Origin: Tilletia caries
Lineage: Eukaryota; Basidiomycota; Exobasidiomycetes; Tilletiales; Tilletiaceae
DNA: 64,000 nt
NCBI GenBank assembly: GCA_032718865.1
Contig: JALUTQ010000017.1
Span: 26,611 to 90,610 of the forward strand
Reading direction: 5' to 3'
The position numbers were made by a program, and so were the translations under genes. The notes beneath the pieces were generated by a model. That model worked only from the letters and a program-made list of their open reading frames with translations, searched no databases and was not told the origin of the DNA. Below, in pieces: positions 1 through 64,000 of this stretch (positions are counted from its first letter, which is position 1; each line of letters opens with the position of its first letter).

Positions 1-294
1 GCATGGGTCAGCCAAAAGACGGGGCAAGTGGTCAGCGACGGCCTGCAGATGGCGAAATGAAGCATGGGAAGGCGGCGGATGTCAGAGAGGGCCCCTTTTC
101 GGGATCATGGCGAGAGAGAGTAAAGAGACGGAAAAGTTTGGAAGAAAGAGAGGAAGAGAGAGCATCAGCATATGTGATTGGAAGTACACGCGACAACTGT
201 TGGGCCATCGTCTTCAGGCGTCGGGAAGAGATGGTCAGATACGGCGAGTGCAAACGGGCGAACCCAAGCTGAAGGGCGTGCACGCAAACAAAAG

Positions 295-555
295 ATGGTG
301 GAGGACGGTGCGATGAAACAACAACATGTTGACCTTCTCGAGAAAGCTGCAGCCCCCGACAAGCGCAACACCCCTTCTCGAGAATCGGGTTCCGCACGGC
401 TCATCCACTGTGCACTGGGTCCACTTCTGTCTCCAGCTTCCTCATCCTCATCAGCAGTCAGACTATCATCGAGGGCGCAGCACGCGCTCGAGAGCAAGGT
501 GAGTCTGGGCGACATGCGTTAATTACAGAGGACTGACATGCATTTACAGCACTGA
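295..555 (+). CDS. Possible short spliced gene, unrecognised
   Basis: Weak candidate. From the ATG at 295 an open frame runs to a good splice donor (AG|GTGAGT) at 499. A TTTACAG acceptor at 543-549 joins in phase to CAC TGA. The product would be about 69 residues, polar then Ser/Ala-rich, with no motif I recognise. Frames on the opposite strand are also open here, so coding is uncertain and the true start may lie further left. Confidence 0.2.
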
Positions 556-1159
556 GAGGCTACAGTAAGTATGCTGTACGAAGGAGAGAGTGAGAGGGAG
601 AGTGATAGTGAGAGTAAGACAGGAAAGAAGTGGCAAGTAGCAGGAAAGAAGAAGAGGGAGAAGGGGAAGGAGAGGAAGACAGGGAAAATCTGAGAGATCT
701 GAGAAAGCTGGAAGACAGACTGAATGAAAGAGTGTTTTCAGCGAGTGGTCAGCGTCAGCGTCCCGGAAGACATATGGCCCTCGACGATGGCAATAAAGGG
801 AAGACTGAAGAGACGGAAGAGAGACAAAGGGAGATCTATTTTCAACGCAGCAGGATCGTCGCCGCCGAACTGGAAGCTGACACTCTCAATTCTCAAGGAA
901 GTTGACCTTGATTCTAAATTCTAATTTCTGGGCGCTCGCCGCTCGTGGTGCAGCTGACACTGGGTCGCTGGGTTTTGAAAGGGACCTGATACGGAGTCGG
1001 TAGCAACTAGCAGTACTTTATCCCCATTCTCCAGTGCAATCAGCCATCAGCGCACAATGTCGAAACTCAGGCGTCATTAAGTCTACCGTCTGCGGCACCT
1101 CTGCGGCTTGGATTTATATATCTGGTCTGCGTTTGGTCCGCCTGAATTTCCAACTGCAA
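556..1159. other. Intergenic, purine-rich then AT-rich
   Basis: 570-860 is strongly purine-rich (GAGAG/GAAGG) and opens a charged Glu/Arg/Lys frame at 630-905 that I take as low-complexity sequence rather than a gene. From about 900 the base composition turns AT-rich. No RNA gene or clear promoter was seen. Confidence 0.4.
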
Positions 1160-1251
1160 TTTGAAAATCTGCGCTTGCAAATTTGATTTCTAAAATTGAT
1201 TCTGGAACGGAAAAAAATTTCGGCCGCAGTTTTGAAAATCTGCACTTGCAA
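1160..1251 (+). repeat. Direct repeat of a 21-nt AT-rich unit
   Basis: Copies at 1160-1180 and 1231-1251 share TTTGAAAATCTGC then TTGCAA with one mismatch in 21 nt. They lie in AT-rich DNA unlike the neighbouring genes, so a decayed transposon is plausible but not shown. Confidence 0.5.
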
Positions 1252-1540
1252 CTTCAATATTTTGAATTATTTTGTGATCTGAAATGTTTAGCGGTATATT
1301 TTTTTTTTCAAATATTTTGATCGACAAAACACTTCCTGTCAAATTGGTCAAGTTTTTGCATTTATTACGTGGGAGCAACAGTGCTTCGCACATTTCTCAT
1401 TTTCAAAATGACATGACTTCTTTCATATGTCAAAATTCAAAAATTTCAGTAATATCTGTTTATTTTCCTGCAACAAATTTTTACTTACCTTCCACAACAA
1501 AGCTTGAATTTTGAATCGCCGGGGGGCGGGGCACCGACAA

Positions 1541-1856
1541 TTCGTGTAGACTCGACGGACTCCCTTCAGTGCCGAGAGTCTCTGCTTGTGATCTTGAGGT
1601 TCGGTTGATACGATGATGGTGGTCGTCAGGACGCGGTCTGTACCTTCTGAGGGAAGTTGAGATGAGAGTGACGTCTTTCAAAAAAAATTGCACATCGGGC
1701 GTGTCTAGCGTGGATTACGTAAAGAAGTCAAGGAACGCAGAATACAATGCAAAAAAATCAAAAAGGGCGGCCGAAAATTGCGCCTTGATAAATTTGCCGT
1801 TTTGAAGTTCGGCGCACGGGCCATGAAAAAATTTCGTGTTGATTCGACGGACTCCC
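1541..1856 (+). repeat. Dispersed 24-nt direct repeat
   Basis: 1541-1564 and 1833-1856 share TTCGTGT then GA then TCGACGGACTCCC, with two mismatches in 24 nt, about 290 bp apart. The interval has no convincing gene. The pair may mark an old element. Confidence 0.45.
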
Positions 1857-1909
1857 CCCAACAATTTGTTCAGTGGATTCGAAACTCCGCCGGTAATTCG
1901 GTGCCGATT

Positions 1910-2437
1910 TTAATCTCCGCCCGCTTGCCGGGGCATCTTGTAAAAGTCGTCAGCTAAAAAATTTGGTCTTCGAAGTCGCCCTCCGCGAGGAGGGTGTCCG
2001 CTTCTTGGAGGTAGGGCTGCAGATATGTGTTGTTCTGCGGTTTGTCGCAAGTGGTGAACCACGTTCACGATGTTGTTGCGGTGCTGGGGTCGTGGTATGG
2101 ATGTCGGTGGTCTTGTTTTTTTGGGGTGTCGTAGAGTTGGAGACTGCTGGGGGACCGGCCGTGGTAAAGGAAGAGCGGGCGTTCGAAGTTTGAAGTTACA
2201 AGTCACGCCGCGAAGAATACAGTCAAAACATTTATGATGTTGACCGGGGGCTACCACGCATTGCGTCCCCGACCTCGCACATACGAGGCAGGGTTCACCC
2301 ATGAAAAGACCGGTGTCCTCAGCGAGCGCCAATCGCGCCCCTCCCTGGAGAAACACGGACCTCGCCTTCTTGTGGTGCCCGGTCTGGCAGGACAATTGAT
2401 TCTTAGCTTTGTTACATAGACACCGCGAAGGATCCAC
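1910..2437 (-). CDS. ORF with paired CxxC motifs (fragment?)
   Basis: A 175-codon open frame without an ATG at its left edge, so it is an internal exon or fragment. Its centre has two similar half-motifs, CLVCARSGTQC and CFDCILRGVTC, i.e. C-x2-C-x6-C twice, followed by a Pro/Arg-rich tail. The spacing looks metal-binding, and similar twin Cys motifs occur in lineage-specific basidiomycete proteins, but it is not a canonical Zn2Cys6 or CCHC knuckle. It lies beside the AT-rich repeated segment, so a mobile-element origin is possible. Function unknown. Confidence 0.35.
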   Translation of the reverse strand: MDPSRCLCNKAKNQLSCQTGHHKKARSVFLQGGARLALAEDTGLFMGEPCLVCARSGTQCVVAPGQHHKCFDCILRGVTCNFKLRTPALPLPRPVPQQSPTLRHPKKTRPPTSIPRPQHRNNIVNVVHHLRQTAEQHISAALPPRSGHPPRGGRLRRPNFLADDFYKMPRQAGGD

Positions 2438-2667
2438 ACCAAACTCACTTCTTCCAGATCAGCACCCCGCGCCTTGCGCTTCTCCAAGCTGTGGCGGAGG
2501 CGCAGGGAAAGCAGGGTGTGCAGGTCTTGCTGTGTATATCTGAGGCAGAATATGGGCAGAGAAATGATTAGACCAAGGCGCGTAATGATAGGAACTCCCA
2601 CGCCAGAGACACTCACGCAGCCTCGACCTGACAGACGGCAGCAGAATCGTATGATCCATGATTCCCA

Positions 2668-3226
2668 TCATTCACTTGTGATGGGAATGAGAAGGAGGAC
2701 GACGACGACGACGACGACAACAACAGCGACGACCACGAGCACGATTCCGGCCCAGATTCCCCACCAGTCGCTGTTAGCGGGTGGGGGAAGGCTGGTAATG
2801 AGGAGGAGGAGGAGGAGGAGGAGGACGCGAGCAATAAAAGACTGCGTGGTGTTGCTCGTTCATTCTTTACCTGCGTGCTCCCAAGGAAGGAGCTGTCGAT
2901 ACCTTCAACCGACCAGGCCTGTCCGGCGCGGAGCTGGGCGCTATGGCTCCAACTTTCCGCGCCGGAGAAGCGCTGTCTCGCGCTGAGCTCGGCGCTAGGG
3001 CTCGACCTGTCGGAGTCGGAGACAGGCCCTGGAATCCGAAGCGTCGAGAGATCGCTCAGCGACGAGACGGCTTGTGGGGACGGTGATGGCGGGGGTGTCT
3101 GCTCCGGCAGGTGAAGGTGGGAAGGATTCTGTTGGCGAAGGCAATGAGAGCGAGTTCAGTTTGATTCTTAGGTCATTGATGGCAGCAGCAGCAGCAGCAG
3201 CAATAGCACCAAGAGCAGCAACGAGA

Positions 3227-3259
<33 letters not shown>

Positions 3260-3762
3260 GAAGCAGGTTGGTGTCGGGGATGGAGCGGTGGGGAGGACCA
3301 GGACCAGCAGCAGGAGCAGGAGAACGAGGGAGAGAGAGAGGACCGACTCACGATGGTGGGGCCGACCGCGTCGGGCATCGCCCTAAGGCTAAACATGCCG
3401 TATCCTCGCTAGGAACGTACTGTAGATGAACAAGGAAGTAAGGTTGTAAATGTCAGTGATCGAGCTCGCCTGATTGACAGCGCCGGATGTGAAATACATA
3501 CCTGCATGCTCCCATGCTGCTGATGCTGCTGCTGGTGCTGCTCCTCGTCCTCGTCCTCCTCCGGTTCCTCCTGGGACGACGCAGCAGGTGCGTCCTCGCC
3601 GGCGGTCGATTGAGAGCAGTGTATGAAGGCCTGAAATTCCCTGCGGAATTGCTGGGAGCTGCTGAGGGGGGGTGGGTCGCGCGGCGAGCTGCTGTCGTCG
3701 TCCTCGAACTCGTACTCGGTCTGGTTGGTGAAGGCGGGCGACGGGGCGCCGAGCGGATCCAT
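2668..3762 (-). CDS. Multi-exon protein with C-terminal hydrophobic segment
   Basis: Unrecognised gene with about four exons. Exon 1 (3762-3502) starts at an ATG and encodes an acidic, Gln-rich N-terminus (MDPLGAPSPAFTNQTEYEFE then EDEDEEQHQQQ). Exon 2 (3408-3352) gives RGYGMFSLRAMPDAVGPTI between GTATGT/CCTAG and GTGAGT sites. Exon 3 (ending about 2872) is Ser/Pro/Ala-rich and its frame is not settled, because two frames are open. Exon 4 (about 2791-2668) encodes DWWGIWAGIVL, a run of about nine valines, LLLIPITSE, then TGA. That last part would be a single C-terminal transmembrane helix, so the inferred protein is tail-anchored. The valine run coincides with a GAC/GTC microsatellite (2699-2718) and could vary in length. 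No family assigned. Confidence 0.45.
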
Positions 3763-4404
3763 GCTCGCGCTCGTTGTGTGGGGTGGGGTGGTGTGGGATG
3801 GGGTGCGGTGCGGTGCTGGCGAAGTCGGGACGGCGGGCGTCGTGACGAGTCGGAGTCTGCTTGACGTCCGAACAAGCTGCTTGCGGCCGGCGGTGAGGAG
3901 GAGCGAAGAGGGCGACACCGGCAGGGCGAATCGTGCTTGAGGGGCTCGGTGCTGCTGTGGAGTGCGTGTGTCGTGCGGGGTGCAACGAGGTCGTGGGACG
4001 AGGGCGATGGACTGGAATGTGATTGGCAGGCCTTGATTGTAGATCTGCGAGATGGAAAGATGGGAATCCGAACCAGACAATAGATGTACTGGAAAGCGGA
4101 AGGAGATGCGAGCGTGAAGCTGTTGGTGAGAGTAGTGGTGTCTTGCTGACTGCGAGGGTGTCGATGGAGGGAAGTGGTGTGGGACGAGGTGGTGGTGGAA
4201 GCGTTGGGCTGGGTTCAGGTTTTTAGGCTCGAGACTCGAGACGCAAGCCCGACAAGATCGGCATGAGAGGAACCTCAAAAGCTCATAGACGATCACTTCT
4301 ATGAGTGAGAGATGTATTCCGTTGCGGTACGAGAGATAAGGGTGTAATACATGATTCGGGCAAAGCCTTACAGGTCTCGGGATGGCCTCAGAGTGTCTTG
4401 CCAT

Positions 4405-5849
4405 GTGCTAGGCGTAGGCGAGCGTCAGGAGGTGCAAGCTGGCATGGAGGGGTGTCCCACTCTTAGGATTCGATCGCAGCATCGTCGTGCATGACAGGAG
4501 GAGACGGTGCCGGACCACGGGACCGCAAAGACCCCCGTGTCTTCTAACGGAGATGTGGTCACCCCTGGCGATGTCGGAAGGCTCTTCGATGCTCGGGACA
4601 GCGCGTGTGGAGTAGGACCAGCGAGACCGATGTCGTGCTTGAGAGGAGGTCGAGTAGTCGCCCACATTCCGACCCGGCATCATCCCTGGCCTCCCCCCTT
4701 CGAAGTGATGTCCACCGGATTCGCAACGATGCCATGGCGCTTTGTCGTGACATGCCCCCCCCCCCCCCCCGGGGATCGCATGTCGCAGATCCGCCGATCA
4801 GTGGAGCAATGGGCGTTCATATCGTAAGCCGAAGATCTCCTTGAATCGTTCGGCCGTCGATCGTTCTCCGTCGATCCCGACGGATGGCCCCGTCCCGATA
4901 TCCCTCCACTCGGCAGGATCACTTCATCTGAAACCCCGAAGGGATGCTCGGCGCGGTAGAAGTTCCGTGACCGCTGCCGATGAAGTGTAGAGAGCCGTAC
5001 CGGGAAGTAGTCGAACGGCGAAGATGGGATCGACACGATGTAGCTTGGACAGTCGGTGATGCCCAGTGTCGATCGGAAACAGGAGTCCGGGGGTCGTGAA
5101 ACTGGCGTTGTGTGGAGGACCCGAGCACGCGGACGAACGAGGCCGAGCACTGTCAGCCAGTGACCCTCCTGCTGCGGTCTTGATCCGAGGTGTAATTCCA
5201 CAGCGATTCGATTCGGTTCGGTTGGAGGGCGGATTGTAAGCGGCGGGAGGCGTGGATGCAGAGGAGTTTACTGGAGAGGAACGCAAGAAGTCAACGCATA
5301 CATCTGCCTATTTCTTGACTGAATGCTGAGCTGAACTCACTTTGCTCCGCCCACGATGTATGTCAGTCATCGACCTTGAGCACGGCCCGAGGTGTCCGAG
5401 TCATCGAGACTGTATGGAAGGCGGTTCTCCGTATGTATGATATCGAAAGATTCGAAGCCTAACCAAGCCGGATCGCTGCACGCCGTCCGAAGCTGTCTTG
5501 CGTAGGAACGACATGCTCCTCCTTCTCCCACCTTCATCGACGGCCTGACAGTGACGAGGTTGTTGCGGATACGTCGCATATGACTGTCACTGGCTTGTGG
5601 TTGCAGGTTGGGACGAAGGAAGGTCCGCGCCTCAGGAGAAAAGCACCGAGTCATCCTTTTGGCACGTGACCGGCTCGGCTGGCTGCATGATGGCGCGATT
5701 GGAGTACGCTCATGACATGCTCCTCGCTATCGGATTTAACTGAGTGAGGAAAGGAAATAGGAAGACGAGCGTGTGATCCTGCTCAGCGCTCAGCTCGAGT
5801 TCGGGTTCGACGTCCTCCATCTCCTCTCCCCCTCAGTCAGCGCTGAGCA
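4405..5849. other. No confident gene
   Basis: Several overlapping open frames exist on both strands (the longest, minus 5201-4680, is 173 codons) but none shows a recognisable domain or supported splice structure. The stretch includes a 16-nt poly-C tract at 4755-4770. It forms the upstream region of the MET2-type gene. Confidence 0.4.
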
Positions 5850-5852
5850 CGG

Positions 5853-5898
<46 letters not shown>
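5850..5898 (+). repeat. GACACC hexanucleotide microsatellite
   Basis: About eight tandem copies of CGACAC lie immediately before the ATG at 5900, so they fall in the 5' leader of the MET2-type gene. If translation began at an upstream in-frame codon they would encode a Thr/Asp run, but the ATG at 5900 (ACAATGG) fits the family start better. Confidence 0.8.
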
Positions 5899-5899
5899 A

Positions 5900-7815
5900 A
5901 TGGCAGCCAGATCCGCGCCCTTCCTGATCCCCGGCCCGACCTCGCCGCAGTCCTCGCTGCTGCCCACCGGCCAGAAGTATCTCCTCATCCCGTCCTTCAC
6001 GCTCGAGTCCGGCCAGCGTTTACACAACGTGCCCGTCGCATTCAAGACATGGGGCACCCTCGACCCCTCCACACACTCCAACGCCCTCCTCGTCGCACAC
6101 GCACTCACGGGTTCAGCCGACGTCGAGGATTGGTGGGGACCCCTCCTCGGGCCGGGACGGCTGTTCGACCCGACCAGGTTCTTGGTCGTTTGTGCTAATG
6201 TGCTCGGCTCGCCTTATGGCAGTGCCAGTCCTTGCACTAGGAAGGAGGGCCAGGACGACGCGCATCATAGCGAGCAGGATGCCTGGGATGGCACTGGGTG
6301 GTGGGGACCTGAGTTTCCTGCCACCACCGTGCGCGACGACGTCAGGTGAGTTTGTACCCTCTCTCTCTCTCTCTCTCGCAAGGAGCAGCACACAGGCCGA
6401 CTGACGCGTTTTCTATCGTACTGCGCACCCTCGCGCGCACGTTCAGGATCCAAAAAGTAGTGCTCGACTTCCTCGGCGTCAAGCAGCTCGCCGCCGTCGT
6501 CGGCGGTTCCATGGGCGGCATGGCCGTCCTCGAATGGCCGCTCTGCTTCCCCGTCCGCTTCCCTCCAGGAGCCGAAGAAGCCTACGACCCGTCCTGCTCT
6601 CCCTCCACGGCGAATGGCTCATCCCCAAGATCAGCCTCACAGCAGGAACCGTACATCCGAGCTCTCGTGCCGATCGCTACCGCCGCACGGCATTCTGCCT
6701 GGGGCATCTCCTGGGCAGAGGCACAGCGACAGAGCATCACCTCGGACCCGCTCTACCAGGACGGGTACTACACACTTGCTTCGCCGCCCCGGAACGGCCT
6801 CTCTGCTGCGAGGATGGCCGCGCTGCTCACTTATCGCAGTCGCGACAGTTTCGAGTCCCGCTTCGGGAGAAGAATCGGTAAGCCGGAGAAGGGAACGTCA
6901 GCCGTGGCTCCCCCGGCCCTAGCGCCGACCTCCCCACCTCCTTCCTCCAACGGGAACGGGAACGCGAACGCGAACGCGAACGGAAAGTCACCATCACCCC
7001 CGCAGCAGTCCTCCTCCGGAGTCAGCTCCCCGACCCGAGCAGCAGGCGCCACACCACCAGCAGCCCACAAAGTCTTCTCAGCCCAGAGCTACCTGCGCTA
7101 CCAGGGCGACAAGTTCGTGAACCGGTTCGACGCGAACTGCTACATGCACCTCACGCGCAAGATGGACAGCCACGACGTCGCGCGCGGGCGGCATCGCTGG
7201 GGCCGTTCTTCCTCTTCTTCTTCTTCTCCCGATGGGAAGGCGGAGGAGGCGCCCGGGTGCGGGTGGGAGACGGAGCTCGATGGTGGTGAGCCTGCGCTCA
7301 GCTCTGCTGCGCTGAACTCTACGCTCACCGACGCGGACGCGCGTCTGGCGGCCGAACAGGAGGAACACGACGCCCTGCGCCGCGTGCTTGGGTTCTTGGG
7401 CACCCACGCCACCCGCTTCGGCGCGTCTCCACCGGCCGTGCAGATCGTCTCGATCGAGTCCGATGGACTCTTCGCGCCCTCGGAGCAGATCCTCCTACAT
7501 GAACTCATCCCGGGTTCGGAACTGGTGCATGTGAAGTCGCCCGATGGACATGATGGGTTCCTGCTCGAGTTTGAGCAGATTAATGAGGCTGTGGGTGCGT
7601 TTTTGAGGGGTGCCTTGGAGGGCGCTGGGATTTATGAGGGCGAGGGGGTTGGTTGGGCCCAGTGGAAGGATTGGCAGGGGGATCTGGCCGCGTTGTCCCT
7701 AGGCCAGCCGGCGGTTGTCGTCCCGGCCAAGGAGAAGGGGGAGTCGACGGAGGGAAGCAAGCCCAAGGTGAAGGAGAGCGTCTTTGGCGAGGTCGAGGAT
7801 ATCACTCGCTGGTAA
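5900..7815 (+). CDS. MET2: Homoserine O-acetyltransferase (MET2/MetX family)
   Basis: Transfers acetyl from acetyl-CoA to homoserine in methionine biosynthesis. Two exons, 5900-6345 and 6447-7815, flank a 101-nt intron (GTGAGT..TTCAG) and give 604 residues. Alpha/beta-hydrolase fold: an N-terminal substrate loop (VAHALTGSADVEDWWG), the nucleophile elbow GGSMGGM just after the intron, and catalytic Asp and His in SIESDGLFAPSEQ and SPDGHDGFLLEF near the C-terminus. It is longer than bacterial MetX because of low-complexity insertions: Asn/Ala/Ser/Pro-rich at about residues 320-370, and Ser/Gly-rich near the DVARGRHRW block. The C-terminal tail (KPKVKESVFGEVEDITRW) is complete. No operon context is expected. 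The COX13-type gene lies downstream in the opposite orientation, so the two genes converge. Confidence 0.93.
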
Positions 7816-8182
7816 TTTTCTCCACAAGAGGAACGGCACGCTTGGCACGACAAGCGGGGGTTGGCCAGGATCGTTTTCTGTTTGTCTCTGTTTCTCTTGC
7901 AATTAGATGGTAATCATTCTCCGGTTAGCACGTCGTTGTTCGATCGTCACAGAGTGAAGCACGGTCAGGTGAGGGCATGGGGAAATTGCATGGATGTGCA
8001 TGGGGGTGGTGGTGGAGGCATGGAGGGGAGGGACACAAAAGCTGCGGGGGGAGCCTGGCCTCGATGTATGGGGGGATGTCAGGTCTGAATTGCAGGCAGA
8101 TCCAGACGAGAGAAAAAGGCAAGGGAAGAGGGATCCAAGGAAGGATAGTATTGAAGGAGTGGGGCGGTTGAAAATGGGCTGT
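7816..8182. other. Convergent intergenic region
   Basis: 3' ends of the MET2-type gene and the opposite-strand COX13-type gene meet here. No conserved element was seen. Confidence 0.6.
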
Positions 8183-9309
8183 TTACATCTCCTCGGAGGG
8201 GTAGTTGGCCTTTTTGCCAGTCGGATCGGTAGAATAACAGAGGTATGGTCAGGACTACAGCTGGTGATGATGAGGTGGATGGAGGTGGACATACCTTCTG
8301 GTTGAAGAAGAGCGACTGAAGGGAGGAAAGGCGGTCGGGTGGATGGGGTTCGGTATTTGTCAGAGACTGAGACTGAGAGAGAGAGAGAGAGAGAATATGC
8401 GGGAGGTCCTTGGGGGAAAGAACGTACCTGCTGGCCCCAGGGGAATGACTGTGCAGCGGAAGAGGAGGAGAGAAGAGGAGATGTGTGAGCGCAGGTGAGG
8501 AAGAAGCGGTGGATGATGATTGGGATGCATATAGCAGTGCTCACCCGCTTGCGGATGTTCTGTGAGAGTGATTGAGCGGGTAGAAGAGAAGGGCGAAGAT
8601 TGTAGGTTAGTTGTCAGGGCAAGCCAGTTCAGGCGCATACTTTCCGGACAAGAACGGGTCTGGGAAGACACATACGTTGTACCTGTTGTAATGGAGAGCA
8701 TCCGTTGATCAGAAAAAAGTAGCAAGAGCTTCCAGAGCGAGTTTGTTTGGAGATGACTTACTCGTACATGACGCGCTCGGGGAGCTCACCGCCGTTCTGT
8801 TGGGAAACGAGGAGACGGAGAAGGGGTTGAGCAAGGGCGTGCTAAGGAGCGGGGGGGTGGGTATGAAACTGACCTCGTGGATCTCGTGGTCGCGGTGGTG
8901 GATGTGGGCCGCTTCGATGCCGTAGATGTAGACGGCCATGACGGCGGCTGCGGGGGGAGAGCAGTGCGAGGGTGTGAGTGTTTGGGAGAGAGAGAGAGAG
9001 GGAGGGAGAGAGGGAGATGCGACTGACCACCGGGGATGCAGACGTAGAGGGAGATCTTGCGCCAGAGATCAGCCGACTCTGCATCGATCGTACCCGAAGA
9101 GAGAGAGAGAGATCAAGTCAGCGATATGTTTCCGTAAGAAGAGAGGAGGAGCGATACTGACTGCCAGCGTGCTCGGCCGCGTGCTTGCGCTCGTTGATGA
9201 ACTCCTCGCCGACGGGTGCGGACGCGATGGAGCGACGGGGTGCGGCTGAGACGGCGGAGCGTGTTGCTGCGCGTGCGGTGAGTGCGAAGGCGGAGCGTGC
9301 GAACGACAT
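8183..9309 (-). CDS. COX13: Cytochrome c oxidase subunit 6a (COX13 family)
   Basis: Nuclear gene for a small inner-membrane subunit of respiratory complex IV. Nine exons: 9309-9162, 9078-9031, 8947-8874, 8796-8762, 8682-8676, 8559-8545, 8448-8428, 8315-8295 and 8209-8183. All junctions are in phase, giving 131 residues. The N-terminus (MSFARSAFALTARAATRSAV) is an Arg/Ala/Ser presequence. The core reads DLWRKISLYVCIPAAVMAVY (transmembrane helix), then HIHHRDHEIHE, GGELPERVMYEYNNIRKRSF, PWGQQSLFFNQ and a short tail. This matches the subunit 6a pattern (LW.K...FVCIP, ...Y.NIR.K.F.WG). Exon 5 is only 7 nt (GTACAAC), yet it is needed to keep the frame and to supply the conserved Tyr before NIR. 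The upstream region carries the 47-bp motif described separately. Confidence 0.9.
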
Positions 9310-9435
9310 GCTGACTGCTGACTGCTGACTGCTGGGCGAGGGCGAGTGCTGCAAGGGCGAGTGTGTGGCTGGCTGGCTGGCTGGCTGAGAGGAGAGCGAG
9401 GCGAGGCGAGGAGTGCTGCATGTGCTTGTGTATGG

Positions 9436-9482
9436 TATGGAACGCCGTTTGCGCCAGACTTCGAGAATTCGGAAATCGAAAA
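9436..9482 (-). promoter_or_regulatory. 47-bp shared upstream motif (COX13 copy)
   Basis: On the minus strand this reads TTTTCGATTTCCGAATTC, then TCGAAGTCTGG, CGCAAACGGCG, TTCCATA. The identical 47 nt occur upstream of the mitochondrial RNase III gene, in the same orientation relative to the start codon, but interrupted there by a 1.5-kb insertion. Here it ends 126 bp before the ATG. Candidate promoter element common to nuclear genes for mitochondrial proteins, or a dispersed repeat. Confidence 0.6.
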
Positions 9483-10078
9483 CCCGGATAGACCGCCATT
9501 AAAAAACCACTGAAAACCATGACACGTCTGAAATAAAATTGAGGCCATGACGTGGCTAGTAAGGACCATCAGGTGTCCCTTTCTTCCTTCATCTGACCAC
9601 CAGGTGTCCCCTTACAAGCTGACGCGGGAGCTCAACATCGGTCGGTCTGAGAATGAATCAATCCTCTGGTACGTAGCATGAGTATCGCCAATGTCACTAC
9701 CTGTGTAGGTAGGCTCATCACTTTGGTTTTGTACTGTGGCAACCCCTTTCTGTATCCCCCTTTTTCCACACAGATTCAGCAATGCGGGATCGTGGTAACC
9801 TCTCACGATCAGCCGCCCGGCCCTCCAGTCCGTTTCCTGCCTTTTCTCGCCCGACGCTCTCCCCACCCTCTCTACCAGTCCCTTCTACAGTTCGAACTTT
9901 TCCCTCCCTGCCCTCTGTTTCCTCCCCCAGCGACGTCTTTGCCAGACGGAACAGGGTCAAAAATCAAGCCGCGCAAATTCTGTTCGTCCCGCGCCAAAAC
10001 GGCCGAAACGAGACGCACCCTCATGTCGTCGCCTGCCAGCTGGGCAGGAATTGACCGCGCAAGTTTCGGATTCAACGG

Positions 10079-13000
10079 ATGGCGACCCTGCCAGCAATTT
10101 CCCCGGTTTCGAGGACGACTATGACTGCGGAATGGACTTTGGAGCTTCCCCCCGACGACCACGTCGACGCCAATGTTCCCGTCTCCTCCTCTTCCGCAGA
10201 TGCACGAGGCTTCCCTCTTTCTCGATCCTTCACACAAGACGCAGCTGGACATGAAGTCATAACCGAAATGCAAGATTACGCGCGCATGATATTCGAAGAG
10301 GAAGCAGCTTTGGTCGTCCGCCTCGACACTGCGACCTGGATCTTGGAAGGAGCAAGGGAAGGGATTCCTGATGTGAGTGGACTTGGATTTCTTAAGGGCA
10401 GAGGCGAGTGAGAGCCCTGCAGACAGCTGGTGCACGGTTGCTGCCTTGCTGTTGCTGGTGTTTTGATTCGGAGGCCTTCTTCCTTACTTTGGAATTCTGA
10501 CATTATTTTTACACTCAACGCTTACAGTTCGGGACGTTTCATCACGTTTCCTTGTCTGAAAGCCTCGATGAACACGACCATCTGGAGTTGATGTCGTCCT
10601 GCGACTGTATGGACGGAAGGAGCGGAGAGAAATGTCTGCATCAGCAGGTTGCGCGGTCGACATCTGCTCGACTCCTCAGCATGGAGCCCCTTTCTGCCAC
10701 TGGTAAGATAGTCCATGGGCCATGAGAGCAGCTAGGAATGTACACGTGTGACTCGTGTCTGCTCAGTTTCTCACACTTCCATTTCAAACTGTTTTGCAGC
10801 GGCTCCTCTTGCCGTTGCATTTGCCCCAGCCATGCACGGTCGGAGTTCGTGGTACTCAGTTCTGTCAACGAGAAGAGAAGACGGAGGAGAGGTTAGCCTC
10901 AGCCGACACGATCAAAAGCGGTGCGTTGTCTCGAGCGCTGGATCTCAAAGCTGGTTTTGCTCTGCTCTTGGATGCGTTCGAAACCTGCAGTCACCATCAG
11001 CATGTGTTCACCGGCGCCGTGCTCACCAATTTCGTCAGGACACTCTTGGCCTGGAAGAAGACGGAGACATTTCAGGTAAATAGCAGGCTAATCTCTCTCT
11101 GGCAGCTGGCGCCTGGCTTTGGAATACGAAACTGCGCCTTGCGGCATGTGTCTGGATGTGCTGCTGACCCTTCTGCGTTTTGTTGTTCATTTCCCTTCAT
11201 CCTCAATCTCTTCCGCATGCCTAGATCAAGATGACCTGGACGAGATTAGGTCTTCCGTTCTCAACATCCAGGCTCATGCGCAAAGAAGATCCTGTTCGCA
11301 TCGGCCATCCCCTCCCCCCGCCTTTTGTCGCATTCAGACCGATCTCGCGAGAGTTGCAGCGCCTCGACTTGCCGATCTGCCCAGTCCTCTCCCGCTCGGC
11401 TCCCACGCGCGCTGTCACTGCGGTGCGGTGGCAGGGGCGACAGTCACAGTGACCACTCGATCCTGCAGGCTATTCCACAGCCAAGGCATGCTGGGAACGG
11501 TGATCGAGGCTCAGCAGTGCACGTGCCGGTCTCGAGGGGAATGCAGAACGATTGGTCCAGATCTGTCTGAATTGGGACTCTTCAATTGGAACAACGAAAT
11601 AGTTGTGACTCATGAGCTGCTCAACTCGTATTCGTCTCAGCTTTACAGTTCGCCCACCCCGCTCTCAGCTTTCTGCACCACGGTCCAGAACGCCTACGAC
11701 GAGCATTCTCAATCGCAGCACAGTCCGCCAAAGTTTCTGGCTCGATCCACCTTCATCAAGATCTTCTTTGCGTTCGTTCAGCTTCAAGCAATGGACATCT
11801 CGTTCTCCTGTCCAGTCTGCGGTCCAAGTCCGTCGACGGTTATTGCAGATGGGGTTGTCTTGGCGCACAGTACCCGGCTTCGCCACGAACATCTTTGTCC
11901 TCCGACAACACCGTCTTCTTTGTTTGCAGCGCGCCCAAGTTCCTCGCCAATCCTTGCCTTTTTGCCCACAAAGGCACTGCGCGGCCATTTGCGTCGATGT
12001 GTTGACGCCCTGCCATTGCCTACAGAAGACCAAAGTGAGGCCTTGGCTGCGTTCCGCAACGCATTCACAGAATACTCTGCAATCAACACCTCTTCAAACA
12101 CCACCAGCACCATTATCAAGTCGTGGACGACCTCACTGCTCTCCCTCCTTCGCGACACGTTTGCGTACACTCGTCTATACCCTAGCCTTGAAGACTCGTA
12201 CGACTATCTCTTGAAGCAGCTTGCAGCTGAGGAAGGCATCTTTCAGTTCTGTCGACCTCTTTGCGTTCCGCTGCTCAAGGAGCTTGCCGATTCCCAACTG
12301 TCCGTCTCGTCTCCGCGGTTCTCCAACTTGTCCACGACCCTCAGCCGTCACTGCCCAGCACTTGGCCTCCTTCTCCGTAGCCATCTCCAGCAGACCTCCA
12401 GCTTCAGCAGCATCGTTCCTTTTCCTTCCAGCCTTCGCCCTTTCCTTTCGGCATGCGCGCAATACATCCAGCACCAACAGGACGTACTTTTGCAGCAGCA
12501 GAGTAGCGCTGCTACAGCTGGTTCGTTCTCGTCTTCCAATGAATCAAGTCAGTACCTGGCTTGAAATAGATGCGATAGATGCGAATACTTGAAGCTGATT
12601 CAGAACCCCCCATTTTCGATGCCTCTTGCCCTCTCAGACTACAGCATTCCCTACACTCAGACTGGATCGTATTACGGCTCGTTGAAGTCTTGGCAGCGTC
12701 CGTACTACACCGGAGTGGACACAGCGAAGAATCGAGACAGCAGTGTCGCTGGTGATGAGGGCTGCCGCAAATTCTACGATGCGTACGTCAAGCAGCGACG
12801 TACGGGCGGCATCATGGCCTTATGGTGCCCTCATACCGTCTGCGTGGGCTTCCACATCATTCCCGAGTCCGAAGGACGGAACGACGTCTTCTCCGCCCTG
12901 TTCTCGCACTGGACCACTGCCCCGCAGGTCGTGGTCTACGACTTTGCTTGCCAACTTGCCCCTTACTGCTTGCGAAGGGAGGCAGAGTTCTTTAAGGACA

Positions 13001-13245
13001 CCCTCTTCGTCATCGACCAGATGCACCAGCACGGCCATTCAAAGTGCACACTGTCCAGCTTCCTCTCTTCGTACATGGCCACGGATCCTTCCCTACGACA
13101 CCTCAATAGCTCTGCAGCTGAGTGCGAAAACTCTGCTTTGAGCCGCATCAAGAAGTCCGTCTCGTATTCTGGTCAAGAGCATGCAGTTCTGCTCATCAAG
13201 CATTTTCTGTGCATCTGGAACCGGCTTCGCATTAAGAAGAAATAG
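10079..13245 (+). CDS. KDZ-superfamily transposase with Cys clusters
   Basis: DNA transposase of the Kyakuja-Dileera-Zisupton superfamily. The 3' part is firm: an exon ending about 12547, a short intron, then about 12605-13245, holding GVDTAKNRDSS, CPHTVCVGFHIIPESEGRND, VVVYDFACQLAPYC and HLNSSAAECENSALSRIKKS. The YDFACQL block is the characteristic KDZ catalytic Asp region. Upstream exons hold Cys clusters: CDCMDGRSGEKCLHQ (SWIM-like, exon 10528-10702), CHCGA, CTCRSRGEC and CPVCG. Splicing between about 10700 and 11200 is unresolved. Upstream the same frame is open from 9782 except for one TGA at 10052-10054, so the start could be earlier. The copy may be recently active or slightly damaged. 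Confidence 0.75.
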
Positions 13246-13264
13246 ATCTACAAAAGTACATCAT

Positions 13265-14789
13265 TCATTCATTAGCACGAGGGAGAGAGCGGCCTGAAAG
13301 ACTGAGTGTTGATGTGGAAGACGTTGGCATAGAGACGACGTTTGTACTCGCAACGCTCGAGGTTCGTTCCAGCTGGGCTCTCAGCTTCCTGTTCTCATCC
13401 TCCAACCTGTCCTGCTTCCGCTTGAACGCGATCTTCTCCGCAATCCATGCTTGATGTTCGCGAAGCTCATCCGCCCTGAGCGCGCGACCAGCCTCCCTAT
13501 ACAAGGCGGTGCCCGAGATGAATGAGTCGTGCATGTCTTGAGTCATCTTTCGCAGCGTCGCGTGGTCCGGATTGCAGATATTAGGGCTGGCCCACACAAC
13601 ATCCTTCGTCTCGTGTCGTCCGTGCTCGAGGTGTGCAAATCCTACGAACATCGCAGTTCCTGTGACCTGGCAGAGCACAGCAGCCTGTCGAAGCGAGGGA
13701 GAGATGAGACACAAGCTATATGTCAGATTCATTCACGCTGATGTACCGCAGCACAGTATTCCTAAATCCTGACCTTTTCAATGATGCGATGCAACTGCCT
13801 GCCAATGATTCTATTACGGGCCGCCGTATCTGCCTCATAGTCGTGCATCTTTTGCGCGTGTTCGTGAGCTTTGTCCATGTTGACTTCGATTTTGGATAGA
13901 AAATGGTCATCAGCTCACGTCAGAACCTAGAGAGGGTATCTGAGGGTATTACTCACGCCATATTGCACGCCTTTGAGCCTCTGTGGCTCTCACTCCCTTC
14001 TGCTTTGCCTCGCCCTCTTGGCCCTCCTTGATGATACCGATGTCTTCTTCTTCCTCCTCTCCTTCTCCTTCGTCCTCTTCCTCATTGCCCGCTCTCTCCG
14101 TTTCTCCGGTATCGGTGTGGCGCTCTGAAATTCCGTATAGATCGGAAGAGAATTGACAGAGTAAATAGTGTTAGCCATTGAATCAGCTTTGGTACCAGCT
14201 TGTCGATCTCTGCATTTAACGTACGCGTAGTCACGATGCTTTCCTCCCCTTGAACTTGAACTTGAACTTGAACAGAAGTCTGTTCGGTCGATTGATTGTT
14301 TGTCACGTCTGGAAACGGCAGACGAGGTTGGATGACCAAAGAACGAGCGTTTGTATTGGCCGCGTCATGATTCATAGACCCAAGAAAGGCGGGTGTATCG
14401 GCTGAAGCTGAGGGTCCAAGGGGCGCAGGATCCGTGGGCATCTCCGTACCTGCCGGTCCAGTGTCTTCTCCCGCAGCACCAGCCGACGATTTGATGCCAC
14501 CAGAGTCGTAGGAGGGGGATTCGTCTGCTGCGGCCGTGGGAGAAGGCACTGGACCTGCAGATACCGCACTTGTCTGAACCGCATTGATCTTATCTGCTGC
14601 TGCAAGAGATAATGAGGAGAGGGATCAGAGGGGGAGGGAGAGAGGGTAGGAGAGAAGAATAAGAATATAAGATCAGCAAGACGACATAAGTAAAGCTGAC
14701 TTGGTCTGATGCTCACCGCCTCGCTGCTTCTTGTTCTTGCTGTGCTTGCACGGTACTGGGGCACGCTGAGAGGGATCGGCCTCGTCCAT
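13265..14789 (-). CDS. Unknown coiled-coil protein inside KDZ element
   Basis: Unrecognised gene converging on the transposase. Starts at ATG 14789 (MDEADPSQRAPVPCKHSKNK). Inferred exons: a short first exon; a second exon rich in Ala/Ser/Pro with a (QV)n stretch ending at KL; an acidic exon (RHTDTGETERAGNEEEDEGE then EEEEEDIGIIKEGQEG); an exon reading VNMDKAHEHAQKMHDYEADT; and a last exon from AAVLCQVTGTAMFVGFAHLE to the stop at 13265. The final exon ends in a leucine-rich coiled coil (RKQDRLEDENRKLRAQLE). Splice sites between exons are visible and in phase except for the 5' edge of the VNMDKAHE exon. Its place inside the terminal repeats suggests a transposon-encoded accessory protein. No function is assigned. 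Confidence 0.55.
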
Positions 14790-15115
14790 GCAACCTAGCC
14801 TGCAGCGACGTACACCTGAATAGGAAGAGAGGAAGGGTCATGTCAGTACAGAGGTCAGAGAATGGAGATGCGCTTGAGGCTTGAGCAGAGACTAGAGAGA
14901 CATACCGTCTTTGACGCGCGATTCCACCGCAACGGACTGACGCGCACGAGCCATAACAGAGCTTGCGCAGAGCTCTGTGTTATCCTCGGGAGAGATACGA
15001 GAGCTGTAAAGGGAGAATTGTGCCGGTAGGGAACGATGGGCTGAAGGGACACCTGGTGGTCCTTTCGATCGTCAACAGGCCGCGCCGTGTTTACATGAGA
15101 CCACCTGGTGTCCCT

Positions 15116-16668
15116 CTCTCTCAGTCTCTCTGCGGTCTGTCTTTTTGTGGGGTCTCTGTGGTGAACTGTCCCCGAAAACTGAAGCTGGACACGACCACCT
15201 CACCACGACTTATCCGTGGCTTCCATCGCCTCCCTGACCCCAAATCCCACGCCTGGCCAGTATGAAAACAGTTCGGCTTCTCACTGCTGGTAACAGCTGC
15301 GCTGATAGCGCTCTTTCTCCTACGCTTGTGTGGTGACTCACTCTTGACCGCTGACCTCTAGCAGCGTTCTGTTTGTTTCCCTTCCCTCACCACACTCCTG
15401 CAGCTCACACTTCCTTCAGATCCCACATCACAGACACAGGGACAGGCCAATACGGTGAGCGGACGGCTCTGCTGCCTGTGCGCGTGCAACTAGATGGTGA
15501 GTTCATGCTCTATTGCTGGATCGGAGGAGCTTCATGCAGCAGCTGATGACTCGCCGCTACTCCACTCTCTCGTTCACTTCCCACAGATGCTTTCCTCTCT
15601 TGCGCACCCTTCTCGTTCTCTGCTGCGCTGTTCTTTCCTCCTCGCCCCTCTCATTCGGTGCTCCCCTTCTCACCCTCGGACGGTGTGTCGATGCGCTTCT
15701 CTGTCGCGGCTCGCGGTCCTCTTCCCGGCTCAGGAACCTCCTCTGTCTCTCTCGGAGGCGCCACCGCAATCTATGACCGCCTACAATGCGCTCAGCTAGT
15801 GCGCTCACGCTCATGAACGCTGGGTGCTGATCAGCACCGCGTTCTGATATGCCCCCTTAGCTGGACCATGAACTGATAATCAAATGCTAACCTTCCAACC
15901 TGATGCGATTACATAAGCAGCCGGCAGTGAGTTCAAAGACGCGAGCATTCATTGAGGTCAAGGAGCAGCAGCAGAGTTCTATGGCAACAAGTGAGCGGTT
16001 GTGCACAATGGGCGGCGCATGGAGGCATACAGGGAGAGTCCGTGCTTGGCCATGGGGGTGATGATCAGCTGCTGGTAGAGGCGGATGGGGTGGATTGCGA
16101 CTTGCGGTACAAAGGAAGGAGAACTGACTTACCACCTCGTCCTTGAATGCATGGTCGCCGAGTCGTGTGCTTGATTCCGATCTGCCATACGAGGTAGATG
16201 GCGCGCTGGCTCAAGGAATGAAGAAGAAGAAAGAGGAAAGAGACGATGACATCCAGCAGCGGCTTGCGACTGTGGAGATTGCTGCGTGTGAGGGGGTTGG
16301 AGGACTTGTAGGCCGTAGGCCGTAGGGAGTCGTCCAAGTACGTACGCCTTTGCGTGGATGGCGCGCGCTATGTGATCATCTGTAGAAGTCTGTGTAAAGT
16401 GAGAGAGAGAGAGTAAGAGTGGCTGTGGGTGGGGGGGGGATGGAAAGGCAGGATCGCTGTTCATAGTCAGTGTAAAGGAGTGATCAGCAATCGAGCGACA
16501 TGCACCACACGAAGCGGATCAAAAAGAAGTCAGCGCGCGCACGCCAGAGCAGAGGAGAGCTGCTGAGATGGTTGCCATTGTGGTTTGATTGTGGATATAC
16601 TTGTAAATGATGCTGCTGCTGCCTCTACGAGTCGTGGTGAGGTCGTCGAGTTCGAAGGATCCAGCTCC
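15116..16668. other. No confident gene
   Basis: Pyrimidine-rich sequence with several short open frames. One plus candidate begins with ATG followed directly by a GTGAGT donor at 15494-15502 and an acceptor at 15585-15588. A minus-strand candidate around 16160-15990 splices HAFKDEV to QLIITPMAKHGLSLY. Neither can be tied to a family and both are left unannotated. Confidence 0.35.
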
Positions 16669-17092
16669 CTCTCAAAAAAACTAGGGTGACGATGATCATG
16701 ATCTTGATCATTGATTGATCTTTCTTTCTTTCGCGCGAGCTCTAATCTTTGTGATCATAAAGGCAGAGCAGAAAGGTTGTCATCATCAAACCGCCACTAT
16801 AGTTCAGCGGTCTGATATGCAGGCCAAATCTCGCAGGTCGTCGGATCGATTCCCACTCTTTTCATTCATTCTTTTTTTCTTTTTTTGCCCACCGTCGCTG
16901 GGTTAGAGAACTTGGTCGCTGGGTTAGCGCGTAGCGAGTACAGTTAGGGTTAGTGGGTGCGTGAGCACCCGTTAGAAAACTTAGGGAATATGTTGAGATA
17001 ACTTAGTGAAGAGTTAGGTTGGGGGGTCTGGGGGGGCTGGCCCCCCCAGCCGATTTTCGCGACACGGTGTTGCACCCTAGTTTTTTTGAGAG
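16669..17092. mobile_element. 424-bp TIR element (MITE 1) with tRNA-like core
   Basis: Perfect 20-bp terminal inverted repeat: CTCTCAAAAAAACTAGGGTG at 16669-16688 and its complement at 17073-17092. No coding capacity. The interior has a tRNA-like A box/B box segment (16791-16858), a hairpin GGGTGC-GTGA-GCACCC near 16956, and a GGGGGGCTGGCCCCCC palindrome near 17033. The flanks share an imperfect direct repeat (16639-16660 GAGGTCGTCGAGTTC, 17102-17116 GAGGTTGTCGAGTTC). It lies just upstream of the split promoter motif. Confidence 0.7.
16791..16858 (+). other. tRNA-like sequence (pseudo-tRNA or SINE head)
   Basis: Begins GCCACTATAGTTCAGCGG, like a pol III A box, and contains GGATCGATTCC at B-box spacing. 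The 3' side does not pair with the 5' acceptor strand and the T stem has a mismatch, so it is unlikely to be a working tRNA. It is closest in look to a tRNA-Cys-type gene. It sits wholly inside MITE 1. Confidence 0.4.
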
Positions 17093-17124
17093 GTAGCTGG
17101 GGAGGTTGTCGAGTTCAGCTTCGA

Positions 17125-17164
17125 TTTTCGATTTCCGAATTCTCGAAGTCTGGCGCAAACGGCG
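17125..17164 (+). promoter_or_regulatory. Left 40 nt of the split 47-bp upstream motif
   Basis: Identical to the COX13 copy up to CGCAAACGGCG. The foldback element then begins, and the final TTCCATA of the motif is found at 18691-18697 beyond a duplicated CGCAAACGGCG. Joined, the 47 nt match without a difference and would end about 154 bp before the ATG of the RNase III gene. Confidence 0.6.
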
Positions 17165-18679
17165 AGAGTCCCGAATTTTACCCATGCCACTTTACCCACG
17201 CGGGGGTAAAAAGTGGGTAAAACTGAATAGGCGGCCTCTAAGCTTCCATTTTTACCCACCGTTACCCATGCAGACCCCCAAATTTTACCCTGGAGCTTTT
17301 TACCCCACGTGGGTAAAAAAAATGGTGCCGGAAGGGGTAAAATTGTTCATCTCACTTGCAAATCCTCACTTTTACCCACTGAGGAGCGGGTTTTACCCAC
17401 AAGCGCTTTACCCCTTGAGACGGAGAGACCCCGAGTCTCGACCACGTGCTTGGGGGTCTTCTCTATATGAGACCCCTCTGACCACTTCCGCTCGAGAACG
17501 GGTGAATGTCCCGATCTATGGTCGGTTCGCCCCGAGCACCCCGGCACTGACCCCGATCTATGGTTGAGTGACCCCATAAAGATGGTGGATTGAGCCCGTA
17601 AAAAACGCAATTTTGGTGCATTGACCCCGTAAGATTAGTACATTGAACCCATAAAGATGGTCGATTGGCCCCATAAAGATGGTGGACAGAGCCCATAAAG
17701 ATGGTGGACAGAGCCCGTAATGTCTATTACAGCCGGATAGAGCGGTAGTGTGTACTAACACTGTCCAAACGACCGGTCGGGCCTTCAGGTATGTAAGAGG
17801 GTTCAACTCACATACAAGTCGAGCTTCTGTGAAGCGTTTCTGCCCGTCGACGAGCTCTCAAAGTGAATTACGTCGCCGAAGACCGCCATCCCGGCCCGCC
17901 TATGACCGGATATGACCCTGGAAGCTCAGTACAGTTACTTCAGGCACCCTGGCCGCTGTAGAATAATTTATCTGGAAGATTTGGAAGCAGGGAAGGTCGC
18001 CAAAGGCGATTTGAGATTTTTATGGGGCCAGTGCCCTGCCTTATGGGGCCAATCGACCATCTTTATGGGCTCAATCGCCTTTGTTTATGGGTTCAGTCGC
18101 CGATAATTACGGGCTGAATCGCCTCATCTTACGGGCTCAATTCAAAAAACGCTTACGGGGCCAATCGCCTCATGCTCGGGGCGAATCGACCATAGATCGG
18201 GACATTCAGGTTACTTGCACTTCCGCTTCTCCGAGCCAGCACTCGCAGGGCCGCGGTATATTTCCGGTATCCACGACGATGAGCTCGAGCACTCCCATCT
18301 CGACGAGGAGCCGCAGGGTGAACGATTTCTAGGCCCAGACGAGAAGGGAGGCAATCGTGGGGACCATAACTTCGATTTTTAAAAGTAGTCACTGGGTAAA
18401 ACTTGAATGGGTAAAATTCGAGGGCATGGGAGTGAGGAAATATTTTTACCCCAAGACTTACCCACAAGGGGTAAAGACTTGTGGGTAAAAGTCAGAGTCC
18501 ACATCTCAACTCAGCACTTTTACCCATTTCCTGAGCCATTTTACCCCGAGGGGTAAAATGAGTTGGGTAAATTTGGGCACCCTGCGTGGGTAAGGATGGG
18601 TAAAAATGGAGGTTAAAAAGGCGCATGGGCAATTTTACCCCCGAGTGGGTAAAACCTGGGGTTAAAATTCATGGGTGCC
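17165..18679. mobile_element. 1.5-kb foldback element (MITE 2) with 11-bp TSD
   Basis: Flanked by direct copies of CGCAAACGGCG at 17154-17164 and 18680-18690. The unoccupied site exists in this window in the COX13 promoter, which confirms insertion. Both arms are long and diverged inverted repeats: the outer parts are packed with TTTTACCC/GGGTAAA; the inner parts (17507-17720 and 18005-18205) carry repeated CCCATAAAGATGG units, with GTCCCGATCTATGGTCGGTT on the left mirrored on the right. The loop is about 285 bp. There is no transposase. A 9-11-bp duplication would suit Mutator-like transposition, but that assignment is inference. Confidence 0.75.
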
Positions 18680-18732
18680 CGCAAACGGCGTTCCATAGCT
18701 TGTGGCTGTCACTCGGCCGAGAGAACACCTTC

Positions 18733-18760
18733 ACTCACTCACTCACTCACTCACTCACTC
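18733..18760 (+). repeat. ACTC tetranucleotide microsatellite
   Basis: About seven tandem ACTC units about 90-120 bp upstream of the ATG of the RNase III-domain gene, in its inferred 5' leader. Confidence 0.7.
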
Positions 18761-18851
18761 AGCACGATGACCTCGCAGCTCGCAGCATCGCACTCAGGTT
18801 GGCTGTAGGCTGGTTGGCTGGTTGGCACTTTGGCAGAGCGAGCAATAGAAG

Positions 18852-19005
18852 ATGCGCCCTCCTGCTGCTGCTGCTGCTGCGGCTGCTGCGGCCGCGGTGC
18901 CAGTGCGCTGCTTCCACTCCTCGTCTTCCTCAGCAGCACGCGTTCTCTCTGCCGTCCCATCGCCGCCGTCGCCAGCAGCACCAAGGCCAGCATCAGCTAA
19001 CACTC

Positions 19006-19044
<39 letters not shown>

Positions 19045-20972
19045 CGGCAGCTCAGCACGCAACCGCATCGCGCCTCTGGTCAAACGCGCGCAAGAATCGC
19101 ACACACGGGAATGGCTCCTCCACCAGCAATACCACCACCAGCAGCACCAGCAACAACGCAACCATAGCACGCGCACGCGCACGCGCTCAGCTCCTCATCA
19201 AGCTCGGCATCGACCCCACCTCAGCACTCAGGGCCACCAACGCAGTCGCACCCGCAAAGCCCGCAAACGCTCCCACAGCACCCACCGCCCTGTCCAGAGG
19301 CCGCGGCAGGAAGACCCTCAAGGCACTCAGGAAGGCAACCATCGCTGCCTCCATCGGCGGCATCAACCTCGCCAGTGTACGAGCAGGCGCACTCGCATCG
19401 GGACTCGGTCTCAGCAATGCATCTCCTTCGACCCCCAGCAGGCCAGCACCGCCTCCTCCTCCTCCTAGAGAACGATCAGCATCAGCATCGAGCCTTCGCT
19501 TCCCGACCAGGATCGAACGGGCCGCTCAGAATGCCAGGGCTGTTCAGCGCGCCACTAGGGCAGCCCCACTCATGGCCCATGTCGACCCATCCCAGGCCGC
19601 TCCACCTGTCCAAGTTGACGAAGCCAAGAAAGCGGCCGAGGGAAGTACAAGCGACAGCAGCGATAGTCTTCTGTGGACCTTGTTCAGCTCTCTTCTCTCG
19701 CGCCAAACGGGCCAACGCCGGGACGATGCGTTCCCCTCTGAAAGCCAGCAGAAGGAACACCAACGAGGCGCATTCACCCAGAACTATCCCTCCTCCGCGT
19801 CGCTCGTGGATTCATCTCGACAGCGGGATCGGCATCAGCAAGATCAGGAGCAGGACCAGGACCACCCGCTCCAGAGGAGTTCGTCAACTCATTCGATCAG
19901 GGAGCCGAGCTATCGCGTCTCTTCCCCTTCTCAGAACAGTAGTACCACCACCAACAACAACAGCAACAATAACAACAACAACAACGCCAATCAGGCCCAT
20001 CTCCGCGAAGGCATTTTGAATTCACACGCACCGCCCTTTTTCGAACTGCTGCCCCTCCATCTGCCGGCGGACTATCCTCCGCCGACACCGAGGATACCGG
20101 ACATGGAGATGCGCGCCCTCGCACTCGGCGTCAATCATCTGGCGGGCGACGATGTTGGGCCCGATACGGCATGGGTGTTGGAGAAGCCAGCTGTGAGTTG
20201 TGTCCCTCCCATTCATACTGCACTCTCGCTTTATGTTAAGTTGAAAAATGCTGAGTTTCGTTACCGGGAGATCAAGCGACTGGAATACCTGGGCGACTCC
20301 GTGCTCGAGCTCGCCACCCGCACCCTCATCTTCCGCGAAGTGGCCGACCTGTCCCCAAAAACGATGGCCATCCTCAAATCGCACCTCGTCTCCAACGACA
20401 TCCTCGGCCATCTCTACAACCAGGCCGGGCTCGAGACGCTCCGGCTCGACACGGCCGAGTGGGCGTTGGAGACGCTAAGGACGCAACACCCGAAGAGCGC
20501 GATTGGGCCCCCGCCGCTCCATCCGTCGTTCTCACACAGCCACGCGGCGCTGATGATGAAGCGTCGTCCGCCCTCCTCCTCTTCAAAAGACGCAGACGAG
20601 CAACACGAAGCAGCCCGACGCCGCCGTCTAGCGCTGTACCTGCCCGACCTCCCGCACTCGCGCAAAGCAGACCTGTTCGAAGCATATCTGGGAGCACTGT
20701 ATCTGAGTCAGCCGCCGAGTATTGCGAGCGAGTGGACGCAGAACTTGCTCAGGCCGTTCGCGGCGCGGGCGATGAGGCATGAGTTGATGGGGATTGAGGA
20801 GGCGCTTACTCGGGCTGGGGTCGTTAGGCGGAGGGTTCGGGGTGGGCGGGAGAGTGTGGGTGCGGGTGCGGGTCAGATTGGGGGGAGAAGGGGGAAGCGG
20901 CGAAGTGGGGGAGAGGGGGAGGAGGAGGAGGGGCGGGAGGGGTCCTGGTGGAGGAGGTTGTTGGGCTGGTGA
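18852..20972 (+). CDS. Mitochondrial RNase III-domain protein (mL44/mL57-like)
   Basis: N-terminus MRPPAAAAAAAAAAAVPVRC followed by FHSSSSSAARV is a probable mitochondrial presequence. Then comes a long low-complexity region (Ala/Ser/Gly, Asn and Gln runs) to about residue 390, and an RNase III domain: KNAEFRYREIKRLEYLGDSV (first signature) and KADLFEAYLGALYL (second). The acidic residues of both signatures are kept. There is no double-stranded RNA-binding domain; the C-terminus is Gly/Arg/Glu-rich. This suggests a mitoribosomal large-subunit protein of the mL57/mL44 type or a mitochondrial RNase III. A 48-nt stretch (about 20192-20239; GTGAGT..TTAAG) is in frame but reads like an intron; removing it brings EKPA next to LKNAEF as in the family. 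The open frame is 706 residues, about 690 if spliced. Confidence 0.75.
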
Positions 20973-21153
20973 ACTAACATCTCCCTTGGGACATTTGAAA
21001 TCTAGACACACTTCCTTGCCTTGCCCTTCGTATACATGCATCCATCGCGCTCCAACAGCATTGGGAATAGGCATAAGGCAGCACCTGGGTGCAAGAGCGA
21101 TTCCGACTTGGTTGAGGACTACCGCCTCGATACCGACGTTCTTTCCTTTGTTG

Positions 21154-21163
21154 ATCATTTACC
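21154..21163 (+). repeat. Target-site duplication, left copy
   Basis: ATCATTTACC directly abuts the left terminal repeat of the Harbinger-like element; the identical 10 nt follow its right end at 25230-25239. Confidence 0.75.
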
Positions 21164-21872
21164 TAGTCTGGTCACACCAGACCGCGCTGTGCGCGGTCTG
21201 GCTCCACTCGACGAAATTTGAGTGACACCTCCCGCAAAATTTTCCTTTTGCATCCAACCAACGCACACTTCCATGCCTCACAGCACCTTTACTCATCAAC
21301 CAATGTCAGAACAAAGTCATCGGCCTTGTGAGGGTTACACCCAAAGTACACAGTCCAGGTGTTATTTTTGGTATTCCGGCACTTCCCATGGTCGTAGCTG
21401 ACGCTTCTGTCAACCGCATTTCTGGTCTCTTCCTTTATCTGCTACCTCAGCCCTTTTTTTCCACTCCTCTGCATAGCAACAGCCTTGCTCAGTCAGTCGA
21501 AGGGAGTTTTGAGTGAGTGAGGGCCCGTGCGCGAGCCCTCTGGAAGCGCGAGACGGGCGACGAAATGAGGTAGACAACTTTGGCTCTGAGTGAGGGAGGT
21601 GCCCAATAGGGGTCTTTCGCCACATGACGCGTCGCACGATATGACGCTAATTTGGACGCGGGTTGAAAATTGGCTGGAGCGAGTTGACGCCCCACACGAT
21701 TGGCGTCAACTCCACCACTGATCTTGCCGCCAGCAAAAAAGGCTTGATCGTCGTTTTTCTTTTCTTTTTTCCATGGTTAATTCATAACCTTCACCTCCTC
21801 ATAGCACCTTCGCTGTTCCTCATCGTGATAGCTGCCCTCCTCATCAGCGCCCCTGTCCTCCTCATCTTCGTC

Positions 21873-23434
21873 ATGGCAGCTTCTTCTTCTTCCCTGTCGC
21901 CCCCTCCCTTCTTTTCAGGAGACCCCATGCCGCAATCGAACACTTCAGTCGTTCCCAGTGATAGCGACAGCTCGCGTGAAGGCACTCCCGACAGCCAGCT
22001 CTCGGCTGCCAGTGTTGCACGCCGTCAGCGCGTTGCAGAGGCTGAGATCTTGGACGGAGACGGCGAAACTTACCCGACACAAGCCTCAGTGGTCGAGAAG
22101 GTCTTCTCGGAGGCAGACAAGGCCGCCGAGCAAGAAGAAACCGGCACGGAGCGCAAGACTGTGCTGGACGAGGTCCACGTGGTATTCTTATATTATCTAA
22201 TCTCCCTTTATTCTCTCACTTCCCTTTCTTCTCACACTTCCTCCACACTTCACCTCCACATTTCCCACGCTCCTCTCTCAGTCATACTTTTCCATTTCCC
22301 ACGCTCCTCTCTCAGTCATACTTTTCCTCGCTCCTCACTTGTACCTAGTTCTCGGGCCATTCATTCTTCTTCTGACATTTGCACCTTTACTGATCTACCG
22401 CTGGTGATCTTGGGCGTTGCCCGCATCGTGGCCGCTGGCCCTATTGGTCGCTGACCAATATAAAGACGGGACGTCAAGAGGGGTCCTTGCAGTGGTCAGG
22501 CCCCGAGCTTCGAGCCCTCCTCATCTCTATGGAGGCTCATACAGTCTTCGGGCCGTCCATGTCTGCCGATCAGCGCGCTCAGGCTTGGCTCGACACAGTT
22601 GCAGACGTCAACAAATGGAATAAACAGAACCCTCGAAAGGGTGGTCGTTTTCCTACGCGCACGGTGGACGGTTGTGATAACAAGTGGAGGAAGAAGCTTT
22701 ATGGGGCTATCCGGGCGGGAGAGAGTGCCTCGAAGATCGCTAGTGGCCCCACAGAGGACGACGACGCGCTCATGGCCACGTGCCAGACACTCAAGGATCA
22801 GTGGGACCAGCAGGTCCGGGACGAGACCGTCAAGCGGGAGGCCAAGAAGAAGGCCAAGAACCCGGACCTGGCGAAGGCCATCAACGCCCGCGACAAGGCC
22901 ACCAACTCGCTCTCCTATTCCAAGACTGCTCCTCCCTCCTCCACCACCGACGCCTCTTCCTCCAAGACCCCCTTGCCCCCCTCCGACCCGTCTGCCCCCG
23001 ACGCCGAGCAGGAGGGCACCGGCGGCGACGGCGGCGGTGAGCTCGGCGGCAGCGACAAGGGCAAGAGCACCACTCGCCTCCGCACGCGCAAGAGCGACGC
23101 CTCCAGCGCCGAGCTCACCGCCGCCGTCGCCGCCATGTCCTCCCGGCAGCTGGCTGCTGCCGACAAGGCACGCGAGCAGCAGCAGCAGCAGCACGACGAG
23201 ACGCTCCGCCTTGCCGACAAGGCGCGTGCGCTTCAGCGCCAGGAGCACCGGGAGCGTCTGGCGAGGGAGGACAGGCGGCTCGGCCTCGAGGAGCGCGCGC
23301 TGAAGGGGAAGGAGAAGCAGGAGGACAGGTTCAGTAGTCTGGAGGACGAGGTCAAGCAGCTGGGTGCGGCCGTGACCGAGGCGGGAAACACAAGCAAGCA
23401 GGTCCTCGACTACTTGAAGGACAAGCTCCAGTGA
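21873..23434 (+). CDS. SANT/Myb-like partner protein of Harbinger element
   Basis: Companion DNA-binding protein of PIF/Harbinger elements, thought in other members to help the transposase enter the nucleus and bind the ends. Exon 1 from ATG 21873 (MAASSSSLSPPPFFSGD) runs to about 22188 (VLDEVHV). A roughly 270-nt intron ends at TATAAAG near 22459, and exon 2 runs to the stop at 23434. The tryptophan-rich region WSGPELRALLISM, AWLDTVADVNKWNKQ, NKWRKKLYGAI (about residues 110-200) resembles a trihelix/Myb fold. Behind it are a Lys/Ala-rich helix, a Ser/Pro linker and a long coiled coil (QQLAAADKAREQ to VLDYLKDKLQ) suited to multimerisation. The intron holds a 34-nt tandem duplication at 22259-22326. 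Confidence 0.7.
22259..22326 (+). repeat. Two tandem copies of a 34-nt unit in intron
   Basis: ATTTCCCACGCTCCTCTCTC then AGTCATACTTTTCC occurs twice head to tail, with no difference seen, inside the intron of the SANT-like gene. Confidence 0.75.
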
Positions 23435-23499
23435 TGCGATGTGATGTGTGGTAGCCTCAGGCAATGTCATCTAGGCATGTTGTTTGAAATTTGAAATTA

Positions 23500-24534
23500 C
23501 TACATAGGTACAAAATATTGGCGGAGAGTGGGAGTGGAGCACAAAAATGTCTGACTGGTTTCGTTCCCAGAGACGCACGAGAGCGCGTTACGGAGCAGCG
23601 CACAGACGCGGTACTGCTTCGCGAGGTTGCTGTGCAGGACCCGCTGATCCTTCTTGACGTTGCGGCGAGGGAAGAGTGTTGGGATCCCGCCGATCGCCCA
23701 CTCGACGGCGATGCGGACGCGGGACATCTCGAGGTTGAAGCGGGTCTGGGCGGGGGTAAGGAAGAGGCCCTTGTGGGGCACGACGAGGTGGCCGAGAGCA
23801 GCGTAGCCCTTGTCGCCGAAGAGTAGTAGATCGCTTCCGTTGGGCGCCTTGGAATGTTGATTGAGCCATGAGTGTAGTTGACTATCGTGTAGGACGAATG
23901 AGTCGTTCCTTCTTTCTGAGGCCGGACCATAGACCCAAATCATACCATCAGGACCAATGACAATCTGATATTTGAGGCCATGATGGCGCTTATGTCCACT
24001 GTAGTATTCTCTTTGATTCCTAGTGGGACGCGCGGTGGGCCTGACCGTCCCATCAACGAAGCCCCACACGTCCGAGAGCGGACAGCCTTGACGTCGGACA
24101 CAGTCCGCGTACACGCGCAGTCGCTGTCGGGAGAGGATCCCGTCGTGTGCCCTGTTGATATCGAGCAGGTGTTTCCATTTGTTGTCTATTACGTCTGTCA
24201 TTTCGGCACATAGTCGTGAGCATGCGGCCTCCGACCGCCCGAACGCCCTTGAGACAGTCGGCAGCCAAGCGCCGCCTAAGAAGGCGAGCAGCAGCAGTAG
24301 ACCAGTCTGAGAGTCGATGGTGTCTCTCTCTGTAGTGACGATCGCTCCAGGTAGTTGTAAAGACGAAAATATGTTGTGAAATTCTGATTGGGTGACGCGA
24401 AAAAAACATTGGAAATCTTGAAACTCGAGCAAGTCGGACAACGAGGGGCGTGAGGGCGGCGACGAGAAGGAGGACCGAGACGGGTGCTTCACCGCATGGG
24501 CGGCAAGGAGGACAGTAAGAGGAAGTGTATCCAT
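23500..24534 (-). CDS. PIF/Harbinger (HARBI1-like) DDE transposase
   Basis: Single-exon 344-residue transposase, starting at ATG 24534. The N-terminal half is helical (DLLEFQDFQCFFRVTQSEFH, as in HARBI1 N-termini). The DDE nuclease domain follows: first Asp in GFVDGTVRPTARPT; then the Harbinger signature YYSGHKRHHGLKYQIVIGPD; second Asp in LLLFGDKGYAA; Glu in RIAVEWAIGGI. The length is normal and I see no stop or frameshift. It lies convergent to the SANT-like gene, 3' ends 65 bp apart, within intact terminal repeats. Expected function is binding and cutting the element ends in the nucleus together with the partner protein. Confidence 0.92.
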   Translation of the reverse strand: MDTLPLTVLLAAHAVKHPSRSSFSSPPSRPSLSDLLEFQDFQCFFRVTQSEFHNIFSSLQLPGAIVTTERDTIDSQTGLLLLLAFLGGAWLPTVSRAFGRSEAACSRLCAEMTDVIDNKWKHLLDINRAHDGILSRQRLRVYADCVRRQGCPLSDVWGFVDGTVRPTARPTRNQREYYSGHKRHHGLKYQIVIGPDGMIWVYGPASERRNDSFVLHDSQLHSWLNQHSKAPNGSDLLLFGDKGYAALGHLVVPHKGLFLTPAQTRFNLEMSRVRIAVEWAIGGIPTLFPRRNVKKDQRVLHSNLAKQYRVCALLRNALSCVSGNETSQTFLCSTPTLRQYFVPM

Positions 24535-25229
24535 TGCGTGAAAATAGACTAGATAGCGAAGGCAAGGTGCATATGATCAGTGACTGGAGAGTGAGGACGA
24601 TACGCGCTGCTGACGCGTAAACGAGAGACAGGGGAGGGGCGGGGCTGCTTACGGGTACCAGCGACAAGACGGACGCGTAGCTGTGGGCAAGGGACAGCGT
24701 GCGAGGCGCAGCAGCGCACGGAACGAACGGACGAGCGGGTGCGGGCGAGGGGGCACACGGGGCACGCAGCACGGGGCACCGACAGGCAGCAAGGCAGAGG
24801 AGCACGGCAAAGGCGCAGCAGGGCGCGAAGGAACAACGGCCAAGTGTGTTTACTGTATCAGAAAGGCAATGGAAAAATGTCAGCCATTGTTTGGAATGCA
24901 GGGAAACGAGACACTCACGACTGGGACCTGGTGAGGGGTGGTCATGGTCCGCATCTGGCTCGCAGAAAGTTTGCTTGTTACTTCCGGATGATCGGCGTGA
25001 TCATCCAGGTGATCACACAATCTAGCCTGAGTTTAAAGTTCATGTGCTGCGAAAGGAAAAATTGGAGGCGGCATGACTAAATTGATTACGGCATAATGAG
25101 CTTTTGACGGCACTCATGCCGTGGGGGCGAAAGACCCCTAATGAAATCGAGTCGAGTGGGGCCAGACCGTCACCACGGGATCTTGTGTCCTCTCATCACG
25201 TGCGTCGACGGTCTGGTGTGACCAGACTA

Positions 25230-25239
25230 ATCATTTACC
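25230..25239 (+). repeat. Target-site duplication, right copy
   Basis: ATCATTTACC follows the right terminal repeat; see the left copy at 21154-21163. Confidence 0.75.
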
Positions 25240-25790
25240 CGTCTCCGCCCTTGTTGCAGCCAAATGTACAAACGTCCAACGCACTGGTCCGTTCACTTAT
25301 AGATTGGTCCGTCTACTCATAAATCTCTGGCCCTCTGAACCATTATTTTCAGACGCTTTGTCTAATTCTTTCCTCCGTTTCCCCGTCATCCACCCATATG
25401 ATTTGGTCCTCTCGCCCACTTTTGCTCGGTCCCCCCCCCCCTTTGGTTTAACCAAGGAAAAACAACAATTTACCTCCCCAAAAGTCTTAAAAGAGGACCG
25501 AAATCCTCAGAACGGAACGAGCGTGGCGCTGCCCGTCCTCAGTGGCAGCCTCAGTGCCTCTTTTGTATTCTTGCAGTCCCAGTTTTGTAAAGGACATACA
25601 ATATGGAAGCCACAAACGACACGTTTGTAATCATAACCGTTCTTTAATTTTCAGGATTAGCCATGACTTTTGGAAGCGGGGGAACGGACCTTTTGACGGG
25701 GTGGTTTGTGGCAAAATTTTGGGTAAGTAGGATCTGGATACTGGGCAAACGGATTCCACTTTCCGTGGGGTGAACGGACCAATCCATGCA
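25240..25790. other. No gene seen
   Basis: Intergenic sequence with a GGACC/GGTCC-rich composition (repeated ACGGACC and GGTCCG words) and short open frames only. Confidence 0.4.
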
Positions 25791-25800
25791 CTGCTAGCAG

Positions 25801-26410
25801 GGGGGGGTGTTTTAACGGGGTCAGAAAGAACGCTAAAAAAATGTTTTACGTCTGTTTTAGGATTTAGGCGTTTTACACTTGTTTTACACTTTTCTTAAAA
25901 CAGGGTTGATTTGGGCACCCTTACGTCGCGTAAAACGCAATGCTAAAACGATGACATAATGCCCAGATCGGGTTTAATGCCCGCCTCGGTTGAAAGCCGT
26001 TCAGCTGTTCCTCCGCCCAGAGTAAGTCACGTGCACTCTCTCGAGTCGTCCCTACCGCAAAAGTGAGCAAGGTGACTGAGAAAAAAAAGACGCAACAACG
26101 TCGTTTGAAGCAAGTTTTACGCAGGCATATCTGTGGTGAGGGCACCCTGCCACAGCAAGAATGCGTGCGCTGGGGGCGAAGGGGTGTAGGTGCTCCACCC
26201 TGCGCATGACGGGGAGCGTACCAATGTCAAACGGGTGCCGCTCATGAGGGAGAGGAGCTCTGATTAGGGTTTCCATAAAACAGGCATGTTTTACACTGTT
26301 TTACACCCTGGGTTTAGATGGCCTAAAATCGGGACAAAATGCAAAAATAATAAAGTAGACATAACTCGCCTGTTTTATCGCTGTTCCACACAGCTTAAAA
26401 CACCCCCCCC
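25801..26410. mobile_element. 610-bp MITE-like element (MITE 3), palindromic 10-bp flank repeat
   Basis: Ends are GGGGGGGTGTTTTAA (25801-25815) and its complement (about 26396-26410). The palindrome CTGCTAGCAG stands directly outside both ends (25791-25800 and 26411-26420), as a target duplication or as part of the terminus. The interior is noncoding and dense in GTTTTAC/GTAAAAC and TAAAACA words in both orientations. That recalls the short-motif arms of MITE 2, although the motif differs. Confidence 0.65.
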
Positions 26411-26449
26411 CTGCTAGCAGTGATGGGATAACGTTGGGGAAAAAGGATG

Positions 26450-26732
26450 GGGCGAACTTAATGAATGGCCGCCCCCATGCATCAGAGCAGTGTGTGCAGG
26501 ATAACCTTGGTAAATCCACGACTTTGAATTTTTTTCGGCCCATGATTTTCTCTCCAAGGCAATGCCATTCACATCAACTTCGAATGTTCTCAAATTTGGC
26601 AAGGATGCTCAGTAAGATGTCCTCGACATGCGTGTGAAATTTGAGCACTCGTTTATATGTGCGTTGTGGAGAACTCAAGGGGGGGCGGCCTCGGAGCCTT
26701 TTCCCGCCCTAGGGCGGCCATTAAGTTCGCCC
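26450..26732. mobile_element. Small inverted-repeat element (MITE 4)
   Basis: GGGCGAACTTAAT..GGCCGCCC at 26450-26473 is mirrored by GGGCGGCC..ATTAAGTTCGCCC at 26712-26732, separated by about 240 bp with no coding potential. The left copy has four extra bases. It begins only about 30 bp after MITE 3. No target duplication was identified. Confidence 0.45.
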
Positions 26733-27454
26733 TACATACATTACATACAGTGCGAGGAGTGCGAGCCGCCAGCCAAGCCAGCGGGCACGGGCGCGAAGGG
26801 CTTGAGCGCTTGAGCGCTGGGCCGTGCGTCGGGCCTGTCGTCTGCACGGGGCAGGGTCGGAGAGTGAGTACGAAATCCTTCCCTTGCTTTGGGCATTGGG
26901 CCAAGGTCTACCGTACGGTCGGCCTGTCCTGCCGTCCCAAAGCCGACTGGGAGACGGGAGTTGGGACGTGGAGCTTCGGGATGGAGATCCGCGTGTATAC
27001 TGTATCTCTGTGAGTCGAAGGAATGTAAGATATTTATTTTTCTAGCTGTTTCGACGCCCCCTGCCAGGCTGCATCTGCGCCATCTGCGTGCGCGTGATGG
27101 CGCACGTCCCTGGAACCTAGTTCAGCGACCAGCCTACGCTTGCTTGGGACTTCCTGCGTCTTCCCTTTCCGCTGTGAGCAACAGACGAACGCATTTGGCT
27201 GAACGCTGGGCTGCTGAACGCTGAACCCTTTTTCGCTGTCTCTCCTTCGTCCTGTGCATTTTCCCAGACGGAGGCTAGGCGAACAGAGCCAGGTTCCAGA
27301 CTGTTCTCTGCCTTGGATCGCCCTTCTTCCACTACTCCTTTCCGACTCCGACCATATAGACGGCCTTTGGGAGAGGAATACATCCAGGGCCTCGACTTCT
27401 CTCTCTCTCTCTCTCTCGTATTCATCCAGTACGTCTTATTTCCTTCTGCGATCG
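26733..27454. other. Upstream region of the 749-aa gene
   Basis: No recognisable gene. A CT microsatellite (27402-27418) lies about 40 bp before the ATG at 27455. Confidence 0.4.
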
Positions 27455-30065
27455 ATGGAAGCAGAGCATCAGCACGAGGCCGAGCCCACAGAGGCCACTA
27501 CTCTCGACTTCGACTTTACCCAGTTCATGCTCAGCACAGCAGCCGACCCGCAGTCCCAGTCCCCGGCAACAACCACCCAGACCTCCTCCGCTCGCCAGAA
27601 TCAGCCCTACCCGGCATTCCAACTCGAAGACCCCAGCGGCCTTCCATCGCCATCTAGCGGGCTTCTGCAGAGGAGAGCTGCGGCTGCGGCAGTCGCGTTC
27701 GATGCGAAGCAGCTACAGAACGGAGCGAACACCTTCGACTTCGACTTCGACTTCGACGCCCTCTCCCACGCAGACATCGACGCCCTCACTGCTGCCGGAT
27801 ATCTGTCCTTTCCAATGCCGGACATCGCCAACACGAATATAACTACTACTACCGCAACGACCATGTCAGCACCGTCCTCGTCCACAACATCGCCAGCAGT
27901 CCCGGCACAGCCCTTCCAGCTCGAAACCATGTCTTCGCACATAAACACGACCTCTCAGCCAGCTTCTATTGACCCCACCACCAGCCCGTCCCGGTCCAAA
28001 CGACGACGATCTATCGACGCCTCCTCCTCAACCACAGCGTCCAAGGCTCATTACCCTTCCGTCAGACCAGGTCCCAAACCCGCTCAACCATCCGCACTCC
28101 GCTCCTTCCTTCGCGCACAGGCTCAGGCCAATGCCGAAGGCACACGATCGAACTCGAATTCGAACGACTCGTGGGGGAATACGACGTCTACGTCCGCACG
28201 TAGCTTCGTTACTGACTTTAGCGCGCGCGCGATTAGGAGCGATGGCAGTTATGGGAGCACCACCACCATTCGCTCGGGAAGTGTCGGTGTCGGTGCCGGT
28301 GCGAATGTCCGAGGGAGTGCCGGGCTCAGCTTCGCTGGGGCCGGCGCGTCGATGATGATGGGTACCCCTCCCGACGCGCATGGGGGTTGTGGATGTGGAT
28401 GCGGAGGTTGGGTGGAGAATGTCTTGCCTGCTGGTTGGGTCTTTGTCGGGTTGCTTGATGGACGGATGACGATCCCTACGGAGCTTTTGGCGAGGTTGCA
28501 GTGAGTGTTTCTCCCCCCCTTCCTCTCATTCCTTTTTCTTTATAGGGCGTCCCGCTGATGCTCACCTGACTCGAACTCTTCCCCAGGATACCATACTCCG
28601 CCCTATCCTCGTCCTCCTACCCAAACACGACCTTCCTGCGAAACAGCCAGTCCTCTCGCTACAACCCACCCGCACCATCCTCGCCCCTCCTCCCTCCGCC
28701 TCCCTCCACAGCACGCCCCTTCTTTCATTCCAGAGCAGATACACCTTCGTCCTCCCCCGTCGCGCTCTTTGCGCATACCACAGCGCGCGCCACGCAGGCA
28801 TCTGCATCTGCATCTGCATCTGCGTCTGCATCTGCGCAGGTTCCTACGTCGCCGCTGGCAGGGGGTGGGGAGGTCGTGGCCATGGATGAGGGGGACGAGG
28901 GCGGGGGCGATGCTCGTGCCGATACGGAGTCGAAGCTAGCTGGGCCAGGGGCAGACGTTGTGAATGGCGAACGCGACGTGAGGGCGGGGGTGGAGCCGGA
29001 TGAGACGGTACCTGCTGCTGCTGCTGCTTCTGTGGAGAGGGAGGAGGAGATTGAGGAAGAGGGGATGATGCGGTTTTACGCGCTCACGAAGCGCGAGATG
29101 GAGTTGCTTCTGCACTGGCTTCGCTTTGGCATTGGTGAGTTTTGTTCAGTCGTATTTTTCTCGCATTTCTTTTGGCTGAACGCATCTCTCTTCTGCCTTC
29201 CCATGCGTGTCCAAGTGCCCAAGCACGTCCGCGCGGATCTCGATCAGCTGGGCCTCCTCGCGGATCGGTACGAGCTCAAGGAGCTCATAGAGGCTGTTAG
29301 GGATGCTAAGGATACCCGGTATATGTCCATTAAGGAGCGGGCCGAGTTTGATGGCAAGGCGGTGGGCGAGATGCAGAGGGTGAGTTTCCTTCTTTCCCCC
29401 TTCGATTCCGCTTGACATGCTCAATCTCCGCTGACTTTTTCTTCCTTGTTGATTCTTGGTCCAGCATCTCGGCTCGCTCGTCCTCTGGCCCGACCCGACG
29501 CGTTCCAAAGCAGAGAGCGACAAAAATACGACCACGAACAATAATAGCAGCAGCGGCGGCAACGGCACTCTTGCCGCCACCATCGCGGGCCCATCCTACC
29601 AAGCCGTATGTGCCGTGCTGGACGACGAACTCTGGGACCTGGCACCCTCGACGCGCAAGCTGGTCCGTGTCGACTTCCGCTTCCCGCTCGCCATGGCGCG
29701 CCAAGGGGCGATCAGCCCCTTCGGCTCGGATCAAGTGCGGGAACTGCAGGGCCAACCGGGCTGGGACTCGCTGGCGAGCAGTAGCAGTGGGCGCCAGACG
29801 CTGTGGAATACGTACCGGGACGATGCGAATCGGCAGGTGTGGCATCGGATCTTCTTTGATATGGTTGCGAAGCGGCTTTGGACGGATGGGTTTGTGATTG
29901 AGCGGGAGATGGTAGATTGTATCTCGTCCAAGGTGAGTATCTCTTGTTTTGTGTTTGGCTCTTTTTTGTTGGGGAGAAGGGGAAGGGGGGATGCGAATGA
30001 TTGGGGGCCTTACCCTATGTCTCCTTTGTCCGCTGCAACAGGTGTTCTATCTAATCAGTCGTTGA
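27455..30065 (+). CDS. Hypothetical 749-aa protein, five exons
   Basis: Unrecognised host gene with a well supported structure: exons 27455-28500, 28587-29134, 29216-29379, 29465-29932 and 30042-30065, all GT-AG and in phase. The N-terminal half is Ser/Thr/Gln-rich with two acidic FDFDF patches (TTLDFDFTQFM, FDFDFDFDALSHADIDALTA) and a basic cluster SRSKRRRSID that may be a nuclear signal. The middle has a Gly/Cys patch, GGCGCGCGGWVENVLPAGWV. The C-terminal half is ordered-looking: MMRFYALTKREMELLLHWLR, HVRADLDQLGLLADRYELKE, then a block WDLAPSTRKLVRVDFRFPLA to VWHRIFFDMVAKRLWTDGFV. The last exon adds VFYLISR. A regulatory nuclear protein is possible; no family is claimed. Confidence 0.75.
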
Positions 30066-30816
30066 GGGCGCGGAAGCGGAGTCGTATTCCAGGCGACGCG
30101 AGGCAGGCGACTCCTTCGATCAGATTATTCACAAAGTCGCATCCTTGCGTCACCCCTCGCCGTTCCCATTCCCCACACGTAAAAGTCAAGAAATCATGCA
30201 GCGCAACGCAACGCAACCTTCCATGTCGGTCTCTGCCCATCTCCCTAATCCCGGGCACACATACCTCGAAATCCGGTTACAAAGAGCGGCAGCCATCGAC
30301 AAAACATCACCCAACAAGATTTTCTTCATCCTTTGCGAACGGTGCCAAAACCTGAGCACACGCATGCATCATACCCCCTTCCCTCCCCTTCCGTTTCGAC
30401 CGAGCGCAACACCCGACTCTTCCCGCTTTCAGGACAGTTCGTTAACTGCCACGCACTCTCTGAGCATGGGCAGAGCAGGAGTAGCGGAAATGTGGTCTGG
30501 CCATCTGTAAACGTACTTATTCGAGTTCGGAACGCTGATTTGCCCATCCCAGTTGCGTTGCGTTGCGTTGCACGACCGAACGTTCTGCAACGCATTTGTT
30601 CTCGCAAGACGGTGTCGCGAGTGTCTGTCTAAGCGAGATCGGGCATGACGCCATTCTGATCTTGAAACGCCGGCGGTTGGGCCAAGAGGGCAAAGGCAAG
30701 AAGGAGAGGAGGAGGCGAGGGTGTCGTTCGACCAGGGCAGTCATTCTTCTCGCCTTCCACACTCACTCACTCACCAAAAGACACATAAACACATACACAC
30801 AAGCATATAACGAAAG
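30066..30816. other. Intergenic with inverted GCAAC repeats
   Basis: (GCAAC)3 at about 30202-30216 faces (GTTGC)4 at about 30552-30571, a short inverted pair about 335 bp apart. No gene seen. The 3' part is the formaldehyde dehydrogenase promoter, with an ACAC-rich leader before the ATG. Confidence 0.45.
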
Positions 30817-33024
<2,208 letters not shown>

Positions 33025-34503
33025 AGTTCTGATCGAACACGTTGTAACCTCCCACCGAGGCACCTGCAGCAGGGGAACGAACACTCAATACAAAAGTAAG
33101 AAAGGAACACTCGGTTCCAAATGAGCGAAAAGTGATTGGGTAGGCTGCCTGACGGAAGGACATGGTCTAAAAGCTCCAGATTCAACTCGTCAAGTCGAGA
33201 TAGAAGGGGACCCGCTCCTCCTACATACTACTGCTGACGATGCTGATGATTCTTTCTTTCCTTCTGTTGCCATCTCTTCCTCTCTTATCCTCATCAAGTC
33301 TTCAATCCGTCAGGTACCAGTCCTCAACCAAGGCCGGCTCGTCTTTGGACCCAGCCAATCCCGTGTACATGGAGACCACGGAATGGAGGCGCCTTCTACG
33401 CCCAGAAAGCGCTCAGGTCGCGCCGGGGAGGTTCGGGATTTGTGCAGGTCCCTGCGATGCCTTTTCCGTCCAACGAGCCATCATACAACTCACCCGGTCG
33501 GCCTCTTCTCTCAATCACTCAGCAAGTTCTCACGCAAGTCCTGTTTTCATCCTTCTGCAGTTCTGCTATTTCGAGGTTCGGTCATTCAGTATTCTCATTT
33601 CCCCGTCTCATACATATAACTCATAAGTCCTATCCTCCATATTAATCTTCTCGACGGGAACCCAACCGTTGAGCGCCCGGGGCCTCGACCACAACGCGCT
33701 CGGTTCGACATGGCACATGACCGCCTCTATTATTGTCTTCAGCGCATAGGTGTGCATGACCAAGCTTTGTCGATCCTCGTTTTCCTCTCGATATCAGATC
33801 ATCAGAGACCAGAGTTATCTGTATATGTGTCCCTGGGACTCCAAGGAGGCAAGTAAGGAGGAGCTCACCGTGGATGTGTGATGTGGCTGAGCAACGCGTC
33901 TGCCAGCTCCCAGCTGGTCTGCAACCAAGGGACGCCAAGTGGAGTTAACCTCTTGGGATCGAGGGCTGTGCGGCTGTGCCAAGAGAAGTGTTGCGCGATA
34001 AATTGTGCACAGCAGAAGAAAGAGCAAGGCAGCGAACGCACAGATTAATATCGTCCGGTCCAAGCTGAACGCTGAACACGAAGTGCCAACTGGACACCAG
34101 CAGATCAACCTCATCACCGCCGTTACCACTCACCGCCATCTAAATCCTTTGCACTTTGCAGTGAGCTTCTAGCTCCAAGCACACCGCCCAGGCCGCAAAC
34201 TTGGCGAGGAGTGGCCTCATCCAGATTCCAGAGTATCCCTTGAATCGTTCGGCGGTGTACCATCACCAGCGCTCAGCGCTCAGCTCCTGCGACACCAGGA
34301 ACTCATTACTGATTACTCATGTCCCTGGGCTGGGCGAAGAATGGTGTGTGCTCCTTGCATGTCCAGTGGGAAGGGTGCGAAGGTATAAAGGGTCAAGATC
34401 CTGCTGCATTCAGAAGCATGTCTGACCATCACCCACTCACTTACTCTACATCCCAACCCACTCTTATTACTACCCCCCTCGATCTCCAGGCTCCACATCC
34501 AAC
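33025..34503. other. No confident gene
   Basis: Several open frames of 100-130 codons overlap on both strands (e.g. plus 33240-33626) but none has a domain or clear splice pattern. 34380-34503 is the carbonic anhydrase leader; a GGTATAAAGGG box at 34383-34393 is a plausible TATA element 110 bp before the ATG. Confidence 0.4.
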
Positions 34504-35521
34504 ATGGTCAGCTTCACCTTCTCCCGTCTTACCTCTCTCCTCGTCCTCGCCGCCTCAGTGACAACATCTCTGGCCGTCCAACCCGACCTCATCCGTCAAA
34601 TTCAGGAGGCCCGCGCCATCGCAAAGAGGGCAAGCGAGCCCGTCACCGACTTCGAAGGGACCGACTCTGTCTGCACCTCCCAGAACGCTACTACCAGCCT
34701 CCTCTCTGGTGTTCGAGTCCAGCCCGAGCTTGTCACCGCATCCAACTGGACCACAACTGCCTGTCCCAACAGGGCACAGTTCGCCAGCTGCGCCGAGCAC
34801 ACGCCTACCATTGCCTGGGTTGGATGCAGTGACGCCCGTGTGCCGGAGAGTGTGGTCTGCTCTCTCGACCCGTGCGAGATCTTCGTGCTCAGGTGAGTTT
34901 CACAACCTTGTCATTGTGCCTCCTGTTCAACCTTGAGGATTCTGACCCCAAAGTGACCCTTCACCCTTCTTCAGGAACATCGGCAACATTGCCGCCGAAG
35001 ACAATCCCTCAGTGATGTCTGGCCTCCAGTACGCCGTCCAAGTTCTCGGAGTCCAGCACATCGTCGTCGCCGGTCACACATCTTGCGGTGCTGTCAAGGC
35101 CGGAATCGATTACGCCAAGGCCGGCAAAGTCGCTGCTCAACCTGGCGCCGTCGGTGCTCATCTTCGCTTCCTGAATCGCCTCGCCGCGGACCTCTGGAGC
35201 CGCCCTTCATCCAAAAACCTGAGCTCAACCGACTTTGAGAACTTGGTCATGAAGCAAAACGTTCTGGCAAACGTCGCTCGCATCGCGGCCACCGACATCG
35301 TCCAAGGAAACTGGCGTGGTGAAGCTTCTGAGCTCAGCGGCGGCATGGTCCAGAAGCCTGTCCAGATCCACGGATGGGCCTACGACGTCACAGTGGGACA
35401 GCTCCAGGATCTGAACTTCACCCTCATCGCTCCCAACTCCACCTTCGAAGCCGTCAACGCAACTGCGATGGACAACACCCCCTCGAACACCACCTCACCC
35501 CAAACCCGCCATATGCTCTGA
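34504..35521 (+). CDS. Secreted beta-class carbonic anhydrase
   Basis: Interconverts CO2 and bicarbonate. Two exons, 34504-34892 and 34975-35521; 311 residues. The N-terminus MVSFTFSRLTSLLVLAASVT then TSLAVQ is a signal peptide, so the enzyme is predicted to be secreted or in the secretory pathway, unlike the common cytosolic fungal enzyme. Zinc ligands and catalytic dyad: WVGCSDARVPES (Cys, and the Asp-Arg pair), and VAGHTSCGAVKAG (His and Cys). The domain has the usual order: FVLRNIGNIAA after the intron, then GLQYAVQVLGVQHIVV. Several NxT/NxS sites are present (QNATT, SNWTT, LNFTL, VNATA). A TATA-like box lies 110 bp upstream. Confidence 0.92.
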
Positions 35522-35699
35522 TGACAGCCACGGACTTGATACTCGGTACCTCATTGCTTCATTTGTCACGGAAAATACTGCGTTTATAATGGTTCTTCTT
35601 ATTTCTTGTATATACTTCTGCCAGGGAAACATATCGCACATACTACACAATGCCGTTTTAACGTATTCACGATATTGGCGGCTTCGTCTCTCAAACTTC

Positions 35700-35751
35700 C
35701 TGATGCTTGATGCCTGATGCCTGATGCCTGATGCCTAATGCCTGATGCTTG
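35700..35751 (+). repeat. TGATGCC heptanucleotide tandem repeat
   Basis: About seven tandem 7-nt units (TGATGCC/TGATGCT/TAATGCC) lie about 180 bp past the carbonic anhydrase stop codon. Confidence 0.75.
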
Positions 35752-37318
35752 CTACGTTCGGCACTTACATCGTATAGTCGTGAATGAGGAAGTATGGGAG
35801 GATGGGTGGGCGCGGGCCCTGACGCTGTACGGGATCGTGATCCGCCATCTCAACAGCCTGAACTTCACTTCCCCGGCGGCAACACGCAGCGAGCATTGTG
35901 CCTTACTGGACGAGAAACAAAGACACGGCGCTTTTAACAGCCTTGTTCAGACTGTTTTTGTGATTCCACAGCTCCTCCTCCCTATCTACTAGGGGGAGTG
36001 GAACGATCGAGGTGAGAACATGTTTCCAGAACGGGGACCAGGTCGTCCAGGAGGAGCCGCGATTGGTGGGGCGAGAAAGAGGCGTAACGAAACGTCGAAA
36101 AACAGTATACCGCTTCTGTGCATTCATAAGTAGGAGTACATGTCACCATTCACAACCAAGAGCAGACGACCGAGCAGTGGAGGATGGGAGCAGAGTGGCA
36201 TGGTGCGGAGTGCTGTCAAGCGATAATCTTGCTTCCACAATAGGTGGACACTACTTTGGCTGCATGCTTATGTGAGCGTGGGAATAGATCTGAGGCTCGT
36301 TGGTGCAAGCGGCCGTGTCTCTCCCATATTTTTGTTTGTTTCGTTCGGGATGTGTTCGTTTCAGTCTCGCCTGTTTGTAACGTTTTTTTTTTCAGCACGT
36401 GAACGTTCTGGCAGCCGTGAATATTGAACGTTACATACACCTTAATGTTCGTAGCGCGTAGCGGGTGCGGAGGAAAGCGCCGATGCTGTCAGCCGTCAGG
36501 CTTTGGGAAATGCATTGTCAATTTGACTTGACATCGACTTCCCTCGCTCACATACGCGCGTACCCAGCAGTCCAGGATTGAAGATCTCATGCGACCAGCA
36601 TTGGTGTGATTTCCTCTTGATCGCGCTAACCCTTGGCTTGTTCTACCTCCGACAGACGGTGAGATTGATTCAAACCAAAAGGCAAACGCGAGCGTACGTT
36701 GCAGTCACATGGACAATGTCTGGAAGCCATTGTGAGTCTACTACAGGTGCAGGCAACCCATGAGTATGTCTCTATGCCGAATGCTCATGTTCTTCCATTT
36801 TGAGTTGCGCGTCGAGCGTTTGCAGACTGAATTCCGTACACCTGCGCGGATGTGCACGCTGAGAGCAAGAAATGGGAGAACAAGATCGGAGCTCGGAAAT
36901 CCTGATGAATAGGACTCCTACTGAGAAAAGTCCAACGGACCCTTAGTTGTTTTGGCTGCTGTGCGAAACATTAGAAGATGGAAGAGGCCTTTGAGGCCAT
37001 CGCGACCATCCCACAAAGAGGTCACAGAGATCAAGCAACAGTGAATCTGTGATGGAGCTGACTTTCAACATCATGATCTCTCTTACGCTGTAAGGGATGG
37101 AAGAAATCTACATTACTCGGTCTGTTCGAGTAGTTGCGAAGATTGAAGAAGAAGAGAGTAGAGAGTAGAGATTTGCGAATAGGAGGGAAAGTGATTTCCG
37201 CTCCGATATTTGACGCGGCGGAAAGAGTAGCTGAAGGCCATCAGCAATGTTGATCATCACCGGATAGCGAGAAAGCGGCATCGGGCCTCAGGCCGTGAAG
37301 TGGCTCTGTTCGCAACAT
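35752..37318. other. No gene seen
   Basis: Intergenic sequence between the carbonic anhydrase and the NF-X1 helicase 3' end. Open frames are below 90 codons and unremarkable. Confidence 0.45.
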
Positions 37319-40300
37319 CTAAGCTCGTGCCCAGGGCCATGGTGAGGGCCTGGCGCCGAATTCTCTGGCGATCTGCTCCATCTCCGTGTCGCTCGTGTTT
37401 CCCGCAGCGAGGGTATGATCGCTACCGCCGATCGCAACTCCACACTCTGGGCATCGACTAACCTCCATCGCTCCGCCGCACTGCATATATGTGATGATTG
37501 ATGATTCGATGTCAGCGGTCTACGATCCGACGCGTTTGACTTTGCGAGGAGTTGACACTCACATTTCCAATCACGAAGGAGTGCCCATTCCCGCATCGAT
37601 AGAAATGACCTCCGTAGCGCATGTCAACATTGGATGTGAACATGGCGGAAACAATCATCTTAAGCTCTTCCTTGCGTCGCTGTCCTAGCTTGACGAAGTG
37701 CTCGACGTCGGCAAGTCGCTGGGAGACAACACTGTCGATCTGATCTTTGAAATTCGCGTCCGCGGTCGTCGCGCGCACTACTTGTCGCCAATGTCGGCAT
37801 AGCTTTCCCAGGTCGCGCTCCGCCCGCTGTTCTAGCTCGACGAGACTCAAAGCGTCTCCTTGCGCTTTAGCAATCGATTTTCCAAGCTTGTTCATCAACA
37901 GCTCCGCGCGGAAACGAGTGTCGTAAGCCTGAGCGCGCAGCGCATCCTTGCCGTGGAGTGATTCTTCGGCCCGTTTGAACGCCTTCTGGGCGTCTTGAGA
38001 TCCGCTACTCAAGATGAGATCAACCTGTTGAAAAGGCGTCAGCAGGGCTGCTCTCAACAAAGGGCAAACCGTGATCTCATACACACAAAGTTAGGCCATT
38101 TCTCGTCTTCCTTCGACTGTATCGCGCCATCGACGGTCTTCCCAAGTGTGGCGAGCAACATTCGACAATCCAACGCGATGAAGATTGAGATGAGGTGATA
38201 CTTGGACTGCGCTCGAGGCTCCGGGATTGAAACCGACGCTCGTGCCAGTTGCAGCGCTTTCTGATCCCGCCGAACGTCGCAAGGGTCCAAGGTGGCCAGG
38301 ATACGTTGATGGGCTTGCGAGACGGCCGCTTGCCAAGCTTGGACGTGCGGGCCTTTGATATTTGATAACAGGCAAGGTTTGCGTCAGAACAGAACCTTGA
38401 TCAAGACGAGCTCATAGTTCCCTCCAACTCACTTTTCTCCTTGAGCATGCGATCTGCACCGCGGTTGACGGCCAGAATTGGCTGTACACTTTCTGCCCAT
38501 GCAACAGCTGTGCTTTGGGAAAATCCGAACTGGAGGAGGTTGTCCCAGAAGTCTGCCGGCGTCGGATCTGAACTTCGCGCAAGTTGATGAAGCAGTTTCT
38601 TTTGGCCCTTGAGCGTCAACGTGTGCTGAACGGGCCCTTGTATCTGCCTCTTCGACTGAGGACTCTTGAATACTTGCGCCAGCTGATCGACATCAAGCTG
38701 CGCCGTACGTTCTGCCAGGAACTTGCAGTGTCTCTCCGCTGCATCGATGTGTTTTCTCTCTTGCTCGTCCTGCCGGAGGTTCAATCGAAGTCATTAGTGA
38801 GATACTGGCTCGTGTGGTGACGGTTCATACACCTACTAGAAAAGCCCGCTTCTTTGGACGGCCATAGCGCATCGCGGAAGCTGGCTTCTTGCAAAACGGG
38901 CAGACGAAGGCCGAGAAGAAGTCGGTAGGGATTGATGAGCTCGACTGCCAATCTTCGTTTGGTCCCTTGTTGTAAAAGGTGGACATCTGGAAATGTCCGT
39001 CCTGAAAACGTTCATGACAGATGAGCATCAGCTTCAAGGTCATGGGCAAACTGAGAAAGCCGTAAATCTTACCAGCGTTTCGACAGTGAAGACATGACCA
39101 CAAGCGAGGGTGATTGTACGCTCGGAGAGATCTCGCGAGCTTGTGTCGGTATCAGCAAGGTTTGTGAGCATGAGGAGGTCTACAGTTTGGGAGCGCTTCT
39201 CTTCAGTTGCGCACGTCGCGCAAGTCTGCCGCTCGCATGGTTCTCCACAAACTATAAGTAACAGCATCGTCAGCCACATTCCGGACTAGCAATACACGAA
39301 CTTGGTTGCTCCTTCTGCTTACTGCTCGGGCAAGGATGTCCGCAGCCCAGGACATTGTCGCAAGGCTCGTCGCAAGGTACTCGCTCACATGGCTGCGAGT
39401 AGAATATGTGAGAATGCATCTCAGTAGAACTTTGGTGAAAATGTTGATGTACTTACCACTCCACATGGGTTGGCACAGGTGCCACGTCCGTGCTCGCATG
39501 ACCATTCGCAGTCTGCGAGGCACACTTGGCACGGCTGTCCGCAAGGTCCTGAGCACGTCATGTGGCTGCACGGACATTGACCGCACTTTTCCGGACACTG
39601 CTCTCTGCATTGGTGCCCGACCTTGCATCTGAGGAAGGACTTGCTTCAGTCACACTTCTGACAACATGTTGCCTGGTATTGACTCACGCTTCTTTGCATG
39701 CGTGACCGCAGCGACGCTTTTGACCGCAAACGTGAGGCGAGTGCCGCGTGCGACGAATGAGACTGGGCGCCTTGCCAGCCGATGCCACCTCGTCCGAGTC
39801 ACATTCGTCTTCTTCAGAGGAAGCATCGAGTCGGCGTTTAGTGACGTTGAGATTGGTGCATTGTTGGCAGCCACTCTGGCAAATCCGGCCGCAGCAGGGA
39901 AGAGTTTCGAGGCACGTTTCGGTGCAAGCAATCGTGCTCGCGTCCATTGAGCAAGCAGTTGTTATCTGATGTCCGCACTTCGCCAGCGTCTTGATGACGG
40001 GCTCCGCGCACCATACCTGGCCGCTCTCGACCTGTGCACATCGTACTTCGACAGCGGAGTGTCCGCAAGGCAAGCCAACAACCGGCACGATGAAGTCGCA
40101 GGGCCTGCAACAAGTGCCGATGCAGTTGTAAGTGAGATAACATCCGGGGAGATAGCGAACAACTGTCGGACTTACCCGCACTTGTCTCCACAGCGCTTCT
40201 TGCACGGATGTTGGCAGTCGAGCAAACGCGTGCAGTTATCCAGACAGGGCAACAGCGTATGCTAAGAACATGAGCAGAGTATCAGCGATAGAACATGGCA

Positions 40301-43300
40301 GCATCCGGAGAATTGATTCATGCACTCACAGCGCTGTCTCCAGGATGGCACTGAACAAGAAATCAAGAAGAAGCATGAGTTAGCACAAGTGCATGGTCCA
40401 GCCACAGAGCCACCAAATGCATACCTTCGCCTTGCAAACATGTCCACACCGCCGAACATCTCCACAGACCTCCTCGCATCCTCCTGTGTGGTTTAGGTGC
40501 CTTTCAGTAGGTTTTCATGTCACTGTACAGATGCGGAAGGTACTGCTGTAAGACAACACACACCATTGGGAGAAAGGAGTCTCAGCTGCCCTACCTCTGA
40601 GACTTCCCTGATGCCCTTTTCAGGATGGCGAGAGCAGATGATCTGTTTGGCGTGAGAAAATGAAATCAGCTGAGTGGCGGGTGGACAACTGAGGCTTCGT
40701 TTTGAGACCCACAGGAATACCTCCGACAATTCCACCTTTAGCTTCCATCTTCTCCAGGATTTGCGCCCAGAAAGGCGAGTGATCGTGAAGCAATCCTGCA
40801 TTCCCGAAAACGAACAAGCCGTCCCTCGCTCTCGAGAGAGCGACGTACGACCGGTTCGGGGACTGGAAGTCATGAGAATCGAACACATTTAGTCACAACA
40901 ACATCTCTGGAAGAAGAATCAGAGCAACACACTGACCTTGAGGAAACCGATACCGCTCTTCCGCAGGAAACGAGAGCTAGCAAGCTGTTCGTCGCTGTCC
41001 ACGCCTTGATTCCGGACTAGAGACAAGATAATGATTTTAGCCTCTTCCCCCTGTTACCGCATGAATGCAAGTCAGTGATCAGTTTAGACGACTTGATGAC
41101 CGTGTGCAGGACTCACTTGAAAGTTGTCAACCGTGGCCACTCTCACCGACGTGCCCAGCGACTGCGTGACTATCACCGCCTCGGGGTGGTAATCAGCGTC
41201 AGCATCCCTTGCTTCAGCTTCCGCCAACGCATCAGCATCCTTCTCCGAAAGAACGATGTTAATCTGATGGCTGAACAGTCGCTCCTTGACCTTGGCGATC
41301 TGGCTCAGATAGGCCACAATGATGCAAATATCGTTCGCGCCGGTGTAGCCTTGGTGGACCAGATGTCTGACAAAGTCAACGGCCATATCTGCCTCGAACT
41401 CATTCGTCCGACTGGTCTCCTGTGCAGACTCCGCATGATCATGGCTCTGGAAGTACGTAATGCTGTCAGATATAATGTTGTTCCAGTTTTTCTTCCCATC
41501 AGGACTCACAAAAAAGAAGCACTGTGCATTCAAGGAATCGGCAAAAGAGAAAAAGGCGCGGTCAGATGCACTCTTTGATCGTATGGGAATAAAAGACTCA
41601 CGTTCGTCGCAACCCCCTTGATATCTCCGCGGTGCTTCACCGAATCGTGGTCGTCAAGCTCTTGGACAGGTCTGATGAGATCGCAGATCTCTGGCCGCAT
41701 TCTTCGCTGCGTGGTGATACGAGAAACGGGAAGCTTCGACTCTTCCGCGAGGTGCTCCATCATCGAGAAATCGAGTCGATGAAGGTGACCACGCCCTCGC
41801 TTGTTGTCCATGCTCAAGCCATAATTAGTGACTTGAGGCCGCAGCTGCTTATGGTCCCCGATCAGGATCAGATGCTCAACAGAAGAGCTCAGTATGGCCA
41901 AGATGTGTGCTAATGATAGGGAGGGAACGATATCTTGAGCACGTATTCAAGATCTAGACTGGAGCAAAATAGCTTCTCACCTTCCAACACCTGGCCTGCC
42001 TCCTCGACCAGTAGAACCCTGGGCTTCACTTTTTTCAACAGCTCTGCAGCTTTGGCTGCACCGTTGGTGGTGGCACCAATGATCTTGCAGTGTCTCAACA
42101 CTGACAGCCGCTCCTAAAGCGTACCATGAAGCGTCAGACACTTGGCTGAAGGCGTAAGGAAAAAGATTTCGAAATGACTAACCTGGTCTCTGTGCTCCTG
42201 CACTCCTGCGCGCGCCGTTTGGACCTTGTCATATATGTCGTCCAGACTCGAGAGAGCCGCCTGACGGAAAATGGCCGTCCACTGATCAACTAGCAGTGCG
42301 CGATCAGCTCTGGAATACGACCAGACATTGGGATCGTCTAGGAGTAGCTCGAGGCTTCCTCTGTGCTTGATGTCGGGCCAAGAAGGTCTCGGAGCTGTGA
42401 GCTCGTCTTGAAGAGATTCTTCATCGGTTTCCTCTTCCACCTCAACGATAGCGGCTTCCGCGGCTGACGCATGTTCTCTTCCTTCTCTTTCCTCGACGTC
42501 ATCATCTTCGTCGTCCATGTCGCACGGCCATGGCTCCTCAGCGTCTGAACCACTGTCAGAACGTTCCGCCAGAACCTCGTAACGGTTTGTTGCAGCGGTG
42601 GCGTCTCTCAGGACATCCTTCCCCTTCGACGCAGTCGCAGTCGCAGCAGGACGCTGAAGCATGTCCAGGTCCACTCCGCATCGCCAAAAGTCGAAGATGT
42701 CGATGTCGTCAAGTCGAGTGGTCCGCTTGTTCGATCCTTGTCTCCGATTGGATGCGACCCATTCAGAGATAGCAGGCCACAGGGAAGGCGAAAAGTCCAG
42801 CATACTGAACACATGGTCAGGACTGGTGCTGGTCGCCAGATCGAACAATTGCGTATTGTCGACACTGTTCGGAAGGAGTGGTCAGTATTCACCTTGCAGT
42901 CGAAATTTTACCGTACCTTCTGAGCTCACCTTCCGCCCTTCAGCTGCTTGACCCCCTTCAGCATCTCCTCTTGGGCGAGCTTTAAGTTGCACCATTCGCG
43001 CCTCGCACCGCGATCATCTTCTGTCTTCTGCCGGGTAGCGACAAGCGCCTCCAGGTTGTAAGAAGAAATCTGCAGGATACTCAGACCGGACATTTAGTTG
43101 CGTGCTTCTCATGTGCCACGCTTGCACCGCTAAACTTACGCGCTCGTCCTTTGATCGAGATCCAAGTCTGACGATGTTTTTCGTCAAGCCCTGGTCTAAG
43201 ACCTTCGACAACACCGAGTCCAATGCATGATTGGTCATGCACACGACGAGAATGGGATCAATCTTGCTCTTGAGTAAGGTGTTGATCAGAGCCACCCCGG

Positions 43301-45796
43301 TGTAGCTCTTGCCAGTGCCTGTGTCCCAGTGAAGTCGCAATCAGAAAAATGGCAACTTCAAGTGAAGGCACGCGTCCACAAGACTCACCTGGGGGACCTT
43401 GGATGATTCCCACTTCCCGGGAAAGTGTGTCAATCACCGCATCGGCCTGAGTGCCGTCAAGGGTGCCATGTTCCTTGAGAACAACTCGAGCCCGCTCCTG
43501 CGAGTCCTCATTCAACGTCATGTGAAGACCCTCCGATGCTCGAGCGCTTTCCTTACGCAGCAGTCCCGAAAGATTGTAGGAGAAGGTCGGATTTCGAGCA
43601 TACCGCGGTGGCTGTACCGTCATGGGCGAGGTAGGTACGCTAGTGGGCAACGCCAACAGCTCCGCAAAAGGAAGCTGCGCAGAAGTTGTCTCCTTCAGGT
43701 TGCGAAGGAAGGGAGCGACGCTCTCGTACATCACTCCTCGAACCTCGGCGAGTAGCTGTGTTCCGGCGCACTTCGTCGTCGAAAGGGCGAAGTGGATCGC
43801 TCTCTTTTCGAAGAACTCAATCTTGACGGTCGGTCTATGGTTACGGACGGAAGCCTTTATCTCGGCAGGGGGGCTTCGAACCAAGCCAAGAAACGTCTCT
43901 ACCTGGTCGTCCTCTTCCGCACTTGACATCACCGCCACAAGTGCACCGGGGTTCAGCACTTTTGCAACGAAGAACAAGTGAGTCAGCTGTCAGAACGTTT
44001 CGCCCTCTGCAGCACAGAAGAAGCACTTACGTCGTTCAAGCTGGTAGTCCCAAGCCTTTTGTGATTGTTGACTCTCGAAAGCAACTGTAACAAGTATGCC
44101 GTGTCGCTCGTTGCAGGTGATGTCGGAGAAATGAAGTCGTCCAGAGCCTCATACTTGCAAGTCAGCACAGTTACCTCCTGCCTTGAATCGACCTCCGCCT
44201 TTCTTGAGGAGGCGATCGAGCTGATTTCCACCTTGACTGAGGCTTTCAAGCTCGTGGCTGAGCGCACTGAGACTGCCCCGCAGAGGCTCGACTAGCTCTT
44301 CTCTGAGCAGGCGGAAATGAATGTCCAGCCTGCAAAGTACGTTCTACGCGTCAGTATTTTGCAATGACGAAGATATGCACAACTACTCACTGCTGCTCCG
44401 GAGACCCGCTGGCCAGATGATGTGGCGCGCCGATGAAGTTGTACGGAATGTATGGAGGCTGCCGACAAGCGATTTCTTGAGAGGTGGGATGCACGCCTAC
44501 GTCTCTGATGAGGGCATGATCGTTATCGTGCCGAGGACCGGACTCTCGGAGACCGCCTGGAGGGTCAAAGTCGCGGATGAGCATCTGTAGCTGGCCCTCT
44601 CCCACCGGAATGGGTCTGTGTGTGGCTGGTCGTTCGGCCGGAGCGGAACGAATCGTGACTGAAGATTTTGCGAATTCGAGGGTCTGCTGCATCTTGGTGA
44701 TCTTCTGTTGAAGAGAGGCCTTGATAAAGTTGACCCATCTTTCTTTATCGGTGCCAACGCAACTGAGCTGGTCTTGGAACGTTCCGACGGTGAAGGCGCG
44801 GACCCATTCGTCCAGGCGGGAAGAGACCTCGGAAAGGAAAGCATGCAGCGCATCGAAACGAGAGAGAGCAGCGGCAGGGAAACGATTGAGATACCTGCAG
44901 AACGTAGCTTATGCTAGGTGAGCAACATGACTCCGGATCGCTAAACGTATCGAGCCATCACGTACTCGTTGACAAGCAGTATGAGAGGCTTGAATACTTG
45001 AACCATGGAGGTCGTGTCTGAGCCTTGGAGGTTGTGTCCACGACTCTCGATCAGCTGACGAACACCTTCCTTGGAAGCGTTGAGAACGACGTCAAGGTAA
45101 GAATCGATGATGCCGTACAGCAGGTTTGTGGAAGTTGCCACAGCGGTCTTGAGCACCGTGGAGCTGGTCAGGAACTGTGTACCCATTTCAGACTCTCTGT
45201 CATCTCAAATCAAAAGCTTGAGACAGCACCAATATGCGTACCATAAAAACGAGGATCATGCCGTTTTGATACAGCAGATGTTGCGAAAACGTTGACTTTG
45301 TGACGGTCGGCTTGAGTAGGATTTCCTTGACGCGATCCATGCCGCCCCTGTTTGGATCGCAAAGCCTGGACAAGAAGGCCGAGCGCTCGGCAGTTGTCTG
45401 AGTGCAGATGATTCAAAGCAAAAGTTAAAGGAAAACCCTCACATGCATCGACGAATTGAACATGCTTGCGCCACTCACCCAACGCTCGTCTCCAGACCCT
45501 GACGCGGCAAGCATACGAGCGAAGTTGGTCATCACCTTGGGATGATTGAAGGTGAAGTTCTTGTGGAGAAACGGGTACAGCTTGTCCCGCACGTCTGCTG
45601 GTGCGATCTGTACCGGGACGAGGTCGTCAGATGTAGAATCATGGAACGTCTTGATCTGGTCGACCGTCAGCGCTTTGCCTACCACTATGCTCACACCCTT
45701 AATTGAGATCGAAGGCCCTCGAACACAGGGATTGGGCTGCAAGTGTGTATTTAATTATGTTTCAAGATCGTGTACAAACTCTAGAGGGTTTTGCAT
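37319..45796 (-). CDS. NF-X1-type zinc-finger SF1 helicase (ZNFX1/Hrr1-like)
   Basis: Large intron-rich gene; about 20 exons, many junctions not resolved individually. The inferred start is ATG 45796 (MQNPLEF), a 39-nt intron, then PNPCVRGPSISIKGVSIVVG. Helicase motifs in order: GIIQGPPG joined across an intron to TGKSYTGVALIN (P-loop, 43.4-43.3 kb); VLLVEEAGQVLE (42.0 kb); LILIGDHKQLRPQ (41.9 kb); RRMRPEICDLI (41.7 kb); NRSYVALSRARD (40.8 kb). These are UPF1-like SF1 motifs. Then come repeated NF-X1 Cys/His fingers (e.g. CGHSAVEVRC, CCGRICQSGC, CGQKRRCGHACKEA; 40.4-39.2 kb), a helical region, and a terminal Cys module: FYRCGNGHSFVIGN, then CGGAMEVSRCPECGVAIGG. Relatives act in RNA silencing and heterochromatin (S. 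pombe Hrr1) or RNA-granule defence (ZNFX1). That role is inferred here. Confidence 0.88.
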
Positions 45797-46000
45797 ATTG
45801 ACTGGGATTATTTAATTTTTTTTTTGGCCGAAAAGAGAGAGGGATCGGGCCACTCACCACTCACCGACTCACCGCTCACCAGCACCACTGACCACAACCC
45901 ATCACCAATCCCCACCGCTCCATCCTTTTTCCTCACATACTTCAGCATCAAAGCATCGTCTTTCTTCTCCACAGCAGTGTTCTAGAGCATCATATCGACT

Positions 46001-47089
46001 ATGCCTTATCGGCGTCTATCCCAAGAAGTCAAAGATCTTTCCGTGCGCTTGGTTCTCGATGGCCAGGCAACGGTCAAGTACCTCGCCAAGCAAGGAATCC
46101 TTTCGGCCAGTACCTTCTATAGGTGAGTAATAAGTAGTTACATGTTACGTATTACTATAGACTGACGCAACTCGCAAGTATATATTCAGGTATCTCCAAG
46201 ATCCACGGCCGCATCGAAATTCTCCAGGAAGACCTCGTCTCCTTCACCACACCGCCATCCAGTTTCTTCAAGAGCTCATTCTGCGTCATCCTGACCTATA
46301 CCTGGACGAGATTGGCGACATTCTGCATCAAACGGTTGGGACGCGTGTCTCGATCAGTACGGTACACAGATCGCTCAAAAGAGCCGGTATCACGTTGAAA
46401 CGCGCGCACCGCATTGCGCAGGAACAATCCGAGACCCGTCGCCGCGACTACATCCTCCGAATCAGCCAGTACGAGGCGAATCAGCTTGTTTTCTCCGACG
46501 AGACGTCGTACGACGCCAGAGATGCGGTCCGTGTTCGAGCCCGAAGCGCAAAGAACTCGCACGCCCGGCTCAAGCGTCCTTACATCAGAGGCGGTCGCCT
46601 GTCATGCATCGCGGCGTTATCTGCAGATGGTCTGTTTGCTCCCTGGGCAGTTCGAGGATCGTTCAACGGCGATCGATTTTTGCTCTTACCTGCGTACGGA
46701 GCTCTTGCCAAGAATGCAGCCATATCCGGCTCCCAATTCTGTGCTAGTTCTCGACAATGCAAGCTTCCATAGGTCCAGCGAAGTCAAGGAGCTCGTCGAA
46801 AGCTTTGGTCAGTTTTCAAATGTCTCTCTTCTCTGAATGCTTGATTTGGTCATTGGTGTTGCTTTCTGAATTCCGCTCGCACTCTTTTTCTCTTACAGGA
46901 TGCAAGCTGGTACTTCTCTCTGCATACAGCCCAGACTACAACCCCATTGAGCGTGCTCATGCCAAGATGAAGGCAATGCTTCGACGAGAACGCGCGACAG
47001 AAGTACGAGCCGACAACTTCTACCATGCTGTGAGCACCATCACTGCCGCAGACTGCCGGGCGTGGATGCGTTTGGCCGGATACTTCTAG
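46001..47089 (+). pseudogene. Tc1/mariner transposase with a frameshift
   Basis: Exon 1 is 46001-46122 (MPYRRLSQEVKDLSVRLVLD, helix-turn-helix), then an intron, then exon 2 from 46190 (PRPHRNSPGRPRLL; second HTH STVHRSLKRAGIT). Catalytic Asp in LVFSDETSYD, second Asp in SVLVLDNASFH, Glu in SPDYNPIERAHAKMK after a further intron (46808-46898); the last two are 34 residues apart (DD34E). Between GSFNGDRF and CSYLRTELLPR the frame slips by one base in a run of five T (about 46677-46681), so this copy cannot make a full protein as read. The stop is at 47089. It lies head to head with the helicase gene, 205 bp between starts. I found no clear terminal repeats. Confidence 0.85.
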
Positions 47090-47979
47090 TTGTCGATGTT
47101 TGCAAGCTACGCCGTCCAATGTCCACTACTATTCATTCAGCACTCAAAACAGTTTGATTGCGTTTTTTCTACACCCTTTTTGATGCTGAGAAAGCTGGAA
47201 CCTGGGTCCTGGGGGTTGCGACTGGCCGAAGGTTAGGGTTAGGCTATGCGGCGTTTTAGATGTCAAAGAAAATCACTACGCTAAGCTACATCCGAGAAAT
47301 GTCACAAAGGACAGCGATCCCCTCCTACATCCTGCGAGTGTAAAACACCCGAGAATGATGCTGCCCGTTCCGTGCGCACACAGAAAAGTAACACCTCCCC
47401 CTCCGAGCTCACAACCGTACGATCATCCGCCATCAGGGAACGTAGTCCACGGGCGTTCACCACAGAGGCACACCATTGATGCCCTGGGCCGTTTACTTCC
47501 CGCGATCCCAACTGATGTCACTCCTCCATGCGACATCACAAACACCCGGCCATCCATCCCACAAGCATTCACTTCCGCTTTGGTTTCAATAGCCTTACCC
47601 CGGCAGACCATACCCCCGCTCCGGTCGACCGGATTCGGCAAGGATCGACTCCTCCGACTTCCCCTGTCCGCCCCACCAAACGGCGAACCGGGACGACAGG
47701 GAATACATGGGGCGGGATTCAGACGACTGGGGGTGAGTGGAACGACAAGACGCAGAGAAAAGCACATCGGCAGCAACCCGCGAGGGCGTCAACCATACGG
47801 CCCTCTGACAGTCCTACACTGCCATCCCACACTCCCCGCAGCCCGGCCACATCTCCCCACGACATGCCCCCCGCTTGTACTCTCGAAAGAGACAGCAAAG
47901 ACGAAGACACTACCCCCCTCCCGTTCCCTTGCCGGAGGGATAACGCCACCCCCGTCCGGGTCGGCTCCCTCACCTGAAA
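47090..47979. other. No confident gene; short telomere-like motif
   Basis: Open frames on both strands are Pro/Thr/Arg-rich and unconvincing. GGTTAGGGTTAGG at about 47231-47243 equals two telomere units and marks where sequence changes from ordinary to GC-rich subtelomeric type. Confidence 0.4.
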
Positions 47980-48592
47980 TTTATAAGACGCGCGGCGGTG
48001 GAATGGGCCCCTCTTCCCGCGCGTGGTCGGCCGTCGCGAACTTGTAAGAAGCGCGTGGACATAATTAAGCCGAGCCCCCCAACCCGCGCTCATGGCAGTC
48101 CGCGTGTGATTTTGTACCGCGCGAGAGCATACGAAAGACTGCCCGCCTCCCCGCGCCCGAGCCGCCCTCCCCACCTCCTCAGGCGGAAGTGGAACCAGAG
48201 CGGCCTAGTGCCCCGCCTCTTTATTTGTACCGCGCAGTCGCTTCTTTGAGAGCACCGTCCGTCCTGCGCCTGATGACCCGCTTGTGATTTGTATGGCGCA
48301 GCAGCATAATCAAGGTCATCATCCCCCCTGCGCCGGGTGCACCCACTCGCGTGAGTGTCCCAGGTGAGAGCACCTGCCCCGCAGGCACTCCCCTGTGGTC
48401 CGCTTGTGACTTGTATCGCGCAGCAGCAGTATTACGACCACAACACATCCTGCGCCGAGAACCCCGCTTGTGACTTGTATCGCGCAGCAGCAACCATTAA
48501 GGGCACCAGGCATCCTGCGCCGAGAACCCCGCTTGTGACTTGTATCGCGCAGCAGCAACCATTAAGGGCACCAGGCATCCTGCGCCGAGTCA
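47980..48592 (+). repeat. Degenerate-to-exact tandem array, unit 60-70 bp
   Basis: Units begin GCTTGTGACTTGTATCGCGC, then AGCAGCA, and end CATCCTGCGCCGAG. The last two (about 48465-48594) are nearly identical. Those at 48399 and 48280 differ in the middle, and those before 48240 keep mainly the TTGTAcCGCGC core. The array abuts the stop codon of the retrotransposon on the minus strand, so it would be its 3' untranslated region. The same TTGTACCGCGC core recurs at about 54293, at the 5' side of the endonuclease gene. Confidence 0.75.
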
Positions 48593-48593
48593 C

Positions 48594-51500
48594 TTAACAA
48601 GATGCCTGGGGTGGCGTCTTGTTTTTTAACGAAGTCGATCCCCGAGCCGGGATGCTCGCCTTGATCGCTGCCGCCACTGCCTCAGGCCCATCCCGCTTGA
48701 TGGCACCCCACAGCGCCCACCGCTCCTGCGGCGTCATCTTCTTGAACGGCTGGGCCGGGTCGTACCCCTTGCCAAGGTGCGGCTCGTGGTCTCCGAGGCC
48801 CTGGCCAGCCGCCCGTAGCTGGAGCATGTCCAGCAGGATTTTGCGCGCACCCCGCGGAGGGATCGTCAGACCGAGTCTGAGGTACTCGGCCTGGTCCTTT
48901 GGGTCGACGTTGGCCTTGAACGAGCGTGGGTGCAAGGTCGCGTACTTGCCAATGTCGTGGTCGAGCTCGTGCTCCTCGCCGCGTGCCCTGACAACGTTGT
49001 CTCGCTTCGGCGGCAGAGGAACCACGTCGCGCTGCTTGCCACGCTGACGCTCTGACATCGTCTGCGCCGAGGAAGAGGCGGTGGCAAACAAGATGCCGCC
49101 GGTGGCATCTTGTCTGGCAGGTCGGTGTTGTCTCGGCAGCGCACTAGCCGACGTTGTTGCTTCCGCACCCGTGGATGCCGGAGCTGACATGATGGATCCC
49201 GAGGAAAACAAGGTGCCACCTGTGGCATCTTGTTTGGCTGCTCGCTGTCGCTCGAGCAAGGCCCGGGCTGCCTCCTCTGGTACTTGTACTGCAGCAGACT
49301 GCCTGGCCGAAGAAGACCCGGAGGCAGACAAGGTGTACCTCGCGTCGTCCCTTGCGTACTCTTCTCCGCCGAGCCAAGGAGGCAGTTGCTTCTTTGGTCG
49401 TCTTGGTGGATCCGGTACGGCGGAGGAAGGCGCGGCCGAAAACAAGGTGGCAGCAGTGCGATGTTGTTTGGCCAGCTCAGCGAGGACCCAAGGGGCAATC
49501 GGAGAGCTTGGCTGGCCATCGTCGTCGCTGTCTTGGGTAATCGTACGGCGCTTCCGCTTCCGTGCCGCTGGAGGAGGGGTTGCGGAAAACAAGATGCCAC
49601 TGCCGTCGTCTTGTTGCGGCGATGCAATTCTGCGGCGAGAGGGGGCAGGGCTTTCCTCCCCGCGGGTGCTGTCGACCCGCTTCCGCTTACTCCCTCCGGG
49701 GACAGGAGACGAGTCTTCGGACGAGGATGGCAGGTGGATACCACCGCGGCCCTCTTCGCTCTGACCCCGTCGGGCCTGTCGGGCGTGGTACTCGTCCATG
49801 GCCTTGTCGTTCCCCTTCTGGATGCGCTCCCACATCTTCCGCTGGGACTGGGCGTGTGTCATCTTCGTGTACGGCTTGGCGGGATCATAGCCCTTGCCTT
49901 CCTCGGGGCTGTGCCTGGTGTGGCCCTGGCCGACGGCACGGATGTTGAGCTCTTTGATCAGCGCTGCACGAGCCGAGCGGCAGGGGATCGCCAGGCCAAG
50001 CTTCTCGTACTCCGCGCGCTGCTCCTCTCGCACCGTTGGCCTGAAGCAGGACGGGTCCAGGGTGGCGTACGTTTCCACCGGGTGGGGCAGCCACCAGCCG
50101 CCGACGTTCTTGGGGTCGTTGATCTGGCGCGGCTCTGGTGTACGCCGGTCAATGCCTTCGTTGACCGCCGCCACAGGTCCCTCTGTCAGGTGGAAAGCAA
50201 GGTCAGTTTGAAACAAGATGCCGCTGGTGTCATCTTGTTTTTTTAGAGGAGTGTACTTACCTGCACCGCCCATCGCACCGATCGCAGTGTATGCATCCAG
50301 GTCGGCCCAGTCGGGAGCCAGGCTGGTGTCCATCGCCTGAGGCACGCGCCGGCTGATCTCCTTCTCCTTGCGAGCCCGGGCACTGGTCTTGTCTGCCTTC
50401 TTGGGCTTGATGATCTCGTCGGCCGTGCCCGTCTTCCGGTTGAGACGATCGACGTAGACCATCAGCGTGCGGAACTCGGCATACCGCTTCTCGTTCAGGT
50501 AGGCATCTGGTCGCAGGTAGTTGCGCTTGGAGAGGCCTCGATAGTACTTCTTCCTCTTCTTCTTCTTCTTCTTGCCGTCGCCCGGGTCGTCGGGGTCCTT
50601 GCGCTCGGTGCTCCACCACGCCCTGTACTTGGCAATCCCGCGGTCCAACATGCGCTGGTCAGACTCGGACACCTTGGGATAGCAGCCGTACTCTTCGGCG
50701 CATTTGTCAATGCATCTGCGCTGGAGAGTCTCGCCGCAGCCGGAGCAGGGGATCCGAGCACAGAAGCGATTGATGCGCCAATCAATCGCCCGCGTACGAG
50801 TCTCTCTGTTGTCAATGAAGATGCACGAGTCCGGACGGGGCTCGGTCATGTTGGGCCGGCTGGCGGGTATGGGCAGTCGTGCCTCTGGGCGAATCTTTTC
50901 GAGCAGCTTCGACGTGGGCTTGTGGAGGGCGAGCATGAGGTAGGCTCGCAGCTGGAGCGTCTGCTGGACCTTGGTGTTGGGCGTAAGGTCCAGCGTCCGT
51001 CTTGTTTCCCTCTCATCCGGAAGTTTCTGGAGGACCTTGTCCGAGCGAGTGCGGGCCAGCAAGGCGTCCTCCCAGCTGGTGTCCTCCACGGGCGCGTGCT
51101 CAAGCTCGGTCATCCTCAGGCTCGCCACCGAGCTCGGGTCCAACGAGAGCATGTGCTTCTGGAGCATGACCGCGAGCTTGTACATGCGGTCCTCTGGGTG
51201 GTTGAGGCCGAAGATGGAGCCGAGGACGCGGATGGGGTTGAGCTTCCCTCCCCGGTTGCCGATCCAGAGCATGGCCTCCTTGTGGTGATCGTCGAACTCC
51301 TCTGTCCACTCGTGACGGGCCTTGGTCTGCTCTACCCGAACAAGACGACTCTCGTGGCATCTTGTTCGGTCCTCGGGGGTGGAGACGTCGAAACAGAGGT
51401 ACCAGAGCAGCGCACCGCCATAGTCGAGCAAGGGCCGGGCCAGCGTCTTGTAGATTGCCAGTCGGACCGCAGGCGTCCAGTGCTTGCCGATGATGTCCAG

Positions 51501-53973
51501 ATACCGGACCATGCCCGTGGCCTTCTTGAAGTTCTTCTTGCATCGCTCCAGGAAGTCGACGCCGCCGCTCAGGTGGGGGAATCCCAGGTAGGTGTACGAG
51601 GCCACCCGGGGCAGGGTGTTTCCATTGATCTGGAGGGGGAGGAGGGCCTGCTCAACGTCTTCCTCTCCTTCGGCGACGAGCTCGGCCGACTTGCTGATGT
51701 TGACCTCCATCCGATTGGTCAGGCACCACTGGTCCAGCTTCGCCAGTATGGCAACCATGGTCACGCGTGTCGTGGTCCGCAGCTTGAGATCGTCGGCGTA
51801 GAGGAGGGACTGCGTCGCATCCTCCGAGACGTTCCCCGTTGGCACCAAGACGTCGGAGGGCAGATCGTCTATGTAGACGTTGAACAGGTACGGCGCCAGT
51901 AGCGAGCCTTGGAAGATGCCCCGCACCCGCTCGAATGCCGCGGGGGAGAGGGTCCCGTTGACATTGACAAACGAGCGGGTCCCAATGCACAAACTGTACA
52001 GCAGCGACATCTTGCCTGGAGAGAGACCCCTCGCCCGCAGCTTGAGGAACAGCTGTGACATGGCCGTCCGGTCATACGCCTGCTTGAGATCGATGAACAC
52101 CTGCGTGCCTGGGTCGCGCATTGCATCGGTGTGAGCGACGAGGGCGTGCGACACGGTGCTGTAGCCGGCTCGGAAGCCCGCCTGTGCCGGGTGGAACGTC
52201 TTCTCGGTCTCGGTAAAGGTGGCCAGGAAGCACTTCTCGAACAGCCGGCGGAAGAGGACCGTGAGGGAGATGGGCCGCATCTTGTCAATCTGGTGGAACT
52301 CGGGCTGTCGCACGCCGGCGGTGGCTGCTTCCGGAACGGTCTCGGCAGCGCCCTTGGGGATTGGGTGGACCACGCTCGTATTCCACCGCGTGGGCGTCAA
52401 CCCCGTCCTGATGCAGAGCTCGAAGAGGTGAGCCAGGAGCTGCCCAAGTCCTTCCTCGGACAGCGCCTTGATCAGCACGGGGTGGATCGCATCGGGTCCC
52501 GCGGAACGAGCGGCTGGGTACTCCTTGATCGCTCGCTGGACGGCGTCGGCATCGAAGCCCGTGAGGAGGTCGTCGACATCTTTTTCCATCGGCGGCGGTG
52601 GTCGGAAAGGCATGTTGTAATCCGCCGATGTGTCTGGAATGTACAGTGCCTGGTAGAACTGCATTACGTCCTCGGTCACCGTCAGGGTCGCCGGGCTGCG
52701 TGAGACAATGATGGCCTGGGACCCGCGTTGTGACCGGCGGAACTGTCGCATGGCGCTGGCTGCCGTTGGTTTGCCCTCCAGTCCCTGGGCGAGGTAGTCG
52801 GGCTGGGACTTGACCTCGGTGGCCGAGTAGGTGCCAAAGGCCTTGCTGGTGACGTCCCACAGCATCCGTCCGATGAGCCGGTCTGCCTTGTTGACGGTGC
52901 CCTGAGCCGAGCCGGGGTCGAGTCGCGTGCGGGCCTTCTTGAGCGTCTTGAGGACCTTGGGGTAGGCCCGGTACCAGTGCCAGAGCAGGGCCCGTTTGCG
53001 CTTGGGATCGTCGAGGTGTTTGATCTGTCTCCAGAAATCGAGTCAGTGTTTGCTAGAGAAACAAGACGCCTCACCTGGCGTCTTGTTCGCGTGTTGGAGG
53101 GGTGGAGAAAAAAAACAAGATGCCACTCCTGTCATCTTGTTTTGTACTCACCTGAAGACGCCGGATGGGCTGGAGCAGAGGATCATTGCTGAGGTCAATG
53201 CTCATCGTCGCTGGTGGTGGTTCCGGGCCGGCATCGGCATCCGAGACGGTGTCTGCGACGGGCGGTGCGGTAGCTGAAGCAATCTGCCATGTGGCCTTGA
53301 CGTCCATGATCGGGTGGTTCGTCCGGATGTGTTTCGCCGTCTTGTGTGCGATCAGGACCGCGCTCACCCCAGGACGAGTGTAGAGGTGGTCCAGCCAGAC
53401 CCGGTACGGACTATGAGGCGCGGGGTGGTGGTGGGTCAGTCCGTGCTCGTGCACAAAGTCGTTCATGACATCGAGGCGGTCTTGGGGCCCCGAGGACGCG
53501 TCGCCAAAGGAACGGCCGTACCGGATGTTGACGTCACCGAGGATGATGTCCGGCACGGCTCCCGTACTCGTCGGCCGCAGGTACGTCTTGTACGAGTGTG
53601 CCATCGAGGGGTCGTTGGGCAGGGTCGTGGGAGGCATATACACCGCGTGGATCACCCTGCCCTGGACGGTCACGGATATGCTGTACGGGCTGGTCTCCGT
53701 GTGGGAGATCAGCCCCCGGACCCTCGCGCCGGCCCAGAGTGCAAGGCCACCATTACGGTGACCCTGCACGACGACTCCCCTCACCCTCGCCTCGCGCGTG
53801 GTGGCATAGAGGTCGCCCCCCCACGCCTCCAGCCCCGCGGGGCAGTGCCACGTCTCCCCCGCAAAGAGGAGCGTGTCCTCGTCGGCGCGGGCCATGAGGT
53901 CCCGCGCCTTGCCACGACTGAGCCCCGTAACATTTAAATACAAGATGCGAAGAAAAAAGGGAGTAGAAAACAT
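48594..53973 (-). CDS. Non-LTR retrotransposon endonuclease-reverse transcriptase
   Basis: Two exons, 53973-53152 and 53024-48594, give 1,750 residues. Exon 1 is an exonuclease-endonuclease-phosphatase domain: LYLNVTGLSRGKARDLM, LLFAGETWHC, DIILGDVNIRYG, TNHPIMDV. Exon 2 has the reverse transcriptase: MRPISLTVLFRRLFEKC, AGFRAGYSTVSHALVAH, VFIDLKQAYDRT, GIFQGSLLAPYLFNVYIDDL, LLYADDLKL, MEVNISKSAEL. A Cys patch (CSGCGETLQRRC) follows, then a long C-terminal region with two copies of a roughly 75-residue domain (YATLDPSCFRP..GQGHTRHSPEEGKGYDPAKP and YATLHPRSFKA..GQGLGDHEPHLGKGYDPAQP). Five palindromes are read in frame as KQDxxxGILF-like peptides. The ATG used here lies inside palindrome H10 and the TAA inside H1. 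No frameshift seen; possibly intact. Confidence 0.82.
48596..48623. repeat. 11-6-11 palindrome H1
   Basis: Spacer TGGGGT; right arm GGCGTCTTGTT (one change). On the minus strand it encodes the last residues of the reverse transcriptase and its TAA stop. Confidence 0.85.
49087..49114. repeat. 11-6-11 palindrome H2
   Basis: Spacer GCCGGT; last base of the right arm is C. Read on the minus strand in frame as RQDATGGILF. Confidence 0.85.
49207..49234. repeat. 11-6-11 palindrome H3
   Basis: Left arm AACAAGGTGCC, spacer ACCTGT, right arm consensus. In frame on the minus strand as KQDATGGTLF. Confidence 0.85.
49441..49468. repeat. 11-6-11 palindrome H4 (degenerate)
   Basis: Arms AACAAGGTGGC and GCGATGTTGTT, spacer AGCAGT. 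In frame on the minus strand as KQHRTAATLF. The most diverged coding copy. Confidence 0.7.
49588..49615. repeat. 11-6-11 palindrome H5
   Basis: Spacer ACTGCC; right arm GTCGTCTTGTT. In frame on the minus strand as QQDDGSGILF. Confidence 0.85.
50212..50239. repeat. 11-6-11 palindrome H6
   Basis: Spacer GCTGGT; right arm GTCATCTTGTT. In frame on the minus strand as KQDDTSGILF. Confidence 0.85.
51339..51366. repeat. 11-6-11 palindrome H7
   Basis: Left arm AACAAGACGAC, spacer TCTCGT, right arm consensus. Inside reverse transcriptase coding sequence but read in a different frame (RTRCHESRLVR) from the other coding copies. Confidence 0.8.
53060..53087. repeat. 11-6-11 palindrome H8
   Basis: Arms AACAAGACGCC and GGCGTCTTGTT (paired compensatory change), spacer TCACCT. 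In the 127-nt intron between endonuclease and reverse transcriptase exons. Confidence 0.85.
53114..53141. repeat. 11-6-11 palindrome H9
   Basis: Spacer ACTCCT; right arm GTCATCTTGTT. In the same intron as H8, starting 10 nt from the splice donor. Confidence 0.85.
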
Positions 53974-53996
53974 GATGCCACTGGAGGCTTCTTGTT
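53969..53996. repeat. 11-6-11 palindrome H10
   Basis: Left arm AACATGATGCC, spacer ACTGGA, right arm GGCTTCTTGTT. On the minus strand it gives KQEASSGIMF; its Met is the likely start of the endonuclease gene. Confidence 0.8.
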
Positions 53997-54002
53997 TTCG
54001 AG

Positions 54003-54110
54003 TGGCGATGAGGAGGAGGAAGTCGAAGATGGCGAGGAGGAGGTCGAAGATGGCGAAGAGGAGGTCGAAGATGAGGAGGAGGAAGTCGAAGATGGCGAGG
54101 AGGGAAGAGT
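54003..54110 (+). repeat. Purine-rich 15-30-nt tandem repeat
   Basis: Repeats of GAAGATGGCGAGGAGGAGGTC and variants, about five copies. On the minus strand they would encode a hydrophobic FDFLLL-type run just upstream of the endonuclease start, probably untranslated leader. Confidence 0.7.
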
Positions 54111-54283
54111 GGCGATGGCGATGGCGAGGGTGAGGGCGAGGATGAGAGAGAGAGGGCGGGAGAGAGGGAGTGTCGAGGCCGAGGTCGAGAAGGGAAAGAG
54201 ACGGGACACGAGAAAGGGATAGCTCCTGCAAGAGGAGAACGCTGGAGGGAAAAGGAAGGGGGGATGGGCAGAAAAGGGTCAGC

Positions 54284-54292
54284 TTATATACC
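54284..54292 (-). promoter_or_regulatory. TATA-like box of the endonuclease-RT gene
   Basis: GGTATATAAGC on the minus strand, directly followed upstream by the TTGTACCGCGC core that also builds the 48-kb array. It lies about 310 bp before the inferred start codon, so it may serve as an internal promoter. Position inferred only. Confidence 0.35.
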
Positions 54293-54600
54293 TTGTACCG
54301 CGCTGCTTCTTCCACCTTCCATCCCCTTCGAGCACAGTCAGCAAGAGTGAGCGCACGCGCGCATGAGACTAGAGTCGAATTCGAAATAGGAGATAAAGAG
54401 AGAGAGAGAGAGACGGGAGCACGTTGTGGGCGGAGGGTGGTGGCAACTTGTTTGTTTGTTGTCTCGGATTTGTTTGTGGCGCGGAGGTGGAGGCCGCTTT
54501 GTTTGTTACTCTGTTTCGGAACTAGATTTGTTTGTGCCGGATGTAGATCGCAGCCGAAATGGTGGCGTCGCAGCCGAGAGGTGGAGGAGCGAGTCTTATT

Positions 54601-56174
54601 TTAGGCTCGGACCGTAGCCGAGGCGGGGTCGTGCCAGTAGTACGTCAGCTCGTGCTCCCGGGCAAGGAACGCCGCAGCCACGGCCTCGCGTCCCTTTTCC
54701 GCATGCTGCAGGCGGAGTCCCTTGAGATCGAGAAGGAACTTGGCACGTGCCGCCACGAGCTCGGCCTGATTCGGAGGCGGGCCCGTTGGGTTGTTTGTGC
54801 CAAACACGGCCTGGTACGGCGGCACAACCGAGAACGCCATCGGGCTGCTGACCACGCGATCGAGACCAAGGTAGCGAGCTCGCATCTGGAAGAGGCCGAG
54901 TCCACCCGGTTCCAGAATAATCATGGCAACGCCACAGGCTCCCCCAGCCACGTGGCCGAGGTGGAGGATCTTGCTCGTGTCAAAGCCGAGCGTGTGGAGC
55001 TCGGCACAGAGCTCGCTTGGCTTTGCGTTGCAGACCCCGGACCACCAGGCCAGATCGGGGAAGCCGCCGAGCTTGACCTCGGCAATGCTCTGCAGGGCAC
55101 GTGCCTGGGTGTACCAGCTCGTGTCCGGGCCCTCTTCGCCCTCGGTGCTGATGTCGTCATCGTCCTCGGAATAAATCGGGACGGGGTCGAGCGGGCTGGT
55201 CAGGTTGGGCGCCTCCTCCCAGTCCGGCTCGTTGAAGGTAAGGCCGCGCCAGATGGGGTCCGTGCCCGTGTCGGCGTCCTGGACGTGCTGGGACGACGGC
55301 ACGACGTGTTTGGGAATCGGGCTGCCTCCTTGGCCTCCGAAGAGGGGCGAGTCCTCCCGATTGAACAACGTCACGCTCGACGTGTTGGAGATGTCGCCGA
55401 GGACCGGGCGGGCGGCGGCACCGGCACCGGCAGCGGACTGGGTCGGCGTAAGCGGGTTGTCGTTGATGAGATCAACGAGCGCGTCCGGCACGGGAAGTCC
55501 CTGCTTCTCTGTTGAAAACGGTCCGAGAACGGGTCGGTCAAAACGGCGGTTCCTGAAAAAAAAACAAGATGCCTGGAGGGGCCTCTTGTTTTTGCAAGGG
55601 AGAAAAACTCACTGAAGACGTTGGCGGCCAGAGCGCGGTTCTTCTTCTCGCGGCGGAGGATGGGTGCCTGCTGGTGGGCGTAGGCGATCCACTCGGCAAG
55701 GTTGTGCTCGTGGGGCAAAACGTACGTCTTGTACTTCTCGGTCTCGGTCAACGTCGGGATGACGTGGAACAAGAACTCGCGCCAGTGCCACTTTTCCTTG
55801 TTCTTCGGCTGGCCACGGACGTTGCACACGTGGGACCAGAAACGAACTCCGAGGGAGACATCCTTGGTCCAAACCAGACCACGCTGGTGCTTCTTGCAGC
55901 GCTTGCACGTAGCATAGGGGCGGAGCAGGATGGTGAGCAGCTCGACCCAGTTCGACAGCGCCTTTTCGGTCTTCCAATCATACTTGGGGACCATGGTGCC
56001 TCTGCCGATCGGAGGGCAGGGAAGCAGCGGCTTGTCGTCACTGCCGGTGTCCGAGATCGGCATGGGCGAGCTGTCGCGCGTGCCTGAGGGAGACATCTTG
56101 CTTCGCGTGCGGCCTCGGTGTTTTGCGGAGGTGATCCGTGCCGTGCTGGAGCTCTTGGTCTTGGATGGCGGCAT
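54601..56174 (-). CDS. Retrotransposon-associated ORF1 (unknown)
   Basis: Two exons, 56174-55613 and 55508-54601, joined in phase; 489 residues. The N-terminus is Ser/Thr/Lys-rich (MPPSKTKSSSTARITSAKHR). Next comes a conserved-looking block: YDWKTEKALSNWVELLTILL, a CxxC pair in ATCKRCKKHQRGLVW, RFWSHVCNVRG and HWREFLFHVIP. The second half is acidic, then HVAGGACGVAMIILEPGGLG to a tail with AREHELTYYWHDPASATVRA. It lies directly upstream of the endonuclease-RT gene on the same strand, 0.6 kb before that start, like the ORF1 of two-gene non-LTR elements, although no CCHC knuckle is visible. Its 104-nt intron carries palindrome H11. RNA-binding function would be a guess. Confidence 0.65.
55563..55590. 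repeat. 11-6-11 palindrome H11
   Basis: Spacer TGGAGG; right arm GGCCTCTTGTT. In the ORF1 intron, followed on the left by A9. Confidence 0.85.
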
Positions 56175-56221
56175 GGCTGTAGGTGGCCCGTGCGCAGAGG
56201 TGGTCCGTGCGCAGAGCGGAG

Positions 56222-56232
56222 AAACAAGATGG
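56222..56232. repeat. Palindrome half-arm
   Basis: ACAAGATGGC without a matching right arm; similar half-copies occur at about 53942 (ACAAGATGC), 56921 (GGCACCTTGTT) and 57055 (AACAAGACGGC). They may be decayed units. Confidence 0.4.
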
Positions 56233-56334
56233 CGTGATCAGCACGATGACATCATACTATGCAAGCTTACGTAATCGATCACGTCATCCAGGGTATTTTG
56301 AAAAGCGTGGGTCCAGGGTGCACTTTTGGAGCAA

Positions 56335-56346
56335 AGATATATAAGC
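56335..56346 (+). promoter_or_regulatory. TATA-like box of the PIF1-like gene
   Basis: GATATATAAGC about 100 bp before the ATG at 56441, a normal distance for a fungal TATA element. Confidence 0.5.
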
Positions 56347-56687
56347 AGGCCCTTCCGCTGCCAAACTGGATGCCCCCTTTTCCCCCCTCCAAGGTTTCCT
56401 CAGTGCGCAACGATTCCCCCGATCGATCGATCGATCACCGATGCCTCCCTCCACCTCCACCACCTCCCAGCTCACCGGCCTCGCCGCCCTCCCCGACAGC
56501 GGCGAGCGCATCCTCCCCGTCTTCCACGACACCAACCAGCGCGAGGCCATCAAGTGGGCCACCGCGCACCTCGCCCGCACCTTCATCACCGGGCCCGCCG
56601 GTAGGTATCCCTCTCCTTCCCTCTCTCTCTCTCTCACACACACTCCCATGTACTTTACCATTAGTAGTCTTCCCATTTTCCTCCCCA

Positions 56688-56715
56688 AACACGATGCCAC
56701 CATGGGCATCTTGTT
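56688..56715. repeat. 11-6-11 palindrome H12
   Basis: Left arm AACACGATGCC, spacer ACCATG, right arm consensus. Near the 5' end of the PIF1-like intron. Confidence 0.85.
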
Positions 56716-57126
56716 TTGGGGGAGGAAAAAAGGGAGTGGGATCCTGGGTTTTCCACCCGGGATGGTCGTGGCCGGTCCGGCGCCCTCGGGCTGTCCGGAC
56801 CGGATGGGGACCCGGGTACACAAAACGTACCCGTGTCCCCGGGTGCGGACGGCGTGAAGTCGAAAACGGGGACGGGGGAAGGAGACATACCTGGAAACGG
56901 GTCAGAGGTGAACTTGGGGCACCTTGTTTTTCCTCTTGAGGAGGAAATGAGATGAGGGAAGGGGGGGAGGGTTTTGGAAGAGGGTGCGCCAGGGGTGCTT
57001 CTTATATACCTTTCTCCCAGGGGGTGGGTGGCGAAGGAAATTTCTTATCTTCGGAAACAAGACGGCACCAGATCGTTATGATGGCGTCACTCTGGGTCGC
57101 CGTCGGTCCCCGCCTTGCTAATACGC

Positions 57127-57260
57127 TATAATGGCTTGGTGGCGTCCGAATAGCCGAGTGGCGTTTCAGTCGCCAACTTGCTATTGTGGCTTGGTGGCTT
57201 GGTGGCTTGGTGGCTTGGTGGCGTTGTGGCGTTCTGGTTGCCGAGTGGCGTTCTAGTTGC
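57127..57260 (+). repeat. TGGC-type short tandem repeats in intron
   Basis: Runs of TGGCTTGGTGGCTTGG and GTGGCGTTCT with small variations, about 10-nt period, inside the PIF1-like intron. Confidence 0.65.
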
Positions 57261-57420
57261 CGGATTGGGGGTGCACGGGCCTCCAAAACAAGCTCGCACG
57301 GGCCCCGGGACCACGTGATCTCGGTCTTCGCAGATACGGAGATAACCGCCACTCTCTCGGCCGAGAGAACTCCGGGCCGGAGAGCACGGGGTCTCCGTGG
57401 GTCTTCGGTTCCATAAAAAA

Positions 57421-57448
57421 ACAAGATGCCTTTTCTGGTGTCTTGTTT
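57421..57448. repeat. 11-6-11 palindrome H13
   Basis: Spacer TTTTCT; right arm GGTGTCTTGTT. First of three clustered copies before the PIF1-like acceptor. Confidence 0.85.
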
Positions 57449-57461
57449 TTTAAGGCCCAAA

Positions 57462-57489
57462 ACAAGATGCCCCTCCCGTCATCTTGTTT
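57462..57489. repeat. 11-6-11 palindrome H14
   Basis: Spacer CCTCCC; right arm GTCATCTTGTT. Starts 13 nt after H13. Confidence 0.85.
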
Positions 57490-57507
57490 TCCAGAACTCT
57501 TTCCCAA

Positions 57508-57535
57508 ACATAATGCCCCTTGTGTCATCTTGTTT
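57508..57535. repeat. 11-6-11 palindrome H15
   Basis: Left arm AACATAATGCC, spacer CCTTGT, right arm GTCATCTTGTT. Ends 26 nt before the splice acceptor of the PIF1-like exon 2. Confidence 0.85.
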
Positions 57536-58242
57536 ACTAACCTCCTTTTCCCTTACCACAGGAACGGGCAAGACCACGGTCCTGCAAGAGATCATCTATC
57601 AGAAGCGAAAGGCGACGAAGGGCAACCCCAATGCCGTCGCTGTTGTGGCGCCCACCAACCTGGCCGCCATGGCCCTCGGCGGAGTCACGCTCCATGCCTG
57701 GCTCGGCATCAGCGTGGACGAGTGGGCGGACAAGAGCGCCGAGTCGCTGGAGAGGACGATCCGTTCTCGTGACGCCGCCGCCACGCGTGTCAAGAAGGCC
57801 GAGATCCTCGTTATGGATGAGGTTCCGTACTTGACCGCCGAGGCTTTTGACAAGCTCGACCAGGTCATCCGACTCCTCCGCGGCGTGGGCCAGACACCCT
57901 TCGGCGGCATGCCCATTGTCATGGCGGGCGACTTCTATCAGCTCGGTCCGATCGGTCCCCGCGACCCAGAGCCGGGCACCGTCCTCCGCGCCGCCTTTGA
58001 GGGCTCGTCGTGGCGGAACGGAGCATTCGAGAAGAACTTTTACTTCACGACGCGCTATCGCCATCGCGGTGATCGCAGGTTTATTGCCCTCTTGGATACG
58101 GTTCGGACGGGTACGCTCTCCGAAGACACATTGAAGGAACTCACAGAGCTGGAGCGCCCTCTTCCGGCTGATGGCCCACCCGTCCTGGAGCTGTGCCCCA
58201 CTCGCCATCAAGTCACGGAAGCCAACGCGGCCAAGTTGGCCC

Positions 58243-58284
58243 TTAGGGTTAGGGTTAGGGTTAGGGTTAGGGTTAGGGTTAGGG
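58243..58284 (+). repeat. Interstitial telomere repeat (TTAGGG)7
   Basis: Seven exact TTAGGG units, G-rich strand pointing right. They begin within the PIF1-like reading frame and end at the 3' side of the Penelope-like element. Confidence 0.95.
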
Positions 58285-59314
58285 TTAAAGTAAGAAGTGA
58301 AGTGACAACTTGAGGGAGACTTGAAGAGGAGTCGAGGATGGCGAGTAAGACGTGGCTACAGGTGCGCTTACTGTTTCGTCCTCAAACTGGACTCTTCAGG
58401 CGTCGTCTTTATACCTTTTTGGATCCCCTACGGGGACTTCTCTGATTTCTGTTGGGCATCCCTGTCAAGGTGCGCTTTCTACGGGGTTCTACGATGTTCC
58501 GAAGACGCATCGCGCCCCAGAAAACTAAGTGAACTTGTCCCAACAGAAGAAAAGAAGGGTAACAAATTTGGGGGGGAGTCCCTCAAATTACGATGTGGCG
58601 TTGTGGCTTTGGGGTGGTGCCCCAAATTAAGTGCCCTCGGCCTTTGGATCGAAGTACCCTTTTTCTGAATGATCCGTATGACCTTTCATCTCGGTGTCAG
58701 CCGATGGGTCCTAGCTCCCTTTTTCAGGGGGGGTTCTCATTCGAGTACTGACGTGGCAGTGCTGGGTCTTAATCAGGAGACCGACGGATAGCCGATTACC
58801 ACAGCCAAATTTGGGGGGGTGTGGGGACCTCAACCAAATTGGGGGGGTCTTTCGGGGCTAAGTCGGTGATCTGTCATAAGTCTCAGGTAGCCGAGATGTG
58901 GGGATATAGGTCTCAGAGAGGTTTGTTTCTTCTTTTTTTGTCTTTCTGTCTATGTCGATGGTCCCATATAGGATGGCGTCATCGTTCATTCTCCATTTGT
59001 AACTCTAAGTCATAAATGGATTCACAGAAAGTACAAATCAGATTGTGTATGGCTTTCTAGTTACTAACCGGTGATCGCTCTTAGAACTGTCTTTGTACTA
59101 GACTAGTTAATCGAGACGATACTTCTCTATGTATAAGGTGCTGGAACCTTATACTAGCCATCGGTGTTCTACTTTTTGAAAATGTCAATTTTTTTGGCAT
59201 TACTAGGCCTAAGCCGTTCCCTAAATAGGATATACCCGTCTGACCGACCCACTAAGGGGACTGCGGGAAAATAATGCCAAAAAAATCGTCGAAAAAAATC
59301 GGCGAAAAAAAATT

Positions 59315-59396
59315 GACGACCATACGCGGATTCGAACAAGGGACTTGGAGTGATACAGGAATCAAACTTCCTACCACTGGTCCATAGTCCCCGCCG
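59315..59396 (-). other. tRNA-like sequence in PLE 3' region
   Basis: On the minus strand ACTATGGACCAGTGGTAGG resembles an A box, and GTTCGAATCC is a perfect B box 45 nt later. Acceptor and T stems pair poorly, so a working tRNA is unlikely. Confidence 0.35.
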
Positions 59397-59734
59397 AATT
59401 TGTTAAACTACTTACCCTCAAGCACTCATATACTACATTCCTACTAAGTTTATAGTATCCATATGGTACTTTCTTAAGTTAAGAGTTAACAATGTTATCC
59501 TTAAACCTTTCTATGGTCTCTTTGTTCTTACGGTTGAATAAGTCTCCTAGAGCGGGAGGTTTACTTTGGCTATGTATGACCCTAGTGTTAGTTGGAAGAA
59601 ATTCTAGACTTTCCCAAGTCGTTAGAATAGCATCCCATACTGTCTTCATGTTAGTACCTTCCCATAAGGGATTATATGTACTCTTAAAGATGAGAGTTTC
59701 AACCTTGTCTTTCTCAGTTGGAGTACACTCTGTC

Positions 59735-61258
59735 TTCCCTGTTAAGGTGAATGCACGAGTGTTCTGATAATCGACCGTTAGGAAGACTTTGTTGAGGAAC
59801 CCGTGAGGGTAACCTCGTGCACGCAGTCTAAGATAGAACTTTTTTTCCGTATCTCTAAGAAGCTGTTCAATTCTGAGCAGTTCCTTACATGTCGTAGCAG
59901 TTCAGCTTTTTATCCATGCTTTCTTAACATGTAGTGGATGATACGAGGACCATGGTATATACTGGTATGCATTCATGGGCTTTTTGATATGTCTTTGTTA
60001 GGAGTTGAATGTTGTCTTTAACTTTAGCAGTTACGACTTCAACATCTAAGAAGGTCATTGAGCTTTTTTTGAAACATTCCAGGTGAACTTAAAGTTACTA
60101 TGCTCGCTTTCAAAGTTATCGATGAAGTTTTTGTGGAGAGTCTTTGTTGCCTCTGACTACCACAAAGATGTCATCAAGATACCTGCCATAGTACTTTATG
60201 TTCTGTCCCTGTCCCGAGTTAGTCTGAGATGTCCCAGTATACTCGGCTTCTGCCATAACCAAGTTGGCATACATGGGAGCACACGAGGTGCCCATGGCTG
60301 TGCCTTTAACTTGTAGGTAGTACTTTCCCATAAAGGTAAAGTAGTTATTACGAAGAATCTTTTTCTAGTAATTTTTAGTACTAGAGTTATGGTCTCTATA
60401 GGCAGAGAGGAGCGTTTAAGTATATTTGCCATGCATTCTAGACCCCAGTCTGTAGGGATGCTAGGGTACATTGCTTCAACGTCTCCTGAAATCAGCCAGA
60501 TGTCCTCTTCAGGGTCTGGAGATCCAATGGAAGTATATCTCATTGGCAGGGTTTGTAAGAAGGTAGTCGTGTCCTTAAGGATCCAAGGGTAGTCCTTGAC
60601 TATGACCTTAAGTTTTTTTCTGCAACCCAGATTGATGCATTCGTATAGAATGTATTAAAGCTAGGCACTATAGGTCTTCCTAGGACAGGACTCTTATGTA
60701 CTTTAGGAAGTAACTTAAAGTAAGGAAGGGATGATTCTACATCGGATCTCACAAGTAGCCACTTACGTTCCTGAAGGGTCAAGGACCCTCCAAGTTTGTA
60801 AATGGTTTCCTTGATCCATCTTCTGTCATCTAACCAATCTGGTTCTTCCACTTCCTTGTAAACTGCCTTGTCGGTCAGTTGTCTTAAGGCTTCTTTATAG
60901 TACCACTCGACCGGTACGATTGCCATACCCATATTCTTATCTGTAGGTAGAATTAGTAAGGACTCTTCTCTTAAGAAGATGTCCAGGGTCTTTATGGCAT
61001 GTATCGGTGGGTTAGGCCGAGTGAGTTTCTTACTCATTAAAGATTCTAAGATGGCATAGCCTTTGCTAATTCCTTTTTTTCAAATTTAGCATTGCCCTTA
61101 GGTGCTTCCGTGTTAGATACAATATGGAATTTAGGGTTAAATTCTTTCTTGTATTGATTCTTACGGTAAGCCCATTTCCATCTTAGTCTTCGAACGAAGT
61201 CCCCATATGAATTCTTCCAAAGTTCTTCCTTTGGGTTAGGAGTGGGAATGAATTTCAT
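59735..61258 (-). pseudogene. Penelope-like reverse transcriptase, frameshifted
   Basis: Starts near MKFIPTPNPKEELWKNSYGD (61258), then NPPIHAIKTLDIFLREESLL, ILPTDKNMGMAIV, LPYFKLLPKVHKSP, WLISGDVEAMYPSIP, KGTAMGTSCAPMYANLVMAE and YYGRYLDDIFVVVRG (catalytic Asp pair). The distal part reads TYQKPMNAYQYIPWSSYHPL then HVKKAWIKAELLRHVRNCSE. These blocks are typical of Penelope-like enzymes. Frame changes are needed at about 61040, 60360 (A-rich run before NNYFTFMGKYYLQ), 60115 and about 60000, so this copy is dead. Confidence 0.85.
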
Positions 61259-61286
61259 ATTGTAAGAGATAATTCTCTTAGGGGGG

Positions 61287-61385
61287 TTAGGGGTTAGGGT
61301 TAGGGTTAGGGTTAGGGTTAGGGTTAGGGTTAGGGTTAGGGTTAGGGTTAGGGTTAGGGTTAGGGTTAGGGTTAGGGTTAGGGTT
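61287..61385 (+). repeat. Interstitial telomere array, about 16 TTAGGG
   Basis: Near-perfect TTAGGG repeats in the same orientation as the 58.2-kb array, the first unit with an extra G. It abuts the 5'-truncated side of the Penelope-like element, and ordinary sequence resumes at 61386. Confidence 0.95.
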
Positions 61386-61615
61386 CGAACTGTCGCCTGC
61401 TCCTTCGGTTCGATGCCTCACAGTGGTGGTCTATCGCCTTCGCCCACCGGCGTCACCGCCGGTCGACGCAGTCCGTACGAACGACCACTTCCTTCACCCA
61501 CGAACGTCTCCCCGCACATTGCGAGTGTACTACACCCAGAGTGCCAATAAGGGATCGGGGCTACTCTCTACAATGAAGACGGCGAGCTCGAGATGGAGGG
61601 TAACAGGCGCAATAC

Positions 61616-63260
61616 ATGGCATCATCTAGCTCGCCTTTCGGTCCTCCTTCCCCCATGGCCCTTCCTGCCGGTGGGTTGCCCAGCAGCGATCCAACGTCGT
61701 GAGATGCTCCTCGCCTATCAAACCATGCTGGCCCAGCCCTCTCACTCGGGTGCAGCCAGCAATGGCACTGCTTGCCAGTGCTTACCTCAAGTATCTCGAG
61801 GCCCAGGCGAACTTCAACCACTTCGTCAACAGTACGCCGGGAGCAGACGGTTGCCACGTCCAATGCGAGATGCCTATGCCTTCGTCGGCTGCTCCGATGC
61901 CAGCTGTGTCCTTGGCTTCGGCTGCACCTCATCTCTCGCCCGAGGTCATGGCTCTCGCCCAACAGGAACAGATTGCAGCTCAAGCACTCAAGCGTCGTCC
62001 CATGGGTATGTCCACCCGGCATCCAGCCCTCGCCGTCCTTCGGTCTCTCCCGCACCGGACGCTTGTCTTCCTGCCAGTCTGTTCGGCAAATGTCTTCACC
62101 TCAGACACCGGCATCGTCCTTCCGCTACGGCAACCGCAACAATGCGATCGGGTCCAACATCTCGCCCACGTCCCTGATGCCGTGCTCCCGCCGCCCTTCC
62201 CTGCTGCTGCCGCTGGGACTCCCTGCTCACCCAGCACATGGAGCTCGCGGCCTTATGGAACAGGAGCAGGCACAAACGTCTCCGCCACTCCTTTCTCACC
62301 TCTCGACGGACACCTTTGAACCGATACTTCGTTTCCCGCCACATCGACACTGTACACAGCTACGCCTGGCGTTGTCTCGGCCTCCTCGTCGGCATACTCG
62401 AAGCCCACTGCCCTCGCCTGCCCCGAGCACGTCTTCTCTTCCCGAGTCGGACATGATGCGTCGAACGGAGAGTATGCAGAGCTCGACAGCTACACTTCCT
62501 ACGGCTCTTCGGCATCTGCCGCGATGTTTTCGACTCCGATGAGAAGAGCGGTTCGCCAAGATGGCCAAGTACGGCTATGGTGGTATGGGAAGCGGTGCGG
62601 ACACCGCTGCTGCCGCTGCTACTGCTGCTGGGCAGTGGGTCTCCGACGCACTGGCCTCGAACTGGCGCCGACGGGGTCCCCCTCGACTACGTCGAACCCG
62701 GCTTCCTGCTCCTCAACCTCAACTCCTCGCCGCTCGGCCGCTCTGCCTCGACGCACAGCAACCTCCACCTCAGGACCTTGATCTCGGTCTTGGGTAAGCT
62801 GAGGCTGGGATACCCACACGACATGGGACCGATTGAGCATGGCTACCCGTCTCGATGCCCGCACCCCTCAGCAAGTCCATCGGCTTGCCAGGCCATGCTG
62901 GGCGAGGGGCATGCGATCTCTCTACCAGGCCCAAGCGCTGTGGGAGGAAACCGAAAGCGGCTCTCCCACCCACCCCGGACCCTGCTCGGCCAGGACTTGT
63001 CGATGGGCTGATGCGGACTGGTTACAGCGAGGACGAGAGCGAGCAGCAGCACCAGCAGCAGGAGCAACAGCAGCAAGGCTCCCTTCGTCGCGGGCGTGCC
63101 GCTTCGTTGCGTGCAAGCCCTAACATGGCAGCCTCGCCCAACTCAACACCGTCCTCGGTCTTTCCGGTCTGCAGGTCTTGAACCTGATGGCACACCTCGA
63201 CCGAGACGCCGCTCGCGAGCAACGTGGCACGCTTTTGAGGGGGCCTTGGCCGCCACCACA
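61616..63260 (+). CDS. Probable multi-exon Ala/Ser/Pro-rich gene, unresolved
   Basis: Coding-like but not assembled. A likely start is the ATG at about 61616 (MASSSSPFGPPSPMALPAGG) with a GTGAGA donor at about 61699. Another stretch reads LLASAYLKYLEAQANFNHFV to LSPEVMALAQQEQIAAQALK, followed by a GTATGT donor at about 62006. Later candidates are MAKYGYGGMGSGADTAAAAA, VPLDYVEPGFLLLNLNSSPL and NTVLGLSGLQVLNLMAHLDR. They fall in different frames; introns, or frameshifts in a pseudogene, are both possible. No domain recognised. Confidence 0.35.
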
Positions 63261-64000
63261 GCATTCGACATCCCATAGCGCAGGACCGCGCAGCCTCTTT
63301 TCGCCCTTCCCTCTCTACCGTTTTCTGCTTCTTCAAACATCTCCTCATTTATTTTGGATCCAGCAACCCATTCTTGATAGCATCAAACCAGCAACTCGTG
63401 AAGCAACTTCTCCATCATCTTTGTTCTCCCTGAATCTTCGGTTCCACCAACTACTGTATCCATTCGTACCTTCCCTCTATCTCGGCAGAGACTGAATCTA
63501 TTTCTGATCTATCTTCTTCTCTGGATCCGTTCGCATCCCCGGAACCTGGCCCGAGGCAAGTAATCTGAGAGTTGCAGCTTCGGAAGGCCGTCCAGGCAGG
63601 CAAGACAACTTGGACCACGGTACATACATACGATCTACGAGCGAGCTTGAGAAGGTGTATAAATAGGCGACCCGGCCGGTCGATTATCATACAGATCGCC
63701 CAATAAAATGCCCAGTCCAAACCTCTCGACCTGGACAACCGAAGTCAGAGTTCGTCCAGGCTCTCCCAGCCTTCTTTTGTCCGCGCCTGGCCGCAAAATC
63801 TCGTAGAGCAGGAACCCAGAGGGCGAGCGTCGCCCACCGTTCGCGCGCAAGCCAGCGAAAGGTGGTGTCAATGTCGACAGGGCGCTGCCGTACGTCAGAA
63901 CGCCCGCTGGAGCGCGGGTCAACTTGGCAAGCTGCCGCTAGGTGCTGCAGGTAGAAAGAAGCAGAATCGGATTAACCTACAATACGTAACTGAACGAAGT
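63261..64000. other. No confident gene
   Basis: The minus-strand frame at 63922-63635 is open for 95 codons but begins without clear support. Nothing else recognisable before the window ends. Confidence 0.35.

Follow-up and report, generated by a model that had tools for sequence, protein, structure and literature searches.

The window analysed here is a stretch of 64 kb that forms the end of the 90,610-bp contig C12 (C12:26611-90610). It contains a locus in which a LINE-type element lies head-to-head with a PIF1 helicase gene, the latter being cut off by telomere repeats. The genes and repeats of the locus are the following.

48594 to 53973, minus strand: LINE-type gene (RVT_1, E=1e-21; T. 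laevis protein P0001)
54601 to 56174, minus strand: ORF1-like gene, single intron (99% identity to T. controversa P0055 across 95% of the query)
56440 to 58242, plus strand: PIF1-like helicase gene (PIF1, E=4.4e-26)
58243 to 58287, plus strand: (TTAGGG)n, about 7-7.5 units, joined to the broken PIF1 reading frame

The closest proteins to the products of these genes are from Tilletia laevis and T. controversa. The minus-strand ORF (1423 aa) shows no substitution with respect to T. laevis P0001 (1698 aa), except in a 26-residue stretch that is an intron in the T. laevis model, and the upstream exon matches the first 250 residues of P0001 at 99.2%. The T. laevis model has two introns and starts at 53895; position 53973 corresponds to an in-frame ATG within one of the palindromes described below (copy 9). 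More distantly, a T. indica relative of the RT protein is ~49% identical, and the best other match in the assembly reaches 50% over 181 residues. Besides RVT_1, inspection of the LINE-type protein by eye points to an apparent EN-like N-terminus, a stretch rich in Cys and a C-terminal domain that is duplicated. The two copies of the latter (GQG..H....GxGYDP; 48654-49031 and 49773-50135, minus strand) have counterparts, again two, in a decayed relative of the element on contig C39; at E 0.001 the rest of the assembly has none. The domain could be modelled confidently from four sequences (pLDDT 84.8), and a fold search with this model gave no PDB match. The ORF1-like gene lies upstream of the RT gene on the same strand and its product has no Pfam match. 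On the other side, the PIF1 gene has an intron of about 960 nt (56601-57561) that splits the Walker A motif, and the telomere repeats at 58243-58287 are placed directly on the broken frame, as in chromosome-end healing. Of the DNA between 53200 and 58240, only brief segments of a GAG-rich part recur elsewhere in the assembly, at four places, over 71-116 bp and with 73-79% identity.

Several other features surround these genes. The GC content per kb is 59-64% at 48001-58000, versus 50-57% at 40-48 kb. A 65-bp tandem repeat (2.9 copies, 48400-48589), perhaps the 3' tail of the LINE, ends just before the first palindrome, and what by eye I take to be a Tc1/mariner-like transposase remnant is located at 46000-47232; 143 bp at the end of this remnant match contig C21 at 98%. 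Beyond the PIF1 gene, a second interstitial (TTAGGG)n array occupies 61284-61385. The interval 59200-61283 (minus strand) is AT-rich, has telomere repeats on both sides and includes frameshifted pieces that by their motifs look like a Penelope-like reverse transcriptase. Endonuclease-lacking telomeric Penelope-like elements are flanked by telomere repeats.

The LINE/PIF1 locus is studded with short palindromes of 28 bp, two 11-nt arms around a 6-nt spacer, which are listed here without strand.

48596 to 48623: copy 1, providing the final codons and the stop codon of the minus-strand RT gene
49087 to 49114: copy 2, coding, C-terminal tail of the RT gene
49207 to 49234: copy 3, coding
49441 to 49468: decayed fifteenth copy, coding
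49588 to 49615: copy 4, coding
50212 to 50239: copy 5, predicted intron 50260-50183 (minus)
51339 to 51366: copy 6, coding, length-variable linker after the RT domain
53060 to 53087: copy 7, arms GACGCC/GGCGTC, predicted intron 53151-53025 (minus)
53114 to 53141: copy 8, predicted intron 53151-53025 (minus), shared with copy 7
53969 to 53996: copy 9, 5' end of the RT gene; a one-base variant gives an ATG in the RT frame
55563 to 55590: copy 10, intron of the ORF1-like gene (minus strand, from 55612 to roughly 55513, with ends deduced from P0055)
56688 to 56715: copy 11, PIF1 intron
57420 to 57447: copy 12, PIF1 intron
57461 to 57488: copy 13, PIF1 intron
57507 to 57534: copy 14, PIF1 intron, directly before a TACTAAC branch-like site

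The palindrome family is real and striking. When the 64-kb window is scanned for AACAAGATGCC-N6-GGCATCTTGTT, tolerating up to 3 mismatches among the 22 arm bases, 14 matches are obtained between 48596 and 57534; the comparison with shuffled sequence suggested by the first-pass annotation yields an expectation of 0.00 (dinucleotide shuffles of the window, n=100). That annotation had claimed 15 fixed-length palindromes. Fourteen of them are clean at this threshold, but the fifteenth (49441) survives only as a strongly decayed copy, with a weight-matrix score of 17.8 versus 33.8-43.1 for the others; the next-best place in the window scores 8.5. Its strict 6-nt spacer is confirmed in 14/14 copies: when a spacer of N{0,30} is allowed, all eight exact degenerate matches have 6 nt and lie at the locus. 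Every spacer is different, as it had stated, for all 14 copies. The annotation had also confined the family to 48.6-57.5 kb and proposed a genome search with the arm-N6-arm pattern; run on all 40 contigs of the assembly (38,104,258 bases), the strict pattern returns the same 14 copies only and a reversed-pattern control returns 0, so that the restriction now extends to the genome. A looser degenerate pattern with 3 mismatches matches the forward strand 45 times, 14 times at the locus and 31 times elsewhere (at best with one mismatch, at C39:621456). Since the reversed control gives 35, the 31 outside matches are at chance level. The single 12-mer arm AAACAAGAYGMC has 21 matches on both strands of the genome, 15 in C12 and 6 elsewhere, versus 19 in all for its reversed control, and is thus not enriched outside C12 across the assembly. 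The family was not found dispersed over the 38.1 Mb, where the 14 copies occupy one locus. Rfam has 0 matches over the gathering score in the window. Outside Tilletia, the pattern occurs as 13 single matches in a prokaryote genome collection (257 Gb), which I read as chance, and 0 times in viral contigs. Among the matches listed in a literature search that mostly left aside subscription papers, there was no nuclear fungal palindrome family of this kind. The main text of PMC9172201 contains neither 'palindrom' nor 'telomer'.

Comparison of the copies shows what is conserved in them. Between copies, the arms differ by 11%, the spacers by 62% and the 20 flanking bases by 72%, the random expectation being 74%, in agreement with the conserved arms of the first description. 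The spacers had been called free, which holds insofar as all of them differ and their between-copy difference is 62%, but their outer positions are biased. Counted symmetrically, the first spacer position is A in 14/28, and positions 12/15 are C or G in 26/28 and C in 19/28; the two outer positions carry 0.41 and 0.53 bits of information, versus 0.12 at the centre. The spacer as a whole shows a weak symmetric preference. The conserved arm is one base longer than first described, with A at -1 in 23/28. Several arm changes had been described as paired or G-U compatible; as evidence of hairpin maintenance they are not supported. Arm substitutions number 21 (8 left, 13 right), and the arms pair at 135/154 positions, versus a mean of 135.2 with shuffled arms (P 0.72; low power, given 21 substitutions). 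Only one paired double change occurs (53060), versus 0.93 expected from shuffled arms (P 0.70). Moreover, C-T, T-T and A-G mismatches, which cannot pair as RNA on either strand, are frequent. The 21 substitutions therefore show no covariation in this low-power test, which indicates that half-site sequence and spacing are kept, not pairing. Within the arm, position 7 is T or C in 26/28 and position 9 is C or A in 28/28, defining the tolerance classes Y and M. The two half-sites adhere to one consensus independently of each other, in the manner of sites for a symmetric DNA-binding protein. Single near half-sites (one mismatch) are also present outside the 14 units: the 9.84 kb of the locus hold 6, where a Markov model predicts 0.4, and the remaining 54.16 kb of the window hold 8; the excess at the locus suggests turnover of an old array.

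As annotated, the palindromes occur across the retrotransposon, including its predicted introns, and in the intron of the helicase gene on the opposite strand. With introns defined by gene models and splice motifs, 8/14 copies fall in predicted introns, whose share of the locus is 1261 of 9649 bp (13%); this has P 1.2e-4 on the assumption of independent copies, which may fail for neighbours. Every predicted intron of the locus (4/4) has at least one copy. Variable coding stretches hold 4/14: the C-terminal tail carries three clean copies and the decayed one, all in one reading frame, and the linker of copy 6 is of variable length in an alignment of P0001 with 30 relatives (31 sequences). In the T. 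indica protein this linker has no palindrome-coded stretch. Two minor features may be added. The palindrome-coded peptides (QDATGG-LF; 49087-49234, minus strand) give P0001 a weak match to Nucleoporin_FG2 that stays below the cut-off (E 0.029), and copy 11 sits in an inverted repeat of ~68 bp (56669-56736), larger than the other copies.

The palindromes could act as RNA hairpins in the transcript, in intron splicing, in RNA packaging by the LINE proteins or in processing. Indeed, every predicted intron has a hairpin between donor and acceptor, the intron of copies 7 and 8 is more stable than its shuffles (z -3.47), and so is copy 7 alone on the plus strand (z -3.77). However, the other two of the three introns folded, all from the RT and ORF1-like genes, do no better than shuffles (z -0.58, -0.85), the copies lie on both coding strands and in exons as well, and neither the lack of covariation (at low power) nor the mismatches that are unpairable on either strand are what a working hairpin would leave behind; I regard this explanation as very unlikely. 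Introner-like elements, short mobile units through which introns are gained and which carry splice sites and make whole introns, were compared too: 4/4 predicted introns contain the unit, as an introner would have it, but the unit differs from the intron itself, whose donor and acceptor sit outside the unit, copies are also exonic, and the pattern is not beyond chance in introns elsewhere in the genome. The 11-6-11 arrangement also evokes the core sites of tyrosine recombinases (28 bp, Xer/pdif geometry), which would here mark the ends of the LINE and PIF1 genes and domain boundaries. The RT gene has copies at its start and its end and at points between its domains, and the genome encodes tyrosine-recombinase-like matches (31 weak ones to PF00589, 10 of them over the cut-off, and 3 to PF11917). 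Contig C12 has none of these, however (PF00589, PF11917), and no rearranged product is seen. The arms of pdif are split 11+11 as well; those of dif are much less symmetric than the Tilletia arms. As in the Tilletia array, the spacers of dif and pdif sites vary between sites, and several sites occur per 10-kb unit. According to the part of PMC13141974 used here, pdif sites are 28 bp long with a 6-bp spacer, but the exchanges reported are between identical spacers. No two of the 14 Tilletia spacers match, no recombinase is linked to them and the locus is eukaryotic and nuclear, which makes recombinase sites a highly improbable answer. Finally, the palindromes might be by-products of coding-repeat duplication in the RT C-terminus, where copies 2, 3 and 4, with the decayed copy placed before copy 4, follow each other at 120, 234 and 147 bp in one reading frame. 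Since these copies (49087, 49207, 49441, 49588) lie in stretches that by eye are loosely similar, local duplication can account for no more than them, up to three clean copies plus the decayed one; the flanks of the remaining 11 lack long similarity, and these copies lie on both coding strands, so that duplication is extremely improbable as the general cause. A still more decayed remnant may exist near 49325. Segmental duplication, or duplication as sole cause, was rejected: flanks match only over short stretches (for example 16 nt at 94% between the flanks of copies 9 and 11), leaving aside neighbours whose flanks overlap or include the unit. The first-pass annotation had named descent of all copies from one segmental duplication as the outcome that would speak against it; no long flank similarity was found apart from neighbouring copies. 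Its suggestion of selection on, or copying of, the unit itself fits this result and the contrast between arms and flanks.

Copying of the unit would be at work if the palindromes were a nuclear, locally spread counterpart of the organellar palindromic mobile elements (mitochondrial GC clusters, double-hairpin elements, Volvox palindromes), with stems constrained and loops free, that had spread locally into tolerated places such as introns, intergenic DNA and variable protein stretches. The double-hairpin elements of Allomyces and the PstI palindromes of Neurospora are short organellar palindromes of this sort. Both are named in PMC7218506, which, in the portion cited, also treats the stem/loop contrast and intron preference. 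In the excerpts used of the respective papers, changes in GC42 of yeast mtDNA affect loops rather than stems (PMC4478555), and the palindromes of Volvox favour introns, their nuclear copies being inert transfers according to the authors (PMC2670323). On the strength of these excerpts, the yeast and Volvox repeats resemble the Tilletia family in being short palindromes with conserved stems and variable loops, dense in one compartment (intergenic DNA, in Volvox introns, where Tilletia palindromes are found too); they differ in being organellar and present in many copies per genome, whereas the Tilletia family is nuclear, exactly 28 bp long, partly exonic and limited to 14 copies at one locus. 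The preference for predicted introns is as expected of such elements, and so are the coding copies, which lie in a C-terminal tail of low complexity and in a linker of variable length, and the pattern of conserved stem and variable loop, although stem pairing shows no covariation. Direct repeats abutting the units exceed those of shuffled flanks at trim 2 (21 versus 7.7; 0/2000 shuffles) and at trims 0 and 3 (P 0.006 and 0.011), but not clearly at trims 1, 4, 5 and 6 (P 0.061, 0.155, 0.40 and 0.44). If only repeats of at least 3 are counted, with trims up to 6, P is 0.38; without the three exonic repeat copies it is 0.06-0.83, the eight intronic copies have no excess (P 0.19-1.0), and no direct repeat of fixed length recurs. 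The abutting repeats give a mixed and weak signal for target-site duplication, with which mobility is still compatible. Furthermore, the spacers are nearly saturated with changes when the arms are nearly identical, and all copies lie within one 9-kb locus of a 38.1-Mb assembly rather than being dispersed in number. The T. indica linker at copy 6 is four residues longer and has no palindrome, and copy 6 is therefore not a simple net insertion. Local spread of a mobile palindrome is the main rival of the binding-site reading given below, conceivable but somewhat unlikely on this evidence. A parent transposon with the arms as terminal repeats was also tried and rejected, only 6 of the 21 matches to the arm 12-mer being outside C12, versus 19 for the reversed control. 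Subterminal repeats of DNA transposons are repeated short motifs inside an element, and to that extent similar, but the Tilletia units show no terminal clustering and no parent transposon with their arms was found in the assembly.

The explanation that I tentatively prefer, while giving it somewhat less than even weight, is that the 14 palindromes form a locus-specific array of putative dimer binding sites. One symmetric (dimeric) DNA-binding protein would recognise them as double-stranded sites, each made of two inverted half-sites of 11-12 bp (AAACAAGAYGMC), the length of the 6-bp centre being fixed by protein geometry and its sequence mostly not. This proposal builds on what is observed: the restriction to the locus, inverted half-sites at a fixed 6-nt spacing in 14/14 copies, conservation of half-sites without pairing, substitutions that are independent between the two arms (135/154 versus 135.2; low power, 21 substitutions), tolerance classes at half-site positions 7 (Y) and 9 (M), a weak symmetric preference in the centre and near half-sites that are commoner at the locus. 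Protein binding, the dimer state and a role in silencing, anchoring or cutting are inferred from these. Dimer operators and transcription-factor site arrays consist of inverted half-sites at fixed spacing; the Tilletia array shares with them this arrangement, the independent variation and the weak symmetric centre preference, but its half-site is long (11-12 bp), its sites are scattered through coding sequence and introns, and the rest of the genome shows no enrichment. Such an array would mark one LINE/PIF1 locus only, which implies that the recognising protein must act on that element only. The protein would either be encoded by the element or come from the host as a factor specific for the element, which it would silence, anchor or cut. 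Several observations count against the dimer-site array. No binding protein emerged, with no fold match for a model of the duplicated RT C-terminal domain and no Pfam match for ORF1; the sites lie within coding sequence and introns, not promoters; the lack of half-site enrichment in the rest of the genome is unusual for a host factor; the decayed LINE relative on C39 has no match to the palindrome pattern; and the T. indica protein lacks a palindrome-coded stretch at the copy-6 linker. The palindromes are best filed with conserved inverted half-site arrays and short palindromic elements.

A broader formulation, which I consider unlikely, is that a nuclear retroelement locus carries its own dedicated 28-bp site array, of recombinase or dimer type, that is read by an element-specific protein. 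The array would then be an addressable site code for one selfish locus, marking gene ends, domain boundaries and introns with an Xer-like 11-6-11 geometry; I know of no such code in fungi. Palindrome families of comparable kind have been described from organelle genomes. A nuclear family at a single retroelement locus would, if borne out, point to an element-specific DNA-binding system or to very local spread of minimal DNA, and both readings are testable, by a search for a binding protein and by comparison of the locus between T. caries, T. laevis and T. controversa.

A family finder was also applied to 49 loci near other LINE/PIF1 sequences, away from the palindrome locus; they measure 3.3-10 kb, and some overlap. 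Only one other family emerged from this small sample, a tandem ACTATAGTGA array on C39. The C39 relative of the LINE contains an insert (L054:2712-3500) with inverted ends (AAGGTTGTCCCCGGAGT) and many GCGGAGC motifs, by eye probably a DNA transposon with subterminal repeats. Further along, at L054:7140-7300, tandem TCACTATAGTGA palindromes occupy the middle of what appears to be a further inverted-repeat element.
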